55,523 nucleotides of DNA from Thermoplasmata archaeon (GTDB lineage: Archaea > Thermoplasmatota > Thermoplasmata > Lutacidiplasmatales > UBA184), in the NCBI GenBank assembly GCA_021817605.1, contig JAKAUN010000010.1, forward strand, positions 1 through 55,523. Reading direction: 5' to 3'. Made by a program: the position numbers and the translations under genes. Of this stretch, positions 1-55,523 are shown piece by piece (within the stretch, counting starts at the first letter, position 1; each line of letters starts with the position of its first letter). The notes under the pieces are model-generated. The model saw nothing but the letters and a program-made list of their open reading frames with translations. It was not told the DNA's origin and searched no databases.

Positions 1-1
1 C

Positions 2-79
2 CCAAGGTCGCTGGAGAGACTCTTCGGCACGGACGTTGTCCAGCGCACCAAAGGGGTCTCGGAGATGTCCGTTGCATAG
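2..79 (+). CDS. C-terminal end of an unidentified protein (cut by window edge)
   Basis: An open frame enters the window at base 2 and ends at a TAG at 77-79. The readable tail, about 25 residues, ends in the residues RTKGVSEMSVA and looks like ordinary protein sequence. Its third codon positions are less GC-biased than in most genes here. The product cannot be named from so short a piece; a transposase or other accessory gene is possible but unproven. Confidence 0.3.
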   Translation, partial: PRSLERLFGTDVVQRTKGVSEMSVA

Positions 80-416
80 GAGGTAGGGGCTGCCGGCAGG
101 AGACGGTGGGAACACACGTTCCTCCGCTCCGGAATCGGAGCATGGTCGAATGCGTGCCCGGGCCTCCCGCTTTCGAGGCTCGCCCAGTTCCTCGTAGCTC
201 TCTCCAAGCTCGACCTCGGAGGGTAGCGATTCCTCGGTGGAAAAGGGCCGGTAGAGCTGCTCGGCAGTGGCTGTGTTGCCCACACAAGGCACCGGGCGAT
301 GACGTAGGGGCTGCCTTGATTCTCGGAGAACCTGTCGACCGGCCGGGCCGAGGCCCCGCAAGGACCCGTGTCGAGGCCGGTATTCGCGGCGGCAGCGTGG
401 TGGGCCGACGGCGGGA
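80..416. other. Intergenic region with no supported gene
   Basis: This 337-base stretch lies between the truncated first frame and the 3' end of the MscS gene. Its open frames have arginine- and proline-rich translations typical of GC-rich non-coding DNA. I see no clear promoter, RNA fold or repeat in it. Confidence 0.4.
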
Positions 417-1337
417 TCAACTCGAGGAGCTCGGTGGGCTCCGGGAAAACCCCCGGACGATGTCGATGAGCTCGATGAGGAACGCGCTGCGTGGCGGCTC
501 CTCGTAGCCGCCACGGCAGACGGCATCGACCACGACCACGTAGCTCGACGCGGTCGCCGCCCCTACGGTGACGCTCACGGTCTCCGGGCGTACCACCCAT
601 TCGTTCTTCTGAAGGCGCTCTCGTGCGAGGGGCAGCAGCGCCTTCGGGTCTACCTGGGGAGGGACCTCGTACTTCGTTCGGACCCACCGCTCGGTGACAT
701 CGTGCGCCAGTACGGCGGCTTGGATGACGAGGTTGTTGGGCACGCGAACGAAGGTGCCGTCGTCCCGGCGGATCTGCGTATAGGCGATCCCGATCGAATG
801 GACGGTCCCGGTGTATCCGAGGACGAGCAGGTCGTCCGAGTAGAACTTCGGGGGGTACGCCGGTCCGAGGAACGGGAACTGCCAGGTGGAGAGGGTGACC
901 CGGTCCCCTTCCCGGAACGGTCGGGCGAGAAGGAGCATCACCCCCGAGACGACGTTGCCCAACGCGGTCTGGGCGGCGAGGCCGATGACCAGGCCGGCGA
1001 ACGTTCCCCCGGCGAGGAGCGCCGTACCGTTGATGCCGAGGGCGTAGAGGACGATGAGGAAGACGAGGAAGTAGGCGACCAAGCGATAGACATCGAGCAC
1101 CCGGTAGGCCCGGTCGGCGCCGAACCGGGCGCGGGACTCGAGGTGGAGCGCTCGGCCGACGAGCCAGATCGTCAGGATGCCGAACGTGGCGACGAGCGCG
1201 CCCTCGAGGTAACGGTCGTACGACGGCGGGACGTAGCGCAGGCCGCGGAGGAAGAGATACGCGGCGATCGCCCCCACGGCCGCGAGTCCGACGCCCGCGG
1301 CAGCCACGACCCAGCGGCCGCGTCTCGTTGGTGCCAT
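417..1337 (-). CDS. MscS-family mechanosensitive ion channel
   Basis: The product should be a tension-gated membrane channel that releases solutes on osmotic downshock. The 306-residue protein has hydrophobic segments near residues 9-30, 43-64 and 86-103. These are followed by the family's pore helix and beta-domain entry at about 105-147, rich in Gly and Ala and ending in RPFREGDRV. A mixed alpha/beta C-terminal domain follows. The length suits a small MscS protein. The start is the ATG at 1335-1337. It appears monocistronic, and its substrate preference cannot be read from sequence. Confidence 0.88.
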   Translation of the reverse strand: MAPTRRGRWVVAAAGVGLAAVGAIAAYLFLRGLRYVPPSYDRYLEGALVATFGILTIWLVGRALHLESRARFGADRAYRVLDVYRLVAYFLVFLIVLYALGINGTALLAGGTFAGLVIGLAAQTALGNVVSGVMLLLARPFREGDRVTLSTWQFPFLGPAYPPKFYSDDLLVLGYTGTVHSIGIAYTQIRRDDGTFVRVPNNLVIQAAVLAHDVTERWVRTKYEVPPQVDPKALLPLARERLQKNEWVVRPETVSVTVGAATASSYVVVVDAVCRGGYEEPPRSAFLIELIDIVRGFSRSPPSSSS

Positions 1338-1501
1338 GGCTGGGCAGCACGCCGCTTCCTAAACTCCTGCGGCCTTGCCTGGGGGCCCGAGCGGATCGTG
1401 GTCCGTCCCGGCGGCCGGTCCGTCCCCGCCGACGGAGGAAGTCCGTCTCGGCCCACGAACGCCACGCGCCCGGGGCCGGGGGTCCAGGCTGTCCCTTCCC
1501 C

Positions 1502-2029
1502 TCAGGACACGGACGGGGGGTCGCGTCCCGAGGGTCGGGGGGAAGCCGTCCCAGGGGGGTTCCGCCTCCGGAGGAAGGGGGCGGCGGTGGCGAACACGCC
1601 GGCCCCGAATATCAGGTAGGAAAAGGAAACGACCGCGAGCGCGACGTCCTGGAGGTTCGACCCCGGCTGGATCAAGGTGGTGAGGAAAAAGTCAACCAAG
1701 CCGATGTTGGCGAGCACGAGGTGCAAGCGGGGAAGCGAGCTTGGCCTCAGCGACGTGCCCAGATGGCTGGGAACGATGATCACGCTCACGCCGCTGATCG
1801 TCAACCCGACCCAGCCGAAGAGGGCGATCACGTCGCGGACGTCCATGAGGTGGCCAGTGAGGCTGTCGCTGCCCGAGCGCAGCGCCTCGACCATGACCGC
1901 GATCTGAAGCAGGCAGATCGCGAGGAGGTAGGCGAGCCCGCTCAGCATCAGGCGAAGCGCGTCCCGGGAGGGGGCGAGCCGCGGACCGGACGGAGTGCGG
2001 ACGACCGTCAGCGCGTTCGCCCCGTTCAT
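1502..2029 (-). CDS. Four-helix membrane protein coupled to a hemerythrin gene
   Basis: This 175-residue protein has four strongly hydrophobic segments at about residues 25-48, 66-90, 100-122 and 127-150. The second and third segments border histidines (VPSH and RLHL), so haem or metal binding is conceivable, but I do not recognise the family. The start is the ATG at 2027-2029, which overlaps the stop of the upstream hemerythrin-like gene in an ATGA, indicating translational coupling. The C-terminus is a basic, proline-rich tail. The pairing suggests a membrane partner of an oxygen- or NO-responsive protein; this is inference. Confidence 0.6.
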   Translation of the reverse strand: MNGANALTVVRTPSGPRLAPSRDALRLMLSGLAYLLAICLLQIAVMVEALRSGSDSLTGHLMDVRDVIALFGWVGLTISGVSVIIVPSHLGTSLRPSSLPRLHLVLANIGLVDFFLTTLIQPGSNLQDVALAVVSFSYLIFGAGVFATAAPFLRRRNPPGTASPRPSGRDPPSVS

Positions 2030-2901
2030 GACGGGATCTCGGGCACCGGCGTGCAGCACGGCGGAACCGTGGCAGCGGAACGCTTCGGCCCTGCGTCCGC
2101 GGGGTAGCCCGTGCCCACGAGGCTCTGTCGCGCCGGGACCGAGGAGGGAGCGGTGTCGCGATGCTCCGGACAGAGGAAGTCCACGTCGATCCGCACGACC
2201 CCCCCGTCGTACCGGGGCCTGTGGGAGACCGCCTGCCAGCCGTCGGGCGGCCGGAGGCCGAGAAAGCCGTTCTCGGACGGGAATGTCGTCGCCTGGGCGA
2301 CGGCCCGGCAGCCGGTGGCGTGGCACTGGACCAGGACCGGACGGCCGGCCTCCCCGGGTGCCCGGGAGAGGTAACCGGCCACGTGGCGGTCGAGATCGCT
2401 CAGGTCCGAGGCGCTGCTTTCGAACGCCTTGAGGACGGACGTGGCATCCTCGTCCGGGAGGGCGGCACGCAGGCAGGAGAGCGGATAGTCGCCCTCGTAG
2501 CGGAGCGCGACGTGCTCGGCCTCGGCGAGCTCGTCCAGGAGGTCGGCGAGGCGGCGCGAGCTCTCCGTATCGCCGGGGACGTGCCCCTCGAGCGCCCGCT
2601 CGGCCTGGGCGATCCGCCCGGGGTACTCGTCGTGGTCGACCTCGATGGCATGGAGATGCTCCTCGCAGTTCGGCATCGCGTAGCGGCGGGCGACCGGACC
2701 GAGGTCGTGGTCGACCCGACGGGCATGCACCGCCCGATACTGCCCAAGAAGCCGCAGGCCCTCGGCGATCTCTCCGTCGGGCACCCTGGTGCCCCCGCGG
2801 AGCGCCGTCGCGAGCTCGCTTAGGCGCTCGAGCAGCCTCTGCAATGTCTCGTTCTCACGGTCCAACTCGTCCAACGGGTCTCTCTGTTCGATTGCGATCA
2901 T
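2026..2901 (-). CDS. Hemerythrin-like (HHE domain) protein
   Basis: The first 170 or so residues are mainly helical and contain His/Asp/Glu clusters in hemerythrin-like spacing: HARRVDHD, EEHLHAIEVDHDEY and AEAEHVALRYEGDY. These would hold a di-iron site that binds oxygen or senses redox or NO. A C-terminal part with several Cys and His residues (VQCHATGC, FLCPEH) could bind another metal. I chose the ATG at 2901 because a GGGGAG lies upstream of it; an in-frame ATG at 2964 would add 21 residues. The gene overlaps the next gene by 4 bases. Confidence 0.65.
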   Translation of the reverse strand: MIAIEQRDPLDELDRENETLQRLLERLSELATALRGGTRVPDGEIAEGLRLLGQYRAVHARRVDHDLGPVARRYAMPNCEEHLHAIEVDHDEYPGRIAQAERALEGHVPGDTESSRRLADLLDELAEAEHVALRYEGDYPLSCLRAALPDEDATSVLKAFESSASDLSDLDRHVAGYLSRAPGEAGRPVLVQCHATGCRAVAQATTFPSENGFLGLRPPDGWQAVSHRPRYDGGVVRIDVDFLCPEHRDTAPSSVPARQSLVGTGYPADAGPKRSAATVPPCCTPVPEIPS

Positions 2902-3709
2902 AGTCTGTTGACTCCCCTGCAGCTCGTGACTGAGGAATGCCCTCCCGGCGCGTAAGATGGACATCGAACCCTTTCGATGCGCGGAGCCTCGTGCGTCGCC
3001 TCGTTCGGCAGCGGGCGAATCCGGCGCCGACCACGAAGACCGAAGCGCTGGGGAGAAGGGCGACGGCGAACCGGCTGGCACGAGCGGCCCGTGCCCGGAG
3101 CCGAGGGAACTCGGCGGAACGCGCCCGGCTCGGAAGAGAACGCGGCGCGGACTCCCCGGGAGAGCCGAGACCTGAGCGGGACGGCCACCGCCTCGGACCC
3201 GACTATCGCCGTTAGGGCGAAGGCGGTTCCGACCACGAGGTTCCGCCCGTTGGCCTTCTAGGGGCGGCGCACTTCCGGACCTCGGAGCTAGTAGAGCAGG
3301 AGAAGGCCGAACAACGGGGGAGCCGCGCAACCACTTGGAGAGACGGGCGACTTTGGGAGGGGAGCGGATGACTTTCTCTGCCGTCCCCCCATAGAGCTCC
3401 CGCAGCTCGGGGACGAGCACGAGGACCACAATGACCCCGCCGCCCGGCCGCCAGATTGCCGACACGACATGGGGACGGGCGAGCTCTCGGGTGAAAAACG
3501 CCACGGCCAATCTCCGCCGGACCGGGGCCGCTCGGGGTCACGGGTCCCGGGCCCGCGAGCCCCTCGTTTAGGTAAGGGTCCTCCCGGGCGAGGCCCGGGT
3601 CCGCCGACGCTGGGCCGCCGCGGACGCCCAGGAGCCGAGGAAGAGGACGACGCCGAGGACTATAGGGGGGCGGGGAGGCGTCCACCTTCGCGGCCCGGCG
3701 CACGCGCCC
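2902..3709. other. Poorly coding 0.8 kb stretch
   Basis: Between the hemerythrin-like gene and threonine synthase no intact gene can be supported. Overlapping frames on both strands give Arg/Pro/Gly-rich translations. The one protein-like island is the frameshifted small ORF at 3288-3510, listed separately. The region could be decayed genes or a long intergenic spacer. Confidence 0.4.
3288..3510 (-). pseudogene. Small membrane-protein ORF with an apparent frameshift
   Basis: Reading from an ATG at 3510, one frame gives a hydrophobic stretch (GGGVIVVLVLVPELRELYGG) and a basic helix. A neighbouring frame then gives PLFGLLLLY and a stop at 3288. Removing one base from the run of five G at 3316-3320 (plus strand) joins the two into a 73-residue protein with a hydrophobic C-terminus. 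I do not recognise the family. It could be a real small protein with a sequencing indel, or a decayed gene. Confidence 0.35.
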
Positions 3710-4882
3710 CTAGCGCAGGAACGGGAGGCCGCTGCCCGTGTTGTAGAGAAGGACACGTTCCCCCGAACGGACGACTCCCTCCCTCAGGAGACGCGGCAGC
3801 ACCGCCCAGGTCGCCGCCCCCTCGGGGGAGGCCGAGATGCCGAACCGCGCGGCGAGGGAGAGCACTCCTTCCAAGATCTCGGCGTCCGTCACCGTCCTCG
3901 CGTCCCCCCCGGAGCCGCGGATCGCTTCGAGGACCCGCTCGGACCCGAACGGCGACGGGACCAGGAGCCCCGGAGCGACCGTGGACGGAGCCTCCCAGGC
4001 TTCGGCGCGCGGGCTCCCGCGCTCGATCGCCCGGACGATCGGGGCGCAGCCCGCGGCCTGGACGGCTACCAGGCGGGGTTCGTGCTCGATGAGCCCGAGC
4101 TCGCGGAGCTCGGTGAATCCCTTGTGCATGCCGACCAGGCCGGTGCCTCCGCCCGTCGGATAGACGACCACCTCGGGGAGGCCCGCCTCGCCGGCCTGCT
4201 CGGCGATCTCGAGCGCCATCGTCTTCTTGCCCTCGACCCGGTAGGGCTCGCGCAGCGTCGACATCTCGAACGAGCCACGCTCTTTCTCCGCCGTACGGGC
4301 CGCCTCGCCGGCATCGCGGATCGTCTCGCCCGCTCGGACGACCTCGGCGCCGTAGAGCCGTGCGCCGGCCTCGCTGGTGACGGCAGCCCGACGGGGAAGG
4401 TAGACGGTCGCATGGAGGCCCGCTCGAGCGGCGTACGCCGCGAGGGCGACGCCCGCGTTGCCGGCGCTCGGAACGAAGAGACGGGAGAGCCCGAGGTCCC
4501 GTGCCCGGGAAACGGCGACCGCCATGCCTCGTGCCTTGAACGAGCCGGTCGGCAGGCCGCCGTCGTCCTTCACGAGGACTTCGACCCCGGGCGCCTCGGG
4601 GACCGGGCCGAGCGCGAGCACCGGCGAGAGCCCCTCGCCGAGGGAGGCGATCGAGGAGACACGACGGACCGGGAGAAGCTCGCGGTACCTCCAGAGCGAC
4701 CGCTCGCGTCCTGCCACCTTCCTCCACCAGCTCTTTCCGTCCAGCCGGGAGAGCTCGTAGGTCGCGAGGAGCGGCCCGCCGCATGTCGAGCAGGTCCCCT
4801 GGACCGTATCGGGGTCCGTGTCGGCAGAGCAGGCCGGGCAGACCAGGCGGCCCAGGATCGAGCCGGTGTCCGGGGAGGTCAT
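3710..4882 (-). CDS. thrC: Threonine synthase (PLP-dependent, zinc-ribbon N-terminus)
   Basis: The enzyme converts O-phosphohomoserine to threonine. Its 390 residues begin with a zinc ribbon, CPAC at 15-18 and CSTC at 31-34. A fold-type II PLP domain follows. The PLP lysine is K116 in PTGSFKARGM, the Asn loop is PSAGNAGVALA and the phosphate-binding glycines are PTGGGTGLVG. The motif has KARG rather than the more common KDRG. This occurs in some threonine-synthase-like enzymes, so a related beta-eliminating activity is not excluded. The ATG at 4882 shares a short promoter region with the divergent pirin gene. Confidence 0.85.
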   Translation of the reverse strand: MTSPDTGSILGRLVCPACSADTDPDTVQGTCSTCGGPLLATYELSRLDGKSWWRKVAGRERSLWRYRELLPVRRVSSIASLGEGLSPVLALGPVPEAPGVEVLVKDDGGLPTGSFKARGMAVAVSRARDLGLSRLFVPSAGNAGVALAAYAARAGLHATVYLPRRAAVTSEAGARLYGAEVVRAGETIRDAGEAARTAEKERGSFEMSTLREPYRVEGKKTMALEIAEQAGEAGLPEVVVYPTGGGTGLVGMHKGFTELRELGLIEHEPRLVAVQAAGCAPIVRAIERGSPRAEAWEAPSTVAPGLLVPSPFGSERVLEAIRGSGGDARTVTDAEILEGVLSLAARFGISASPEGAATWAVLPRLLREGVVRSGERVLLYNTGSGLPFLR

Positions 4883-4907
4883 CCGCGCCGCTCTCAGCCC
4901 CCGGGGA

Positions 4908-4916
4908 GGGATAAGG
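4908..4916. promoter_or_regulatory. A/T-rich TATA-like element between thrC and pirin
   Basis: GGGATAAGG is the only A/T-rich patch in the 63-base gap between the divergent thrC and pirin starts. It lies about 30 bases from each start codon and may serve either direction. No Shine-Dalgarno at normal spacing is seen for either gene. Confidence 0.4.
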
Positions 4917-4945
4917 CGGCGCGTGCTCTACGTGCCGGGAGGTCC

Positions 4946-5821
4946 ATGGGCGAGGCCGTCCGAGCGGCGGCGCGTCGTTTTCCAGGGGTGCCGACCTTGG
5001 AGGGCGCCGGGGTGCGGCTCCAGCGATCGTTCTCCAATCCGGAGGTCCCGCTCTTCGACCCGTTCCTGTTGCTCGACCGGTTCGGCTCCACGAACCCCGA
5101 GGACTACCTCGCGGGGTTCCCCTGGCACCCCCACCGCGGGATCGAGACGGTCACCTACGTCCTTCACGGCCGGGTCGAGCACGGCGACACGCTCGGCAAC
5201 CGGGGGACGATCGGCGACGGCGACATCCAGTGGATGAACTCGGGGAGCGGGATCGTCCACCAGGAGATGCCGAAGCGGGCCGAGGGTCTCTTCTCCGGCT
5301 TTCAGCTCTGGGTGAATCTCCCCGCCCGCGAGAAGATGTCCCCACCCGCCTATCGCGGGCTCACGGCACGGGAGGTCCCCGCCACCCCCACCGACGAGGG
5401 AGGGGAGGTCCGCGTGGTCGCCGGGAGCTACCGGACGATCGAGGGGCCCGTGCGGGGGATCTCGGTCGACCCGACCTACCTGGACGTGCGGCTCCGGCCG
5501 GGAGAGACCTTCGAGACCCCGACCCCCCTCGGGCACACGGTCTTTGCCCACGTCGTCGAGGGAGGGTTCACCTTCGGGAACCTCGCCGAGCCCCCCGCCG
5601 TGACGGGCGAAACCGTGCTGTTCGGCGACGGGAGTCTCTTCCGGGCGAAGGCGGGCGCCGGCGGGACGCGATTTCTCCTGGTCTTCGGCCGCCCGCTCCA
5701 CGAACCGGTCGCATGGTACGGACCGATCGTGATGAACCAGAAGGACGAGATCGCCACGGCTCTCAGGGAGCTGCGCACCGGCCAGTTCATCAAGGAAAAG
5801 CGGCCCCTCGTGGAGGGCTAG
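4946..5821 (+). CDS. Pirin-family bicupin protein
   Basis: This 291-residue protein matches the pirin family. The N-terminal cupin carries the metal ligands HPHRGIETVTYVLHGRVEH and the later HQE, which bind an iron or similar ion. The C-terminal cupin follows from about residue 175. Pirins act as quercetinases or redox-dependent cofactors; which applies here is unknown. The ATG at 4946 lies only two bases after GGAGGT, so initiation is more likely leaderless from the A/T-rich patch upstream. The stop overlaps the convergent lysK stop in a CTAG. Confidence 0.85.
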   Translation: MGEAVRAAARRFPGVPTLEGAGVRLQRSFSNPEVPLFDPFLLLDRFGSTNPEDYLAGFPWHPHRGIETVTYVLHGRVEHGDTLGNRGTIGDGDIQWMNSGSGIVHQEMPKRAEGLFSGFQLWVNLPAREKMSPPAYRGLTAREVPATPTDEGGEVRVVAGSYRTIEGPVRGISVDPTYLDVRLRPGETFETPTPLGHTVFAHVVEGGFTFGNLAEPPAVTGETVLFGDGSLFRAKAGAGGTRFLLVFGRPLHEPVAWYGPIVMNQKDEIATALRELRTGQFIKEKRPLVEG

Positions 5822-6858
5822 ACGACCACGGGCCGCGCGCGGAGCTCGACGAACGCCCGCTCCAGCACCGAGCCGGCACGGCGGAGCTCGTCCACCGCGA
5901 CCGACTCGTGGTCGGTGTGGTCGAGACGCGAATCTCCCGGGCCGTAGGCGGCTCCCGGCACGCCCCAGGCCGGGACGACCAAGTTGAGGTCGGAGCTCCC
6001 GCCCCGACGGAAGAGCGTCGGGCTCCCTCCGACTGCCCGCACGGCGGAGACGAGGGCACGGACGACCGGGTCGGTCCGGGGGCGCTCGACCGCCTCGAGA
6101 CGGGCGATCGTCCTCACGGTCGGACTTCCCGGTTCGGCCGGGAGAAGGGCGAGAGCCTCCTCCGAGGAGAGCCCCGGAGGAAGGCGAAGGTCGAGGAGCA
6201 GGCGTGCCTCCTCCGGATCGGCGGCCGGATCGTCCGCGAGGCCCACGAGCTTCATCGTGAGGGTTCGGAACGGGGTGCCGGAGCTCCGGGCGCCGACAAC
6301 CTCCCGCGCCCGGGCGAGCCAATCGACCGCGGTGTCGGCTGCCGTCCTCGCCGGGGAGGACCAATGGCTCCGGCGCGCTCGGAACACCACCTCGACCCTG
6401 AGGTCTCCCCGGTAGCCGATCGTCACCGAGTCCCAGCCGCTCGGCTCCCCCACGACGACACCGTCCGGCCGTCGCCCGCGAAGGAGGTGCCGTGCCCCGG
6501 CGCTGTCGGTCTCCTCCCGGACGGCCGCGACGACGCGCAGCGTCCCCGGACCGTCGGCCCGAATACCGGCGAGGAGAGCGCAGGCGAGGGGCCCCTTCGC
6601 GTCCACCGCGCCGCGGCCGTGGATGCGCCCGCGCGCGACGCGCACGGGCCGTGTTCCCTCGACCGTGTCGATGTGGCCCAGGTAGAGCAGCTCGGGACGT
6701 CCAAAGCCCCTCTCCGCAACGCCGTTACCCGCGCGGTCGATGCGGGCCCGGTAGCCGAGGGTTCGTGCGATCCCGACAAACTCCCGCACCGCGGCGCCCT
6801 CGGCCCCGGAGGGGCTGTGGCGGGCCAGGAGGCGGGCGAGCAGCTGGGCCTCATCCAC
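5818..6858 (-). CDS. lysK: LysW carrier-protein hydrolase, releases ornithine (or lysine)
   Basis: This M20-family metallopeptidase of 346 residues cuts the finished amino acid from the C-terminal glutamate of LysW. It is the last carrier-bound step. The metal ligands are visible: H62 and D64 in YLGHIDTVEG, D86 in GRGAVDAKG, the catalytic EE at 115-116, E138, and a C-terminal His in the LDHTDHES region. It overlaps lysJ by 8 bases at the end of the operon. With argG and argH in the same operon, ornithine is the likelier product, though dual use for lysine cannot be excluded. Confidence 0.9.
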   Translation of the reverse strand: MDEAQLLARLLARHSPSGAEGAAVREFVGIARTLGYRARIDRAGNGVAERGFGRPELLYLGHIDTVEGTRPVRVARGRIHGRGAVDAKGPLACALLAGIRADGPGTLRVVAAVREETDSAGARHLLRGRRPDGVVVGEPSGWDSVTIGYRGDLRVEVVFRARRSHWSSPARTAADTAVDWLARAREVVGARSSGTPFRTLTMKLVGLADDPAADPEEARLLLDLRLPPGLSSEEALALLPAEPGSPTVRTIARLEAVERPRTDPVVRALVSAVRAVGGSPTLFRRGGSSDLNLVVPAWGVPGAAYGPGDSRLDHTDHESVAVDELRRAGSVLERAFVELRARPVVV

Positions 6859-8011
6859 GGCCGATCGACCTCTCCACTGCCTCCAGGCCGAGGTCCCACT
6901 GCTGCTCGGGAATGACCAGAGGAGGGAGGAGCCGCAGCACGGTCGCTCCCGCAGCCACGGCGAGGAACCCTTCCTCCTCGAGACGCGCCAGGACAGGCGC
7001 GACCCTTTCCCGCAGTTCGACGCCGATCAAAAGCCCGAGCCCGCGGACCTCACGGACCTTGGGCCCGACCAGGCCTTCGAGCCGTTCGATCCCCCGTCGG
7101 CCGAGGAGCTCGGCGCGCTCGGCAAGGCGCTCGCGGACCAGGACCTCGAGGGCTGCGAGCCCGGCTGCGCAGGCGAGCGGATTGCCGCCGAACGTCGAGT
7201 GGTGGGTTCCTCGGAACCTTTGCTCGACCTCGGGGGTCGTCACCGTCGCTCCGATCGGGAACCCGCCGGCGAGCGACTTGGCGAGGAGAAGGAGGTCGGG
7301 GACCACCCCCGAGTGCTGGAAGGCGAACATCCTGCCGGTGCGGCCGAGGCCGGTCTGCACCTCGTCGAAAGCCAGGAGGGCACCGGCTCGGTCGACAGCC
7401 GAGCGGGCTGCCCGCAGGTACGCCGGGCTGGCCGGATGGACACCGCCCTCCCCCTGCACGGGTTCGAGGAGGAGGAGCGCCGTGCGATCGTCCACGGCCG
7501 CCTCGAGCGCAGCCGGGTCGTTGTACGGAACGTGGACAAATTCTGGCACGAGCGGCTCGAATGGCTCCCGCAGCTCCCTGCGCCACGTCGCGCTGAGCGA
7601 GCCGAGGGTGCGGCCATGGAAGCCGCGGAGGGCCGCCACGACCTTCGGACGTCCCGTCGCGGAGCGCGCGATCTTGATCGCGGCCTCGACCGACTCGGTC
7701 CCCGAGTTCGAGAGGAAGACCGGCCCGAAGGAGCCGGGCAGCAGGGCTACGAGCTTCTCGACAAAGGCGGCCCGGACGGGGGAGGCGTAGCCCGAGCCCA
7801 GGTGGATGAGCTCGGCCGCCTGATCGCGGATCGCCCGCACGACCTCGGGGTGCGAGGCGCCAAGGTTTCCGACGCCATGGCTGGCCCCCAAGTCGACCCG
7901 CCGTCGACCCTCCGCGTCCCAAAGGAAGGTACCCTTGCCGCGCACGATCGCGAGGCGCCGTCGGCCTTGCTCGCCGAACTCGTGGCCCCGGCAACTCTCC
8001 GCCGCGCTCAT
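6851..8011 (-). CDS. lysJ: LysW-gamma-semialdehyde aminotransferase
   Basis: This class III PLP aminotransferase of 386 residues transfers an amino group to the LysW-bound semialdehyde, giving LysW-bound ornithine (or lysine). The sequence shows SNSGTESVEAAIKIAR, LLEPVQGEGG, D216 in FDEVQTGLGRTG, and the PLP lysine K245 in LLLLAKSLAGGFPIGA. The closest relatives by motif are the LysJ/ArgD enzymes. The start is the ATG at 8009-8011, overlapping the lysZ stop by 4 bases. Residues HGVGNLGASHPEV match the family N-terminal region. Confidence 0.92.
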   Translation of the reverse strand: MSAAESCRGHEFGEQGRRRLAIVRGKGTFLWDAEGRRRVDLGASHGVGNLGASHPEVVRAIRDQAAELIHLGSGYASPVRAAFVEKLVALLPGSFGPVFLSNSGTESVEAAIKIARSATGRPKVVAALRGFHGRTLGSLSATWRRELREPFEPLVPEFVHVPYNDPAALEAAVDDRTALLLLEPVQGEGGVHPASPAYLRAARSAVDRAGALLAFDEVQTGLGRTGRMFAFQHSGVVPDLLLLAKSLAGGFPIGATVTTPEVEQRFRGTHHSTFGGNPLACAAGLAALEVLVRERLAERAELLGRRGIERLEGLVGPKVREVRGLGLLIGVELRERVAPVLARLEEEGFLAVAAGATVLRLLPPLVIPEQQWDLGLEAVERSIGRG

Positions 8012-8807
8012 CGGATCTCCGTCCCATCCCCCGCGAGCGCCGCGGCTATCGGGTGGGCCCGGTCGGACGCGGCGATCACCACGCGCCCGACCCCCGCCTC
8101 GAGCGCCTCGCCGGCAGCGTGGAGCTTCTTCTTCATCCGGCCGCCCGCCCGCTCGATGGCCCCGGGGAGCTCCTCCCGACGCACGCGGGGGACCACGCTG
8201 GTCCTGTCGGACGGCTCGCGCAGGAGTCCCGGCACGTTGGTCAGGAGGAGAAGCGTCTCGGCGCCGAGGGCACCGGCGACGCGCGCCGCGATGAGGTCGG
8301 CATCGACGTTGACTACCGTTCCCTCGGAGGTCACCGCCGGGGGGCCGACCACCGGCACGATCCCGAGGCCGAGGAGCCCGCGGAGGAGGCTCGCGTCGAC
8401 CGTCTCGACCGTACCCGAGAGGTCGTCCGCGAGTCGGACCACGCGGCCGTCCCGTACTGCGCGGACGTTGCTCCGACGGCGCGCGAGCACGAGCCGTCCG
8501 TCGACCCCCGAAAGGCCCACCGCCCGCACCCCCCGGCGCCCGAGGGCGGCGACCAGGGAGGTCTGGACCTCCCCCGCGAGGGCCAGGACGACCGTCGCCA
8601 GGTGGGCCGGCTCGCACCGGCGGGAGACGACCCCGCTCGGGGTCGTGTAGAACTCCGGCGGACGGCCGAGCTCCTTCCCGAGCCGGTCGACGCTCTCCGA
8701 GCCGCCGTGGACCAGGACGCACCCGGCGCGGCCCACGAGGTCTTCCACGACCTGCTCGGACGCGTTGCCGGTGGCCCCTCCGATCTTGACGACGAGCGCG
8801 GGCTCAC
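8008..8807 (-). CDS. lysZ: LysW-aminoadipate/glutamate kinase, apparent frameshift near start
   Basis: This amino-acid kinase phosphorylates the side-chain carboxylate of the LysW-bound substrate. Motifs present are GPPAVTSEG, VNVDADLIAARVA, LLLLTNVPGLL and GGRMKKKLHAA. The essential N-terminal motif VVKIGGATGN is encoded just upstream, at about 8763-8792. It has no in-frame start codon after the lysY stop at 8812-8814. A GTG at 8805-8807 is in the right place but one base out of frame. Adding one base in the GC-rich stretch between it and the motif would give a 266-residue protein of normal length. The only in-frame start, GTG 8748, would lose the nucleotide-binding loop. Confidence 0.85.
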
Positions 8808-8811
8808 CCCC

Positions 8812-9837
8812 CTAGACAGGATGCAGGCCGAGGAAGCCAAGCCCGGTGGTCTCGGGAAGGCCGGCGCGGACGTTCAGGCACTGGACGGCGGCCCCGGCAG
8901 CTCCCTTCCCCAGGTTGTCGAGTGCCCCAAGGAGGACCGTGCGGCCGTGGGCCGGGTCGGAGGCGAAGCCCAGGTCGCAGAAGTTCGTCCCCGCGAGGAT
9001 CTTCGGTTCGGGCTCGCGATGAATGCCGTCGGACCCGTGGACGAGGCGCACGAACGGCTCGCCGGCGTACGCTGCACGGTAGATCTTCCAGAGCTCTCGC
9101 TCGGCGGGGGGGTCCCCGTCGAGGAGATGGACCGTCGCGAGGACCCCGCGGACCGCTTCGACGGCGTGGCAGGAGAGGGCGACCCCGATCCCGGTTTCCT
9201 GCTCGATCTCCGCGGCATGCCGATGGCCGGCCGGCGCATAGGCTCGCATCGCTCCGGAGCGCTCGGCGTGCTGGCCCGCGGGACCGGCGTCGCGGCCGCT
9301 CGCGGACGAGCCGCTCTTCGCGTCGACCACGGCCCGCCGTCCGGGCCCGGTGCCCGCCGCGGCGACCGGTGCGAGGGCGAGGATCGCCGCCGTGGCGATA
9401 CAGCCGGGTACCGCGATGAGGCGGGCCGTGCGCAGGCGCTCTCGGTGCCGCTCGGGAAGGCCGTAGACCGCCTCCTCGAGGAGCTCGGGGTGCGGATGCT
9501 CCTGACGGTAGTACCGCGGGTAGTGGGAGGGGTCCTTCAACCGATGGTCGGCCGAGAGGTCGATGACCACCCCGCCGCTGGCGAGAAGCTCGGGGACGAT
9601 CGGAGCCGAGCCGCCGTGCGGGGTGGCGAGGAATGTCACGTCGGCGGCCCGCAGCGACGCGCGGGGCGAGAACGCAAGCGAGGTCGCCTTGCGCAGGTTC
9701 GGGTGCACCCGGCCGACAGGGGCTCCGACGTGGCGGTCGGAGGTCACCTGCTCGATCGTGACCTCGGGGTGGCCGAGCAGGAGGCGGAGCAGCTCGCCGC
9801 CCACGTAGCCCGAGCCACCGACGACCGCGACCTTCAC
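8812..9837 (-). CDS. lysY: LysW-phosphate reductase (ArgC/LysY family)
   Basis: The NADPH-dependent reductase makes the LysW-bound semialdehyde from the acyl phosphate. The 341-residue protein opens with the Rossmann motif VAVVGGSGYVGGELLRLL. It carries the catalytic cysteine C146 in IAVPGCIATAA and ends with the family features NLGKGAAGAAVQ and LGFLGLHPV. It starts at GTG 9835-9837, overlapping the lysX stop in a GTGA. The next gene begins 4 bases after its stop in the same frame. Confidence 0.93.
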   Translation of the reverse strand: MKVAVVGGSGYVGGELLRLLLGHPEVTIEQVTSDRHVGAPVGRVHPNLRKATSLAFSPRASLRAADVTFLATPHGGSAPIVPELLASGGVVIDLSADHRLKDPSHYPRYYRQEHPHPELLEEAVYGLPERHRERLRTARLIAVPGCIATAAILALAPVAAAGTGPGRRAVVDAKSGSSASGRDAGPAGQHAERSGAMRAYAPAGHRHAAEIEQETGIGVALSCHAVEAVRGVLATVHLLDGDPPAERELWKIYRAAYAGEPFVRLVHGSDGIHREPEPKILAGTNFCDLGFASDPAHGRTVLLGALDNLGKGAAGAAVQCLNVRAGLPETTGLGFLGLHPV

Positions 9838-10685
9838 CGTCGGCCGACCTCGACCGCGTAGTCGACGATCGCCGCTGCGAGGTCGACCTCCGTGGTCGTC
9901 TGCAGGGTCTTGAACTCGGGAGTCGGGTTCACCTCGTGGACGACAAGGCCCCTCGGCGACTCCATGAGGTCGACGGCGAGGACGCCTCCGCCCACCGCTT
10001 CGGCCGCTCGGACGGCGAGGTCGGCCAGCTCTCCGGCGAGAGGGGCCGACCGGGCGGTCGCGCCACGGGCCGCGTTCGTCCTCCACGCCGCGCCCGAGCG
10101 GTACATCGCGGCCAGGGGCTGGTCGCCGACGACCAGCACCCGCAGGTCGCGGTCCGGCTTCGGGACGAACTCCTGGACGTAGAAGACCGAGTGGAGGGGA
10201 GAGCCGAGCGCCACCTTGTGTTCGACTATCTGCTCGGCCTCCTGGGGGCCGTGGACCTTGGCCATCAGCCGGCCCCAGGAGCCGACGGCCGGCTTGAGCA
10301 CTGCCGGATAGCCTACCTGGTCGAGCGCCTTGAGCGCCGCCTCGGGTGACAAGGCGACGACGGTGGACGGGGTGGGGATCCCTCGCTCCGCCAGGCGGAG
10401 CGAGGTACGTACCTTGTCGCCGGCGAGATCGACCACCTCGGAAGCGTTGACCGTCCGAACCCCGTAGTGCTCGAAGCAACGGGCCGCGTAGACCGAGCGA
10501 ACGTGGCTCACCGAGCGGTTGAGGACCACCTCCGGAAGGCCGGCCGGCTTCTCGAGGGGGAAGGTCACCTCGGTGTCGTTCAGGCGGTCGACGTGGATCC
10601 CGCGGGAGGCCGCGGCGGCGAGGATCGCCTTCTCCTCCGGCCGGACGATCGTCGTGAAGAGCCCGAAACGGGGGTGATCACTCAC
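9834..10685 (-). CDS. lysX: LysW-glutamate (or aminoadipate) ligase, ATP-grasp
   Basis: This 283-residue RimK-like ATP-grasp ligase attaches the alpha-amino group of the substrate to the C-terminal glutamate of LysW. Seen in the sequence are GVRTVNASEVVDLAGDKVRT, the ATP-binding YPAVLKPAVGSWGR, VQEFVPKPDRDLRV and the metal-binding HEVNPTPEF. The GTG start at 10685 lies inside the last codons of lysW (8-base overlap). Operon context with argG and argH suggests glutamate as substrate (ArgX role); residues deciding specificity need alignment. Confidence 0.92.
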   Translation of the reverse strand: MSDHPRFGLFTTIVRPEEKAILAAAASRGIHVDRLNDTEVTFPLEKPAGLPEVVLNRSVSHVRSVYAARCFEHYGVRTVNASEVVDLAGDKVRTSLRLAERGIPTPSTVVALSPEAALKALDQVGYPAVLKPAVGSWGRLMAKVHGPQEAEQIVEHKVALGSPLHSVFYVQEFVPKPDRDLRVLVVGDQPLAAMYRSGAAWRTNAARGATARSAPLAGELADLAVRAAEAVGGGVLAVDLMESPRGLVVHEVNPTPEFKTLQTTTEVDLAAAIVDYAVEVGRR

Positions 10686-10839
10686 CCCAATCCTCGGCTT
10701 CCTTGGGCGCAGGCTCGACGGCGAACGGCTCGAGGGCTCGCACCTCCAGCTCCGTTCCGCAGTCGACGCAGGGGAAGACCTCCCCGGCGATCTTGTCCTT
10801 GCTCTCGACGTCCGCGGCGCATACCGGGCACTCCGTCAT
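10678..10839 (-). CDS. lysW: LysW amino-group carrier protein
   Basis: This 53-residue acidic protein protects and carries the amino group of the growing amino acid during synthesis. It has the two zinc-binding pairs CPVC (4-7) and CVDC (24-27), and ends in the invariant C-terminal motif EDWGE. The terminal Glu is the attachment point used by LysX. A strong GGAGGGA precedes the ATG at 10839, itself part of the coding end of argH (ATGA overlap). The gene is short and easy to miss, but its motifs are decisive. Confidence 0.96.
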   Translation of the reverse strand: MTECPVCAADVESKDKIAGEVFPCVDCGTELEVRALEPFAVEPAPKEAEDWGE

Positions 10840-12278
10840 GTTCCCTCCTTGTTCACGAGCTCCTCGATCTGCTCGACCTTGCGGGCGAGCGAGGAGAGCG
10901 ACTGGCTCCTCAGGCCGAGTCGGGTCCGGGCCCGAGAGAGCTGGAGGGCGAACGCCTTGGGTCCGGGTCCTCCCGCGGAGACCCGCCGTCCCAGGGCGGT
11001 CGACGGGTCGAGGAGCCGGGAAGCGTCCTCCCCGAGCTCGGGAAGCCGTCGGAGCGCCTGGTCGGGGCGGACGGCTCCCGCGGACTCCCGGAACAGGCCC
11101 GTCACGGCCTCGTGGGCGCTGCGGAACGGCACCCCGCGGGCGACCAAGCCCTCGGCGAGGTCGGTGGCGGTCATCTCCGGGTCCGCCGCGGCCCGGGCGA
11201 GCGCGGCCCTGTCGAACCGGGCCGAGGCGAGGAGCGAGGTGAGAGCCTCCACCAGGTCGGTAACGTTCCGGACCGCGAGGAGGACGGGGGCCTTGTCCTC
11301 CTGGAGGTCGCGGTCGTAGGCGAGGGGAAGCCCCTTGAGGGTGGTGAGGAGGGAGACGAGCGCGCCGACAACCGGGCCGGCCTTCCCGCGCACGAGCTCG
11401 GCGACATCCGGGTTGCGTTTCTGAGGCATGAGGCTCGAGCCCGAGCCGAGCGACTCGGTCCGCTCGAGGAAGCCGAACTCCTTGGTGGCGAACAGGACGA
11501 TCTCCTCGCCGAGACCGCTCGCGTGGACGGCGAGCAGGGCGAGGTCGAAGAGCAGCTCGGCGAACGGGTCGCGATCGCTCACCGCATCCAGGGAGTTCTC
11601 GAACCTCCGGGAGAAGCCGAGGCGGCGGGCCGGGCGATCCGGCAGGATCGGAAGGGTCGAGCCCGCGAGCGCCCCGGCCCCGAGGGGGGAGATGTCGGAA
11701 CGCTCCGCCGTGGAGAAGAGGCGGTCGAGGTCTCGATCGAACCGCCAGAAGTGGGCGAGGAGATGGTGTCCCAGGCTCACCGTCTGGGCCCGCTGGAGGT
11801 GGGTGTACCCCGGCATCGGGGTCGCTCCTTCCTCCTCGCCACGGGCGAGGAGCACCTCCTCGAGGGCGACCAGTCGGGCGGCGACCGCCCGGACCGCGCT
11901 GCGCAGGTAGAGTCGCTCGTCCAGGGCGACCTGGTCGTTGCGGCTCCGTGCGGTGTGGAGCTTGCCGCCGAGATCGCCGATGAGCTCGGTGAGACGGCTC
12001 TCGATGTTGGTGTGGACATCCTCGAGCTCGGGTCTCCAGGGGAACGTCCCGTCAGCGATTTCGCGTCCCACGCTGCGCAGACCGGCGAGGAGCCCGGCCG
12101 TCTCCTCCGGGGCAAGGAGCCCGCTCTCGCCGAGCATCTCCACGTGGGCGATGCTGCCGGCGATGTCGTAGACCGCGAGGGAGCGGTCGACCGACAGCGA
12201 GCTCAGGAACCTCGCCGCGGGACCGCGCACATGTACCGGGACCGCAGCAAGGCGGACCTCGGGAGGAGGGCGGGCCAT
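10836..12278 (-). CDS. argH: Argininosuccinate lyase
   Basis: The enzyme splits argininosuccinate into arginine and fumarate, the last step of arginine synthesis. The 480-residue protein has the fumarase/aspartase superfamily signature GSGSSLMPQKRNPD. Other family motifs are VHTNIESRL, HTARSRNDQVALDERL and TPMPGYTHLQRAQTVSLGHH. The N-terminal region is slightly divergent from the usual start but full length. The ATG at 12278 is two bases after the argG stop, and the stop overlaps lysW. Confidence 0.95.
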   Translation of the reverse strand: MARPPPEVRLAAVPVHVRGPAARFLSSLSVDRSLAVYDIAGSIAHVEMLGESGLLAPEETAGLLAGLRSVGREIADGTFPWRPELEDVHTNIESRLTELIGDLGGKLHTARSRNDQVALDERLYLRSAVRAVAARLVALEEVLLARGEEEGATPMPGYTHLQRAQTVSLGHHLLAHFWRFDRDLDRLFSTAERSDISPLGAGALAGSTLPILPDRPARRLGFSRRFENSLDAVSDRDPFAELLFDLALLAVHASGLGEEIVLFATKEFGFLERTESLGSGSSLMPQKRNPDVAELVRGKAGPVVGALVSLLTTLKGLPLAYDRDLQEDKAPVLLAVRNVTDLVEALTSLLASARFDRAALARAAADPEMTATDLAEGLVARGVPFRSAHEAVTGLFRESAGAVRPDQALRRLPELGEDASRLLDPSTALGRRVSAGGPGPKAFALQLSRARTRLGLRSQSLSSLARKVEQIEELVNKEGT

Positions 12279-12280
12279 CG

Positions 12281-13516
12281 CTACGGAGCGCGCTCCGCCG
12301 GGGCGAGGGCCTCGGGTGCCGCCGTCTCCCCGACCTTGGCCCAGGTCCGGCTGGGGAGTCCCCAGACGTAGATGAACCCCTCCGCCATCTCCCGGCGGAA
12401 CTGGTCGCCGTGCGAGTAGGTCGCAAGACCGGCCTGGTAGAGCGATTGGGAAGAGCGACGGCCGGCGACCGTCGCCGAGCCGCGGTAGAGCTTCACGGCG
12501 ACCTCTCCGGTGATCCGTTGCTGGGTCTCGGTGACGAACGCCTCCAGGGCGGAACGAAGGGGGCTGAACCAGAGCCCGTCGTAGATGAGCTCGGCATACC
12601 GCTGCTCGACGTGCCTCTTGAAGGAGAGCACGTCGCGCGGGAGCACGAGCCCTTCGAGCGCCTGGTGGGCACGAAGGAGCACCGTCGCCGCCGGGCACTC
12701 GTAGACCTCGCGGCTCTTGATCCCGACCACGCGCGACTCGAGATGGTCGATCCGCCCGACACCGTGGGCGCCGGCGCGACGGTTGAGCTCGTCGATGAGC
12801 CGTACGGCGGAGAGCTCGCGCCCGTCCACGCTCACGGGGGCGCCGTGCTCGAAGCCCACCGTCAGATACTCCGGTCCCGGCGGCGCCTCGCCGGGCGATA
12901 CCGTCCAGAGGTAGACCTCCTCCGGCGGCTCGACGGCGGGATCCTCGAGGATGCCGCACTCGATCGATCGACCCCAGAGGTTCTCGTCCGTGCTGTACGG
13001 CGAGCGGCGGGTCGCTTCCACTTCGATCCCGTGGCGGGCGGCGTAGGCGATCTCCTCCTCGCGAGTCATCGTCCACTCCCGGGCCGGGGCGATCACGCCG
13101 AGCTCGGGAGCGAGCCCGGTGGTCGAGAGCTCGAAGCGGACCTGGTCGTTGCCCTTCCCGGTACACCCGTGGGCAACGAAGGAGGCCCGCTCCCGCCGGG
13201 CCACCTCGACCAGGTGCCGTCCGATGAGCGGGCGGGCGAGGGCGGTGCTTAGCGGATAGACGCCCTCGTAGAGGGCGTTGGCGCGGAGGGCAGGGAGGAC
13301 GAACTCTTCGGCGAACTCTTGCCTCGCGTCCGCGGCCAGGGCCGCCACGGCCCCCGAGCGCAGGGCCTTGTCCCGCACGCGATCAAGATCGACCGGCTGG
13401 CCCACATCGACCGTAACGGCGACGACGTCCAGACCCTTCTCCTCACGGAGCCAGGGAATGGCGACCGAGGTATCCAGCCCGCCGGAATAGGCGAGAACCA
13501 CCTTCGCGCAGGCCAT
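12281..13516 (-). CDS. argG: Argininosuccinate synthase
   Basis: The enzyme condenses citrulline and aspartate with ATP use. The 411-residue protein has the N-type ATP pyrophosphatase loop AYSGGLDTSVAIPWL near its N-terminus. It also has HGCTGKGNDQVRFE and SPYSTDENLWGRSIE. An ATG at 13555 is in frame, but it lies inside the TATA-like element GGTATAAATGG (13552-13562), so transcription must begin after it. The ATG at 13516, followed by ACAKVVLAYSGG, is therefore the start. This is the first gene of the arg/lys operon. Confidence 0.95.
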   Translation of the reverse strand: MACAKVVLAYSGGLDTSVAIPWLREEKGLDVVAVTVDVGQPVDLDRVRDKALRSGAVAALAADARQEFAEEFVLPALRANALYEGVYPLSTALARPLIGRHLVEVARRERASFVAHGCTGKGNDQVRFELSTTGLAPELGVIAPAREWTMTREEEIAYAARHGIEVEATRRSPYSTDENLWGRSIECGILEDPAVEPPEEVYLWTVSPGEAPPGPEYLTVGFEHGAPVSVDGRELSAVRLIDELNRRAGAHGVGRIDHLESRVVGIKSREVYECPAATVLLRAHQALEGLVLPRDVLSFKRHVEQRYAELIYDGLWFSPLRSALEAFVTETQQRITGEVAVKLYRGSATVAGRRSSQSLYQAGLATYSHGDQFRREMAEGFIYVWGLPSRTWAKVGETAAPEALAPAERAP

Positions 13517-13551
13517 GGAGTGTCGCTTCGGGGCGAGGGAGACCCCGGTAG

Positions 13552-13562
13552 CCATTTATACC
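13552..13562 (-). promoter_or_regulatory. TATA-like promoter of the arg operon
   Basis: On the minus strand this reads GGTATAAATGG, the best archaeal TATA match in the gap between argG and the divergent regulator. It is about 40 bases before the argG ATG at 13516, giving a very short or near-absent leader. Confidence 0.7.
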
Positions 13563-13587
13563 ATCCGCTCGTGGAACGACACAGTCG

Positions 13588-13600
13588 GGCAATATTGTCC
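13588..13600 (+). promoter_or_regulatory. Palindromic TATA-like element before the ACT-domain regulator
   Basis: GGCAATATTGTCC contains the perfect 8-base palindrome CAATATTG and lies 19-25 bases before the ATG at 13615. It may be the TATA element of this gene and also an operator site for a dimeric regulator. Confidence 0.45.
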
Positions 13601-13614
13601 GAAAACAAACAATC

Positions 13615-14265
13615 ATGCCGGAGACCCCGGCCTCCGTGGCCCGCCGCGTCCGCGACTACCTGGACAGCCGCCCGGTCCTGGGGGACGCGGTCCGGGCGGG
13701 GATCGCCAACCATACGGCGGTCGCGCGCCGCGTGGCCGACGAGCTGGGGATCCGGCAGATCGAGGCGGTCATCGCCGCGTGCCGCCGCTACCCGCGGGGC
13801 CGGGCCGAGACCCACCGCGAGGCCGGCATCCGTCGTGTCCTGCGCAAGAGCCGCATCGAGTCGCGCTCGAAGGTCGCGGCCATCACCGTGGGGCTGGGCA
13901 CCGACGTCCTCCAGCGCCTCGGCGATGTCGTCGAGGAGCTTCTGGACGAGAACCTGCTCTGCCGGGTCATCCAGGTCTCGCGCGGCACGGTCATCCTGGT
14001 CGACGAGGACTCGCTCCCACGCGTCACCCGGGCGCTCCGCGAGAGCCAGCTGGTGGGGGTGCGAAAGGGCCTGGTCGAGGTCGCCGTGACGAGTCCGGAG
14101 AGCATCGAGGAGACGCCCGGCCTGCTCCGTCACCTCACCGGGATCCTGGCGAGCCGCGGGATCAACATCGTCGAGGCGCTCTCCTGCTACACCGACACCA
14201 TCTTCCTGGTCGACCAAGGGGACCTCAGCGGGGCGATCGCGAGCCTCACCTTGGCGCTCGAGTGA
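13615..14265 (+). CDS. Predicted regulator of amino-acid metabolism with ACT domain
   Basis: This 216-residue protein resembles the archaeal family described as predicted regulators of amino-acid metabolism (COG2150-like). The N-terminal half is helical and could bind DNA (VARRVADELGIRQIEAVIAACRRYPRG). The C-terminal half from about residue 160 is an ACT-like fold ending in GLLRHLTGILASRGINIVEAL, a typical ligand-binding domain for amino acids. It is divergent from the arginine operon with 98 bases between starts, so local control by arginine or ornithine is a reasonable inference. The start is ATG 13615. Confidence 0.75.
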   Translation: MPETPASVARRVRDYLDSRPVLGDAVRAGIANHTAVARRVADELGIRQIEAVIAACRRYPRGRAETHREAGIRRVLRKSRIESRSKVAAITVGLGTDVLQRLGDVVEELLDENLLCRVIQVSRGTVILVDEDSLPRVTRALRESQLVGVRKGLVEVAVTSPESIEETPGLLRHLTGILASRGINIVEALSCYTDTIFLVDQGDLSGAIASLTLALE

Positions 14266-14287
14266 GCCGGGTCCCGGCCCACGGACA

Positions 14288-14322
14288 GTATGACGATTTA
14301 GGAAAACGGCATAACCATTATC
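14288..14322 (+). promoter_or_regulatory. Candidate NikR operator overlapping the transporter promoter
   Basis: An imperfect inverted repeat, GTATGAC at 14288-14294 and GGCATAAC at 14308-14315, flanks a spacer of 13 bases. The second arm runs into the A/T-rich CATAACCATTATC, the likely TATA region 28-40 bases before the NiCoT start at 14350. The arms recall the bacterial NikR half-site GTATGA. A repressor bound here would block TBP. The match is imperfect and unproven. Confidence 0.45.
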
Positions 14323-14349
14323 TGCGAGCCTCAGCGTCCGTGCGACCCC

Positions 14350-15459
14350 ATGGCGGCGGGGCACCCCAACGCGGTCGGCCCGGGCCCCACGTTCACCCGC
14401 CGCGAGTGGGGGGCGGCCGTCCTCCTCTTCGGGGTGATCGGCGCGGTGACCGCCGGGGGGTTCGCGGCCTCGATCTACATCGGGGGCCGCTGGCCGGTGC
14501 TGGCCGGACTGGGCCTGGTCGCCTACGTCCTCGGCCTACGGCACGGCTTTGACGCCGACCACATCGCGGCGATCGACAACACGACCCGCAAGCTCCTCCA
14601 CGAGGGGAAAAAGCCACTGACCGTGGGGAGCTGGTTCTCGCTGGGGCATTCCACGGTCGTCTGCGCGCTCATCGTCCTCCTCGTGTTCCTGACGGACATC
14701 GTCCGCAGCGTTATCCCGGCCCTCCAATCGACCGGGGCGATCCTCGGGACCCTCATCTCCGGGGTGGTGCTCGTCGCTCTGGGGCTCGTCAATTTCCTCA
14801 TCGTGCTGGAGGTCTACCGGATGTTCCGGCGGGCGCGGGCCGGAGCGTTCAACGAGGCCGAGTACGAAGGCGAACTCGGCAAGCGCGGGCTCCTGTTCCG
14901 CACCTTCCGCCGGCTGTTCACGAGCGTGCGGGAGCCCTGGCAGATCTACCCCATCGGACTGCTCTTCGGGCTGGGTTTCGACACGGCCACGGAGGTGACC
15001 CTCATCGCCCTGAGCGTCGGGGTCGGGGTCACGGGAACGGTCCCGATCGTCACGATCCTGGTCCTTCCGCTCCTGTTCACCTGCGGGATGGTCCTCTCCG
15101 ACACCGCCGACGGCTTCGCGATGCGCTACGCCTACGGCTGGGCGCAGGAGCACCCCATCCGCAAGATCTTCTACAACCTCACCCTCACCGTGATCTCGGT
15201 GCTGGTCGCCTTCGCCATCGGAGGGATCGAGCTCCTGGCGGTCCTCGCGCAGGAGCTCCGCCTCGGCGGCTGGTTCTTTAGGGCCCTCTCCTCGGTCGGC
15301 TTCGACACGCTCGGCTACGCGATCGTCGTGCTCTTCGTGGGGTCCTGGATGGTGGCGCTGGTGATTTACCGGTGGAAACGGTACGAGACGCTCGGGCTCG
15401 CTCCTCCCAGCCCGCCGGCTTCGCCGCCGGGGGGATCGGGCTCGTCGGTCAAGCCATGA
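14350..15459 (+). CDS. NiCoT-family nickel/cobalt transporter
   Basis: This high-affinity Ni2+/Co2+ permease has 369 residues and about eight membrane helices. It shows the family signature RHGFDADHIAAIDN in an early helix, SLGHSTVV after it, and LGFDTATEVTLIAL in the second half, which together form the metal pathway. A large cytoplasmic loop with many charged residues separates the two halves. The ATG at 14350 follows the promoter by about 30 bases. It overlaps nikR by 4 bases, so the metal sensor is co-made with its target. Confidence 0.92.
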   Translation: MAAGHPNAVGPGPTFTRREWGAAVLLFGVIGAVTAGGFAASIYIGGRWPVLAGLGLVAYVLGLRHGFDADHIAAIDNTTRKLLHEGKKPLTVGSWFSLGHSTVVCALIVLLVFLTDIVRSVIPALQSTGAILGTLISGVVLVALGLVNFLIVLEVYRMFRRARAGAFNEAEYEGELGKRGLLFRTFRRLFTSVREPWQIYPIGLLFGLGFDTATEVTLIALSVGVGVTGTVPIVTILVLPLLFTCGMVLSDTADGFAMRYAYGWAQEHPIRKIFYNLTLTVISVLVAFAIGGIELLAVLAQELRLGGWFFRALSSVGFDTLGYAIVVLFVGSWMVALVIYRWKRYETLGLAPPSPPASPPGGSGSSVKP

Positions 15460-15935
15460 CGCGACGCGTGGTGCGGACGGCCATCTCGCTCGAGCCCGAG
15501 CTGCTCGCCGCCCTCGACCGCTGGGTCGCCGGCCGCAACAGCCGCAGCCGCTCGGACGCCGTCCGCAGCCTCATTCGCCAGGAGCTGGGAGGCCGGGCCC
15601 TCGCCGACCCTGACGCCGACGCCCTCGGGGCCGTCACGCTCCTCTACCGCCACGGGACCCCGAACGTCCTCCAACGCCTCACGGCCGCGGAGCACCGATG
15701 GGGCGAGCACATCCGCTCGACGACCCACGTCCATCTCGAGGGGGATGCGTGCGCCGAGGTCATCGTGCTTCTCGGCCGGCGACGGGAGGTCGAGCAGGCC
15801 GCGGAGGAGCTCCGAGGCGTGAAGGGGATCGTGGGAGGCGACTGGGTGACGACCGCCCCGGCGCTCGCCGGGGGCCGGACCGGCCACGTCCACCCGCATC
15901 CCGGCGACGGACCGCGCCGGAGGAAGGCGCGCTAG
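15456..15935 (+). CDS. nikR: NikR nickel-responsive repressor
   Basis: The 159-residue protein has an N-terminal ribbon-helix-helix DNA-binding domain (RTAISLEPELLAALDRWV, then SRSDAVRSLIRQEL). A C-terminal ACT-like nickel-sensing domain follows. The ligands H80, H91, H93 and C99 have the same spacing as the nickel-binding H76, H87, H89 and C95 of the E. coli protein. It starts in an ATGA overlap with the transporter and should repress the operon when nickel is ample. The His/Arg-rich tail (HVHPHPGDG) may add metal binding. Confidence 0.92.
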   Translation: MTRRVVRTAISLEPELLAALDRWVAGRNSRSRSDAVRSLIRQELGGRALADPDADALGAVTLLYRHGTPNVLQRLTAAEHRWGEHIRSTTHVHLEGDACAEVIVLLGRRREVEQAAEELRGVKGIVGGDWVTTAPALAGGRTGHVHPHPGDGPRRRKAR

Positions 15936-15939
15936 GACC

Positions 15940-17040
15940 GTGCGCTCCCTCGAGGCGGCGCTCGCACGCTCGGCCCTCTCCGACTACCTCGGCGTTCGGC
16001 CGGGGGAACCGGTGACGGTCGAGAGCTGGAGCCACGCCGTCCCGTGCGCGCGGGCCTTCGTGGTCGAGGCCCGGCGGCTCGGAGCCGAGCCCCTTCTGGT
16101 CGTCGAGGACGAGGACGGCTTCTTCACCTCCCTCGCACAGGCCGGCCGCCGGCCGGTCCCCCGCTCCTCCGTCGACCTCGCCGACCGCGGAGGGAGCTAC
16201 GTCTATTTCGACGGTCCCGAAGAGTTCCCGCGGCTCTTCGGCCTTCGGGCTGAGGAGCTGGCCGCTGCCACCCAGCGCCACGGACCCGCCTGGGAGGCGC
16301 GCGCGCGCTCCTCCGGTCTCAGGGCGGTGCGGATGGCGATCTCGGGGGCGACCCCGACCGCCGCCTCCCGTTTCGGTGTGAGGCTCGAGGCGTGGCGCCA
16401 GGAGCTCCTCCTGGCGAGCCTGGTCTCTCCTCGTCGGCTGGCCGCGACAGCCGCGGCCAGGCTCCGCGGCCTTCGCGGGGCGAAGGTGCTCCGCCTGCGC
16501 CACGGCAACGGCACCGACCTCACCGTACGGCTCCGGCCGGGAGGATGGCTCGGGGAGCTCGGCCGGGAGAGCCCGGCGAGCCATCGGGGAGAGCGACCGT
16601 GGAGCCGAATCCCGACCGGTACTCTGACGATCCCCATCGCTCCCGGTTCCGCCGAAGGCACCTGGGAGACCAACCGGCCCGAGTACGACCGCTACGCCGT
16701 CAATCCCGTCGGCCGAGGGGGCCGGTTCGTCTTTGCCCGCGGACGGCTCGCCGACGCCGGCTTCGACCGGGGCGGAGAGGGCTTCGCGCGGCTCTTCCAA
16801 AGGGGCCGGTCGCTCCAGGGCGCGCCGGTCGCCTTGCGCTTCGGGCTCAACCCGAAGGTCGGCCGGGCGCCCGAGATCGGGGAGCTGGCCCTCGGCACGG
16901 TCGGCCTGGTGCTCGCGGCTGAGGCGACGGGGGCCTCCCCCGCAAGCTCCGGCCCCACCTACGCCGCCCTGCTCGCAGGAGCGCAGGCGGAACTGGACGG
17001 ACGACGCTGGCTCGAGGAAGGGCGGCCGGTCCCGAGCTGA
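15940..17040 (+). CDS. M29-like (thermophilic aminopeptidase-related) protein
   Basis: This 366-residue protein resembles M29/leucyl-aminopeptidase-like archaeal proteins. It has an N-terminal Rossmann-like part (ARAFVVEARRLGAEPLLVVED), a central helical part, and C-terminal segments like LNPKVGRAPEIGELALGTVG. The histidines and acidic residues that bind metals in active M29 enzymes are not evident at the C-terminus, so it may not be a peptidase. It starts at GTG 15940, four bases after nikR, and precedes the unknown gene at 17110. Confidence 0.5.
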   Translation: MRSLEAALARSALSDYLGVRPGEPVTVESWSHAVPCARAFVVEARRLGAEPLLVVEDEDGFFTSLAQAGRRPVPRSSVDLADRGGSYVYFDGPEEFPRLFGLRAEELAAATQRHGPAWEARARSSGLRAVRMAISGATPTAASRFGVRLEAWRQELLLASLVSPRRLAATAAARLRGLRGAKVLRLRHGNGTDLTVRLRPGGWLGELGRESPASHRGERPWSRIPTGTLTIPIAPGSAEGTWETNRPEYDRYAVNPVGRGGRFVFARGRLADAGFDRGGEGFARLFQRGRSLQGAPVALRFGLNPKVGRAPEIGELALGTVGLVLAAEATGASPASSGPTYAALLAGAQAELDGRRWLEEGRPVPS

Positions 17041-17081
17041 GGGCGGGCGCGCCCCCCCGCCCGGCGACCGGTCGTCGAGGG

Positions 17082-17090
17082 GATAAGCCG
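17082..17090 (+). promoter_or_regulatory. TATA-like element before the glycosidase gene pair
   Basis: GATAAGCCG is the only A/T-rich patch in the gap. It is about 25 bases before the GTG at 17110, supporting that start over an in-frame GTG at 17098, and hints at a leaderless message. Confidence 0.5.
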
Positions 17091-17109
17091 CGAACCTGTG
17101 CGCTGGCCC

Positions 17110-17595
17110 GTGAGCGAGCGCAGGGTCGGACCGATCCTCTCGCTCCTGCGCCAGGGCTTCTCGCTCGAGCGGGAGTTCGGCAGCCACTCGCTGGAGAGCC
17201 TGCTTCGGATCGCCGAGACCGTTGAGGAATCCGTCTACGAGGCCGGCTCGCTCTCCCGCACAGCGACCGGCTTCAGGTTCGCCCTCGCCAACCCACCGCT
17301 CCGCGTCGGGGCGTTCGGCGCGATCGGGCTCTCGCTCAACGGCATCGCGATCGACCGGTCGGCGGTGCGCTTCCGCGGCGGACCCGACGACCCCTGGAGG
17401 CAGGCCGACGGGCTTGACCGCGCCCACCCCCTCCTCCTGGCCCCCGGCCGGAGGACCGAGATCGAGGCGGACGTGGAACCCTCCCGCCTCCTCGGCACCC
17501 TCAGCGTGCGCCTCGAGCTCGAGAGCGTCGCCATCCCGCCCAAGGTCTGGTTCGCGTTCCGCGACGCCCTTCGGGAGGGGGACCGGCCGCGATGA
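17110..17595 (+). CDS. Conserved hypothetical protein coupled to a glycosidase
   Basis: I do not recognise this 161-residue protein. Residues 1-50 look helical (SLLRQGFSLEREFGSH). The rest looks like a beta-sandwich with strands such as FRFALANPPLRVGAFGAIGLSLNG, and has no obvious catalytic motif or signal peptide. It may bind carbohydrate or act as a structural partner. The glycosidase gene starts inside its stop codon (ATGA), so the two are translated together. The start GTG 17110 is chosen from the promoter position. Confidence 0.55.
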   Translation: MSERRVGPILSLLRQGFSLEREFGSHSLESLLRIAETVEESVYEAGSLSRTATGFRFALANPPLRVGAFGAIGLSLNGIAIDRSAVRFRGGPDDPWRQADGLDRAHPLLLAPGRRTEIEADVEPSRLLGTLSVRLELESVAIPPKVWFAFRDALREGDRPR

Positions 17596-19775
17596 GCCCG
17601 GCAGGACCCGCCCCTCCCGGGGCCCCGGGGCATCCCACCGTGCTGCATTCCCTCTCCGCGGCGGTGCTGCTCGACCTCCGCGGGGAGATCGAGCTCGTCC
17701 GCGAGGCGCGGGGCGGGCCCGTCGAGTGGGGAGGCGTCTACGGCCAGCTCGTCCGGCTCAGCGGTCCCTGGCGCCTCGCACTCACGACCCCGGAAGGGAC
17801 CTTTGGTCTCACGGACCCACGACCCGAGGTCTCCGTCCAAGGCGCTCTCTTCGAGAGCCACCATCGGTTCGGCTCGCTCGACGCCGTGCAGCGTATCGCC
17901 CCCCTCGCTTCCCTCCCGGGGGCGATGCGGGCGCTCTCCCTGCGCTCGAGCGGCTCTGCCCCGGTGCACGTGCGCGTCACGAGCACCCTGTCGCCGTACC
18001 TCCTCCCGGTGCTGGTCGAGGGGATACGACCGGTCTCCTTCGAGGTCGAGACCGCGACCGAGGAGCTCAGGGTCCGCCACCGCGGCTTCGCCCTCTCTTT
18101 CCGGAGCGACCCCGTCCCCTCGCAGCTCTACATCGATCGCACGCCCTGGCCGGGCGGCCGACACGTCGGCCCGGTCGAGGAGATCACCTCGGCCCACGAG
18201 CTCCTCCTGCCACCGGGGGAGCCGCACGAGATCCGCTTCTGCGTGATCGGGGGCCTGGAACGGGACCTGCACGGCCTCCTGCGGGAGCTCGCCCGACCCC
18301 CCCTTCCCGACCCGGTTGCCGAAGCCGCCGAGCTTCGCCGTGCGCGGGAGGAGTGGGAGGCGTCGACACCCGAGATGTCGTTGCCGGACGCGCCGGAGCT
18401 CTCCCGGGCCTATCCGCTCGCCCGCGCGGCGCTCCGACGCCTGTACTCCCGGCCGGGGGACGGGCTCACCGGCCTGGTCGCCGGCTACCCCTGGTACTGT
18501 GCCCTCTGGTGCCGTGACATCGCCTGGATGCTCCCGGCGGTCCTTTGGCTCGGCGACCTTTCCTGGGCGGAGCGCTCGATCGACTCGGTCCTCCGTTTCC
18601 AGGCGCTCGCCGACCTGCCGGTAGTGGGCGGGGAGCTCGGCGAGCTGCCGATGCAGATCTCCCCGGGCCCGATATTCCTCTACGGAACCTCCGACACGAC
18701 CCTCTACTACCCGGCGCTCGCCCTCCAGCTGGTGCGCCACGGGTTCGATCCCGCGGCGCTCTCCTCCTGGGCGGAGCCGCTTTCCCGGGCGATCGCCTGG
18801 GGCCGTCGACGGACGGACCCGACGACCGGCCTGCTCCGTCACGGCGGGGAGGCCGCCGAGCTTGCGGCGGCGACCGAGTCGCTCGCCCGGGTCTCCTACG
18901 GGATCGACGCCGTCGACACGACGATCTGGGACTCGGCCGACCGACGCGACCACGCCCTGGACGTTCAGACCCTCTGGCACAGCGCATTGACGGCGTTCGC
19001 CGAGCTCGCCGGTGAGCTGCCCGGGGCCGGCGCCCCGGACGAGGCGGCTCGGTTGGCCGAGCGACTCGCCCGGTCGATCCGCGAGCTCTACCTCTGGCCG
19101 GCCGAGTCCTACCTCTACGATTCGATCCGTGCCGGCACGCCTGTCGCCAAGCTCCGCCCGAACGCCCTCCGCGCCGTGAGCGCGGGCCTCCTCGACCCCG
19201 CGACGGCACGGTCCGCGGTCGAGCGCGCGGCCCGTGCCGACCTCACGGCGCCGTGGGGGGTGCGGACGCTTTCCTCGGGGGACCCGGAGTACTCGCCCGA
19301 GCACTACCACGGCGGACAGGTCTGGCCGATCGCCACGGCCTGGGCGGCCGACGCCGCGCTCTCGGTAGGACGAACGGATCTCGGCCTCGGCTACCTGCGC
19401 ACCCTCGCACGGATGTTCCTGGACGAGGGAGGCGGGGCGAACGAGTGCTACCGCGGCGACCGACCCGAGCCTTTCGACTCGTGTTTCCTCCTCGGCCTGA
19501 GCGTCGGGCCGTTCCTCACGGTGCTCTTCGAGAGGCTCTGGGGGCTCAGGATCGACGCGCGGCTTCCCGCGCTCGACGTCCGCCCGTCGTTCCCTGCGGA
19601 CTGGCGGGGGGCGACCCTCGAGCGGCTGCGGATCGGGCCGGGTCAGGCGGACCTTTCGGTGGACCGGGGAAACCTCACCGTCCGCTGGAGAGGGGAACGG
19701 GCCCTCCGCGTGAGCACTCGGGCGTCGGTGGTCAGCGTCGCGCCGGGCGGCCAGGGTCTCGTCCCGATCGGCTGA
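17592..19775 (+). CDS. Amylo-alpha-1,6-glucosidase-like (glycogen-debranching) six-hairpin glycosidase
   Basis: This 727-residue protein has an N-terminal beta-sandwich (about 1-240) and a C-terminal (alpha/alpha)6 barrel, the layout of prokaryotic debranching enzymes. Barrel motifs are AGYPWYCALWCRDIAWMLP, DHALDVQTLWHSAL, RPNALRAVSAGLL and PEHYHGGQVWPIATAW, each close to a debranching-family signature. No signal peptide is seen, so it acts in the cytoplasm on glycogen or another alpha-glucan. It differs from the usual WGRD motif (WCRD), so substrate specificity is uncertain. It is coupled to the small upstream gene. Confidence 0.75.
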   Translation: MSPAGPAPPGAPGHPTVLHSLSAAVLLDLRGEIELVREARGGPVEWGGVYGQLVRLSGPWRLALTTPEGTFGLTDPRPEVSVQGALFESHHRFGSLDAVQRIAPLASLPGAMRALSLRSSGSAPVHVRVTSTLSPYLLPVLVEGIRPVSFEVETATEELRVRHRGFALSFRSDPVPSQLYIDRTPWPGGRHVGPVEEITSAHELLLPPGEPHEIRFCVIGGLERDLHGLLRELARPPLPDPVAEAAELRRAREEWEASTPEMSLPDAPELSRAYPLARAALRRLYSRPGDGLTGLVAGYPWYCALWCRDIAWMLPAVLWLGDLSWAERSIDSVLRFQALADLPVVGGELGELPMQISPGPIFLYGTSDTTLYYPALALQLVRHGFDPAALSSWAEPLSRAIAWGRRRTDPTTGLLRHGGEAAELAAATESLARVSYGIDAVDTTIWDSADRRDHALDVQTLWHSALTAFAELAGELPGAGAPDEAARLAERLARSIRELYLWPAESYLYDSIRAGTPVAKLRPNALRAVSAGLLDPATARSAVERAARADLTAPWGVRTLSSGDPEYSPEHYHGGQVWPIATAWAADAALSVGRTDLGLGYLRTLARMFLDEGGGANECYRGDRPEPFDSCFLLGLSVGPFLTVLFERLWGLRIDARLPALDVRPSFPADWRGATLERLRIGPGQADLSVDRGNLTVRWRGERALRVSTRASVVSVAPGGQGLVPIG

Positions 19776-19800
19776 CCCCCTCCGGAGACCCGCCGGAGCC

Positions 19801-19808
19801 TTCATAGT
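19801..19808 (+). promoter_or_regulatory. TATA-like promoter of the ABC exporter operon
   Basis: TTCATAGT lies about 25 bases before the ATG at 19829 in an otherwise GC-rich gap, matching the leaderless pattern of the window. Confidence 0.5.
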
Positions 19809-19828
19809 CGCGGGTTCTAGGACGGTTC

Positions 19829-20761
19829 ATGGCCGAGGCAGTGGAGGTCTCCGACCTCGTCAAGGTGTACGGGGAGCTGCGGGCGGTCGACGGGATCGAC
19901 GTGCGGGTGGCCACGGGCACGGTCTTCGCCTTCCTCGGCCCCAACGGGGCGGGGAAGACCACCACGGTCGAGATCCTCGAGGGACTGCGTCGTGCGACCT
20001 CGGGAACCGTCCGCGTCCTGGGCCTCGACCCGTGGCGGGACGGGGAGCGGCTCCACCGCCGCATCGGCGTCATTCCGCAGGACTTCCGCTTCTTCGAGAA
20101 GATCACCGCCAGGGAGGCGATCGAGTACTACCGTGAGCTGTTCGGTTCCCGGGTCGACGCGGGCGAGCTCCTCGCACGGGTCGAGCTCCTGGACAAGGCC
20201 GACGCGCGCTTCGACACCCTCTCCGGTGGGCAGAAGCAGAAGCTCGGCCTCGCCCTCGCCCTGACCAACGAGCCGGAGGTCTGCTTCCTGGACGAGCCGA
20301 CCACCGGCCTCGACCCCCACGCACGGCGGGCGATCTGGAGCGTCGTCCGGTCGCTGCGCGCGGAGGGGCGGACCGTCTTCCTCACGACCCACTACCTCGA
20401 GGAGGCCGAGCTGCTCGCCGACCGCGTGGCGGTCATCAACCGCGGACGGATCATCGCCGCGGGAACTCCGCGGGAGATCATCGACGCGCACGGCCGGCCG
20501 ACCCGGCTCAAGGTCCGCGCCGACGCCTCGCTCGCGCCCCTCCTCAAGGAGCGCCTCGGACTCGATGCCCGAGCCGCGAACGGGCAGGTGGAGGTCGACC
20601 TGCGCGACCACAAGGACGCGCTCCGGGTGCTCGAGGCGATCGAGGGCTCGGGGCTCCCGTGGGACGCCCTCGCGACCGAGACCGACACGCTCGAGGATGT
20701 CTTCGTGCGTCTGGTCGGGAGGATGGACGAAGGAACCCTGAGCTCGGAGGCACCGTCGTGA
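19829..20761 (+). CDS. ABC transporter ATP-binding subunit (ABC-2 exporter type)
   Basis: This 310-residue ATPase powers export by the permease encoded next. It has Walker A GPNGAGKTT, a Q-loop region (IGVIPQDFRFFEKITAREA), the signature LSGGQKQKLGLALAL, Walker B VCFLDEPTTGLDP and the H-loop TTHYLEEAE. An additional C-terminal domain after residue 220 is typical of DrrA/CcmA-like exporters for drugs or lipids. It overlaps the permease start in a GTGA. The substrate cannot be read from the sequence. Confidence 0.93.
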   Translation: MAEAVEVSDLVKVYGELRAVDGIDVRVATGTVFAFLGPNGAGKTTTVEILEGLRRATSGTVRVLGLDPWRDGERLHRRIGVIPQDFRFFEKITAREAIEYYRELFGSRVDAGELLARVELLDKADARFDTLSGGQKQKLGLALALTNEPEVCFLDEPTTGLDPHARRAIWSVVRSLRAEGRTVFLTTHYLEEAELLADRVAVINRGRIIAAGTPREIIDAHGRPTRLKVRADASLAPLLKERLGLDARAANGQVEVDLRDHKDALRVLEAIEGSGLPWDALATETDTLEDVFVRLVGRMDEGTLSSEAPS

Positions 20762-21873
20762 ACGGCCGACGGATCCTGGCGGACTTCCGCGTCGTCTACC
20801 GCTCCTACACCCGCAACCCGATCGCGCTGTTCTTCTCCCTCGTCTTCCCCGTGATCCTCGTCGGGATGTTCGGGGTGATCTTCTCCGCCACCAGCAGCAC
20901 GACCCTGACCGTCTACGCGGTCAACGACGACCACGGCTCGGCGACCAGCCGTGCCTTCCTTTCCGCGCTCAACAACACGAGCGTCGTGAAGATCTCCCTC
21001 GCCCCGGTGAGCTCCGGGGACCTCGCCGCCTGGCTCGGCGCCCACGACCATCCGGTGGGCCTCGTCATCCCGAGAGGGTTCGCGGCGAACTACTCGAACG
21101 GGACCACCACGAACCTCACGGTCTACATCGACCCGCAGGACGAGGCGTCGAGCGGGGCGGTCCTGGGCGCGGTCCAGGGGGTTGTGGACCGCTTCAACCT
21201 TCTCGCCGTCTGCAGCCCGCCGGCGAGCTGCGCCCCCGTGGTCGGGATCCGGACGGCGAACGTCGGCAGTCCGGTCTTCAGGTACATCGACTACCTCATT
21301 CCGGGGCTGGTCGGCTTCTCGATCCTGACGAGCCCGATGTTCTCCCTCGTCGACATCAGCTCGAACTACCGCAAGGAGGGGATCTTCCGCGAGCTCTCCC
21401 TCACCCCCCTCTCCCGTGCCGAGTGGCTCACCGCCCGCGTGGTCTGGTACGTGCTCCTCACCTTCGTCTCGGCGGGGATCATGATCGGCCTCGGCATCTA
21501 CGCCTTCGGCGCCCACGTCACCCTGAGCGCGGGGCTGCTTCCGTTCCTGGTCGTCGGCCCGTTCTTCTTCGTCTCCCTGGGAATGCTCTGCGGGTCGGTC
21601 GCCCCTACCCCCGAGAGCGCTGCGGTGATCGGCAACATCGTCACCTTCCCGATGATGTTCCTCTCGGGGACGTTCTTCCCCGTGGCGAGCTTCCCTCCCG
21701 CCCTCCGGGCGGTCGCCGACGTCCTGCCGCTCTACTACGTGATCGACGGGATGAACCAGGTGATGCTCTTCGCGAACATGGCCCGGGCCGCCACCGACCT
21801 GCTGATCCTCGTCATCGCGTCCGTGATCGTCTTCCTGCTCGCGGTCCGGACGTTCCGCTGGAGGGATGAGTGA
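20758..21873 (+). CDS. ABC-2 type permease
   Basis: This 371-residue membrane subunit has one N-terminal helix (LFFSLVFPVILVGMFGVIF), a large extracytoplasmic domain of about 160 residues, and five further helices. The outside domain holds several N-glycosylation sequons (NNTS, NYSNGTTTNLT), consistent with an archaeal surface loop. The GTG start at 20758 lies in the ATPase stop. It would pair with the preceding ATPase as a homodimeric exporter. The following flavin-reductase-like gene overlaps by 4 bases. Confidence 0.9.
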   Translation: MNGRRILADFRVVYRSYTRNPIALFFSLVFPVILVGMFGVIFSATSSTTLTVYAVNDDHGSATSRAFLSALNNTSVVKISLAPVSSGDLAAWLGAHDHPVGLVIPRGFAANYSNGTTTNLTVYIDPQDEASSGAVLGAVQGVVDRFNLLAVCSPPASCAPVVGIRTANVGSPVFRYIDYLIPGLVGFSILTSPMFSLVDISSNYRKEGIFRELSLTPLSRAEWLTARVVWYVLLTFVSAGIMIGLGIYAFGAHVTLSAGLLPFLVVGPFFFVSLGMLCGSVAPTPESAAVIGNIVTFPMMFLSGTFFPVASFPPALRAVADVLPLYYVIDGMNQVMLFANMARAATDLLILVIASVIVFLLAVRTFRWRDE

Positions 21874-22403
21874 GCGAAGGCGGTCCCCGGCGGGGTGACA
21901 CGGCCGCGTTCCGCTCGCTCATGTCCCGCTGGGCGACCGGGGTCAGCGTCGTGACCGCGACCGACCAGGGCCACGACGCGGGCCTCACCGTCAACGCGCT
22001 CCTGTCGATCTCCCTCGATCCACCCTCGGTCCTCGTGAGCCTGATGCGCGGCGTCGACACCCTACCGGTGCTCGAGCGGGCCAAGGTGTTCGGGGTGAGC
22101 CTCCTCTCCGCGAGCCAACGCCACCTTTCCGAGCGGTTCGCGCGCGCGATCCCGTCGCAGGAGAAGTTCGAGGGGGTGGCGTTCCGCCGCGGCACGACCG
22201 GCGTGCCGCTCCTCGAGGGGTCGCTCGGGACCCTCGAGTGCCGCCTGGTGTCGATGACCGAGGTCTTCGACCATTTCCTGCTCGTCGGAGAGGTCCTCGG
22301 GCTCGAGCTCGGCCGGGAGGAAAGCCCCCTGCTGTTCTACCGCTCGGGCTACGCGACGGCGGAGGGCGGAGACCGTCTCCAGCTCCCGCCTGCCGGCCGC
22401 TGA
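21870..22403 (+). CDS. Flavin reductase-like FMN-binding protein
   Basis: This 177-residue protein belongs to the flavin reductase-like split-barrel family, using NAD(P)H to reduce FMN or FAD, or simply binding FMN. Seen are RWATGVSVVTATDQGHDAGLTVNALLSISLDPPSVLVSL, broken here by beta strands as in the family, then the VFGVSLLSASQ and FDHFLLVGEVLGLE segments. Its GTG start lies in the permease stop (4-base overlap), so it belongs to the ABC operon. What it reduces there is unknown. Confidence 0.85.
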   Translation: MSEGGPRRGDTAAFRSLMSRWATGVSVVTATDQGHDAGLTVNALLSISLDPPSVLVSLMRGVDTLPVLERAKVFGVSLLSASQRHLSERFARAIPSQEKFEGVAFRRGTTGVPLLEGSLGTLECRLVSMTEVFDHFLLVGEVLGLELGREESPLLFYRSGYATAEGGDRLQLPPAGR

Positions 22404-22463
22404 CCGCGGACGGGCCTCCGCCCGGCCGGAGGCTCCGGACGGGTCCTCCGCGGGCCAGGGACG

Positions 22464-22473
22464 CCTTTTAACC
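22464..22473 (+). promoter_or_regulatory. TATA-like promoter of thioredoxin reductase
   Basis: CCTTTTAACC lies centred about 27 bases before the GTG at 22495. The spacing fits a leaderless transcript that begins at or next to the start codon. Confidence 0.6.
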
Positions 22474-22494
22474 CCCGCTCGGCCTCGAAGGTAC

Positions 22495-23460
22495 GTGGCC
22501 GAGAAAGAAGGGGAGGTTGTTCCCCTGGTCATCATCGGCAGCGGTCCGGCAGGGCTCACGGCCGCGCTCTACGCCGGCCGCGCCGAGCTAAAGCCACTCG
22601 TCATCAGCGGTGTGCCGGCGGGCGGCCAACTGCTCATCACGACGGAAGTGGAGAACTTCCCGGGCTTTCCCGAGGGGATCCAGGGACCCGAGCTCATCGA
22701 CAGGATGCGGCGTCAGGCGGCACGCTTCGGCGCCACGTTCCTGGACGAGAACGTGACGCGGGTCGACTTCAAGGAGCGGCCCTTCGTCGTGGAGACCGGC
22801 ACCCGGGGCAGGATAAGGGCCCGGGCCGTCATCGTCGCCACGGGGGCGAATGCCCGATGGCTGGGGCTCGACTCCGAGCAGCGGCTGGTCGGCCACGGCG
22901 TGAGCGCCTGCGCCACCTGCGACGGGTTCTTCTTCAAGGGGGTCGACCTCGCGGTCGTCGGCGGGGGCGACAGCGCGATGGAAGAGGCGCTCTTCCTCAC
23001 GAACTTCGCCCGCAAGGTGACCCTCCTCCACCGTCGCGGCGAGCTGCGGGCCAGCCGGATCATGCAGGAGCGGGTGCGCACGCACCCGAAGATCACCCTG
23101 CTCCTCGAGAGCGAGGTCACGGAGGTCGTCGGTGGCGAGAAGGTCGAGGGGCTGCGCCTCCGCAACACCCGGACGGGCGCGGAGAGCCTCCTCAAGGTCG
23201 GGGGGCTCTTCGTGGCGATCGGCCACGAGCCGGCGACCCAGGTCTTCCGCGGCTCGCTCGACCTGGACGAATTCGGCTACGTCCGGGTCCACGCCGGGAC
23301 CCGTACGAGCGTCGAGGGGGTCTTCGCCGCCGGTGACGTCCACGACCGTCGCTACCGCCAGGCAGTGAGCGCGGCCGGCGACGGCTGCATGGCCGCGATC
23401 GACGCGGAGCGCTATCTCGCCGAGCAGCACGTCAGCGCGACGCCCCCGGCTCCGAGTTAG
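22495..23460 (+). CDS. trxB: Thioredoxin-disulfide reductase
   Basis: This 321-residue flavoprotein reduces thioredoxin-like proteins. It has the FAD motif VIIGSGPAGLTAALYAGRA, the redox-active CATC at 139-142, a second nucleotide-binding motif LAVVGGGDSAMEEALFLT with HRRGELRAS, and the C-terminal FAD site VFAAGDVHDRRYRQ. The HRR motif suggests NADPH use. The start is GTG 22495, set by the TATA-like element 27 bases upstream. The next promoter begins directly after its stop. Confidence 0.94.
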   Translation: MAEKEGEVVPLVIIGSGPAGLTAALYAGRAELKPLVISGVPAGGQLLITTEVENFPGFPEGIQGPELIDRMRRQAARFGATFLDENVTRVDFKERPFVVETGTRGRIRARAVIVATGANARWLGLDSEQRLVGHGVSACATCDGFFFKGVDLAVVGGGDSAMEEALFLTNFARKVTLLHRRGELRASRIMQERVRTHPKITLLLESEVTEVVGGEKVEGLRLRNTRTGAESLLKVGGLFVAIGHEPATQVFRGSLDLDEFGYVRVHAGTRTSVEGVFAAGDVHDRRYRQAVSAAGDGCMAAIDAERYLAEQHVSATPPAPS

Positions 23461-23461
23461 C

Positions 23462-23470
23462 CCTTAAATA
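23462..23470 (+). promoter_or_regulatory. TATA-like promoter of the ferredoxin/GGR genes
   Basis: CCTTAAATA is a good TATA match only a few bases after the trxB stop. The expected transcription start is near 23493, which favours a GTG start at 23504 for the ferredoxin rather than the GTG at 23483. Confidence 0.65.
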
Positions 23471-23503
23471 GATTCCCGCACGGTGGGAGCGGGGAGCGCG
23501 CGG

Positions 23504-23695
23504 GTGCCGAGCAAGAAGAGCCTCCACATCGAATCTTCCGGCCAGGTGTGCATCTACTGCGGCGCCTGCGTCGGCGTCTGCCCGCTCAACTGCATCTACC
23601 TGGACGAGACCCGGATCACCTTCGACGAGAAGGTCTGCACTCGCTGCGAGATCTGCGTCAAGGGCTGCCCGGTCGGGGCGATCGAGATCGGCTGA
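23504..23695 (+). CDS. 2[4Fe-4S] ferredoxin
   Basis: This 63-residue electron carrier has two cysteine clusters: C16, C19, C22 and C26 in CIYCGACVGVCP, and C45, C48, C51 and C55 in CTRCEICVKGCP. Each set can hold one [4Fe-4S] centre. It lies 21 bases before the geranylgeranyl reductase gene, so it is probably the electron donor for saturating lipid isoprenoid chains. GTG 23504 is preferred as start from promoter spacing. Confidence 0.92.
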   Translation: MPSKKSLHIESSGQVCIYCGACVGVCPLNCIYLDETRITFDEKVCTRCEICVKGCPVGAIEIG

Positions 23696-23716
23696 GGTCG
23701 AAAGAACAGAGGAACG

Positions 23717-24907
23717 ATGTCCACGGAACTCTCCACCGACGTGCTCGTCATCGGCGCTGGCCCCGCCGGGAGCATGACCGCGAAATGGGCCGCCAAGGCG
23801 GGCGCCTCCGTGCTCATGATCGAGAAGCGCCAGGAGATTGGAAGCCCCGTACGCTGCGGCGAGGGAATGAGCAAGGACTGGCTCAAGGAGGTGGGCATCA
23901 CCCCGGGCCGGTGGATCAACCTCGAGGTCGAGGGAGCCCGCATCTTCTCCCCGAGCGAGAAGGTCTTCGAGATCAACGAGAAGAGCGCAGGCAACGAGGT
24001 CGGCTACGTCGTCGAGCGCGACGCCTTCGACAAGCAGCTGGCGATCGACGCCGCCAACGCCGGCGTCGAGATACGCCTCAAGACCGCGGCGCTCGGCATG
24101 CTCAAGGAAGGCTCACGGGTGGTCGGGGCGAAGGTCAAGCATTTCGGCGAAACGTTCGACATCCGCGCCAAGGTCACCATCGGAGCCGACGGCTTCGAGA
24201 GCCAGGTCGGGCGGTGGGCCGGGATCCCGACCAACATCGCCACGCGCGACATGGACACCTGCCTGCAGTACCGCATGACGAACGTCGACTCCGACGTGCG
24301 CTACTGCGACTTCTTCCTCGGGAAGGTCGCCCCGGGCGGCTACGTCTGGGTCTTCCCGAAGGGGGACGGGCTCGCCAACGTCGGGATCGGCGTGCAGGTG
24401 AGCCAAGTGAAGAACCCGGCCGACGCGAAGACCTACCTCGACCGGTGGATCGACAAGCACCCGGGCTACGCCAAGGGCAAGAAGATCGACATGGTCGGCG
24501 GCGGGGTCTCGATCTCCCCCCCTCTCAAGCAGACGGTCACCGACGGGCTCATGCTGGTCGGGGACGCCGCACGGATGATCGACCCGCTCACCGGCGGAGG
24601 GATCGCCAACGGCTGCATCGCAGGGAAGATCTGCGGGACGGTCGCCGCCGAGTCCGTCCGGAGCGGGGACGCCTCCAAGGAGTTCTTCCAGCGCTACGAG
24701 AAGGGCTGGAGGGCGCGTCTCGAGGAGAAGCTCTACCGCAACTGGCTCGCGAAGGAGAAGCTCGTCTCGCTGAGCGACGAGACGTTCGACAAGATCGTGG
24801 AGGTGCTTGCCGGGGTGCGCCTCGAGAAGCTCAACGTCCACAACATCCTGAAGGCGGTCCACACCAAGTACCCCGAGGTGACCCGGGAGTTCGAAGCGTT
24901 CCTCTGA
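23717..24907 (+). CDS. Geranylgeranyl reductase (archaeal lipid saturation)
   Basis: This 396-residue flavoprotein hydrogenates the double bonds of digeranylgeranylglycerophospholipid. Seen are the FAD motif VLVIGAGPAGSMTAKWAAKAG with IEKRQEIG, the CGEG segment, GGYVWVFPKGDGLANVGIG (the lipid-cavity motif YxWxFP) and the FAD-binding GDAARMIDPLTGGGIANG. It is downstream of the ferredoxin gene with 21 bases between, as in other archaea. The start is ATG 23717, with AGAGGAA upstream. Confidence 0.94.
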   Translation: MSTELSTDVLVIGAGPAGSMTAKWAAKAGASVLMIEKRQEIGSPVRCGEGMSKDWLKEVGITPGRWINLEVEGARIFSPSEKVFEINEKSAGNEVGYVVERDAFDKQLAIDAANAGVEIRLKTAALGMLKEGSRVVGAKVKHFGETFDIRAKVTIGADGFESQVGRWAGIPTNIATRDMDTCLQYRMTNVDSDVRYCDFFLGKVAPGGYVWVFPKGDGLANVGIGVQVSQVKNPADAKTYLDRWIDKHPGYAKGKKIDMVGGGVSISPPLKQTVTDGLMLVGDAARMIDPLTGGGIANGCIAGKICGTVAAESVRSGDASKEFFQRYEKGWRARLEEKLYRNWLAKEKLVSLSDETFDKIVEVLAGVRLEKLNVHNILKAVHTKYPEVTREFEAFL

Positions 24908-24921
24908 ACGCCTCCCCCACG

Positions 24922-25545
24922 ATGCCCGGAGCTCCGAACCGACCCCCCGAGGTCGCCGCACCCCCGCCGCCGAAGGCGGCCGAGCCGCCCGAGCTCAAGG
25001 TCGTCCGCCGTCTCGTGCCCTCGCACGTCGCGCTGCTGCTCGACTCGTGGAAGGGTCCCCTCTCCCCCGAGCTCTCGGGCCCGTTCGAGAAGGCGGAGAG
25101 CTCGCTCGCGGCCGGCGACCTCGCGGGGGCGACCAGTGCCCTCGACCTCCTCGCGATCCGTTTCGCCGAGCCGCGCTGGCCGTCGCTGCCCGAGCCGTTC
25201 CGCCGCCTTCGCGTCGCGATCCCGGTGCCGGTACCTCCGCACTGGGACCCCGAGCACGAGATGACCACGGCCGAGAGAGAGGCACGCCGCGCCCGCAGGA
25301 TCGCCGACGACCAGCTCGTCCTCGCCGAGGCGTGCGTCACCTGGGCCGCGGGCCACGGCCTCGAGACCGCCGAGCTCCGCTCCCTCGTGGAGGAGGCCCG
25401 CTCCGCCCTCGGCCCCGACGGGGTGGGGGAAGGGTTCTACCCACGGATCGACATGCTCTGGTCGCGACTTCGCGAGCAGCTCCCGCGGCCGAGGACCGCC
25501 GCCCGCGCCCCCCCACCCCGGACCGCCGCGGCGGACGAGGCGTGA
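24922..25545 (+). CDS. Conserved hypothetical helical protein downstream of geranylgeranyl reductase
   Basis: This 207-residue protein has a proline-rich N-terminal tail (residues 1-30) and a mainly helical body containing PSHVALLLDSWKG and TTAEREARRARRIADDQLVLAEA, with a helical repeat-like feel. It ends in a disordered Pro/Ala/Arg tail. It has no signal or membrane segment. It starts 14 bases after geranylgeranyl reductase, so it is probably in that operon, but I cannot assign a function. Confidence 0.6.
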   Translation: MPGAPNRPPEVAAPPPPKAAEPPELKVVRRLVPSHVALLLDSWKGPLSPELSGPFEKAESSLAAGDLAGATSALDLLAIRFAEPRWPSLPEPFRRLRVAIPVPVPPHWDPEHEMTTAEREARRARRIADDQLVLAEACVTWAAGHGLETAELRSLVEEARSALGPDGVGEGFYPRIDMLWSRLREQLPRPRTAARAPPPRTAAADEA

Positions 25546-25603
25546 GCCGCTCGTCCCTCCCGCCGCGCTTCCGACAACCTTTCGTTCGACGGCTCTTCGG
25601 GTC

Positions 25604-26611
25604 GTGGCGATGACCCCCCCCAGGTTCGGGACGTTCTCGATCGTCGCCTTCGAGCCGGCCAGCTCCACTTGGGCCGTGGCGGTCCAGTCGAAGTTCATCT
25701 CCGTCGGCTCGGTCGTGCCGTTCGCCGAGGTCGGGACGGGGGCGATAGCGACCCAGGCGATGGCGAACGTCGCCTACGGACCGGACGGACTCGCCCTCCT
25801 TCGGAGGGGGGCCTCCGCCGAGGAGGTCGTCCGCAAGCTCACCGCCTCGGACCCGGAGCGCGAGCACCGTCAGCTCGGGACCGTCGACGCGAAGGGCCAC
25901 GCAGCCTCGTTCACGGGCTCGAAGTGCCTCGAGTGGGCCGGCCACGAGGTGGGCGAGGGGTTCGCCTGCCAGGGGAACATCCTCTTTGGCCCCTCGGTGG
26001 TCCGCGCGATGGCCCGCAGCTACGAGAACAGCTCCGGCGACATCCTCGACAGGCTCCTCGCCGCGCTCGCCGCCGGCCAGCGCGAGGGCGGCGACCGTCG
26101 GGGGATGCAGTCGGCCGCGCTGCTCGCGGTGCGCAAAGGAGCCGGCTACGGTGGATCGGACCGCTGGGTCGACCTCCGCGTGGACGACCACCCGAGCCCC
26201 ATCGAGGAGCTTCGGCGGGTCTTCCGCCTCTACGATCTTACGATGCTCTCGCGCGAGGATCCCGCGACCCTCGAGCGGATCGAAGGAGAGGTCGCGGCCT
26301 CGCTCCAGCACGACCTCTCGGTCCTAGGCTACTACACCGGCCGGCTCACCGGCTCGTGGAACCCCGAGAGCCAGGCCGCCTTCCTCCGGTTCATCGGCGA
26401 GCACAACTTCGAGAACAAGCAGCGCGAGGACAACACCGTCTGGCCGTCGGTGCGCGCCTACCTGCGCGAGCGCGCCGCGGCCGAGACGGCCCGGCGGACC
26501 ACGACCGCCCCGATCGTCCCCGGGGCCCTCGACCGCGGACCCGGGGCGCTGCCGGAGGGGGGTTCCCCATCGTCGACGCACGGAGAGAGCCGCACGCGCA
26601 GGCACGGGTAG
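25604..26611 (+). CDS. DUF1028 family protein
   Basis: This 335-residue protein matches the DUF1028 family of Ntn-hydrolase-like fold, with FSIVAFEPASSTWAVAVQSKFISVGSVV at the N-terminus in conserved form, GTGAIATQAMANVAYGPDGLALL and CQGNIL. The catalytic residue would be in the N-terminal block. A C-terminal part beginning near residue 240 (LSVLGYYTGRLTGSWNPESQAAFLRF) resembles a peptidoglycan-binding-like repeat. The enzyme's substrate is unknown. The start may be GTG 25604 or ATG 25610. Its last residues (STHGESRTRRHG) look out of frame with a true ending. Confidence 0.85.
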   Translation: MAMTPPRFGTFSIVAFEPASSTWAVAVQSKFISVGSVVPFAEVGTGAIATQAMANVAYGPDGLALLRRGASAEEVVRKLTASDPEREHRQLGTVDAKGHAASFTGSKCLEWAGHEVGEGFACQGNILFGPSVVRAMARSYENSSGDILDRLLAALAAGQREGGDRRGMQSAALLAVRKGAGYGGSDRWVDLRVDDHPSPIEELRRVFRLYDLTMLSREDPATLERIEGEVAASLQHDLSVLGYYTGRLTGSWNPESQAAFLRFIGEHNFENKQREDNTVWPSVRAYLRERAAAETARRTTTAPIVPGALDRGPGALPEGGSPSSTHGESRTRRHG

Positions 26612-26946
26612 CGATCCGGCTCGAGCGGAAGTGCGCGAGCGCCGCCGAGGCGCGGGCGCTTCTCGGCTCGGTCCGCGCCGATACCCCCGAGTTCGTCCGG
26701 CTGGTCTGTCGCGGACCGTTGCTCGTCGTGCGGCTGGTCGCTCCGTCGGCCGCAAGCGCGCGGGCGACCCTGGACGATCTCCTCGCCTGCCTGAGGGCGG
26801 CCGAGAGGACCCTGACGGACCGGACGGTGCTCAGCGGCCGAGCGCCGCGGCCAGCGGCTCGACCAGCCGCGGGAGCGTCTCGTCGATCCGGCCCACGACG
26901 CCGACGTCCGCCTCGGCGAAGACCGGGGCGCTCGGCTCGGCGTTGA
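26569..26946 (+). CDS. pcc1: KEOPS Pcc1-like frame without a recognisable start codon
   Basis: The frame encodes the Pcc1 fold: ARVAIRLERKCASAAEARALL, then a strand region LLVVRLVAPS and the hallmark ASARATLDDLLACLRAAERTL. Pcc1 helps KEOPS make threonylcarbamoyl-adenosine in tRNA. No ATG, GTG or TTG occurs in this frame upstream; the first candidate is an ATC at about 26569, and the frame is open back into DUF1028. The stop at 26946 overlaps the convergent etf gene by about 115 bases. A frameshift, a rare start codon, or fusion to DUF1028 are all possible. Confidence 0.6.
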   Translation: MVDARREPHAQARVAIRLERKCASAAEARALLGSVRADTPEFVRLVCRGPLLVVRLVAPSAASARATLDDLLACLRAAERTLTDRTVLSGRAPRPAARPAAGASRRSGPRRRRPPRRRPGRSARR

Positions 26947-28642
26947 CCGCCAGGATCGCCCGGGCCCTCCTCCAGCCGACCATGTGGTGCGAGGAGCCCC
27001 GCACCCCGAGCAGGACGGCAAGGCGCGGCGCGAGGGCCCTCCCCGTGAGCCCGACCTGGAGGCTCGAGGGCAGCCAGCCCTCGTCGACGACCCGGCGGGT
27101 GCCCACGAGCGCGGCGTCCCATCGTCGCAGCACGGGCAGGAGCGAGGCGATCCCCTCGGCTCCCCCGATTCCCATGCCGACCGCCACGACGACGGCACGG
27201 CCCTCGGGAGACGGGTACGGCGTGGCGTCGCGGCCCTCACCTAGCCGCTGGACCCGTACCACGGGAGGCGACGCCTCCACCCTGCTCCACGGCAGGGCCG
27301 GCGCCGGCCCGGTGGTCTCCGCGGCAGGGTAGAGCCCGGAACGCACGGTGGCCACCGCCGGCCGCGTCCGGCTGCGAATGGTGGCGAGGGTCCGGCCCCC
27401 GAACGACGGTTTCACGAAGGCGAGCCGCCGTGGCTCTCCCTCGACAAGTTGCGTTGCATCGCCCACCGCGCCGAGGCCGCGGGAGGCCGCGAGCTGCCCG
27501 GCGATCTCGCGTCCGAACGGCTCGGCCGTGGTCAGCAGGCCGGCGAGCTCGGGTCGCGCGTCCAGGACCTTGCCGACCCCGAGCGCCGCCCAGCCCGAGT
27601 CCCAAGAGGAGGAGCCCGGCTCGACACGATACCCGACGAGGGCGCCGGCCGCCGCCAGACGGGCGGCCTCTTCCTCCGCCGGCGGAGGCCCGAGCCAGAG
27701 GGCTGAGGGCCAGTGCTCGTGCAGGGTACGGCGCACCTCGGAGAACCATCCAAGTGCCCCCTCGTCCAGCCTCCCGTCCTCGTCGCTGGCCACGAGGGCG
27801 ATCTCTCCCGTGGGCGAGCGCTCCGGCGGGGAAGGAAGGGGGCCCGGCATCTCCGGCGGCCTTCCGAGCATCGGACCGAGAGCCTCCACCGCCGCGTCGA
27901 CGCGCTGGTCGATAGGTCCCTCGGCGAAGAGCCGACAGCCGCGGGACGGCGAGGACTCGTGGACCGCTTCGACCACGCTCGGGGAGCCCTGCGACCCCAC
28001 CAACGCGGGGTCGAGGTTCACGGCAGCGAGGCCGGCCACCTCCACAGGGAGCTCCTGCGGTCGGGCCAGCCGTTCCGGGTCGGGACGCAGCGGCTTGGCG
28101 ATCTTCTCCCCCACCGTCACGACAGCAGGAAGGCCGACGTGCACGGTCCTCCAGCCTCCCGGGACATCGACCGTCACCTCCAGTCCAAGACCGTCGTCGT
28201 CCCGACGGATCGATCGGGCCTCGGTGACGACGGGGACGCCGAGGAGGGTCGCGACCTCCGGACCGACCAGGCCGGTATCGCTGTCGGTGCTGCGCGACCC
28301 GGCGAGGACGAGGTCGTGGCCAAGCCCTGCCAGGCCCGCGGCCAGGGCCCGAGCCGTCGCGAGGACATCCGAGCCCGCGAAGGCACGGTGGCTCAGGAGC
28401 CGGACGGTCCCGGCGCCGACAGCGCGGGCCTCCCGCAAACGGGCAAGAGCGCTCGGCGGCCCGAGCGAGAGAACCCCGACCTCCTCTCCCGGCCGGCGAA
28501 GCTCCAGCGCGACCCGGAGCGCCCGCTGGTCGAAGGGGTTGAGGACCTGCTCGCCCTGCTCACGAAGCGCCGTGAGACGCGTGGGATCGAACCGGAGGGT
28601 CTCCCGGTCGGGAACGACCTTCACCAGCACCGCGATACCCAT
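26831..28642 (-). CDS. etfBA: Electron transfer flavoprotein, fused beta-alpha subunits
   Basis: This 603-residue protein carries an EtfB-like domain (about 1-255) followed by an EtfA-like domain (about 290-603) in one chain. The EtfB part has KVVPDRETLRFDP, DQRALRVALELRR and VLAGSRSTDSDTGLVGPEVA. The EtfA C-terminus has the FAD-binding region VGLTGRALAPRLAVLLGVRGSSHHMVGWRRA and APVFAEADVGVVG. It shuttles electrons from acyl-CoA or other dehydrogenases to a membrane quinone reductase. The start ATG 28640-28642 shares bases with the divergent protease gene. Confidence 0.88.
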   Translation of the reverse strand: MGIAVLVKVVPDRETLRFDPTRLTALREQGEQVLNPFDQRALRVALELRRPGEEVGVLSLGPPSALARLREARAVGAGTVRLLSHRAFAGSDVLATARALAAGLAGLGHDLVLAGSRSTDSDTGLVGPEVATLLGVPVVTEARSIRRDDDGLGLEVTVDVPGGWRTVHVGLPAVVTVGEKIAKPLRPDPERLARPQELPVEVAGLAAVNLDPALVGSQGSPSVVEAVHESSPSRGCRLFAEGPIDQRVDAAVEALGPMLGRPPEMPGPLPSPPERSPTGEIALVASDEDGRLDEGALGWFSEVRRTLHEHWPSALWLGPPPAEEEAARLAAAGALVGYRVEPGSSSWDSGWAALGVGKVLDARPELAGLLTTAEPFGREIAGQLAASRGLGAVGDATQLVEGEPRRLAFVKPSFGGRTLATIRSRTRPAVATVRSGLYPAAETTGPAPALPWSRVEASPPVVRVQRLGEGRDATPYPSPEGRAVVVAVGMGIGGAEGIASLLPVLRRWDAALVGTRRVVDEGWLPSSLQVGLTGRALAPRLAVLLGVRGSSHHMVGWRRARAILAVNAEPSAPVFAEADVGVVGRIDETLPRLVEPLAAALGR

Positions 28643-29570
28643 GGGCCCGCCGGCTCCCAACGCTCAGCCGGGAGCATATGAACACCGCCCCGATGGGCGC
28701 CCCACGTACCCGCACGAGCGCCCCGCCAACGCCTCCACCTCCGCCTGGGCACTGCGGCTCGTCCTGGGCACGGCGATCACCGCCTTTGCCATCCTCAGCC
28801 AGTACTTCGTCCCGGAGCTCCTTCCGGCGAGCTGGCCCGTCTACCACAACCTGGGGGGCGACCTGTTCATCGTCTACGGCGTCCCCATCCTGGCGTTCCT
28901 CTTCCTTCTCGGGCTCGACCCGTTGCGTGGCTTCGTCGGCCAGATGCGGGTCGCCACGTTCGAGGGGCTTGGCTGGTACGGCGGGCTCTCGCTGCTCGCC
29001 GTAGGGATCACGATCGTCCTGGCGATCGTCTACTCGCTCCTCGACCCGAGCGCGCTCGACCTGTTCTCCAAGCAGAACCCGGCGCTCTCGGGGGCCGAGA
29101 GCAACCCGTGGCTCTACGTGGCGCTCTCGTTCCTGGTCGGGGTCTGCGAGGAGGTCATCTTTCGGGGATGGATCTTCGGCACCTGGTGGCGGCGCACCGG
29201 TGCCTGGTTCGTCCCGGCGATCGTGACGAGCGCCGTCTTCGCGAGCGTCCACCTCTACTACGGGCTCACCTACGGCGCAGCCTCTCCGTTCTACTACACG
29301 CCGCTGTTCCTTCTCGGGTTCGCCTTCGCAGCGACCTACCGGGCCTCGAACGGCAACCTGCTGGTCCCCAGCCTGTTGCACGGGGGCAACGACGCGCTCG
29401 CCTTCCTTACGCTGGTGCTCTCGGGCACGGCGTCGCTCGCGAGCCACTATCTCTTCGTGGTGGGGGCTGCGGTCGTCGGGTTCGTCTACTACCTCCGGGG
29501 GCGCTCCGTCCCACCCCCTCCCGCGGCCCCCACGGCGCCCCCGCCGGTCCTTCCGCCACCCTTCGCGTGA
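28641..29570 (+). CDS. CPBP-family (CAAX-like) intramembrane metalloprotease
   Basis: This 309-residue protein has a proline-rich cytoplasmic N-terminal tail of about 35 residues, then seven or eight membrane helices. Protease motifs are EEVIFRGWIFG, FASVHLYYGL and LLHGGNDAL, which hold the catalytic Glu and His residues of the CPBP (Rce1/type II CAAX) family. The C-terminal tail is proline-rich. No other in-frame start is present before the first helix, so the ATG at 28641 is used. It overlaps the opposite etfBA start. Confidence 0.85.
   Translation: MGPPAPNAQPGAYEHRPDGRPTYPHERPANASTSAWALRLVLGTAITAFAILSQYFVPELLPASWPVYHNLGGDLFIVYGVPILAFLFLLGLDPLRGFVGQMRVATFEGLGWYGGLSLLAVGITIVLAIVYSLLDPSALDLFSKQNPALSGAESNPWLYVALSFLVGVCEEVIFRGWIFGTWWRRTGAWFVPAIVTSAVFASVHLYYGLTYGAASPFYYTPLFLLGFAFAATYRASNGNLLVPSLLHGGNDALAFLTLVLSGTASLASHYLFVVGAAVVGFVYYLRGRSVPPPPAAPTAPPPVLPPPFA
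28674..28681 (-). promoter_or_regulatory. TATA-like element for the etfBA gene
   Basis: On the minus strand this reads TTCATATG, about 35 bases before the etfBA ATG at 28642. It lies inside the N-terminal coding region of the divergent CPBP protease gene. Confidence 0.4.
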
Positions 29571-29655
29571 CGCCGCCGTCGCTCCGGGCCCGCGGCATGC
29601 GACGGTCTCTCGCACCGCCAGCATCTTGTAAACGACGGTGTTCGGGCAGTCCAAG

Positions 29656-30075
29656 ATGGTCGGGGACGAGCGGCTGCGCGAGATCCTCTCGACCGCGCGG
29701 ACGATCGCCGTCGTCGGGCTCTCCGACAAGCCCGAGCGCGACTCGAACGAGGTCGCCCGCTATCTCAAGTCGGTCGGCTACCGCATCGTGCCGGTGAACC
29801 CGCTCCTCACCGAGGTCCTCGGCGAGCGCGCCTATCCTTCCCTCGCCGCCCTCCCGCCCGAGCTGGCCGTCGACGTGGTCGACATCTTCCGGCGCAGCGA
29901 GGAGGTCCCTCCGATCGTCGAGCAGGCGATCGCACGCGGCGTCAAGGTCGCCTGGATGCAGCTCGGCGTCCGGCACCCCGCCGCTGCGGAGAACGGCCGC
30001 AGCCACGGTCTCACCGTGGTCGAGGACCAGTGCATCATGGTCGCCCACCGTCGTCTCAAGATCCCGCCCCGGTGA
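29656..30075 (+). CDS. CoA-binding domain protein
   Basis: This 139-residue protein matches the CoA-binding (YccU-like) family, a Rossmann fold of succinyl-CoA-synthetase type. The motif TIAVVGLSDKPERDSNEVARYLKSVGYRIVPVNP carries the nucleotide-binding loop, followed by VDVVDIFRRSE and VKVAWMQLGV. Its role is unknown; relatives may act in acyl-CoA metabolism. A TTGTAAA lies about 27 bases before ATG 29656, favouring this start over GTG 29638. Confidence 0.88.
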   Translation: MVGDERLREILSTARTIAVVGLSDKPERDSNEVARYLKSVGYRIVPVNPLLTEVLGERAYPSLAALPPELAVDVVDIFRRSEEVPPIVEQAIARGVKVAWMQLGVRHPAAAENGRSHGLTVVEDQCIMVAHRRLKIPPR

Positions 30076-30081
30076 ACCACC

Positions 30082-30885
30082 ATGGCAAGCACTCTCAGCT
30101 CCGTTCCGTCGTCCGCTTTGCCACCTGCGGGGACGTCCACGGGCCCGGCGCCCATCGCCGACCCCCCGCTCGCCGAGCGGGGCACCACCCTGCACGAAAC
30201 GGTCCGGTCCGCCTCCTGGTCGGCCCGCGGCGTGACGAAGGTTGTGGGCTCGGTCGATATCGGCCGAGGGGAGCTCGAGGGGTTCGTGGTGGTCGGGGGG
30301 GCCCTCTCGGCCGACCATCTGTCGGTCCGCGGGACCCTCGAGGTCCTCGGGACGCTCACCGTCCGTGAGGAGCTGAGCGTCCACGGGACGCTCCACGTCG
30401 GCGCCGCCGTCCACGCGGGAGAGGCGGCCGTGAGCGGCAGTGTCCGCGCGGACGGGCCGGTGACGATCGAGCGACGGCTGGTCGGCCGCGGCGGGCTTTC
30501 CGCTCCGGCGGTGACCGCCCTCGAGATCCACCTCGGAGGGACGGTGCGTGTCCCCGGCGAGCTCCGTGCCGGGACGATCGACATCGAACTCGCCGACGGC
30601 TCGGAGCTCGGCGTCGTGGTCGGCCGGACCGTCCGCCTCGTCGGTCCCGAGGGAGGGATGGTCGACCGCCTCCTCGGTAGGTTCCGCCGGGCGCGCATCA
30701 CTCGCGTCGAGGCGGAGGCTGCCGAGCTCGACCGTGTCGAGGCGCGCACCGTCGTAGGACGAGAGGTCCTCCTCGGCCGCGAGACCCACGTCGTCCTTCT
30801 CGATGCGGCGACCCTACGCGCGCATCCGACCAGCCGGGTCGGCCCGGAATCCCGTTCGCCGCCCCCGCGGGGCCTCCGTCGCTGA
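30082..30885 (+). CDS. Bactofilin-like polymer-forming protein (beta-helix)
   Basis: This 267-residue protein has a repeating pattern of short beta strands with Gly at turns, such as VVGGALSADHLSVRGTLEVLG and LSVHGTLHVGAAVHAGEAAV. This matches a right-handed beta-helix of the bactofilin/DUF583 type, which assembles into filaments. The first 60 residues are Ser/Pro-rich and the C-terminus has an additional charged domain with RITRVEAEAAELDRVE. No membrane segment is seen. It lies 6 bases after the CoA-binding gene, so they are probably co-transcribed. Confidence 0.65.
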   Translation: MASTLSSVPSSALPPAGTSTGPAPIADPPLAERGTTLHETVRSASWSARGVTKVVGSVDIGRGELEGFVVVGGALSADHLSVRGTLEVLGTLTVREELSVHGTLHVGAAVHAGEAAVSGSVRADGPVTIERRLVGRGGLSAPAVTALEIHLGGTVRVPGELRAGTIDIELADGSELGVVVGRTVRLVGPEGGMVDRLLGRFRRARITRVEAEAAELDRVEARTVVGREVLLGRETHVVLLDAATLRAHPTSRVGPESRSPPPRGLRR

Positions 30886-30902
30886 GGGTTCACCTCGAAC
30901 GC

Positions 30903-30909
30903 GCTTATC
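30903..30909 (+). promoter_or_regulatory. TATA-like promoter of ileS
   Basis: GCTTATC lies about 28 bases before the ATG at 30934. No Shine-Dalgarno sequence precedes the start, fitting a leaderless transcript. Confidence 0.5.
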
Positions 30910-30933
30910 TTCCGCTGCCGCTCGAGCCTCCCG

Positions 30934-33894
30934 ATGGGAGCGCCGGCGCCGTTCGCCACCCCCCCGGCCGCCGGGTCGCTGGAGGAGAGGGTCCTCGAGT
31001 TCTGGGAGCGCGAGGCGATCCCCTCCCGCGCCCTGAAGGGCGACCCCGCGGGGCCGACGTTTAGGTTCACCGAAGGTCCGCCGACGGCCAACGGCCCCCC
31101 GCATCTCGGCCACCTGGTGGCGAGGGTCCTCAAGGACGTGCAGCTGCGCTACCGTCGCCTGCGCGGCTACCATATCGTGAGCCCGATGGCGGGCTGGGAC
31201 TGCCACGGGCTCCCCGTCGAGATCGAGATCGAGAAGCGCCACGGCCTGCGGTCGCGCAGGGACATCGAGGCGTTCGGCGTCGCGAAGTTCTGCGAGGAGT
31301 GCCGCGAGGACACGCTGCGCGTCGCCTCGCGCTGGCGCGAGATGAGCCGACGGTTAGGCTACTGGCTCGATTACGACCACGCCTACCGCACGATGGACCC
31401 GTCGTACATGGAGAGCGTCTGGTGGTCGCTGCGGACGCTCTTCGACCACGGCCTCCTCGAGAAGGGTCACTACGTGCTCCCGTACTGCCCCCGGTGCGAG
31501 ACGACTCTGAGCTCCCACGAGGTCGCCCAGGGCTACCGGGAGACGACCGACCCTTCCGTGACGGTGCGCTTCCCCCTCCTTCCTGCGCGGGACCCGCCGC
31601 GCTCGCTCCTGGTCTGGACGACGACGCCCTGGACGCTTCCGTCCAACCTCCTAGTCGCCGTCCGCGCCGACCTCAACTACGTGGTCGTCCGCCGGCCCGA
31701 GGGAGAGGAGGTCGTCCTCGCCGAGGGCGCGCTCGTCCGCTACTTCCCCGACGGCGCGGAGGTCGTCGCCCGGCGGACCGGCCAGGAGCTCTCGGGCGAG
31801 AGCTACCGGCCACCTTTCGACACTCCCGGACCGGGCCCGAAGCGCTACCGGGTCGTGCTCGACGACTTCGTGAGCGTCGAGGAGGGTACCGGCATCGTCC
31901 ACGTCGCTCCCAGCTTCGGTCCGGACGACCAGAGGATCGGCGCGCGGGAGGGCGTCGGCATCTTCGACCCGCTGGACCAGCGCGCCCACTTCACCGCGGT
32001 CGTCCCGCGCGTGGCCGGCCGGTCGTTCAAGAACGCCGACCCGGTCCTCGTCCAGGACCTGGAGGAACGCGGCCTGCTCTTCGCCCAGGGAACGGTACGG
32101 CACACCTACCCGTTCTGCTGGAGATGCGAGTCGGCGCTCCTTTACCGGGCACTCGACTCCTGGTTCGTCCGGACCTCGCGCACCACCGAGAGGCTCGTCC
32201 GCAACAACGCCTCGGTCCGCTGGATCCCCCCGCACCTGAGGGACGGACGCTTCGGCAACTTCCTCACCGAGGCGAAGGACTGGGCGCTCTCCCGCACGCG
32301 GTACTGGGGAACGCCGCTGCCGATATGGATCTGCCCGAACGGGCACGCGAGCTGCGTCGGAAGCTTCGCCGAGCTTGCCGAACTCTCCGGCGGTCCGCTC
32401 CCGAGCCCTTTCGATCCGCACCGTGTCGGCGTGGACGCGCTGACGGTCCGCTGCCGCACCTGTCAGGAGCCGGCGCGTCGCGAGCCCTACACGATCGACG
32501 CGTGGTACGACAGCGGCTCGGCACCGTTCGCCCAGTTCCACTACCCGTTCGAGCGCGGGCCCTTCGATCCGAAGGTCGCCCTCGACTTCATCTCGGAGGG
32601 GCTCGACCAGACCCGGGGATGGTTCTACTCGCTCCTCGTCATCGCCACCGCGCTGTTCGACCGGCCCGCCTATCGGGCGTGCCTTAGCTGCGGGCTCGTC
32701 CTGGACGAATCCGGCCGGAAGATGTCGAAATCCAAGGGCAACGCGCTCGACCCGTTGGCCCTCCTCGGGCGTCTCGGCGCCGACGCCACTCGCTGGGGGT
32801 TCCTCTCGATGGACTTCACCGAGGAGATGCGAGTCTCCGAGGCGGGGTTCGAGCGCACCGCGAACCGCACGCTAGGAACGCTGCGCAACGTGGTCGCCTT
32901 CCACCTCGAGAACGCCCGTGCCGATCGTCTTCCCCCCTGCCCCGAGGCGCCCCGTCCTCACAGCGGGCTCGATCGCTGGCTGCTCTCCCGCCTTGAGGCG
33001 ACCCGGGCGACGGTCGATGCCTCTCTCGACGCCTTCGACCCGCGGGCGTCGGCCGCCGCGGTCCGCGAACTGGTCGACGACCTGTCGACCTGGTACCTGA
33101 GGCGCTCGCGTCCCCGCTTCTGGGGCGAGCGGGGTCCCGAGGAGCGGAAGGAGGCGCACGAGACCCTCTCCTTCGCCCTGCTCTCCCTCGCCCGCATCCT
33201 CGCCCCCCTGTTGCCGTTCGTCGCCGAATCGATCCACCAGGAGGTGGGCGGGCTCGACTACCGCGCCGCGGCCGAGTCGGTCCATCTCGGCCGCTGGCCG
33301 GGCCCCCTCGCTCCCCGCGAGCCCGGGCTCGAGGCGGCGATGGAGCGTCTCCGCGAGCTGGTCGAGGTCGGGCGCGAGCTCCGTCAGCGCGCCGGCGTCA
33401 AGGCCCGGATGCCTCTGGGCGAGCTCGTCCTCTTCGGGCCTGCCGACCCGGTCCTCGCGCCCCTCGGGGAGGAGGGCGACCGTCTCCTAGCCGAGGAGCT
33501 CAACGTTCGGACGATCGGTCGAAGGCCTGCCGAGGAGCGGGCACTCCTTCCCGAGCAGGAGTGGATCTTCCGTGACGAGGGCGCAACCGCCGGCGTCGCG
33601 CTCGCACGACATCCGAGCCCCGAGCTGCTCCAGGAAGGCCTCTACCGGGAGGTCGCCCGACGCCTCCAGCAGCACCGCAAGGCCCTCGGGCTTGCCTACG
33701 GCGAGAAGGTCCGGGTCCGGCTCTTCGCCACCGGCCCGCTGCGCGAGGCGCTCGTCGCCCGCTCGGAGCTTCTCGCGAGGGAGGTCCTCGCCGAACCCCT
33801 CGAGCTCACCGAGTCCGCCCTCGAACCCGGGCCCGAGGTCACCGCCTGGGAGTTCGAGGGGTGGCGCTTCTCCGCGCGGGTCGTGCGCGCCTAG
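30934..33894 (+). CDS. ileS: Isoleucyl-tRNA synthetase
   Basis: This class I synthetase of 986 residues charges tRNA-Ile. It has PTANGPPHLGHLVARVLKD with the HLGH signature near residue 50, WDCHGLPVEIEIEK, the editing domain with WTTTPWTLPSN, and the KMSKS motif as GRKMSKSKGN near residue 595. The anticodon-binding part follows. Its length is typical for the archaeal/eukaryotic type. The start ATG 30934 follows the promoter by 28 bases. Its stop overlaps the convergent AMMECR1 stop in a CTAG. Confidence 0.96.
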   Translation: MGAPAPFATPPAAGSLEERVLEFWEREAIPSRALKGDPAGPTFRFTEGPPTANGPPHLGHLVARVLKDVQLRYRRLRGYHIVSPMAGWDCHGLPVEIEIEKRHGLRSRRDIEAFGVAKFCEECREDTLRVASRWREMSRRLGYWLDYDHAYRTMDPSYMESVWWSLRTLFDHGLLEKGHYVLPYCPRCETTLSSHEVAQGYRETTDPSVTVRFPLLPARDPPRSLLVWTTTPWTLPSNLLVAVRADLNYVVVRRPEGEEVVLAEGALVRYFPDGAEVVARRTGQELSGESYRPPFDTPGPGPKRYRVVLDDFVSVEEGTGIVHVAPSFGPDDQRIGAREGVGIFDPLDQRAHFTAVVPRVAGRSFKNADPVLVQDLEERGLLFAQGTVRHTYPFCWRCESALLYRALDSWFVRTSRTTERLVRNNASVRWIPPHLRDGRFGNFLTEAKDWALSRTRYWGTPLPIWICPNGHASCVGSFAELAELSGGPLPSPFDPHRVGVDALTVRCRTCQEPARREPYTIDAWYDSGSAPFAQFHYPFERGPFDPKVALDFISEGLDQTRGWFYSLLVIATALFDRPAYRACLSCGLVLDESGRKMSKSKGNALDPLALLGRLGADATRWGFLSMDFTEEMRVSEAGFERTANRTLGTLRNVVAFHLENARADRLPPCPEAPRPHSGLDRWLLSRLEATRATVDASLDAFDPRASAAAVRELVDDLSTWYLRRSRPRFWGERGPEERKEAHETLSFALLSLARILAPLLPFVAESIHQEVGGLDYRAAAESVHLGRWPGPLAPREPGLEAAMERLRELVEVGRELRQRAGVKARMPLGELVLFGPADPVLAPLGEEGDRLLAEELNVRTIGRRPAEERALLPEQEWIFRDEGATAGVALARHPSPELLQEGLYREVARRLQQHRKALGLAYGEKVRVRLFATGPLREALVARSELLAREVLAEPLELTESALEPGPEVTAWEFEGWRFSARVVRA

Positions 33895-34520
33895 GTCGGG
33901 GCCGAACCGGAGGAGGGGGCCTCCGCCCCGCCGGAGCGGCACGAGACGGCGCCCCGGGGAGACGTCTCTCCCCAGACCTCCGCGCGGAACGTGCGTACCC
34001 TCACGCTCGGCCGTCGCCAGGCTCCCCGGGGAAGGCCCGCCTTCTCGCAGGTGCCGTCCAGGAGCTCTACGGCCGTCCAGTCCTGCTCGACGGCGACCTG
34101 GGGCAGGAGGAGACCGCTCGTCTGATCGGTCTCCACGATCACCCCGTCGCGGCCGGGGAGGACCTCGAGCTCACGGCCGGTCGGCCCGAGCAGGGAAGGG
34201 ACGCCGAGGACCGAGACCTCCGCAGCCAGCCGGTCGAGCTCCTCGGGGAGCACGGGGGGGAACCTCGGGTCGTCGATCGCCGCCGCCACCGCCGCCCGCC
34301 GGACGGCCTCCCGCAGGGGAAGGACCGGCAGGGCGTAGCCGATGCAACCCCTCAGGCGACCCTCCGGGTAGTGCTTCCAGGTGACGAAGGCGCCTCGCCG
34401 CTCGTGAAAGACCGCCGGAAGGCTCGCGGCCTCCGGCTCCCCGCGGCCCGGGTCGAAGAGCGCCTCGACCGCGTGGCGAGCGAGCCGGACCACCGTGGCC
34501 CCGTCGCGCCCGTCGAGCAC
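33891..34520 (-). CDS. AMMECR1 domain protein
   Basis: This protein of about 209 residues has the AMMECR1 fold. Its hallmark motif is GRLRGCIGYALPVLPLREAV, with AAIDDPRFPPV and LTVEVS-like strand EVSVLGVPSLLG following. It is a conserved archaeal and eukaryotic family of unknown enzymatic role, sometimes next to radical-SAM partners. GTG 34520 is the best start because the longer open frame begins with a low-complexity Arg/Pro stretch. It ends tail-to-tail with ileS. Confidence 0.9.
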   Translation of the reverse strand: MLDGRDGATVVRLARHAVEALFDPGRGEPEAASLPAVFHERRGAFVTWKHYPEGRLRGCIGYALPVLPLREAVRRAAVAAAIDDPRFPPVLPEELDRLAAEVSVLGVPSLLGPTGRELEVLPGRDGVIVETDQTSGLLLPQVAVEQDWTAVELLDGTCEKAGLPRGAWRRPSVRVRTFRAEVWGETSPRGAVSCRSGGAEAPSSGSAPT

Positions 34521-34684
34521 GTCGGTCCTAACCGGGCAACAGCCAAAGAGTCTTCCCGGGGCGCGACGCGGCCGCGGACGCAAGGAGCGAAGGGGCTACC
34601 GAGCCCGAACCGACGCCGCCTTCTCTCCCGGAGGTGCTCGGGAGCCGGACGGCGCTATAGAAGGTCGGTGGCCTCCGCGGGGAG

Positions 34685-34693
34685 CTTTTATAG
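34685..34693 (+). promoter_or_regulatory. TATA-like promoter of ribosomal protein L40e
   Basis: CTTTTATAG is one of the clearest A/T-rich boxes here, centred 29 bases before the ATG at 34718. Confidence 0.65.
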
Positions 34694-34717
34694 CCAGCTC
34701 GGGTCAGCGCGGACCCG

Positions 34718-34870
34718 ATGCCGTTCCCCGAGGCCGTGGAGCGCCTTCTCAACAAGAAGGTCTGCATGAACTGCTCCGCACGCAATCCCCCGAAGGCCGT
34801 GCAGTGCCGGCGCTGCGGCTACAAGGGGCTCCGGGTGAAGTCGCGCGAGCGCTCCGGGAAGACCCAGTAG
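34718..34870 (+). CDS. rpl40e: Ribosomal protein L40e
   Basis: This 50-residue basic zinc-finger protein of the large ribosomal subunit has two cysteine pairs, CMNC at 16-19 and CRRC at 30-33, with [13 protein letters not shown] at its C-terminus. Its length and motif order match archaeal L40e. It has a strong TATA-like element upstream and ends 6 bases before the convergent glycosyltransferase. It is shorter than the usual ORF cutoff but unmistakable. Confidence 0.95.
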
Positions 34871-34876
34871 GCCGGT

Positions 34877-35677
34877 TCAGGCCCGAGGCGGGGACGTGGG
34901 GGTCGATCCCCCGTGAAGAAAAGGCTCCGGCATGCCGATGCGCGTCTCCCGGGCGAGAGCGAGGCGCTTGGCGAGAAGGTAGAGAAGGTTCTCGAGCCCG
35001 TCTTTCCAGCTACGGAGCTTCGGGGGTCCGAACCTCTCGCCGTAGCGGATCGGGACCTCGAGGAAGTGGACCCCCCGCACGATCGCCTCGATCTTGAGCT
35101 CCTCGCTGAAAGCCATCCCGTCGGCTTCGAGGTGGACCTTCTCGAGGACGGTGCGCCGGAAGACCCAGAAGCCGCTCTGGCTGTCGGCGAGCGTCCGGCC
35201 CGGGACCCCGCGCAGGAACCGGTGGTAGGCGATGCGCAGGAGGAGGTTGAGCGCCCAGTTGCCGATGCGATGCTCGGTGGTCATCGACTTGCGGCTCACG
35301 TACGCGAGGCGGTCGCCGCTCAGGAAGTCGTGCCCCTCGCGCAGCAGGCGATCGACGAGCGCGGGCACCGTCTCCACCGGGTAGGTGAGGTCGCCGTCCG
35401 CCGTGGCGATCACGTCTCCCGCGGCGGCCAGAAGGCCGGTCTTGTAGGCCCTCCCGTAGCCGCGTCGGGGCTCGACGAGGACCCGGGCCCCCTCCCGCGC
35501 GGCGATCTCCGGCGTCCCGTCGGTCGATCGGCCGTCGACGACGAGGACCTCCCAGTCGATCGGCGCCGAGGAAAAGAGCGTCCGGTTCGCCTCCTCGGCG
35601 GCGCGACGGAACCGACGGATCACCTCCCCGACGGACGCCGCCTCGTTGAGCGTCGGGATGACCAGGGTCGCTCGCAT
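34877..35677 (-). CDS. Family 2 glycosyltransferase (dolichyl-phosphate sugar synthase-like)
   Basis: This 266-residue GT-A enzyme has VIPTLNEAASVGEVI at the N-terminus. The nucleotide-sugar and metal site is VLVVDGRSTDGTPEIA and ATADGDLTYPV (the DxD-like motif), and later conserved residues SQSGFWVFRR and FSEELKIEAI follow. It resembles enzymes that load mannose or glucose on dolichyl phosphate for surface glycans. No membrane anchor is seen. The ATG at 35677 diverges from archease across a shared palindromic TATA. Confidence 0.88.
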   Translation of the reverse strand: MRATLVIPTLNEAASVGEVIRRFRRAAEEANRTLFSSAPIDWEVLVVDGRSTDGTPEIAAREGARVLVEPRRGYGRAYKTGLLAAAGDVIATADGDLTYPVETVPALVDRLLREGHDFLSGDRLAYVSRKSMTTEHRIGNWALNLLLRIAYHRFLRGVPGRTLADSQSGFWVFRRTVLEKVHLEADGMAFSEELKIEAIVRGVHFLEVPIRYGERFGPPKLRSWKDGLENLLYLLAKRLALARETRIGMPEPFLHGGSTPTSPPRA

Positions 35678-35704
35678 CGATGGTCGGCGCGACTGCCCGC
35701 CGAC

Positions 35705-35714
35705 CCCTTAAGGG
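35705..35714. promoter_or_regulatory. Palindromic bidirectional TATA-like element CCCTTAAGGG
   Basis: This 10-base perfect palindrome sits between the divergent glycosyltransferase (start 35677) and archease (start 35733). It is about 24-32 bases from each start and the only A/T-rich patch in the gap, so one symmetric box may serve both directions. Confidence 0.55.
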
Positions 35715-35732
35715 CGACCGGCGGCTCGGTTC

Positions 35733-36183
35733 GTGCACGTCGAACGCTCCCGGCCGGCCTCGACCCTCGCGTCGCTGGGGAAGCTTCCCCACGACGGCGG
35801 ATGTCGGGCTCTGGGCGACCGGCCCGGACGCCGCCACCCTCCTCGAAGGTCTCGGCCTCGCGCTCTACGCCCTCGTGAGCGACCCGAAGAAGGTCCGGCC
35901 CGTCGAAGAGCGCGTAGTGCGCGCCTCGGGCCGAGACCCCACCGAGCTCGTGGTCGCCTTCCTGGGAAAGCTGCTCGAGCTCGAGGAGACCGACGGATTC
36001 CTCGCACGGAAGATCGAGGCGAGGGTCGAAGGACGTCCCCCGACCGGCGTGGTCGCCCGACTCTTCGGGGAGCCGTTCGACGCGGCCCGGCACGTCCCCC
36101 GGACCGAGGTGAAGGCGATCACCTACCACCGCCTGCTCTTCGACACGGAGCACGGACGGGCCCGGGTGATCGTCGACATCTAG
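35733..36183 (+). CDS. Archease, apparent one-base frameshift near start
   Basis: Archease helps the RtcB ligase in tRNA splicing. Most of the protein reads well in one frame: TADVGLWATGPDAATLLEG, LVSDPKKVRPVEE, RTEVKAITYHRLLF and the C-terminal ARVIVDI. The N-terminus does not join in that frame. A GTG at 35733, 24 bases after the palindromic TATA, begins a frame reading GKLPH that meets TADVG only after a one-base change at the CCCC run near 35786-35792. The corrected length is 149 residues, normal for the family. Confidence 0.82.
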
Positions 36184-36203
36184 CTCCCGACAGGGAGCGG
36201 CGG

Positions 36204-37340
36204 CTACGGCATCCGCTCGACGATCTGCCGGAGCGCCTCGCCGGGACGGGGGAGCTTCCCGGCCTTCCCGAGAATCCTCTCGAGGGCGGCGAACGTCACC
36301 AGGAGGTCCGGCCAGTCGGCGATCCCCATGTGGCCGATGCGGAAGATCTTCCCGACGAGCGCGCCCTGGCCGCCCTGGACGAGGATGTTGTACTCCTTCT
36401 CGAGGGTCTTGCGCAGCTGTGCGTCGCCGAGCCCGGCCGGGTTCTTGATCGCGGTGACCGTGTCGGAGGCGAACCGCCGGTCCGGGAACAGCTCGAGTCC
36501 GAGGGCATCGACCGCGGCCCGGGTCGCCTCCGCGAGACGGTGGGTGCGGGCGAGGCGGTGGTCAAGCCCCTCCTCCTTGAGGAGGAGAAGCGCCTCCCTC
36601 AGCGCGAGGAAGAGCGGCACCGCCGGCGTCCACGGCGTGTCGTTCTTCTCGAGCGCGGCGAGATGCGCGGCGAGGTCGAGGTAGTAGCTTCCCGGGTGCA
36701 ACGCCGAGCGCGCCCGTTCGGAGAGGTGGACGAGGGCGAGGCCGGCCGGGGCGGCGAGCCCCTTCTGGCTCCCCGCCACGACCGCATCGACCCCCCACGC
36801 CTCGATGGGGAGGGGGATGCCCGCCACCGCGCTGATCCCGTCGACCAGGAAGAGGGCCCCGGCGCGGCGCACGGCCGGGGCGAGGGCTCCGAGGTCGTTC
36901 GCGAGGCCCACGCTCGTCTCGTTGTGCACGACGCACAGCGCGCCGACATCGCCCTTCTCGAGCTCGGAACGGACCGCCTCGACCGGCAGCGGCTCGCCCC
37001 ACGGAGCCGTCACGGTGGTGACCTCTTGGGAGAACTTCTTCGCGATCGCGGCCGAGCGCTCCCCGAAGTTGCCGTTCGTGACCACCACGCAGCGTCGGCC
37101 GACCGGCAGGAGCGAGGAGTAGACCGCCTCGAGGCCCGAGGTGCCGCTGCCGGAGAGGACGAGCTGGTGGCCCTTCGTGCCGAAGGCCACCGGCAGAAGC
37201 TCGCGGATCTCCCCGACCAGACCGCGGAAGTAGTCGCCCCGGTGGTTGAGCGAGGGGACGGACATCGCCCGCAGGACCCGCGGATGGATGCGGACCGGCC
37301 CCGCGATGAGGAAGGTCGTGGTCTCGGGGTCGAAGCTCAT
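36204..37340 (-). CDS. Class V aminotransferase (serine-pyruvate/phosphoserine type)
   Basis: This 378-residue PLP enzyme has IAGPVRIHPRVLRAM, SGSGTSGLEAVYSSLLP, a PLP-lysine motif VVAGSQKGLAAPAGLALV, and a C-terminal IFRIGHMG segment that binds substrate carboxylate. It belongs with serine-pyruvate and alanine-glyoxylate transaminases. It overlaps the serA stop by 4 bases, so it is probably the aminotransferase step of serine synthesis from 3-phosphoglycerate (SerC role), though glyoxylate use is possible. Confidence 0.88.
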   Translation of the reverse strand: MSFDPETTTFLIAGPVRIHPRVLRAMSVPSLNHRGDYFRGLVGEIRELLPVAFGTKGHQLVLSGSGTSGLEAVYSSLLPVGRRCVVVTNGNFGERSAAIAKKFSQEVTTVTAPWGEPLPVEAVRSELEKGDVGALCVVHNETSVGLANDLGALAPAVRRAGALFLVDGISAVAGIPLPIEAWGVDAVVAGSQKGLAAPAGLALVHLSERARSALHPGSYYLDLAAHLAALEKNDTPWTPAVPLFLALREALLLLKEEGLDHRLARTHRLAEATRAAVDALGLELFPDRRFASDTVTAIKNPAGLGDAQLRKTLEKEYNILVQGGQGALVGKIFRIGHMGIADWPDLLVTFAALERILGKAGKLPRPGEALRQIVERMP

Positions 37341-38284
37341 GGGCCCCCCTCCGCCGTGACCTGGCTGGTGAGCGGCTCGCCGCGCACGGCGCGAAGGACC
37401 TCGCCGACGATCTCCTCACCGGCGCGTCGCTGCGCCTCGTGCGTGGACGCGCCGAGATGGTGGGTCGGGATCACCCGCGAGTCCTCGAGCAGCTCGCGGT
37501 CGGTCGGCGGTTCGGTCTCGAAGACATCGAGCGCCGCCCCGGCGAGCTGGCCGGAGCGCAGCGCGGCGAGGAGAGCCACCTGGTCGACGAGCGGGCCCCG
37601 CGCGACGTTGACGAGGAAGGCGCCGCGTCGCATCTTGCCGAACGCCCTCGCGTCCAGGAGATGGCGGGTCTGCGGGGTGAGCGCCGCGTGGACGCTCACG
37701 ATCTCCGCGCGGGAGAGCAGCTCGTCGAAGGAGACCAGCTCGGTCGTGTCGACCGGGCCGGGGAGGAACGGGTCGAAGGCGACGGTGCGGGCGCCGAACA
37801 CCTGGAGCCGGCCGGCGATCTCGCGCGCGATGCGGCCGTAGCCGACGAAGCCGACGGTCCGGCCCAAAAGCTCGTGGCCTCGGGTCCCGCGTTCCCAGCG
37901 GCCCGCCCGGGTCGAGGCGATCGACGGGAGGAGCTCCCTCAGGAGCAGGAGATAGAGGGCGATCGCGAGCTCGGCGACGCTCGGCCCGGCCGCTCGGGGA
38001 GCGTTGACGACCTTGATCCCTCGGGCGGTCGCCGCAGCGAGGTCGACGTTGTCGACGCCCACGCCCGCCCGGGCGACGAGGGCGAGCTTCGGCGCAGCGC
38101 TCAGGAGCTGACGGGTGACCTTCGTGCGGCTGCGGACGACCAAGGCCCACGCCTCGGGCAGCACGCGGGCGAGCTCCTCGGGCGAGGCGCTCGCGTCCAC
38201 GACTCGGCACGGTCCGCTCTGGAGGGTGGCGACGGCGGCTCGGTCGATGGGGTCGGCGACGACAACCAGGGGAGGCTCGGCCAT
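37337..38284 (-). CDS. serA: D-3-phosphoglycerate dehydrogenase
   Basis: This 315-residue D-2-hydroxyacid dehydrogenase opens the phosphorylated serine pathway. Seen are VARAGVGVDNVDLAAATARGI, the NAD-binding VGFVGYGRIAREIAGRLQVFGA, RGAFLVNVARGPLVDQ and the catalytic HHLGASTHEAQ. It lacks the C-terminal ACT domain, so it should not be serine-inhibited through that module. The ATG 38284 is 22 bases after moxR and may use a TTTTGAGC element inside the moxR end. Other hydroxyacids as substrate cannot be excluded. Confidence 0.86.
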   Translation of the reverse strand: MAEPPLVVVADPIDRAAVATLQSGPCRVVDASASPEELARVLPEAWALVVRSRTKVTRQLLSAAPKLALVARAGVGVDNVDLAAATARGIKVVNAPRAAGPSVAELAIALYLLLLRELLPSIASTRAGRWERGTRGHELLGRTVGFVGYGRIAREIAGRLQVFGARTVAFDPFLPGPVDTTELVSFDELLSRAEIVSVHAALTPQTRHLLDARAFGKMRRGAFLVNVARGPLVDQVALLAALRSGQLAGAALDVFETEPPTDRELLEDSRVIPTHHLGASTHEAQRRAGEEIVGEVLRAVRGEPLTSQVTAEGGP

Positions 38285-38306
38285 CGACCGTTGGAGCTGG
38301 GCTCGC

Positions 38307-39293
38307 TCAAAAGCCCTTGCGGGCGACCGGGACCTCGCGGGCCTTGGGCACCGGCGTGCGCTCGAGGGCCGTCCGCACGATCGCCTCCCCGCGGACGCCA
38401 CGGATCCACGGTTCGGGCTTCACGACGATGCGGTGCGCGAGCGCCGGTTCGGCGAGGGTCTTCACGTCGTCGGGCACTACGAAGTCCCGCCCGAGAAGGA
38501 GGGCCCGGGTGCGCGAGAGCTTCTGCAGGGCGAGGGAGCCCCGGGGGCTCGAGCCGACCTCGGCCCGGGGGTCGTCGCGGGTCGCCCGCACGAGATCGAC
38601 GATGTAGCCGAGGACCGACGGCTCGAGCTCCACCGATTCGACCGCGCGCTGCAACGAAAGGAACGACTCGGGGTCCGCGACCTGGGGGGCGTCCACACGG
38701 TCGGTCCCCCGCGCCTGCCTCCGTTCGAGGATCGTACGCTCCTCGTCCGCCTCGGGATAGCCGACCTTGAGCCGCAGGAGGAACCGGTCGACCTGCGCCT
38801 CCGGCAGCGGGTAGGTCCCCTCGAGCTCGATCGGGTTCTCCGTCGCAAGGACGAGGAACGGCCGCGGAAGTGCGTAGGTCGTCCGCTCGCTCGTGACCTG
38901 GTACTCCTGCATCGCCTCGAGCAGCGCCGACTGCACCTTCGGTGGCGCCCGGTTGATCTCGTCGGCCAGGAGCACGTTGGTGAACAGCGGGCCCTGGCGG
39001 AACGTGAACGAACCCTTGGAGGGATCGAGGACCTCGCCACCGAGGATGTCGTGGGGGAGGAGGTCGGCGGTGAACTGGATGCGCTGGAAGTTCAGCCCGA
39101 GGGCGAGGGCGAAGGAGCGGGCGAGCAGGGTCTTCCCGAGGCCGGGGAGGTCCTCGATGAGCAGGTGTCCGTCGGCGACCAGCCCGGTGAGGATCGTCTC
39201 GACCGCCTGGGGACGGCCGACGACGGCGGTTTGGACCGAGGAACGGATCTTCTCGGCGAGGGCCCGAGCGGCGGCCGCGCCCACCTCGACCAT
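38307..39293 (-). CDS. MoxR-family AAA+ ATPase
   Basis: This 328-residue ATPase has Walker A IEDLPGLGKTLLA, Walker B VLLADEINRAPPKVQSALLEAMQE, and sensor ATENPIELEGTYPLPEAQVDRFL. MoxR proteins act as chaperones for metal or cofactor insertion, usually beside a DUF58 protein, as here. The start ATG 39293 is 26 bases after a TATA-like element. The DUF58 membrane cluster lies upstream, separated by an IS remnant at 39557-39823. Confidence 0.93.
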   Translation of the reverse strand: MVEVGAAAARALAEKIRSSVQTAVVGRPQAVETILTGLVADGHLLIEDLPGLGKTLLARSFALALGLNFQRIQFTADLLPHDILGGEVLDPSKGSFTFRQGPLFTNVLLADEINRAPPKVQSALLEAMQEYQVTSERTTYALPRPFLVLATENPIELEGTYPLPEAQVDRFLLRLKVGYPEADEERTILERRQARGTDRVDAPQVADPESFLSLQRAVESVELEPSVLGYIVDLVRATRDDPRAEVGSSPRGSLALQKLSRTRALLLGRDFVVPDDVKTLAEPALAHRIVVKPEPWIRGVRGEAIVRTALERTPVPKAREVPVARKGF

Positions 39294-39314
39294 CGTACGT
39301 TCGCCACGCTTCGC

Positions 39315-39325
39315 GGTATAAAGTC
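39315..39325 (-). promoter_or_regulatory. TATA-like promoter of moxR
   Basis: On the minus strand this reads GACTTTATACC, centred about 26 bases before the moxR ATG at 39293. A separate promoter here means moxR is transcribed independently of the DUF58 cluster beyond the IS remnant. Confidence 0.65.
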
Positions 39326-39556
39326 AGGACGGGGGCGTTCGAGCCCGGTATTCCCCGGCCGTAACGATCCGTGTCACAGCAGGCGTCTGCCCTCTCTGCG
39401 GTCTGACCCCGGCCGGGGGTGTCGGACACCGGGGTTGTCCTCGTGTCATCCTCGGCGGACGACCCGTCCGCGTAGAGTCGAGAGGGACCCTTCGACGGCG
39501 TTCGGGCGCGACGCTTGGCCGCGCCAATTCTCCCAAGGGCCTCGGAAGCCTAAGAA
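39326..39556. other. Intergenic region between moxR promoter and IS remnant
   Basis: I see no intact gene in this 231-base piece. It contains a GC-rich run with inverted-looking arms (CCCCGGCCGGGGGTGTC, then GACACCGGGG) that could fold, and may carry a further part of the insertion or a terminator. No coding frame is convincing. Confidence 0.35.
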
Positions 39557-39823
39557 CCTATCCGAACGCCCAACCCCGTAGGTCGAGCGCGGCCTTCTTG
39601 GGAGCGAGGGGTACGGAGTGTGCCCGCCTCTCTTTAGCCACCTCGCGCACGGGAACCGCGTGCTCGGATTCTCGAGGCAAGCCACGCCGCCAGCCACCTT
39701 CCTCCCGATGCGCTGACGGCGGGGGAACTTGCCCGCGAGGAGCGGGGCGTGACCCCGTGGGTCTCGGAGAGCGTGCGCAAGGTCTCGAAGTCGTAGCGCT
39801 TGTCCGAGCGGTATTCGGATAGG
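39557..39823 (-). mobile_element. Degenerate IS element with terminal inverted repeats and transposase fragment
   Basis: A perfect 10-base inverted repeat bounds this 267-base unit: CCTATCCGAA at 39557-39566 and TTCGGATAGG at 39814-39823. Within it, minus-strand reading just inside the right end gives EYRSDKRYDFETLRTLSETHGVTP, like the DKGYDS...LR...G..P region of IS4/IS5-type DDE transposases. There is no intact transposase gene. It may be a MITE or relic of an IS that once lay between moxR and the DUF58 genes. Confidence 0.6.
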
Positions 39824-39825
39824 CT

Positions 39826-40344
39826 CTACGCCGCCTCGCTCCTCGGCGCCGAGAGGCTCCACCTCAGCGCAACCGCCACGAGGAAGAGCGCCGCGACCAG
39901 GAGGCCCGCGGCGATCCCGACCTCGGGAACGCCGGGCGCGAGAAGGAGGGTGACCGACCAGCTCAACCCGAAGCTGAGCGCTGCGACCCCAAGGAGAGGA
40001 ACGGCACGTCGGCCGCCGCCGGCCGGGCGCGCCGGATCGTCGGCGAGCCAGAGAAGGAAGGCGAGGGCCGCTACACCGCCAAAGAGCTCGGTCGAACGCT
40101 CCGGCGGGGCGGCGAACAAAAGGGCCCCGAGCGCCCCGAGCACCGGGAAAAGGGCACTCTCGGTCCGACCCCGCGAGGTGTGCCTCCAGCCCGCCGCCCC
40201 CACGACGGCCACGACCCCGATGACGGGCCCAAGGAGGAACGGTAGGCCGGTGAGGAGCCCGAGCACCGCCAGGGTCGCGGCGAGGAGCGCCGTGGTGAAC
40301 GGCCCTCCACCGGCCGACGACGGCCGCGCGGGAGCCGCTTTCAC
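39826..40344 (-). CDS. Multi-pass membrane protein of the DUF58/MoxR cluster
   Basis: This 172-residue protein has about five or six membrane segments, including FTTALLAATLAVLGLLTGLPFLLGPVIGVVAVVG at the N-terminus (two helices broken here). Little of it is soluble. I do not recognise a family. It starts at GTG 40344 inside the DUF58 stop (GTGA), so it is translated with DUF58, and ends 3 bases before the IS remnant. The unit may have cut a longer operon joining moxR. Confidence 0.55.
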   Translation of the reverse strand: MKAAPARPSSAGGGPFTTALLAATLAVLGLLTGLPFLLGPVIGVVAVVGAAGWRHTSRGRTESALFPVLGALGALLFAAPPERSTELFGGVAALAFLLWLADDPARPAGGGRRAVPLLGVAALSFGLSWSVTLLLAPGVPEVGIAAGLLVAALFLVAVALRWSLSAPRSEAA

Positions 40345-41642
40345 GACACCCTCCGGCGCGTCGGCTGTCGAAGGAATCGCTCGAGGGCGGCGAGCGACCA
40401 GTAGTCGGTCCAGTCGATGACCGGACCGTACTCCCAGGAGCCGGCGACGCGCGAGCGACGCTCCGCGTTCTCGAGACGCCGGGCGAGAGCCTCCTCCACC
40501 GACGGCTCACTCCCCTCTTCCCTGGACCCGCGAAGACCCAAGGGCGACGGGCTCACCAGGATGGACGGAAAGCCGCCCCGACTCAGGTAGGGAAGCAGGT
40601 CGAAGCCCGGGTCGCCGGTCGCCTGGGAGATGACCAGCGTGGTGAGTCCGGGGCGAAAGTAGCGGCGCAGCTGGAAGGCGCAGCGCTCCGCCGGTCCGGC
40701 GACCTCCGAGCGGCGGCTTTCGAGTACGGCCTGCTTGACCCTGATCCGGTGTACCCGCCCCGTCGAGAGCGGGATCGCCTCGAGGAACTCGCCGAACCGG
40801 GCGTAGCCGACCCGGACCTTGGTACGAAGGAACGACTCGGCGATGCCGTAGAGGCCCGCTCGGGAGATGGCCAGGAGCCTCTCGTCCACGTCTCTCCCGA
40901 ACCGGGTGGGGCGGACGTCCAGGAGGAGCAGGATGTCGCCGGTGCGGTCGAGCTGATAGTCGTTGGCCAGCAGCTGGCCGACCCGCGCGCTCGCCCTCCA
41001 GTTGATCCGGCGGGGAGGTTCGCCCGGGGCCGCCACGCGGACCCCGAAGAATTCGCCGCTCGTGCCGATCCGGTGGGAGCGGCTCTCCCCGGGGAGGTGC
41101 AGGGTGCGGTCGAGCCGCACCGAGCCGAGCCGGGTGAGCTCGGGGGGATACCGTTCGACGGCGAGCGTCGGCCTCGCTCCCGGGATCGGTCCCTCGGCGA
41201 GCCCGAGCGGGTCATGGCGCACGACCCGAGGAGGAGCGAGGACCGAGATCACCGGCTCGGCGAGGGTTTGGTCGACGGAGAAGAGGATCTCCTCCGGCGA
41301 GCGGACCACGCGGGTCGGTCCGCGGGGCGTCGCCCCCGGGACCGGGGGAACCACGACGTCGATCCCTTCGCCGCCCCGGGCGAAGGGCCCGCTCAGCCGC
41401 CCCCTGATCTCGAGCGAAGGGCCGAGCCCGCCGGCCTCCCAGGTGAGGTCGGTCGATCGCGTCCCGCCGCGGGAGCCCCACGTCGCGGCGAGGGCAACCG
41501 TCAGGAGGGGGATCGCGGCGAGGAGGGGCACCGGCGTGCGCAGCGCCACCCCCCCGACGACGAGGGCGCCGGCGAAGCCGATCAGAAGGACCGCGCGGGG
41601 ACGCAGACGCGACGGGGCCGCCGCGGGAGGGGGCGCGCTCAC
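40341..41642 (-). CDS. DUF58 domain protein
   Basis: This 433-residue protein has two N-terminal membrane helices, then a beta domain, and a DUF58 region with GEFFGVRVAAPGEPPRRINWRASARVGQL, followed by a von Willebrand-like fold (ILLLLDVRPTRFGRDVDERL). DUF58 proteins are regular partners of MoxR ATPases. It overlaps its neighbours on both sides by 4 bases. Its function with MoxR is likely complex assembly or metal insertion in the membrane; this is inferred from context. Confidence 0.85.
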   Translation of the reverse strand: MSAPPPAAAPSRLRPRAVLLIGFAGALVVGGVALRTPVPLLAAIPLLTVALAATWGSRGGTRSTDLTWEAGGLGPSLEIRGRLSGPFARGGEGIDVVVPPVPGATPRGPTRVVRSPEEILFSVDQTLAEPVISVLAPPRVVRHDPLGLAEGPIPGARPTLAVERYPPELTRLGSVRLDRTLHLPGESRSHRIGTSGEFFGVRVAAPGEPPRRINWRASARVGQLLANDYQLDRTGDILLLLDVRPTRFGRDVDERLLAISRAGLYGIAESFLRTKVRVGYARFGEFLEAIPLSTGRVHRIRVKQAVLESRRSEVAGPAERCAFQLRRYFRPGLTTLVISQATGDPGFDLLPYLSRGGFPSILVSPSPLGLRGSREEGSEPSVEEALARRLENAERRSRVAGSWEYGPVIDWTDYWSLAALERFLRQPTRRRVS

Positions 41643-42040
41643 GCGGGTCCCTCGATCTCGTCCAGCCGGCGCGTCACGAAGGAATGGAACTCCTTAGGGT
41701 CCATCTTCCGCAACGTCTCCATCTCCCTCTCGCTGCGCATGGAGAGGTTCGGTCGGCTCCCCATGCGGTCGATCTGGTCGAGGAGGCTGGCGATCTCCTC
41801 GCGTCCCATCCCTCGCTCGCGCAGCCAGGCGCGGACGTTCGTGATCTCGATGGCACGGAACGGCTCCGGTGAGCTCGGTGCTCCTGACGGACTGGCGGTG
41901 AGCACCAGCACGATGGCTGCCACGGCGACCGCGAACGCGGCCAGGGGAAGCGCCGCCGGCAGACTCTCCCGTTCGAGGACCGCGAGGAGCGCGGAGCCGG
42001 CGGCGAGCAGTCCTCCGAGGACCAGCTCGCGCACGGTCAC
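41639..42040 (-). CDS. Small two-helix membrane protein in the DUF58 cluster
   Basis: This 133-residue protein has two N-terminal membrane helices (LVLGGLLAAGSALLAV and LPLAAFAVAVAAIVLVL). A cytoplasmic helical domain follows, with TNVRAWLRERGMGREEIASLL and ending in FHSFVTRRLDEIE. I do not recognise a family. It begins at GTG 42040 in the stop of the DUF4129-like gene and overlaps DUF58 by 4 bases, so it is a subunit candidate of the same complex. Confidence 0.55.
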   Translation of the reverse strand: MTVRELVLGGLLAAGSALLAVLERESLPAALPLAAFAVAVAAIVLVLTASPSGAPSSPEPFRAIEITNVRAWLRERGMGREEIASLLDQIDRMGSRPNLSMRSEREMETLRKMDPKEFHSFVTRRLDEIEGPA

Positions 42041-42954
42041 GGGCTCGCGACCTCCCCGAGCAGGGCGGTCACGGCCTGACGCATCGCTCCCTGCGCCCGC
42101 GACGCCGTCGCCGTGTCGATCGGGTGCGTGGAGTAGCGGGCCTCCTCGAACAGCCGTGTCAGGACCTCCGCGGCGTCCGGCGGAACGCCGAGTGGGGTGA
42201 GGTGGAGCGCACGGATCTCCTCGGGGGTCTCAAAAGCGAGGGTCCCGGTCTTCGGGGAGAGCTCCCCGAGCAGCCTCAGGTAGAGACGGATGACCGCCTC
42301 GCGGGGCTCCTCGCCACGTTCGAGCGCCGCCGCCGCCTCTCCGAGCGCGTCCGCGACCCGCGTTCGCTGCCCGGCCGGTCCTCCTCCGTGGCCACGCCGG
42401 GAACGTCGGTCGACCATCCTTGAGAGGACCCCCGGAACCGTGAGCACCGCGACCACGACACAGAGTCCCGCGGCCAGCAGCCAGAGGAGATACGTTGGCG
42501 GTTGGAGACTGTAGGTGGCGCTCGTCCCGGCCGAGACGTTGGTGTGGTTGCCCGTGGTCGAGGTGGTGGTGTTGTTGGCCGCCGGGCCCGAACCCGAGCT
42601 CGAATAGCCCACCAGGCCCGGGCCCGGCTTTGCGTTCATGAGCAAGAAGATGAGCATGACCGCGACGAGGACCACCAAAAGGTTGCCGAGGAACGCGTAA
42701 ACCCCGAAGGTTCCGCCGCCCTGCCGGACCCGGCTGAGGATCACCCCGGCGTAGCCGATCACCAGCGGCAGGAGGAACAGGATCCCCCAGACGTAGAGGG
42801 GGAGCTGGATGACGAGCTCGCCACCTGACGGGGGAGCGCGGGCGCCAGGGGCGTAGTTCGGCGCGCCGAGCAGGAGCACCCCCGCGGTGCCCATGAGCAC
42901 GGCCACGAGGACGACAACGACCAGGAGCATGCCGGAACGGCCACTGCTCGCCAT
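42037..42954 (-). CDS. DUF4129-like membrane protein
   Basis: This 305-residue protein has an N-terminal helix (LLVVVVLVAVLMGTAGVLLLG), more helices near residues 50-110 and one near 155-175. A surface loop holds sequons (NNTTTSTTGNHTNVS) and so faces outward. The C-terminal domain (AVIRLYLRLLGELSPKTGTLAFETPEEI, then LTRLFEEARYS) is like DUF4129, often encoded with DUF58 and MoxR. It heads the operon and would anchor the complex. Confidence 0.7.
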   Translation of the reverse strand: MASSGRSGMLLVVVVLVAVLMGTAGVLLLGAPNYAPGARAPPSGGELVIQLPLYVWGILFLLPLVIGYAGVILSRVRQGGGTFGVYAFLGNLLVVLVAVMLIFLLMNAKPGPGLVGYSSSGSGPAANNTTTSTTGNHTNVSAGTSATYSLQPPTYLLWLLAAGLCVVVAVLTVPGVLSRMVDRRSRRGHGGGPAGQRTRVADALGEAAAALERGEEPREAVIRLYLRLLGELSPKTGTLAFETPEEIRALHLTPLGVPPDAAEVLTRLFEEARYSTHPIDTATASRAQGAMRQAVTALLGEVASP

Positions 42955-43041
42955 CGGCCCCGGGGAACCACGCTAGTGGCCCTCCCCCGATAACCCCTTG
43001 CGTTCGCCGCCCCGGTCGAGCGCGGGGGCCAGAGATTCGGT

Positions 43042-43944
43042 TCAGGCTCGCGAGGAGCTCCCCACAGCCGATGGACCGGCTCCCTCGCCTCGTGCCAAGA
43101 GGTAGAAGCTCCGACGCTCGTGCTCGACGGAGAGGACCACGAAATCCTCGACGACGTAGCCGAGGTCGAAGACCAGGCGGAAGGCGTCCCTCAGCGCGTG
43201 ACGCCATCGACGGGCCGAGGAAGGCTCGTGCTGGCGGACCGACGTGATGTCGAACGGGATCTCGAGCTGGGCCGGGCCGCCGTCCGGCTCGACCACGGCC
43301 TGCGGGAGCCTGAGCCCGCTGTCCCCGGCCTCGGTCTCGACCAGCGCGCTGCGTCCCTGCCAGCTGCGCAACGCCTCCTCGGCGGGAGGAGCCGGCAGCG
43401 ACAATCTTCGCTCGACCTCCGGGTCGGTGAGCTCCCAGCGAACGTGGAGCCGGTCGGTCTCGGGGTCGGCGGAGGGGTCCTCGGAGAGGCGACCGTAGTA
43501 GTTGGCAAGGTATCGGTCCGGCCGCGCGCCGAGCCGGTGGATCGCCAGGCGAGCCGCGCGGCGGGAAAGAGGGTCGAAGGCCCAGCGGATCTCGGAGAGG
43601 CCGAGGCCGAGCACCTCGTCGCGCTGGCACGACTTGAGCTGGACGCCGAGCCGATGCGCCTGGTACTCGGGCCGCACGACGGTGAGGTGGGAGTAGTGGT
43701 AGAGGGTGCTGCCGTCCCACCCGATCGAGGAGACGGCGACCCCGGCCAGGTAGATGTCCGCGAACGCCCCGAGGACGAGGCCGCCGTTGTCGCGGAACGT
43801 GCGCAGGAGGGGAGCCGGGACCGCGAGGGCCTGGTCCTCGCCGAGCGCCTGGCGCTCGACCTCCTCTGCGTTGCGGAACTCCTCGGGCTTCTCCAAACGA
43901 CGCAGGCGGAATCCGCCCGCATGCAGCTTAGGCTGGCCGGCCAC
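43042..43944 (-). CDS. GNAT-superfamily acetyltransferase-like protein
   Basis: This 300-residue protein resembles predicted GNAT acetyltransferases of the COG3375 group. It has an acetyl-CoA-type region: YHYSHLTVVRPEYQAHRLGVQLK, then LGLSEIRWAFDPLSRRAARL and the N-terminal PEEFRNAEEVERQALG. The C-terminal half is mixed alpha/beta. A TTAAGTAG element 24 bases upstream fixes the start at GTG 43944 rather than 43959. The substrate is unknown. Confidence 0.78.
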   Translation of the reverse strand: MAGQPKLHAGGFRLRRLEKPEEFRNAEEVERQALGEDQALAVPAPLLRTFRDNGGLVLGAFADIYLAGVAVSSIGWDGSTLYHYSHLTVVRPEYQAHRLGVQLKSCQRDEVLGLGLSEIRWAFDPLSRRAARLAIHRLGARPDRYLANYYGRLSEDPSADPETDRLHVRWELTDPEVERRLSLPAPPAEEALRSWQGRSALVETEAGDSGLRLPQAVVEPDGGPAQLEIPFDITSVRQHEPSSARRWRHALRDAFRLVFDLGYVVEDFVVLSVEHERRSFYLLARGEGAGPSAVGSSSRA

Positions 43945-43964
43945 GACACCGCGACCCACCCCCG

Positions 43965-43973
43965 CTACTTAAC
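43965..43973 (-). promoter_or_regulatory. TATA-like promoter of the GNAT gene
   Basis: On the minus strand this reads GTTAAGTAG, about 25 bases before GTG 43944, and is the only A/T-rich patch in the short gap. Confidence 0.5.
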
Positions 43974-44003
43974 CCACCGACCCCGAGGTCGGGAAGGGCG
44001 CGG

Positions 44004-44432
44004 CTACCGCCGCAGCCGCAGCTCGGCGAGACGGTCCTGGTAGCGGACCTCGTCCCGAGGCGTGAGGTCCCAGAGAAGGTCCTCGAGCTCGGGGATGTTG
44101 CGGAGGAATTCGGCCTTGCTCTTGGTGAGCATGAGGTGGTCGAAGCGGGTCCGAGCGTAGAAGTAGGCGCCAACCAAGTAGGCGCCGAGGATGACGATGA
44201 TCGGCCCAAGGATGACGAAGAGGAGGTTGTAGTTCGCCTGCCCCGACTTCGCCGTGACGGAGTTGATGGCCGAGAACGGCTCGGAGCCGGACAGCGGGGT
44301 GAAAAAGCCGAGCGCCAGGACGGTGAGCAGCAGGCCGGCGGCGAGGATGATCTCCGAAAGGATCGCCCGTTGGGAGCGGATCGCGTGACGCAGCCGGCGC
44401 TCGAAAGGCTCGCGAGACTCCTCGGGAGGCAT
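44004..44432 (-). CDS. Two-helix membrane protein, DUF3198-like
   Basis: This 142-residue protein has two membrane helices near residues 26-46 and 70-94, joined by an outside loop (PLSGSEPFSAINSVTAKSGQANYN). A charged C-terminal tail ends in PRDEVRYQDRLAELRLRR. Its shape resembles the DUF3198 family known in Thermoplasmata, but I cannot confirm this. A TATA-like ATCATAAGGT lies about 25 bases upstream of ATG 44432. Confidence 0.6.
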   Translation of the reverse strand: MPPEESREPFERRLRHAIRSQRAILSEIILAAGLLLTVLALGFFTPLSGSEPFSAINSVTAKSGQANYNLLFVILGPIIVILGAYLVGAYFYARTRFDHLMLTKSKAEFLRNIPELEDLLWDLTPRDEVRYQDRLAELRLRR

Positions 44433-44452
44433 CGCGGGGTCGGACGCCCTCG

Positions 44453-44462
44453 ACCTTATGAT
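44453..44462 (-). promoter_or_regulatory. TATA-like promoter of the two-helix membrane protein
   Basis: On the minus strand this reads ATCATAAGGT, about 25 bases before ATG 44432. Confidence 0.5.
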
Positions 44463-44500
44463 GGTAACCCCGGGGGGCCCCGGGGCCGCCCGGCCCGGGC

Positions 44501-45280
44501 TCAGCGACGCGGAGCTTCTTCCGCCTCCCGCGGAGACGGCGGCGGAGCGGTGCGTCCGTAGGCGGGCTCGGTCTCCCGCGAGGGGAGCGGCGCGGCCCCG
44601 GGCGGGGGAACCTCCTCGAGGAGCGGACGAAGGCGGCGGTAGACCAACGCGGCTCCGACCAGCGCGAGCGACCCTCCTGCGATTGCGCCTCCCAGCCCGG
44701 CGAGCGGGCCGAGGGCGAGCAGCAGGAAACCGACCGCCCCGAACAGGAGGCCGGAGAGCGGACGACCCCGGACGCGAGGAGCGGCCCCCGGCGGGGGAAG
44801 CGAGACGAGCGCTCCCGTCACCTCGAGGGCCATGACCGCGAGCGTCCCTAGCGCCGCTGGGGCAAGGCCGACCAGGCCGACGGGCGGGCTCCCGAGGTAG
44901 AGCGTCACCACCGTGAGGGCGAGGATCCCGCCTATCCCGGCGCGAAGTCCGAGCGCGTAGAACGGCCGGGAGGCTCCGGACCAGTAGTGAGTTCTCAGCG
45001 CAAGGCTCTGCGCCAGCTCGCCTCCCCCGACGAGCGCGAGGAGGAAACCGAGCCCTCCGATCAGAGCCCCGTTCGCCAGGGCCACGGCGAGGAGGAGGTA
45101 GGTGGCCGCGAGAGGAACTCCTACGAAGAGTCCGACCGTGTACGCCGCGAGCAGCTTACGCTCGTCGAAGAGCGTGACCGGGACCTGGGGGGTCGCAAAC
45201 CTGCCGACCTCCCACCAGATGAACCCGCCGGAAAGCAGGACACCGACCCCTCCGCCGATCGCAAGGGAGACGGCGACCAT
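44501..45280 (-). CDS. Seven-helix membrane protein of unknown function
   Basis: This 259-residue protein has about seven hydrophobic segments between residues 1 and 215, a cytoplasmic proline-rich tail (PPPGAAPLPSRETEPAYGR) and no catalytic motif that I recognise. It begins at ATG 45280, three bases after the trmI stop, so the two share a message. It may be a transport or scaffold protein; no function is proposed. Confidence 0.6.
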   Translation of the reverse strand: MVAVSLAIGGGVGVLLSGGFIWWEVGRFATPQVPVTLFDERKLLAAYTVGLFVGVPLAATYLLLAVALANGALIGGLGFLLALVGGGELAQSLALRTHYWSGASRPFYALGLRAGIGGILALTVVTLYLGSPPVGLVGLAPAALGTLAVMALEVTGALVSLPPPGAAPRVRGRPLSGLLFGAVGFLLLALGPLAGLGGAIAGGSLALVGAALVYRRLRPLLEEVPPPGAAPLPSRETEPAYGRTAPPPSPREAEEAPRR

Positions 45281-45283
45281 GGC

Positions 45284-46057
45284 CTACGCGACCTTCCGGC
45301 CGACCGCAAGGAACCCGGTGTGGCCGAGCATCTCGAACGCAGGACGGGTCCCAAGCTCGCCGACATGAAGGGACCGCTCGAGGAGCTCGACGGCCCGGAC
45401 CTCGTCGAACGCGAGCTCCCGGAGGCCCTTGACCGTGCGCTCGACCTGGTTGTAGGTGGGGGTGTAGGTCGCCACGTAGCCACCCCAAGCCAGCGCCTCG
45501 CGGGCCGATCCGAGAACGGTCCACGGCTCGGGAAGATCGAGAAGAACGCTCGACAGCCCCCCGGTCTCTAGGCCAGCCGCGACGACGTCCCGCTGGACGA
45601 AGCTCACCCGGTCAAGGAGGCCGGCCTTTCGGACGTTCGCTCGCGCGCTGTCCAAAAAGTCGGCCCGGCGATCGTAGGTGGTCACGTGTCCCTCGGGACC
45701 CACCGCGACCGCCAGGGCGATCGTGAGGGCGCCGCTGCCCGCGCCGGCCTCGGCGACCTTGCCTCCCGGAGCGACATTGGCGAGAAGCAAAAGGTGCGCC
45801 GCATCCTTCGGCAAGACGATCTGGGCGCCCCGTCGCAGCGCGCCCCATCGGTCTCCGAGCGAGGGGCGCAGCACGCGGTACGAGGCTCCGAGCCAGGTCG
45901 CCGTTCCCCCGGGCGGTTCCCCAACCACTTCGGAGAGGTCGAGGACCCCTTCCTCCCCGACCCGTTGAGGCCCTCTCCGAAGGGGCAGCAGAAGAGCCGG
46001 CACGCCGGGCCGCTTGAGCGCGACCGTCTCGCCCTCCGTGAGAGGTTCTTCGCTCAC
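45284..46057 (-). CDS. trmI: tRNA (adenine-N1)-methyltransferase TrmI
   Basis: This 257-residue enzyme methylates N1 of adenine 57/58 in tRNA. It has an N-terminal beta domain and a Rossmann SAM domain with VAEAGAGSGALTIALAVAVGPEG (SAM-binding), TYDRRADFLDSARANVRKAG, and LLDLPEPW, the motif typical of this family. The palindrome CGGGTTATAACCCG about 37 bases upstream probably serves as its promoter. Its start is GTG 46057. It is near a tRNA-Gly gene. Confidence 0.9.
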   Translation of the reverse strand: MSEEPLTEGETVALKRPGVPALLLPLRRGPQRVGEEGVLDLSEVVGEPPGGTATWLGASYRVLRPSLGDRWGALRRGAQIVLPKDAAHLLLLANVAPGGKVAEAGAGSGALTIALAVAVGPEGHVTTYDRRADFLDSARANVRKAGLLDRVSFVQRDVVAAGLETGGLSSVLLDLPEPWTVLGSAREALAWGGYVATYTPTYNQVERTVKGLRELAFDEVRAVELLERSLHVGELGTRPAFEMLGHTGFLAVGRKVA

Positions 46058-46086
46058 CGCGGCACCGACTCCGTCACGCCCTGGAG

Positions 46087-46100
46087 CGGGTTATAACCCG
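46087..46100. promoter_or_regulatory. Palindromic TATA-like element CGGGTTATAACCCG
   Basis: This perfect 14-base palindrome, with TTATAA at its core, lies 30-43 bases before the trmI start. Its symmetry could drive both directions. No gene immediately on the plus side explains the other direction. Confidence 0.55.
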
Positions 46101-46428
46101 GTGCTGCCGGCCCGGCCCTGGCACGGAGCGGCCCCGGGGCGCCGGCACCCTTGGTCCTCGGCCGAAGGGCCCGCGGCCCGGGCGTTCCGTCGAACGGATC
46201 GGCCGCAGACGCGCGAGCTGGGAGGGAGGAGACCTCCGGAGCGGGCTCGCGGTGCCCGGGACAACGTTGCCGGTCGCCACTCCCTCGACGGAACGAAGAC
46301 CCTGGGCGCGCTCCTCCGCCGGCGAACGAAGCCCTCGAGGAGTGCCCCGGCGTGCCCGAGCTGCGGGGCGGGCGAGCACGCTCCTCCGGGGGTCGACCAT
46401 TCGCAGGAAGTGCGGAGCGGGTGCCGTA
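46101..46428. other. Unexplained 328-base stretch between trmI promoter and tRNA-Gly
   Basis: No intact protein gene is supported here; overlapping frames have low-complexity translations. I looked for SRP RNA and RNase P RNA motifs on both strands and found none. The region is very GC-rich and could fold. A symmetric promoter at its left end would permit an RNA transcribed toward the tRNA. Confidence 0.35.
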
Positions 46429-46429
46429 A

Positions 46430-46439
46430 CCTAAATACG
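46430..46439 (+). promoter_or_regulatory. TATA-like promoter of tRNA-Gly
   Basis: CCTAAATACG is an A/T-rich box 41-50 bases before the mature tRNA 5' end, implying a 5' leader of about 20 bases. Confidence 0.5.
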
Positions 46440-46479
46440 CGGCCTCGGTGGCGCGACCGCTGCAGCGGGCCGGACGGTT

Positions 46480-46553
46480 GCGGGCATAGTGTAGTCTGGT
46501 TATCACATAGGCTTGCCAAGCCTATAACCCGGGTTCAAATCCCGGTGCCCGCA
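46480..46553 (+). tRNA. tRNA-Gly (anticodon GCC)
   Basis: The cloverleaf folds fully. The acceptor stem GCGGGCA (46480-46486) pairs with TGCCCGC (46546-46552), with A as discriminator. The anticodon stem TAGGC/GCCTA encloses the loop TTGCCAA with anticodon GCC. The T stem CCGGG/CCCGG encloses TTCAAAT. There is no intron, and the CCA end is not encoded. Confidence 0.97.
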
Positions 46554-46739
46554 TCCGTCCCTTCCCTGATCCGAAGGCTGCGAAACGGTGCGGAACATCG
46601 GCACACCACGCCGCGAAAGCGGCGGAGGGGCGGAGGTAGGGGACATGCGCCCGCCGACGGGGCGAGGCTTACGTGCCCCGTGCGGGCGGCGCGAGGCCGC
46701 TACGCGGGCTTTTTGGGCTAGCACCCCATCCGAGCAGTG

Positions 46740-47612
46740 ATGGGGCTACCTCGTCGGGTGCGCGTCCCGGGCGGCCGAACGTTCGAGTACGTGGCGCAGG
46801 GCCGTGGCCCCGCCACCCTCCTTGTCCACCCCGGGGGCCCCGGACTTACCTACCACTACCTTCGCGGCCTCCTCAAGCTTGCCAACTCCAATCTCAAGGT
46901 CGTCCTGTTCAACCCGAGGGGCGTGGGCCACAGCTGGGTCCCCCGCCGGAGCTCCGACTACACCATCGCCAACCAGGCCCAGGACATCGAGGCGATCCGC
47001 AAGGCGCTGCACATTCGGGAGCTTCACCTCCTCGGCTACTCCGCCGGGGGCTTCGCGGCGCTCGAGTACGCCCATCGCCACGAGAACCATCTCACCTCGC
47101 TCCTTCTCTGCTCCACGGCCGGCAGCGCCGAGGAGGTGCGCGCCGCGGACCGGCTCGTTCTTGGCGCCGCCTCGCCGCGGCAGCGCGCGCGCGTCAAGGA
47201 GCTCACCAAGAAGAGGGCGTTCGCCGACCCGGAGTACGCCGCGCTCTGCGAGACGATCGGTCGGCCGTTCCAGACACGGTTCCTCAAGGGGATCCCGCAG
47301 GACTGGAAGGCGACCAAGGTGAGCCCCGCGGTCTACCGATCGATGATGACTCGCTCGGGAGACGAGTTCGTGGTCGACGGGACGATCGCCCGATGGGACG
47401 GGCGCAAGTATTACTCGAAGATCGAGGTCCCCACGCTCGTCGTGGTCGGCCGCTACGACATGTTCTTCGAGGCGGCGGTCGAGGCGAACGAGCGGATCGA
47501 GCCCGCCCACCTCCGCGTGCTGCCGCGGTCGAGCCACATGCCGGTACTCGAGCAGCCCACGGAATTCTTGGGCACCATCCGCGAGTTCCTGACCGACGTG
47601 ACGGGAGGCTGA
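46740..47612 (+). CDS. Alpha/beta hydrolase (proline iminopeptidase-like)
   Basis: This 290-residue hydrolase has the oxyanion-loop segment LLVHPGGPGLTYHYLRG, the nucleophile elbow LLGYSAGGFAALEYA (Ser as nucleophile), an Asp near VVGRYDMFFEA and the catalytic His in LPRSSHMPVLEQP. A small cap domain covers the site. The HPGGPG block resembles prolyl iminopeptidases, but the substrate is open. It is preceded by a short T-run (CTTTTTGG) about 30 bases from the ATG at 46740; a GTG at 46737 is adjacent. Confidence 0.85.
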   Translation: MGLPRRVRVPGGRTFEYVAQGRGPATLLVHPGGPGLTYHYLRGLLKLANSNLKVVLFNPRGVGHSWVPRRSSDYTIANQAQDIEAIRKALHIRELHLLGYSAGGFAALEYAHRHENHLTSLLLCSTAGSAEEVRAADRLVLGAASPRQRARVKELTKKRAFADPEYAALCETIGRPFQTRFLKGIPQDWKATKVSPAVYRSMMTRSGDEFVVDGTIARWDGRKYYSKIEVPTLVVVGRYDMFFEAAVEANERIEPAHLRVLPRSSHMPVLEQPTEFLGTIREFLTDVTGG

Positions 47613-47676
47613 TCGACCCCCGAGCGTCGCCCACCAGCCGTATAGCGGGCCGCGCCCCTTCTCCGTCGGGAGACAC

Positions 47677-48387
47677 ATGGGGGCTTCGGGTTCCGAGGAC
47701 GCGGCCTCCGCCGGTGGCGCCGAGTCGATCCGGCTACGCCTCACGCCGGAGGCACGCGACGAGCTGCGTCGCGCGCTCGCCGGCCGGCCCGAGGGCACCG
47801 GCGTGCGCCTCTGGGTCGAGCGCGGGGTCCATCCCCACCCGCAGATGATGGTCGACCGGCCGTCGGTCCGGGACCTCCCCGTCGACTCCGACGGGGTCCT
47901 TCTCCTGGTCGACGAGGCCTCCGTCCGCTTCCTGCGCGACGCCGAGATCCGCTACCGTACGGACGCGACCCCGCCGGGGTTCGAGATCGTGGGCCCGTTC
48001 CTTCCCACGCGCGCCCCCGCCGCCCCGCCCCCCTCGGCGGCACCGGCCGCCGCCGCCGCTCCCTCCGGCGGGAGCGGACCTCACGCCGAGTCGGAAGAAC
48101 GGGTACGCCAGGCGCTCCGCAACATCTACGACCCCGAGATCCCGATGAACATCATCGACCTCGGCCTCATCTACGGCATGGACTGGGACGCCGAGGGGGA
48201 CCTCACCATCCGCATGACGATGACGAGCCCTGGGTGCCCGGCCGTCGAGGAGCTCGTGCGCGAGGTCGAGACGAGCGCCCGGACCGCCTCGGGGGTGCCG
48301 AAGGTCCGTGTCGAGGTCGTCTGGGAGCCGCCGTGGGGACCCGAGCGGATGACCGACTTCGCTCGCCGGCAGTTCGGCTACGCCTAA
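47677..48387 (+). CDS. HesB-like domain fused to a DUF59 (MIP18/PaaD) domain
   Basis: This 236-residue protein has two domains. Residues 18-110 resemble an A-type HesB/IscA scaffold (IRLRLTPEARDELRRAL, VLLLVDEASVRFLRDAEIRY) but lack its usual three cysteines. After a Pro/Ala-rich linker, residues 140-236 are a DUF59 domain with LRNIYDPEIPMNIIDLGLIY and MTMTSPGCPAVEEL, which works in iron-sulfur assembly. A cysteine-free partner domain suggests a structural role. The start is ATG 47677. Confidence 0.8.
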   Translation: MGASGSEDAASAGGAESIRLRLTPEARDELRRALAGRPEGTGVRLWVERGVHPHPQMMVDRPSVRDLPVDSDGVLLLVDEASVRFLRDAEIRYRTDATPPGFEIVGPFLPTRAPAAPPPSAAPAAAAAPSGGSGPHAESEERVRQALRNIYDPEIPMNIIDLGLIYGMDWDAEGDLTIRMTMTSPGCPAVEELVREVETSARTASGVPKVRVEVVWEPPWGPERMTDFARRQFGYA

Positions 48388-48414
48388 GCGCCCCCGACGG
48401 GTCCGATCGATCGG

Positions 48415-49656
48415 TCAGGGAGTGCCCGCGGCCTCCGCCGCCGACGGGCTCGGCGCGGCCGGTCGCAGCGCGCCGGAGACCCGGCGGAACACCAGCGAGC
48501 CCGCGACGGTCGTCGTGAGGGAGACGAGGACGACGAGGACGAGGAACTCGCGGTCGACCAGTCCGGCGGCGAGACCGAGGGAGGCTACGACCAGCCCGAT
48601 CTCCCCGCGAGGGATCATCCCGAGGGCCGTCGCGCGGGCCTGGCTCCGGTCCCCGAGCTTCTGGACGCAGAACGGGTAGACCCCGAGCAGCTTGCCCACG
48701 CTCGCCAGGAGAGCGAGCCCGAGAGCGGCGGCGACGAGGGGGAGATCGGCAAAGAAGCGTGCGTCGAACTGGGCCCCGACCACCACGAAGAACAGCGCGC
48801 CGAAGAAGAGCAAGAGGACCTCGGTGAGCTCGCGCGTGCGTTCGGCCACGAGGCTCTCGGCGACGGCCAGCCCCGCGATGAACGCCCCGACGACCGCGGC
48901 GAGCCCGAGGCCGGTAACGAGCGCCACGAGGACGAAGAGGAACAGGAACGGCATCGACGGGGCGGCCCGCAGCGACGGGATCCGGAGGAGACGCGGGATG
49001 ACGAGGACCGCCGCGACGAGCAGGACGAGCCAGGCGACGATCGAGCCCAGGACGCTGCCGGTGATCGCCACCACGTCCTGCTGGCCGCCCAAGATCGTGA
49101 GGACCGTGGAGAGCAGGAGGAGGGCGACCACGTCGTCGAGCGCGGCGAGGTGGATGAGGAACTGACCCCCCGGGGTCTCCTCGACGTGTTCGGAGCGGCG
49201 TAGCGAGGCCACGACCGCCGAGCTGGTAGGAGCGATCGCCACGCCGAGGAGGAGCGCCTCCGGTAGCGGGAAGAACGCCACGCCGACCAGCACCGTGATG
49301 GCGAAGGGGATGAGGTCGCCCGCGATCGCCCCGAGGACCGCCGGCAGGCCCGCCGCCCTAAGGCCGCGGAACCCTCCGGAGAGGCCGGCGGCGAAGAGCA
49401 GGAGGACCACCGAGAGGTCCCCGAAGAGGGTGATGTAGCTCGCGTGGGGGCTGCTCGCGTCGAACAGGTCGATGCCGGCGGCCCGGTCGATCACCCCGCC
49501 GAAGGCAAAGCCGCTCAGGAGCATGCCGAGAAGCAGGTAGGCGACGATGGACGGAAGCCCGAGCCGCTCTCCGAAGGCACCTACGAGCTCGGCGAGGGCG
49601 AGGAAGATGAACACCTCGAGCAGCGCGTAGAGGGGAAGGAACGGGAGCGCTGCCAT
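48415..49656 (-). CDS. Na+/H+ antiporter, CPA2 (Kef/NapA) type
   Basis: This 413-residue membrane protein has about 12-13 helices. The crucial family site is present as HLAALDDVVALLLL, where the paired Asp residues bind Na+ and H+. Other parts are ALLLGVAIAPTSSAVV and FGERLGLPSIVAYLLLGMLLSG. It exchanges Na+ or K+ for H+ across the membrane and has no cytoplasmic regulatory domain. A TATA-like element lies 27 bases before ATG 49656. Confidence 0.9.
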   Translation of the reverse strand: MAALPFLPLYALLEVFIFLALAELVGAFGERLGLPSIVAYLLLGMLLSGFAFGGVIDRAAGIDLFDASSPHASYITLFGDLSVVLLLFAAGLSGGFRGLRAAGLPAVLGAIAGDLIPFAITVLVGVAFFPLPEALLLGVAIAPTSSAVVASLRRSEHVEETPGGQFLIHLAALDDVVALLLLSTVLTILGGQQDVVAITGSVLGSIVAWLVLLVAAVLVIPRLLRIPSLRAAPSMPFLFLFVLVALVTGLGLAAVVGAFIAGLAVAESLVAERTRELTEVLLLFFGALFFVVVGAQFDARFFADLPLVAAALGLALLASVGKLLGVYPFCVQKLGDRSQARATALGMIPRGEIGLVVASLGLAAGLVDREFLVLVVLVSLTTTVAGSLVFRRVSGALRPAAPSPSAAEAAGTP

Positions 49657-49677
49657 CGCGCGCCGTCAAGGAGAACG

Positions 49678-49688
49678 GGATAAAGAGC
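49678..49688 (-). promoter_or_regulatory. TATA-like promoter of the antiporter gene
   Basis: On the minus strand this reads CTCTTTATCCC, centred about 27 bases before the ATG at 49656. Confidence 0.6.
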
Positions 49689-49805
49689 CCCTACCCTCCG
49701 AGGCGCTTTCGTTGGGTCCTCCGGCTCGAGAGGCCCGCGGAGCCTCCACGCCGCGCGAGGGGGGGACCGGGCCGTCGCCCGTCCACCGCCCTGAACGCGG
49801 CAAAC

Positions 49806-49814
49806 GTAAAATAC
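49806..49814 (+). promoter_or_regulatory. TATA-like promoter of rpoK
   Basis: GTAAAATAC lies centred about 26 bases before the TTG at 49837. The predicted transcription start coincides with that codon. Confidence 0.55.
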
Positions 49815-49836
49815 GCTAGCCCGGCTGGCGGGCTCC

Positions 49837-50094
49837 TTGACCGCGGCCGCGATCCTCGCGGCTCCCGGGAAGGATGGTGTAGGCGAGAGCTTGACCCCTC
49901 AATCCCGGGAGACGGAAGAGTACACGCGTTTTGAGAGGGCCCGTATCCTCGGGGCACGCGCCCTGCAGATCTCGCTCGGCGCCCCGATCCTCCTCGAGGT
50001 CCCCGCGGGACTTGTCGATCCGGTCGAAATCGCAGAGCGCGAGTTCGCCGCAGGCCGCATCCCCATCACCGTTCGGCGCGGTCGCGCCGAGTAG
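49837..50094 (+). CDS. rpoK: RNA polymerase subunit K
   Basis: This is the archaeal counterpart of bacterial omega and eukaryotic Rpb6, holding the RNA polymerase together. The diagnostic core is [21 protein letters not shown], then [20 protein letters not shown] and RIPITVRR. Two TTG starts are in frame. TTG 49837 sits at the predicted transcription start, but the first 18 residues look non-homologous. TTG 49891 would give a more usual 67-residue length. It is convergent with the MTA phosphorylase gene. Confidence 0.9.
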
Positions 50095-50105
50095 ACCCCA
50101 TCTCG

Positions 50106-50900
50106 CTAGACGCCCGCCTGGTCGAGGGCGGTGCGGCACGTGCAGCGGGGCGGAGAGGCGACCCGGGGAAGGAGCTCGGCGAGCAGGCGGTGCATGCGCT
50201 CGACATTGGAGCGCATCGTCTCGAGGATCTCCCGAGCGTCCACGGGCCGGTCGGCCCAGACGTCAAAATCGGTGACCATCGCGAGACAGGCGTAGCAGAC
50301 GGCCCGCTCGCGCGCGAGGGTCACCTCGGGAACGAGGGTCATGCCGATGATGTCGGCGAAGGAGCGGAACCAGGACGACTCGGCCCGCGTGCTGAAACGC
50401 GGCCCCTCGACGCAGACGTAGTTCTTTTCCTGGACGAGCGGGATCCCGCAGCTCGCGGCGGCCTCCGCGGCGAGCCGCTGTAGGTCGGGGCAGAACGGAT
50501 CGGCCAGGGAGACGTGGTAGACCTTCCCGCCGTCGTAGAACGTCGTCGGCCGCTGCTTGGTAAGATCGACGAACTGCGACGGCATCACGAAGGTCCCCGG
50601 GACGAGCTCCTCGCGGAGGGAGCCGACCGAGCTCACCGTGACGATCGCCTCGGCGCCGAGCGAGACCAGGGCGTCGACGTTCGCCCGGTAGTTGACCCGG
50701 TGCGGGGGGATCGTGTGGCCGGTGCCGTGGCGTGGGAGGAAGAGGGTGCGGAGACCTCCTACGCTCCCCTCCTCGATCGGGGCAGAGGGTGGCCCCCACG
50801 GCGTCGAGACCTTGTGCACGGCGCGGGGGCCGTCCTCGAAGAGACGGGCGACGCCCGACCCGCCGATGACCGCGACGGTCCTTCGGGGACCGGCGCTCAC
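50106..50900 (-). CDS. mtnP: Methylthioadenosine phosphorylase
   Basis: This 264-residue enzyme of the purine phosphorylase family II cleaves 5'-methylthioadenosine to adenine and methylthioribose-1-phosphate. Seen are IGGSGVARLFEDG, the phosphate site with LPRHGTGHTIPPHRVNYRAN, CVEGPRFSTRAESSWFRS and MTLVPEVTLARERA, and the base-binding VTDFDVW, whose Asp residues favour 6-aminopurines. It overlaps translin by 4 bases and is last of the pentose-phosphate operon. Confidence 0.92.
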   Translation of the reverse strand: MSAGPRRTVAVIGGSGVARLFEDGPRAVHKVSTPWGPPSAPIEEGSVGGLRTLFLPRHGTGHTIPPHRVNYRANVDALVSLGAEAIVTVSSVGSLREELVPGTFVMPSQFVDLTKQRPTTFYDGGKVYHVSLADPFCPDLQRLAAEAAASCGIPLVQEKNYVCVEGPRFSTRAESSWFRSFADIIGMTLVPEVTLARERAVCYACLAMVTDFDVWADRPVDAREILETMRSNVERMHRLLAELLPRVASPPRCTCRTALDQAGV

Positions 50901-51547
50901 GGGCGGGCCCCCGCGGTCGGGACCCGCGCAAGGTACCGGGCCATGACCAGCTCGCCGCGGGTCCTCTCGAGCAGCGCGCGGGCGGCGTCCTGCTTGGGCT
51001 TGAGCTGGACGATCGCACGGGTCGTGTCGAACCGGAGGAGCGTCTCGGCAAGCTGCTCCATGAGGGCGAGGTAGCCCTCCGCGGTCGAGAGATCGTCGTG
51101 GGCCAGGCGGTCGAGCACGAGCCGGCGCACCTCGCCGACGACATCCCCGAGCCCGAGAAGGTAGGGTTCCGGCTCGACCCCGAGGTCGGAGGGGCCCGGC
51201 AGCGGGACCCGCTCCACGATCGCTCCGAGGAGGCTCGCCTCGACCGCCTCCTGCAGGGCGTCCAGGGCGAGCGGCTCGTCCCCCCGCCCCTCGCGCCGCA
51301 GGTAGTCGGAGAGCTCGCCGAGCAAGCCTCGCACCGAGACGAGCTCCTCGGGGACCCTCCGCTCGGCGTGCAGCCGGCTCATCGTCGCCTGGGCGAGACG
51401 TCGGAGACGACGCGCCTTCTGGTAGAGCTCCTCGCGGCGGAGCTCGCGCTGGCGCAGGTGCGCCTCGATCGCGACGGCGATCTCCTCGCCGAGAGCGGGG
51501 AAGGCCCCGGGCGACGGCTCAGCGGAAGAGCGTGAACCTTCGGTCAT
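50897..51547 (-). CDS. Translin-family protein
   Basis: This protein of about 216 residues is helical throughout, with the archaeal translin hallmark GDVVGEVRRLVLDRLAHDD, RFDTTRAIVQLKPKQD and ALLERTRGELVMARYL. Translins bind and sometimes cut single-stranded RNA or DNA as oligomers. The ATG at 51547 is used since it follows AAGGGAG inside the upstream DUF357 coding end (29-base overlap). It is co-transcribed with DUF357 and MTA phosphorylase. Confidence 0.85.
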   Translation of the reverse strand: MTEGSRSSAEPSPGAFPALGEEIAVAIEAHLRQRELRREELYQKARRLRRLAQATMSRLHAERRVPEELVSVRGLLGELSDYLRREGRGDEPLALDALQEAVEASLLGAIVERVPLPGPSDLGVEPEPYLLGLGDVVGEVRRLVLDRLAHDDLSTAEGYLALMEQLAETLLRFDTTRAIVQLKPKQDAARALLERTRGELVMARYLARVPTAGARP

Positions 51548-51812
51548 CTCCCTTGCCATCCAAAAGGCCGAGGCGGACGCCGACATCCAGCCAGCCGTGC
51601 GCGTAGCTGACGGCCGCGAGGGCCCGATCTCGGTCGCCGCCGGCGGCGAAGCTCTCCGCGTCGGCGAGATAGGCCTTCGCCATCCGGAGCAGGTCGTCCG
51701 AGGCGCCGCGAAGGAACGAGCGCTCGGGGGGACCCGGCGTCACGATCGCGAGCGCCTCGCGGGTGAGCTTAAGGTACTTCTCGAGCAGCGGCTCGCCCGG
51801 AGACTTCGCCAT
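51519..51812 (-). CDS. DUF357 family protein
   Basis: This 97-residue helical protein has the archaeal DUF357 features: YLKLTREALAIV near the start, MAKAYLADAESFAAGGD, and the strongly conserved ALAAVSYAHGWLDVGVRLGLL. Its function is unknown; it is often found with translin-like genes. The ATG at 51812 is 28 bases after the transaldolase stop. Confidence 0.85.
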   Translation of the reverse strand: MAKSPGEPLLEKYLKLTREALAIVTPGPPERSFLRGASDDLLRMAKAYLADAESFAAGGDRDRALAAVSYAHGWLDVGVRLGLLDGKGDDRRFTLFR

Positions 51813-51840
51813 CAATAGCGTGCGATCGGCCCGGAGCTCC

Positions 51841-52488
51841 TCAGGCCTTCGGGACCTTCTCCCAGTCCTTGAGGAACCGCTCCAGGCCGAGGGTCGTGAG
51901 CGGATGCTGGACGAGCTTCTCCATCACCGCGTAGGGCATCGTCGCGATGTCGGCCCCGGCCTTGGCCGCCTCGAGGACGTGCACCGGGTGCCGCACGCTC
52001 GCCACGAGGACCTTGGTGGGGAAGCGGTAGTTGCGATAGATTCCGAGGATGTCACGGACGAGGTCCATCCCGTCCTGGCCCTGGTCGTCCAGACGCCCGA
52101 TGAACGGGCTCACGTAGGCCGCCCCTACCTTGGCGGCGAGGAGCGCCTGGTTCGCGCTGAAGACCAGGGTCATGTTGACGCGGGTGCCCTCCTTGGCGAG
52201 GGTCTTGGTCGCCGCGAGCCCCGCAGGGGTCATCGGGACCTTCACGTAGATCGACGGGTGGAACTCGCGAAGGTGGCGGCCCTCGCGGAGCATCCCGTCC
52301 GTGTCCGTGGCCACGACCTCGGCAGAGACCGAGGGGATGCCCAGGGCGCAGATCTCCCGGAGCACGTCCTCGAACCGTCGCCCCTCCTTCGCCACCAGCG
52401 TGGGGTTGGTCGTCACTCCGTCGAGGATGCCGGCCTCCCACATCGACCTGATCTCCTTCACGCTCGCCGTATCGAGGAACAGCTCCAT
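51841..52488 (-). CDS. tal: Transaldolase/fructose-6-phosphate aldolase-like protein
   Basis: This 215-residue enzyme belongs to the short transaldolase (TalC/MipB) family. Motifs are [26 protein letters not shown] and the Schiff-base lysine in [11 protein letters not shown]. It also has [17 protein letters not shown]. It interconverts sugar phosphates in the non-oxidative pentose phosphate pathway. The ATG at 52488 is 26 bases after the transketolase stop. Confidence 0.93.
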
Positions 52489-52514
52489 CGTCGCCCTCCC
52501 CTGACCCGTCGCCC

Positions 52515-53468
52515 CTACTGAACTTTCCCCCGCTGGCGGAGGAGCTCCCAGGCCTCCTCGAGCACCCTCTCGCGCGAGAGGCCGAAGTGGTCGAGCAGCG
52601 CCCACGGCTCCCCCGACTCCCCGAAGACGTCCGGCACGCCGACGCGGCGGACCGGTACCGGGTAGTTCTCCGCGGTGGTCGAGGCGACCAGCGCCCCGAC
52701 GCCGGTCAAGACCGTGTGCTCCTCGAGGACGAGCAGCGCCCCCGTGTCGCGGGCCGCCCGCAGGATCGCCGCCTCGTCGAACGGTTTGACCGACGCGAGG
52801 TCGAGCACACGCACGGAGACGCCGACGCGGCCGAGCTCCTCGGCGACGTCAAGCGCGCGCGCGACCATCGCGCCGAGCGCCACGATCGTGAGATCGCTGC
52901 CGGCCCTGAGCTCCTGGGCGTGCCCGACGACCAGCGTGCCGTCCGTGACGACGGGGAGGTTCTCGCGGGTGAGGCGGACGTACGCCGGCCCCTCGATCCC
53001 CGCGACGGCGAACGTGGCGGCCCGCGTGCTCGGAGCGTCGGCGGGGACGATCACCGTCATCCCGGGGAGCCCGCGCATGAGCCCGATGTCCTCGAGGATC
53101 TGGTGGGTACCTCCGTCCGGTCCGACGAGGAGGCCGCCGTGGGTGGCGACGATCTTCACGTTGGCGCGGTTGTAGCAGATCGACTGGCGCACGGCGTTGT
53201 AGGCCTGTCCTGCGGCGAAGACCGCGAAGGTGCTCGCGAAGACGGTGCGCCCGGTCAGGGAGAGACCCGCCGCGATGGACATCATCGTCGGCTCCATGAC
53301 CCCGACATTGAAGAACCGGGTCGGGAACTTCTGGCCGAAGAGCGCCGTGCGCGTCGAGCCGGAGAGGTCCGCGTCCAGGACGACCGTGTTCGCGTCCCGT
53401 TCGCCGAGCTCGACCAGCGCCTTCCCGTAGGCGTCGCGCAGGCTCTCGACCCTGGGCGGCTCCTTCAC
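52515..53468 (-). CDS. Transketolase, C-terminal subunit
   Basis: This 317-residue chain holds the pyrimidine-binding and C-terminal domains of transketolase, including [26 protein letters not shown] (with the catalytic Glu region) and [16 protein letters not shown]. It pairs with the N-terminal subunit encoded just before it, since archaeal transketolase is often split. It overlaps that gene by 4 bases. Confidence 0.93.
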
Positions 53469-54316
53469 CGGGCCGGCACCCCCAGCTCTGCTCCGAGCTC
53501 GGCGAGCGCCTTCTCGGCCTCCGCACGGTTCGGTGCCTTGCCGTGCCAGGAGGACTTGTTCTCCATGAACGAGACCCCCTTTCCCTTCACGGTCCGGGCG
53601 ACGATGGCGGTCGGGCGGTCGGTGGTCCGACGGGCCTCTTCTAGGGCGGCCAGGATCGCCGAAAAATCGTGCCCGTCGATGTCCAGCGTGTGGAAGCCGA
53701 ACGCCCGGAACTTATCGGCGATCGGCTCGATCCCCATGATCTCCTCGGTCGACCCGTCCGTCTCGTAGAAGTTGCGATCGAGGAGGACGACCAGGTTCGA
53801 AAGGCGGAAGTGCGCTCCGGCCAGGAGGGCCTCCCAGGTCGGGCCGGCCTGGCACTCCCCGTCCCCGAGAACCGCGTAGATCCTGTGGGCTCGCCCGGCG
53901 AGGCGGGCGTCCAGGGCCATCCCGACGGCCATGCCCACCCCCTGGCCGAGGCAGCCGGTCGAGGCCTCGATGCACGGGAGCTTGTTGCGGTCGACGTGTC
54001 CCTGCAGGCGGCTTCCGAGCTGGCGCAGGCTCAGCAGCTCCTCGCGGGGAAGGAAGCCGCGCTCGGCGAGCGCGGCGTAGAGCGCGGGAGCCGCGTGGCC
54101 CTTGGAGAGGACCAAGCGGTCGCGTTCCGGCCAGTCCGGACGGGTCGGATCGAGCTTCATCTCGCGGAAGAGGAGCGCCGTCAACAGGTCGGTGACCGAG
54201 AGGCTCCCGCCGGGATGGCCGCTCCCCGCCGTGTAGATCATCCGTACCGCGTCCTGCCGTACCCGACGTGCCGTCGCCTGCAGGGCAAGAAGGTCCTCGG
54301 GCGACGGCCTCGGCAT
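53465..54316 (-). CDS. Transketolase, N-terminal subunit
   Basis: This 283-residue subunit carries the thiamine diphosphate pyrophosphate site: MIYTAGSGHPGGSLSVTDLL and LGDGECQAGPTWEALLAGAHF with metal-binding LLDRN. It also has EASTGCLGQGVGMAVGMAL. The start ATG 54316 is about 30 bases after a TATA-like element; an upstream in-frame ATG at 54364 lies before that element. It heads the operon through transaldolase, DUF357, translin and MTA phosphorylase. Confidence 0.94.
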   Translation of the reverse strand: MPRPSPEDLLALQATARRVRQDAVRMIYTAGSGHPGGSLSVTDLLTALLFREMKLDPTRPDWPERDRLVLSKGHAAPALYAALAERGFLPREELLSLRQLGSRLQGHVDRNKLPCIEASTGCLGQGVGMAVGMALDARLAGRAHRIYAVLGDGECQAGPTWEALLAGAHFRLSNLVVLLDRNFYETDGSTEEIMGIEPIADKFRAFGFHTLDIDGHDFSAILAALEEARRTTDRPTAIVARTVKGKGVSFMENKSSWHGKAPNRAEAEKALAELGAELGVPAR

Positions 54317-54343
54317 GATCTGCGGCGCGGCGAGGCGGGCCTC

Positions 54344-54352
54344 TCTATTTGA
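54344..54352 (-). promoter_or_regulatory. TATA-like promoter of the transketolase operon
   Basis: On the minus strand this reads TCAAATAGA, about 30 bases before the ATG at 54316. Confidence 0.55.
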
Positions 54353-54384
54353 CCGTTCGGGCAACGAAAGAGCGGGGCGCTCCT

Positions 54385-55338
54385 TCAGCGCGCCCGACGC
54401 CGCGCGGGCGGCTGCGCCGGCGCGGGAGGCGTCGCGGCCCTCGGGGTCGGGGAGGGGACGGCCCGGGACGTCCTGGCCCGCCGGCCCCCCGTCCCGAGGA
54501 GCGAGCGCAGCGTGGCGATGTCCTCGGCGTAGCGTGCGTAGTCCCGGTCGTCGAGGGGGGTTTCCAGGAACCCCGGCACCTTCGCCCAGCGTCGGTCGTT
54601 GACAAGGAAGCGGAAGATGTCGACCCCGATCTCCCCGCGTCCGATGTTCTCGTGACGATCAAGGTGTGAGCCGAGCGGGGCCTTGGCATCGTTGAGGTGG
54701 AACGCCTGCACCCGCTCCTGACCGATCGTCGACCGGATCGCGTCGACCAGGCGCCCGTAGCCTTCCTCGCTCCTGAAGTCGTAGCCGGCCGCGAAGAGGT
54801 GGCAGGTGTCCAGGCAGACCCCGACACGCTCCTTGGCGTCGACCGCGCCGAGGACCTCGTCGAGCTGCTCGAACGTCGAGCAGAGGGTCGTTCCCTGAGC
54901 GGCCGAGTTCTCGAGAAGCAGCCGGGGGCGGGCGGTCGCCGTCGCGTCGAGCGCTTCACGCAGGCTCTCGGCAATCGTCCTGAGGCCGTCGGGAGCGCCG
55001 GCACCGAGGTGGGCGCCGGGGTGAAAGATGAGCGCGTCGACCCCCAGGAGGTCGGCCCGGCCGATCTCGTCCAAGAAGGCGGCCTTCGAGCGCTTGAGCA
55101 TATGTGGCTTCGGCGAGCCGAGGTTGAGGAGGTAGCCGTGGTGGACGGCGGTCGCCCGGAGCGCGTCCGAGCTCACCGCCGTCCGAAACGCCCTCGCCGC
55201 CTCGGCCGGGAGCGGCGGTCCCGCCCACATCTGCGGGCTCTTCGAGAAGATCTGGAGCGACTCGAGCGAGAGCCGACGGGCCTCCGCGACGGCGTTGGCC
55301 AGCCCGTCCGCGATCCCGAGGTGCGCCCCGAGATACAT
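54385..55338 (-). CDS. nfo: Endonuclease IV (AP endonuclease)
   Basis: This 317-residue enzyme cuts DNA at abasic sites. It has the zinc ligands of the TIM-barrel family in GAHLGIADGL, HHGYLLNLG, IFHPGAHLG, LENSAAQG, VCLDTCHLFAAGYD and HLNDAKAPLGSHLDRHENIGRG. A basic Arg/Pro/Ala tail of about 35 residues extends beyond the family end, possibly a DNA-binding tail. The ATG at 55338 is 27 bases after a TATA-like element. Confidence 0.92.
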   Translation of the reverse strand: MYLGAHLGIADGLANAVAEARRLSLESLQIFSKSPQMWAGPPLPAEAARAFRTAVSSDALRATAVHHGYLLNLGSPKPHMLKRSKAAFLDEIGRADLLGVDALIFHPGAHLGAGAPDGLRTIAESLREALDATATARPRLLLENSAAQGTTLCSTFEQLDEVLGAVDAKERVGVCLDTCHLFAAGYDFRSEEGYGRLVDAIRSTIGQERVQAFHLNDAKAPLGSHLDRHENIGRGEIGVDIFRFLVNDRRWAKVPGFLETPLDDRDYARYAEDIATLRSLLGTGGRRARTSRAVPSPTPRAATPPAPAQPPARRRAR

Positions 55339-55360
55339 CGGCGTCTCGAACGACCCTGTG

Positions 55361-55370
55361 GGATTAACCT
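55361..55370 (-). promoter_or_regulatory. TATA-like promoter of nfo
   Basis: On the minus strand this reads AGGTTAATCC, about 27 bases before ATG 55338. It lies just downstream of the 5S rRNA. Confidence 0.55.
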
Positions 55371-55400
55371 AGCGCCGAGGGACGACCACCCGCAGGGGGA

Positions 55401-55523
55401 GGCTGACAGCTTTCCGCGGTTCCCGTAGGCTCGCGCACTTCAGTACCGCGCGGAACGCCAGTGGGCTTAACTGCCGGGTTCGGAATGGGACCGGGTGTTT
55501 CCCCACCGCTTTGGCCGTCAGCC
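55401..55523 (-). rRNA. 5S ribosomal RNA
   Basis: On the minus strand the sequence runs from GGCTGACGGCC at 55523 to GTCAGCC at 55401, and these ends pair in a stem. Between them lie the conserved 5S segments GGTCCCATTCCGAACCCGG and CAGTTAAGCCC, then GGTACTG, which are diagnostic of archaeal 5S rRNA. The gene is complete or nearly so at 123 bases. No 16S or 23S gene is in the window. Confidence 0.95.

Follow-up and report, generated by a model that had tools for sequence, protein, structure and literature searches.

A degenerate A-type domain fused to DUF59 in one family of Thermoplasmata: a candidate iron-sulfur maturation factor

The window, the 55,523-nucleotide stretch of a Thermoplasmata archaeon contig analysed here, encodes a 236-residue fusion protein (47677-48387, + strand, ATG start) in which a cysteine-free A-type (HesB/IscA) domain is joined by a Pro/Ala-rich linker to a DUF59 domain. 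This architecture, and with it the loss of the cluster ligands, is conserved within one archaeal family, where the cysteine-free domain has a single origin and is under purifying selection. By analogy with NfuA, the fusion is probably, though by no means certainly, an Fe-S maturation factor in which the A-type domain would dock and DUF59 would carry out maturation.

Residues 140-214 (48094-48318, + strand) match DUF59 (PF01883) at 61.5 bits against a Pfam cut-off of 23.5. The nearest NCBIfam models to the C-terminal part are those of SufT, with TIGR02945, the SufT equivalog, scoring 107.9 bits, under its cut-off of 143.4. DUF59 is widespread, from SufT to the eukaryotic CIA2, and its mode of working is described as unsettled (PMC4982691, PMC8593673). 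In an AlphaFold2 model of the protein, built from 17 sequences and with a mean pLDDT of 77.6, the DUF59 part (residues 132-219) matches 3lno with a Z of 11.8 and an rmsd of 2.5 over 88 residues. It also matches the C-terminal domains of the cation-diffusion transporters MamM, MamB, and CzcD (Z 8.4-9.1), which we take to reflect a common arrangement of the fold. The SPGCP motif (residues 184-188, 48226-48240, + strand) holds C187, the sole cysteine of the protein; SufT homologues are likewise reported to have a conserved cysteine (PMC4982691). Residues from about 111 to 137 (48007-48087, + strand) are Pro/Ala-rich and predicted to be disordered, with pLDDT below 50 across residues 112-133. The sequence-only reading of this gene had described both the Pro/Ala run as a linker and the DUF59 domain with its SPGCP motif, and both hold.

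The N-terminal domain (residues about 18-110, 47728-48006, + strand) contains no cysteine. Its match to PF01521 (Fe-S_biosyn, residues 20-98) scores 20.4 bits with the whole protein and 23.1 bits with the N-terminal part alone (E 9e-5), under the cut-off of 26.3, and the nearest NCBIfam models, TIGR00049, IscA, and NfuA, each score under cut-off as well. A profile of 13 family members compared with the PDB retrieved E. coli IscA at an E of 3.8e-11, followed by HI1723 (1.5e-8), AQ_1857 (1.6e-8), SufA (8e-4), and DsrR (1e-3); at E values up to 10, all seven matches were IscA-like proteins. The N-domain blocks of the AlphaFold2 model have a pLDDT of 85-97, and residues 18-113 match IscA (1r94) with a Z of 13.2 and an rmsd of 2.2 over 94 residues, in agreement with Foldseek. 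The relative arrangement of the two domains is not readable from the model (pTM 0.44). The sequence-only reading had called this part a HesB/IscA-like domain without the usual three cysteines; it aligns with the IscA fold by profile, Foldseek, and structure match alike, ruling out both another fold and a chance similarity, and residues 1-186 of the translation contain no cysteine.

The fusion is neither a lone oddity nor an assembly artefact, as 41 distinct fused proteins were collected with the two domain profiles. Orthologues of the window protein share 61-69% identity with it within its own subfamily and 42-46% in the others; a relative from the same genus, in record DAEB01000040 (Thermoplasmata archaeon UBA184), is 62% identical over the whole alignment. 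The DUF59 cysteine is kept in 40 of the 41, the remaining protein (L155) being truncated by a contig end. UBA184 has been placed in the order Lutacidiplasmatales (PMC9287336). Across a phylum sample of 389 genomes, a full-length profile matched over both domains in 11 of the 23 genomes of the window's family, with one further match cut by a contig end (G075). Among the matches listed for the 366 other genomes, which go down to an E of about 3.5e-22, there was no fusion, only DUF59-part matches or none; the full-length matches within the family all had E values of 1e-77 or better. In a class sample, where 12 candidates per genome were scored, the matches listed included strong ones in long frames in the genera coded g1 and g24-g28. 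Among those same matches, no fused protein was recognised in six g29 genomes, and match strength and frame length pointed to no fusion outside the family. Coverage of bacteria comes from one wide scan by short peptide patterns, a method biased towards close relatives, in which 80 of 519 relatives were kept. An Akkermansia locus (L091) matched query residues 52-235 by tblastn; it was rejected as a fusion, its N-terminal part appearing by eye unlike an A-type domain and the protein being absent from the two-profile scan set.

The fusion loci fall into three types of gene neighbourhood, with L154, L155, L168, and L169 placed in none. Domain names of neighbours were checked on one representative each and carried over by tblastn or blastp. 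The window belongs to type I, in which a proline-iminopeptidase-like alpha/beta hydrolase (46737-47612, + strand, in the window) is the immediate upstream neighbour, in the same orientation, at 20 of 21 further loci examined, re-fetched duplicates being counted once; it is missing in L185. Further along the window, on the reverse strand (51841-54364), two ORFs (52515-53468 and 53465-54364) resemble by eye a transketolase split into its C- and N-terminal halves, respectively, beside a transaldolase-like ORF (51841-52605), also recognised by eye.

All ten type II loci have a DUF2249 gene and a membrane-like protein downstream of the fusion gene, tail to tail. A weakly hemerythrin-like gene (below the Pfam cut-off) lies upstream on the same strand in seven of the ten, and a short gene without an assigned family lies between in six. 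A clear hemerythrin gene is found nearby in six loci and an HTH_10 regulator in eight. In Haloferax mediterranei under denitrification, DUF2249 proteins are reported to rise and bacterioopsin-like regulators to change (PMC11218638), which by analogy would suggest for type II a setting of nitrosative stress or low oxygen. In L177, two genes beside the fusion (2119-3288, +, and 4901-5416, -) encode membrane-like proteins that match no Pfam or NCBIfam family; both are conserved at type II loci, where they occur along with DUF2249 and hemerythrin genes, and have relatives in L157 and L170-L176. Genome G232 carries two fusion paralogues in different neighbourhoods, one of type I (L178) and one of type II (L177).

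Type III comprises five genomes, two re-fetched copies each being counted once. In all five, a Ni-superoxide dismutase gene (sodN) follows the fusion gene in the same orientation at a distance of 0.5-1.7 kb. A gene for a SodX-like maturation protease lies between the two (same strand in four of the five); a thioredoxin gene stands alongside in three of the four loci compared. Ni-superoxide dismutase, together with aerobic and facultatively anaerobic lifestyles, has been reported for Lutacidiplasmatales (PMC9287336). Types II and III thus hint at stress roles for these sister subfamilies, as judged from gene adjacency; some of the stress-gene neighbours converge with the fusion gene or lie over 1 kb from it, and these are not proven operons.

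The window's own subfamily adjoins the peptidase-like hydrolase and no stress or Fe-S gene, which counts against a role in maturation or stress. Conservation of this one neighbour would suit a different function, in which the A-type domain regulates a single metabolic enzyme and DUF59 serves redox or Fe-S sensing, not maturation. Precedents exist in YneR/PdhI, an IscA-fold inhibitor of pyruvate dehydrogenase E1 (PMC10090944), and in DsrR, described as an IscA-like regulatory protein of sulfur oxidation without Fe-S binding, and the fold search with the model pairs the N-domain with chains of both (Z 9.2 for YneR, 12.5 for DsrR). Unlike the window protein, the matched chains are short and single-domain (125 residues for DsrR, 95 for YneR) and lack DUF59. 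Regulation of one enzyme nevertheless seems unlikely: DUF59 is described as a maturation domain where it has been studied (PMC4982691, PMC8593673), its cysteine is kept in every fused protein in which the domain is complete, and the differing neighbours of the subfamilies point to no one enzyme as target.

All three cluster-binding cysteines of A-type carriers are missing in the window protein and in its 41 fused relatives, none of which has a canonical A-type cysteine. In the window protein, the loop that would carry the first of them is replaced by G50-V-H-P53-H-P-Q-M57 (47824-47847, + strand), of which G50, P53, and M57 are invariant in an 18-row alignment of relatives. With the genome's own canonical A-type protein as reference, the first-cysteine column is occupied among the 41 by H (18), R (15), Y (3), Q (2), F, A, and P (one each); the HMMER alignment places the loop one residue off, which makes the exact column uncertain, though no cysteine is near in either case. 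The linker occupies the site of the CxC tail of A-type carriers, and there too neither a cysteine nor a CxC tail is present in any of the 41. Six of the fused proteins have a single cysteine elsewhere in the A-type domain.

The genome also encodes other Fe-S proteins. On contig C10, the gene for a canonical A-type protein adjoins that of an A-type paralogue rich in Gly and Cys. The latter (HesB; L144, about 3508-3918, + strand) has a glycine-cysteine-rich insert in place of the GGCSG loop and a tail that is also Gly/Cys-rich; its relatives occur in many genomes of the genus and of other genera in the family (L146-L152, L179-L181, L195). Contig C2 carries a solo DUF59 gene and the genes of two SUFBD-core proteins, while the fusion gene lies on C13 and hence not beside the latter. 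One ParA/Mrp-type ATPase scores over cut-off, on C8. No Nfu match was found in this genome (given completeness 100%), an absence that means little by itself, since the same search found Nfu in 5 of 14 well-known control genomes and missed it in the other nine.

Given these two cysteine-bearing paralogues, the A-type domain of the fusion might still contribute to binding a cluster. It could pair with one of them, which would supply the ligands, much as ErpA and NfuA form a complex (PMC8593673), or it could offer a ligand other than cysteine, for instance the histidine of the loop. We think this quite unlikely. Histidine, the commonest residue at the first-cysteine column, gives way there to arginine or to one of five other residues in the remaining proteins, so a ligand role is not conserved and histidine is an unlikely substitute ligand; nor does any member retain the CxC tail.

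When 78 rows of A-type domains were thinned to 50, the resulting tree placed all 30 cysteine-free domains on one side of a branch with support 97/95, apart from the 20 cysteine-bearing ones; the cysteine-free A-type domains have a single origin. For the fused DUF59 domains the best tree requires two changes, but the data, with few columns and long branches, do not reject a single clade (p-AU 0.31); the solo DUF59 proteins from these archaea group together (97/92). In the larger DUF59 tree, the sequence labelled SOLO in L022 belongs in fact to a gene of G007 that a contig end interrupts: L022 carries its DUF59 half and L155 its other end. As the A-type domains have one origin and the DUF59 domains may form one clade, a single fusion event is the simplest reading, though not a proven one. 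Grouping inside the fused domains are two A-type proteins that lack the canonical cysteines and stand alone (L182, 2625-3035, - strand, and L200, from 2001), perhaps products of later loss or duplication.

Among 13 selected pairs of relatives, one of them too close, 12 give a dN/dS of about 0.1-0.3 for the N-domain, in most pairs similar to or slightly above the DUF59 value. Such purifying selection indicates that the cysteine-free A-type domain is maintained. That the domain is a passive relic lengthening a SufT protein, as its lost ligands and the solo DUF59 paralogue might suggest, is thus highly improbable, the more so as it is retained in 41 distinct proteins from several genera and also exists in the two stand-alone proteins.

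The closest known parallel is NfuA. Its A-type domain is described as 'degenerated' by loss of a ligand cysteine; it binds no cluster, is required in vivo, and directs NfuA to apo-proteins, while the C-terminal domain carries the cluster (PMC8593673). In both proteins a degenerate A-type N-terminal domain precedes a second Fe-S domain, which is Nfu in NfuA and DUF59 in the window protein. Against the NfuA model, with its cut-off of 269.35 bits, the window protein reaches 23.8 bits, and its Pfam matches at E values up to 10 include no Nfu domain. With SufT and other DUF59 proteins, CIA2 among them, the fusion shares DUF59 and its conserved cysteine. It differs from a typical SufT, which is described as DUF59 alone (PMC4982691), in having an A-type domain ahead, and in its location away from the SUFBD genes, whereas sufT is often, though not always, near sufBC. 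Oligotropha carboxidovorans OCA5_c02770 likewise has an accessory Fe-S-related N-terminal part fused to DUF59, but that part is described as the N-terminus of Nfu, not an A-type domain (PMC4982691), a distinction drawn here from the description only.

A pairing of A-type and DUF59 domains does not figure among the DUF59 module types given for 761 SufT homologues in section 6 of PMC4982691, and a literature search by listings found no published report of an A-type/HesB-DUF59 fusion. The pairing therefore appears to be new, while the degenerate-A-type principle, from NfuA, and the DUF59 family are known. The sequence-only reading had called the protein an unusual assembly factor and suggested looking for the same fusion in other Thermoplasmatota. 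It is found there, and 'unusual' applies to the pairing but not to the layout, which is common to much of one archaeal family, or to the principle. The further suggestion that the N-terminal domain may only bind partners fits the precedents of NfuA, DsrR, and YneR/PdhI together with purifying selection.

SufT/DUF59 is reported to overlap with Nfu in S. aureus (PMC4982691, PMC8593673). Based on this overlap and on the shared plan of NfuA, we propose that the A-type domain, its cluster ligands lost, would have been retained for docking, either to apo-targets or to another carrier. Thanks to the flexible linker, this module could then present DUF59, which, with its conserved Cys187 and MIP18-like fold, would perform or assist the maturation step. 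The IscA fold, the DUF59 cysteine, the complete loss of canonical A-type cysteines, the single origin, and purifying selection all point towards such a maturation factor, as do a genome with SUFBD-core proteins, A-type carriers, a ParA/Mrp-type ATPase, and no Nfu match, and sister subfamilies adjoining sodN or DUF2249. The solo DUF59 protein of the same genome could do the maturation work instead. Docking and cluster transfer would be the activities of the fusion, with a putative link to oxidative or nitrosative stress in at least the sister subfamilies. A bolder and less likely possibility is that an archaeal family apparently lacking Nfu evolved its own counterpart of NfuA by fusing a degenerate A-type domain once to DUF59, with paralogues for superoxide (Ni-SOD) and for nitrosative or low-oxygen conditions (hemerythrin/DUF2249/HTH_10).

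The fusion offers a compact single-cysteine construct for testing the role of DUF59. If it is indeed a counterpart of NfuA, DUF59 would be an Fe-S delivery or repair domain able to replace Nfu. Since a cluster-free docking domain would here be joined to DUF59, and in NfuA to Nfu, the two may be interchangeable end-stations. If docking holds, this would be a second setting in which a dead A-type carrier has come to serve for targeting.
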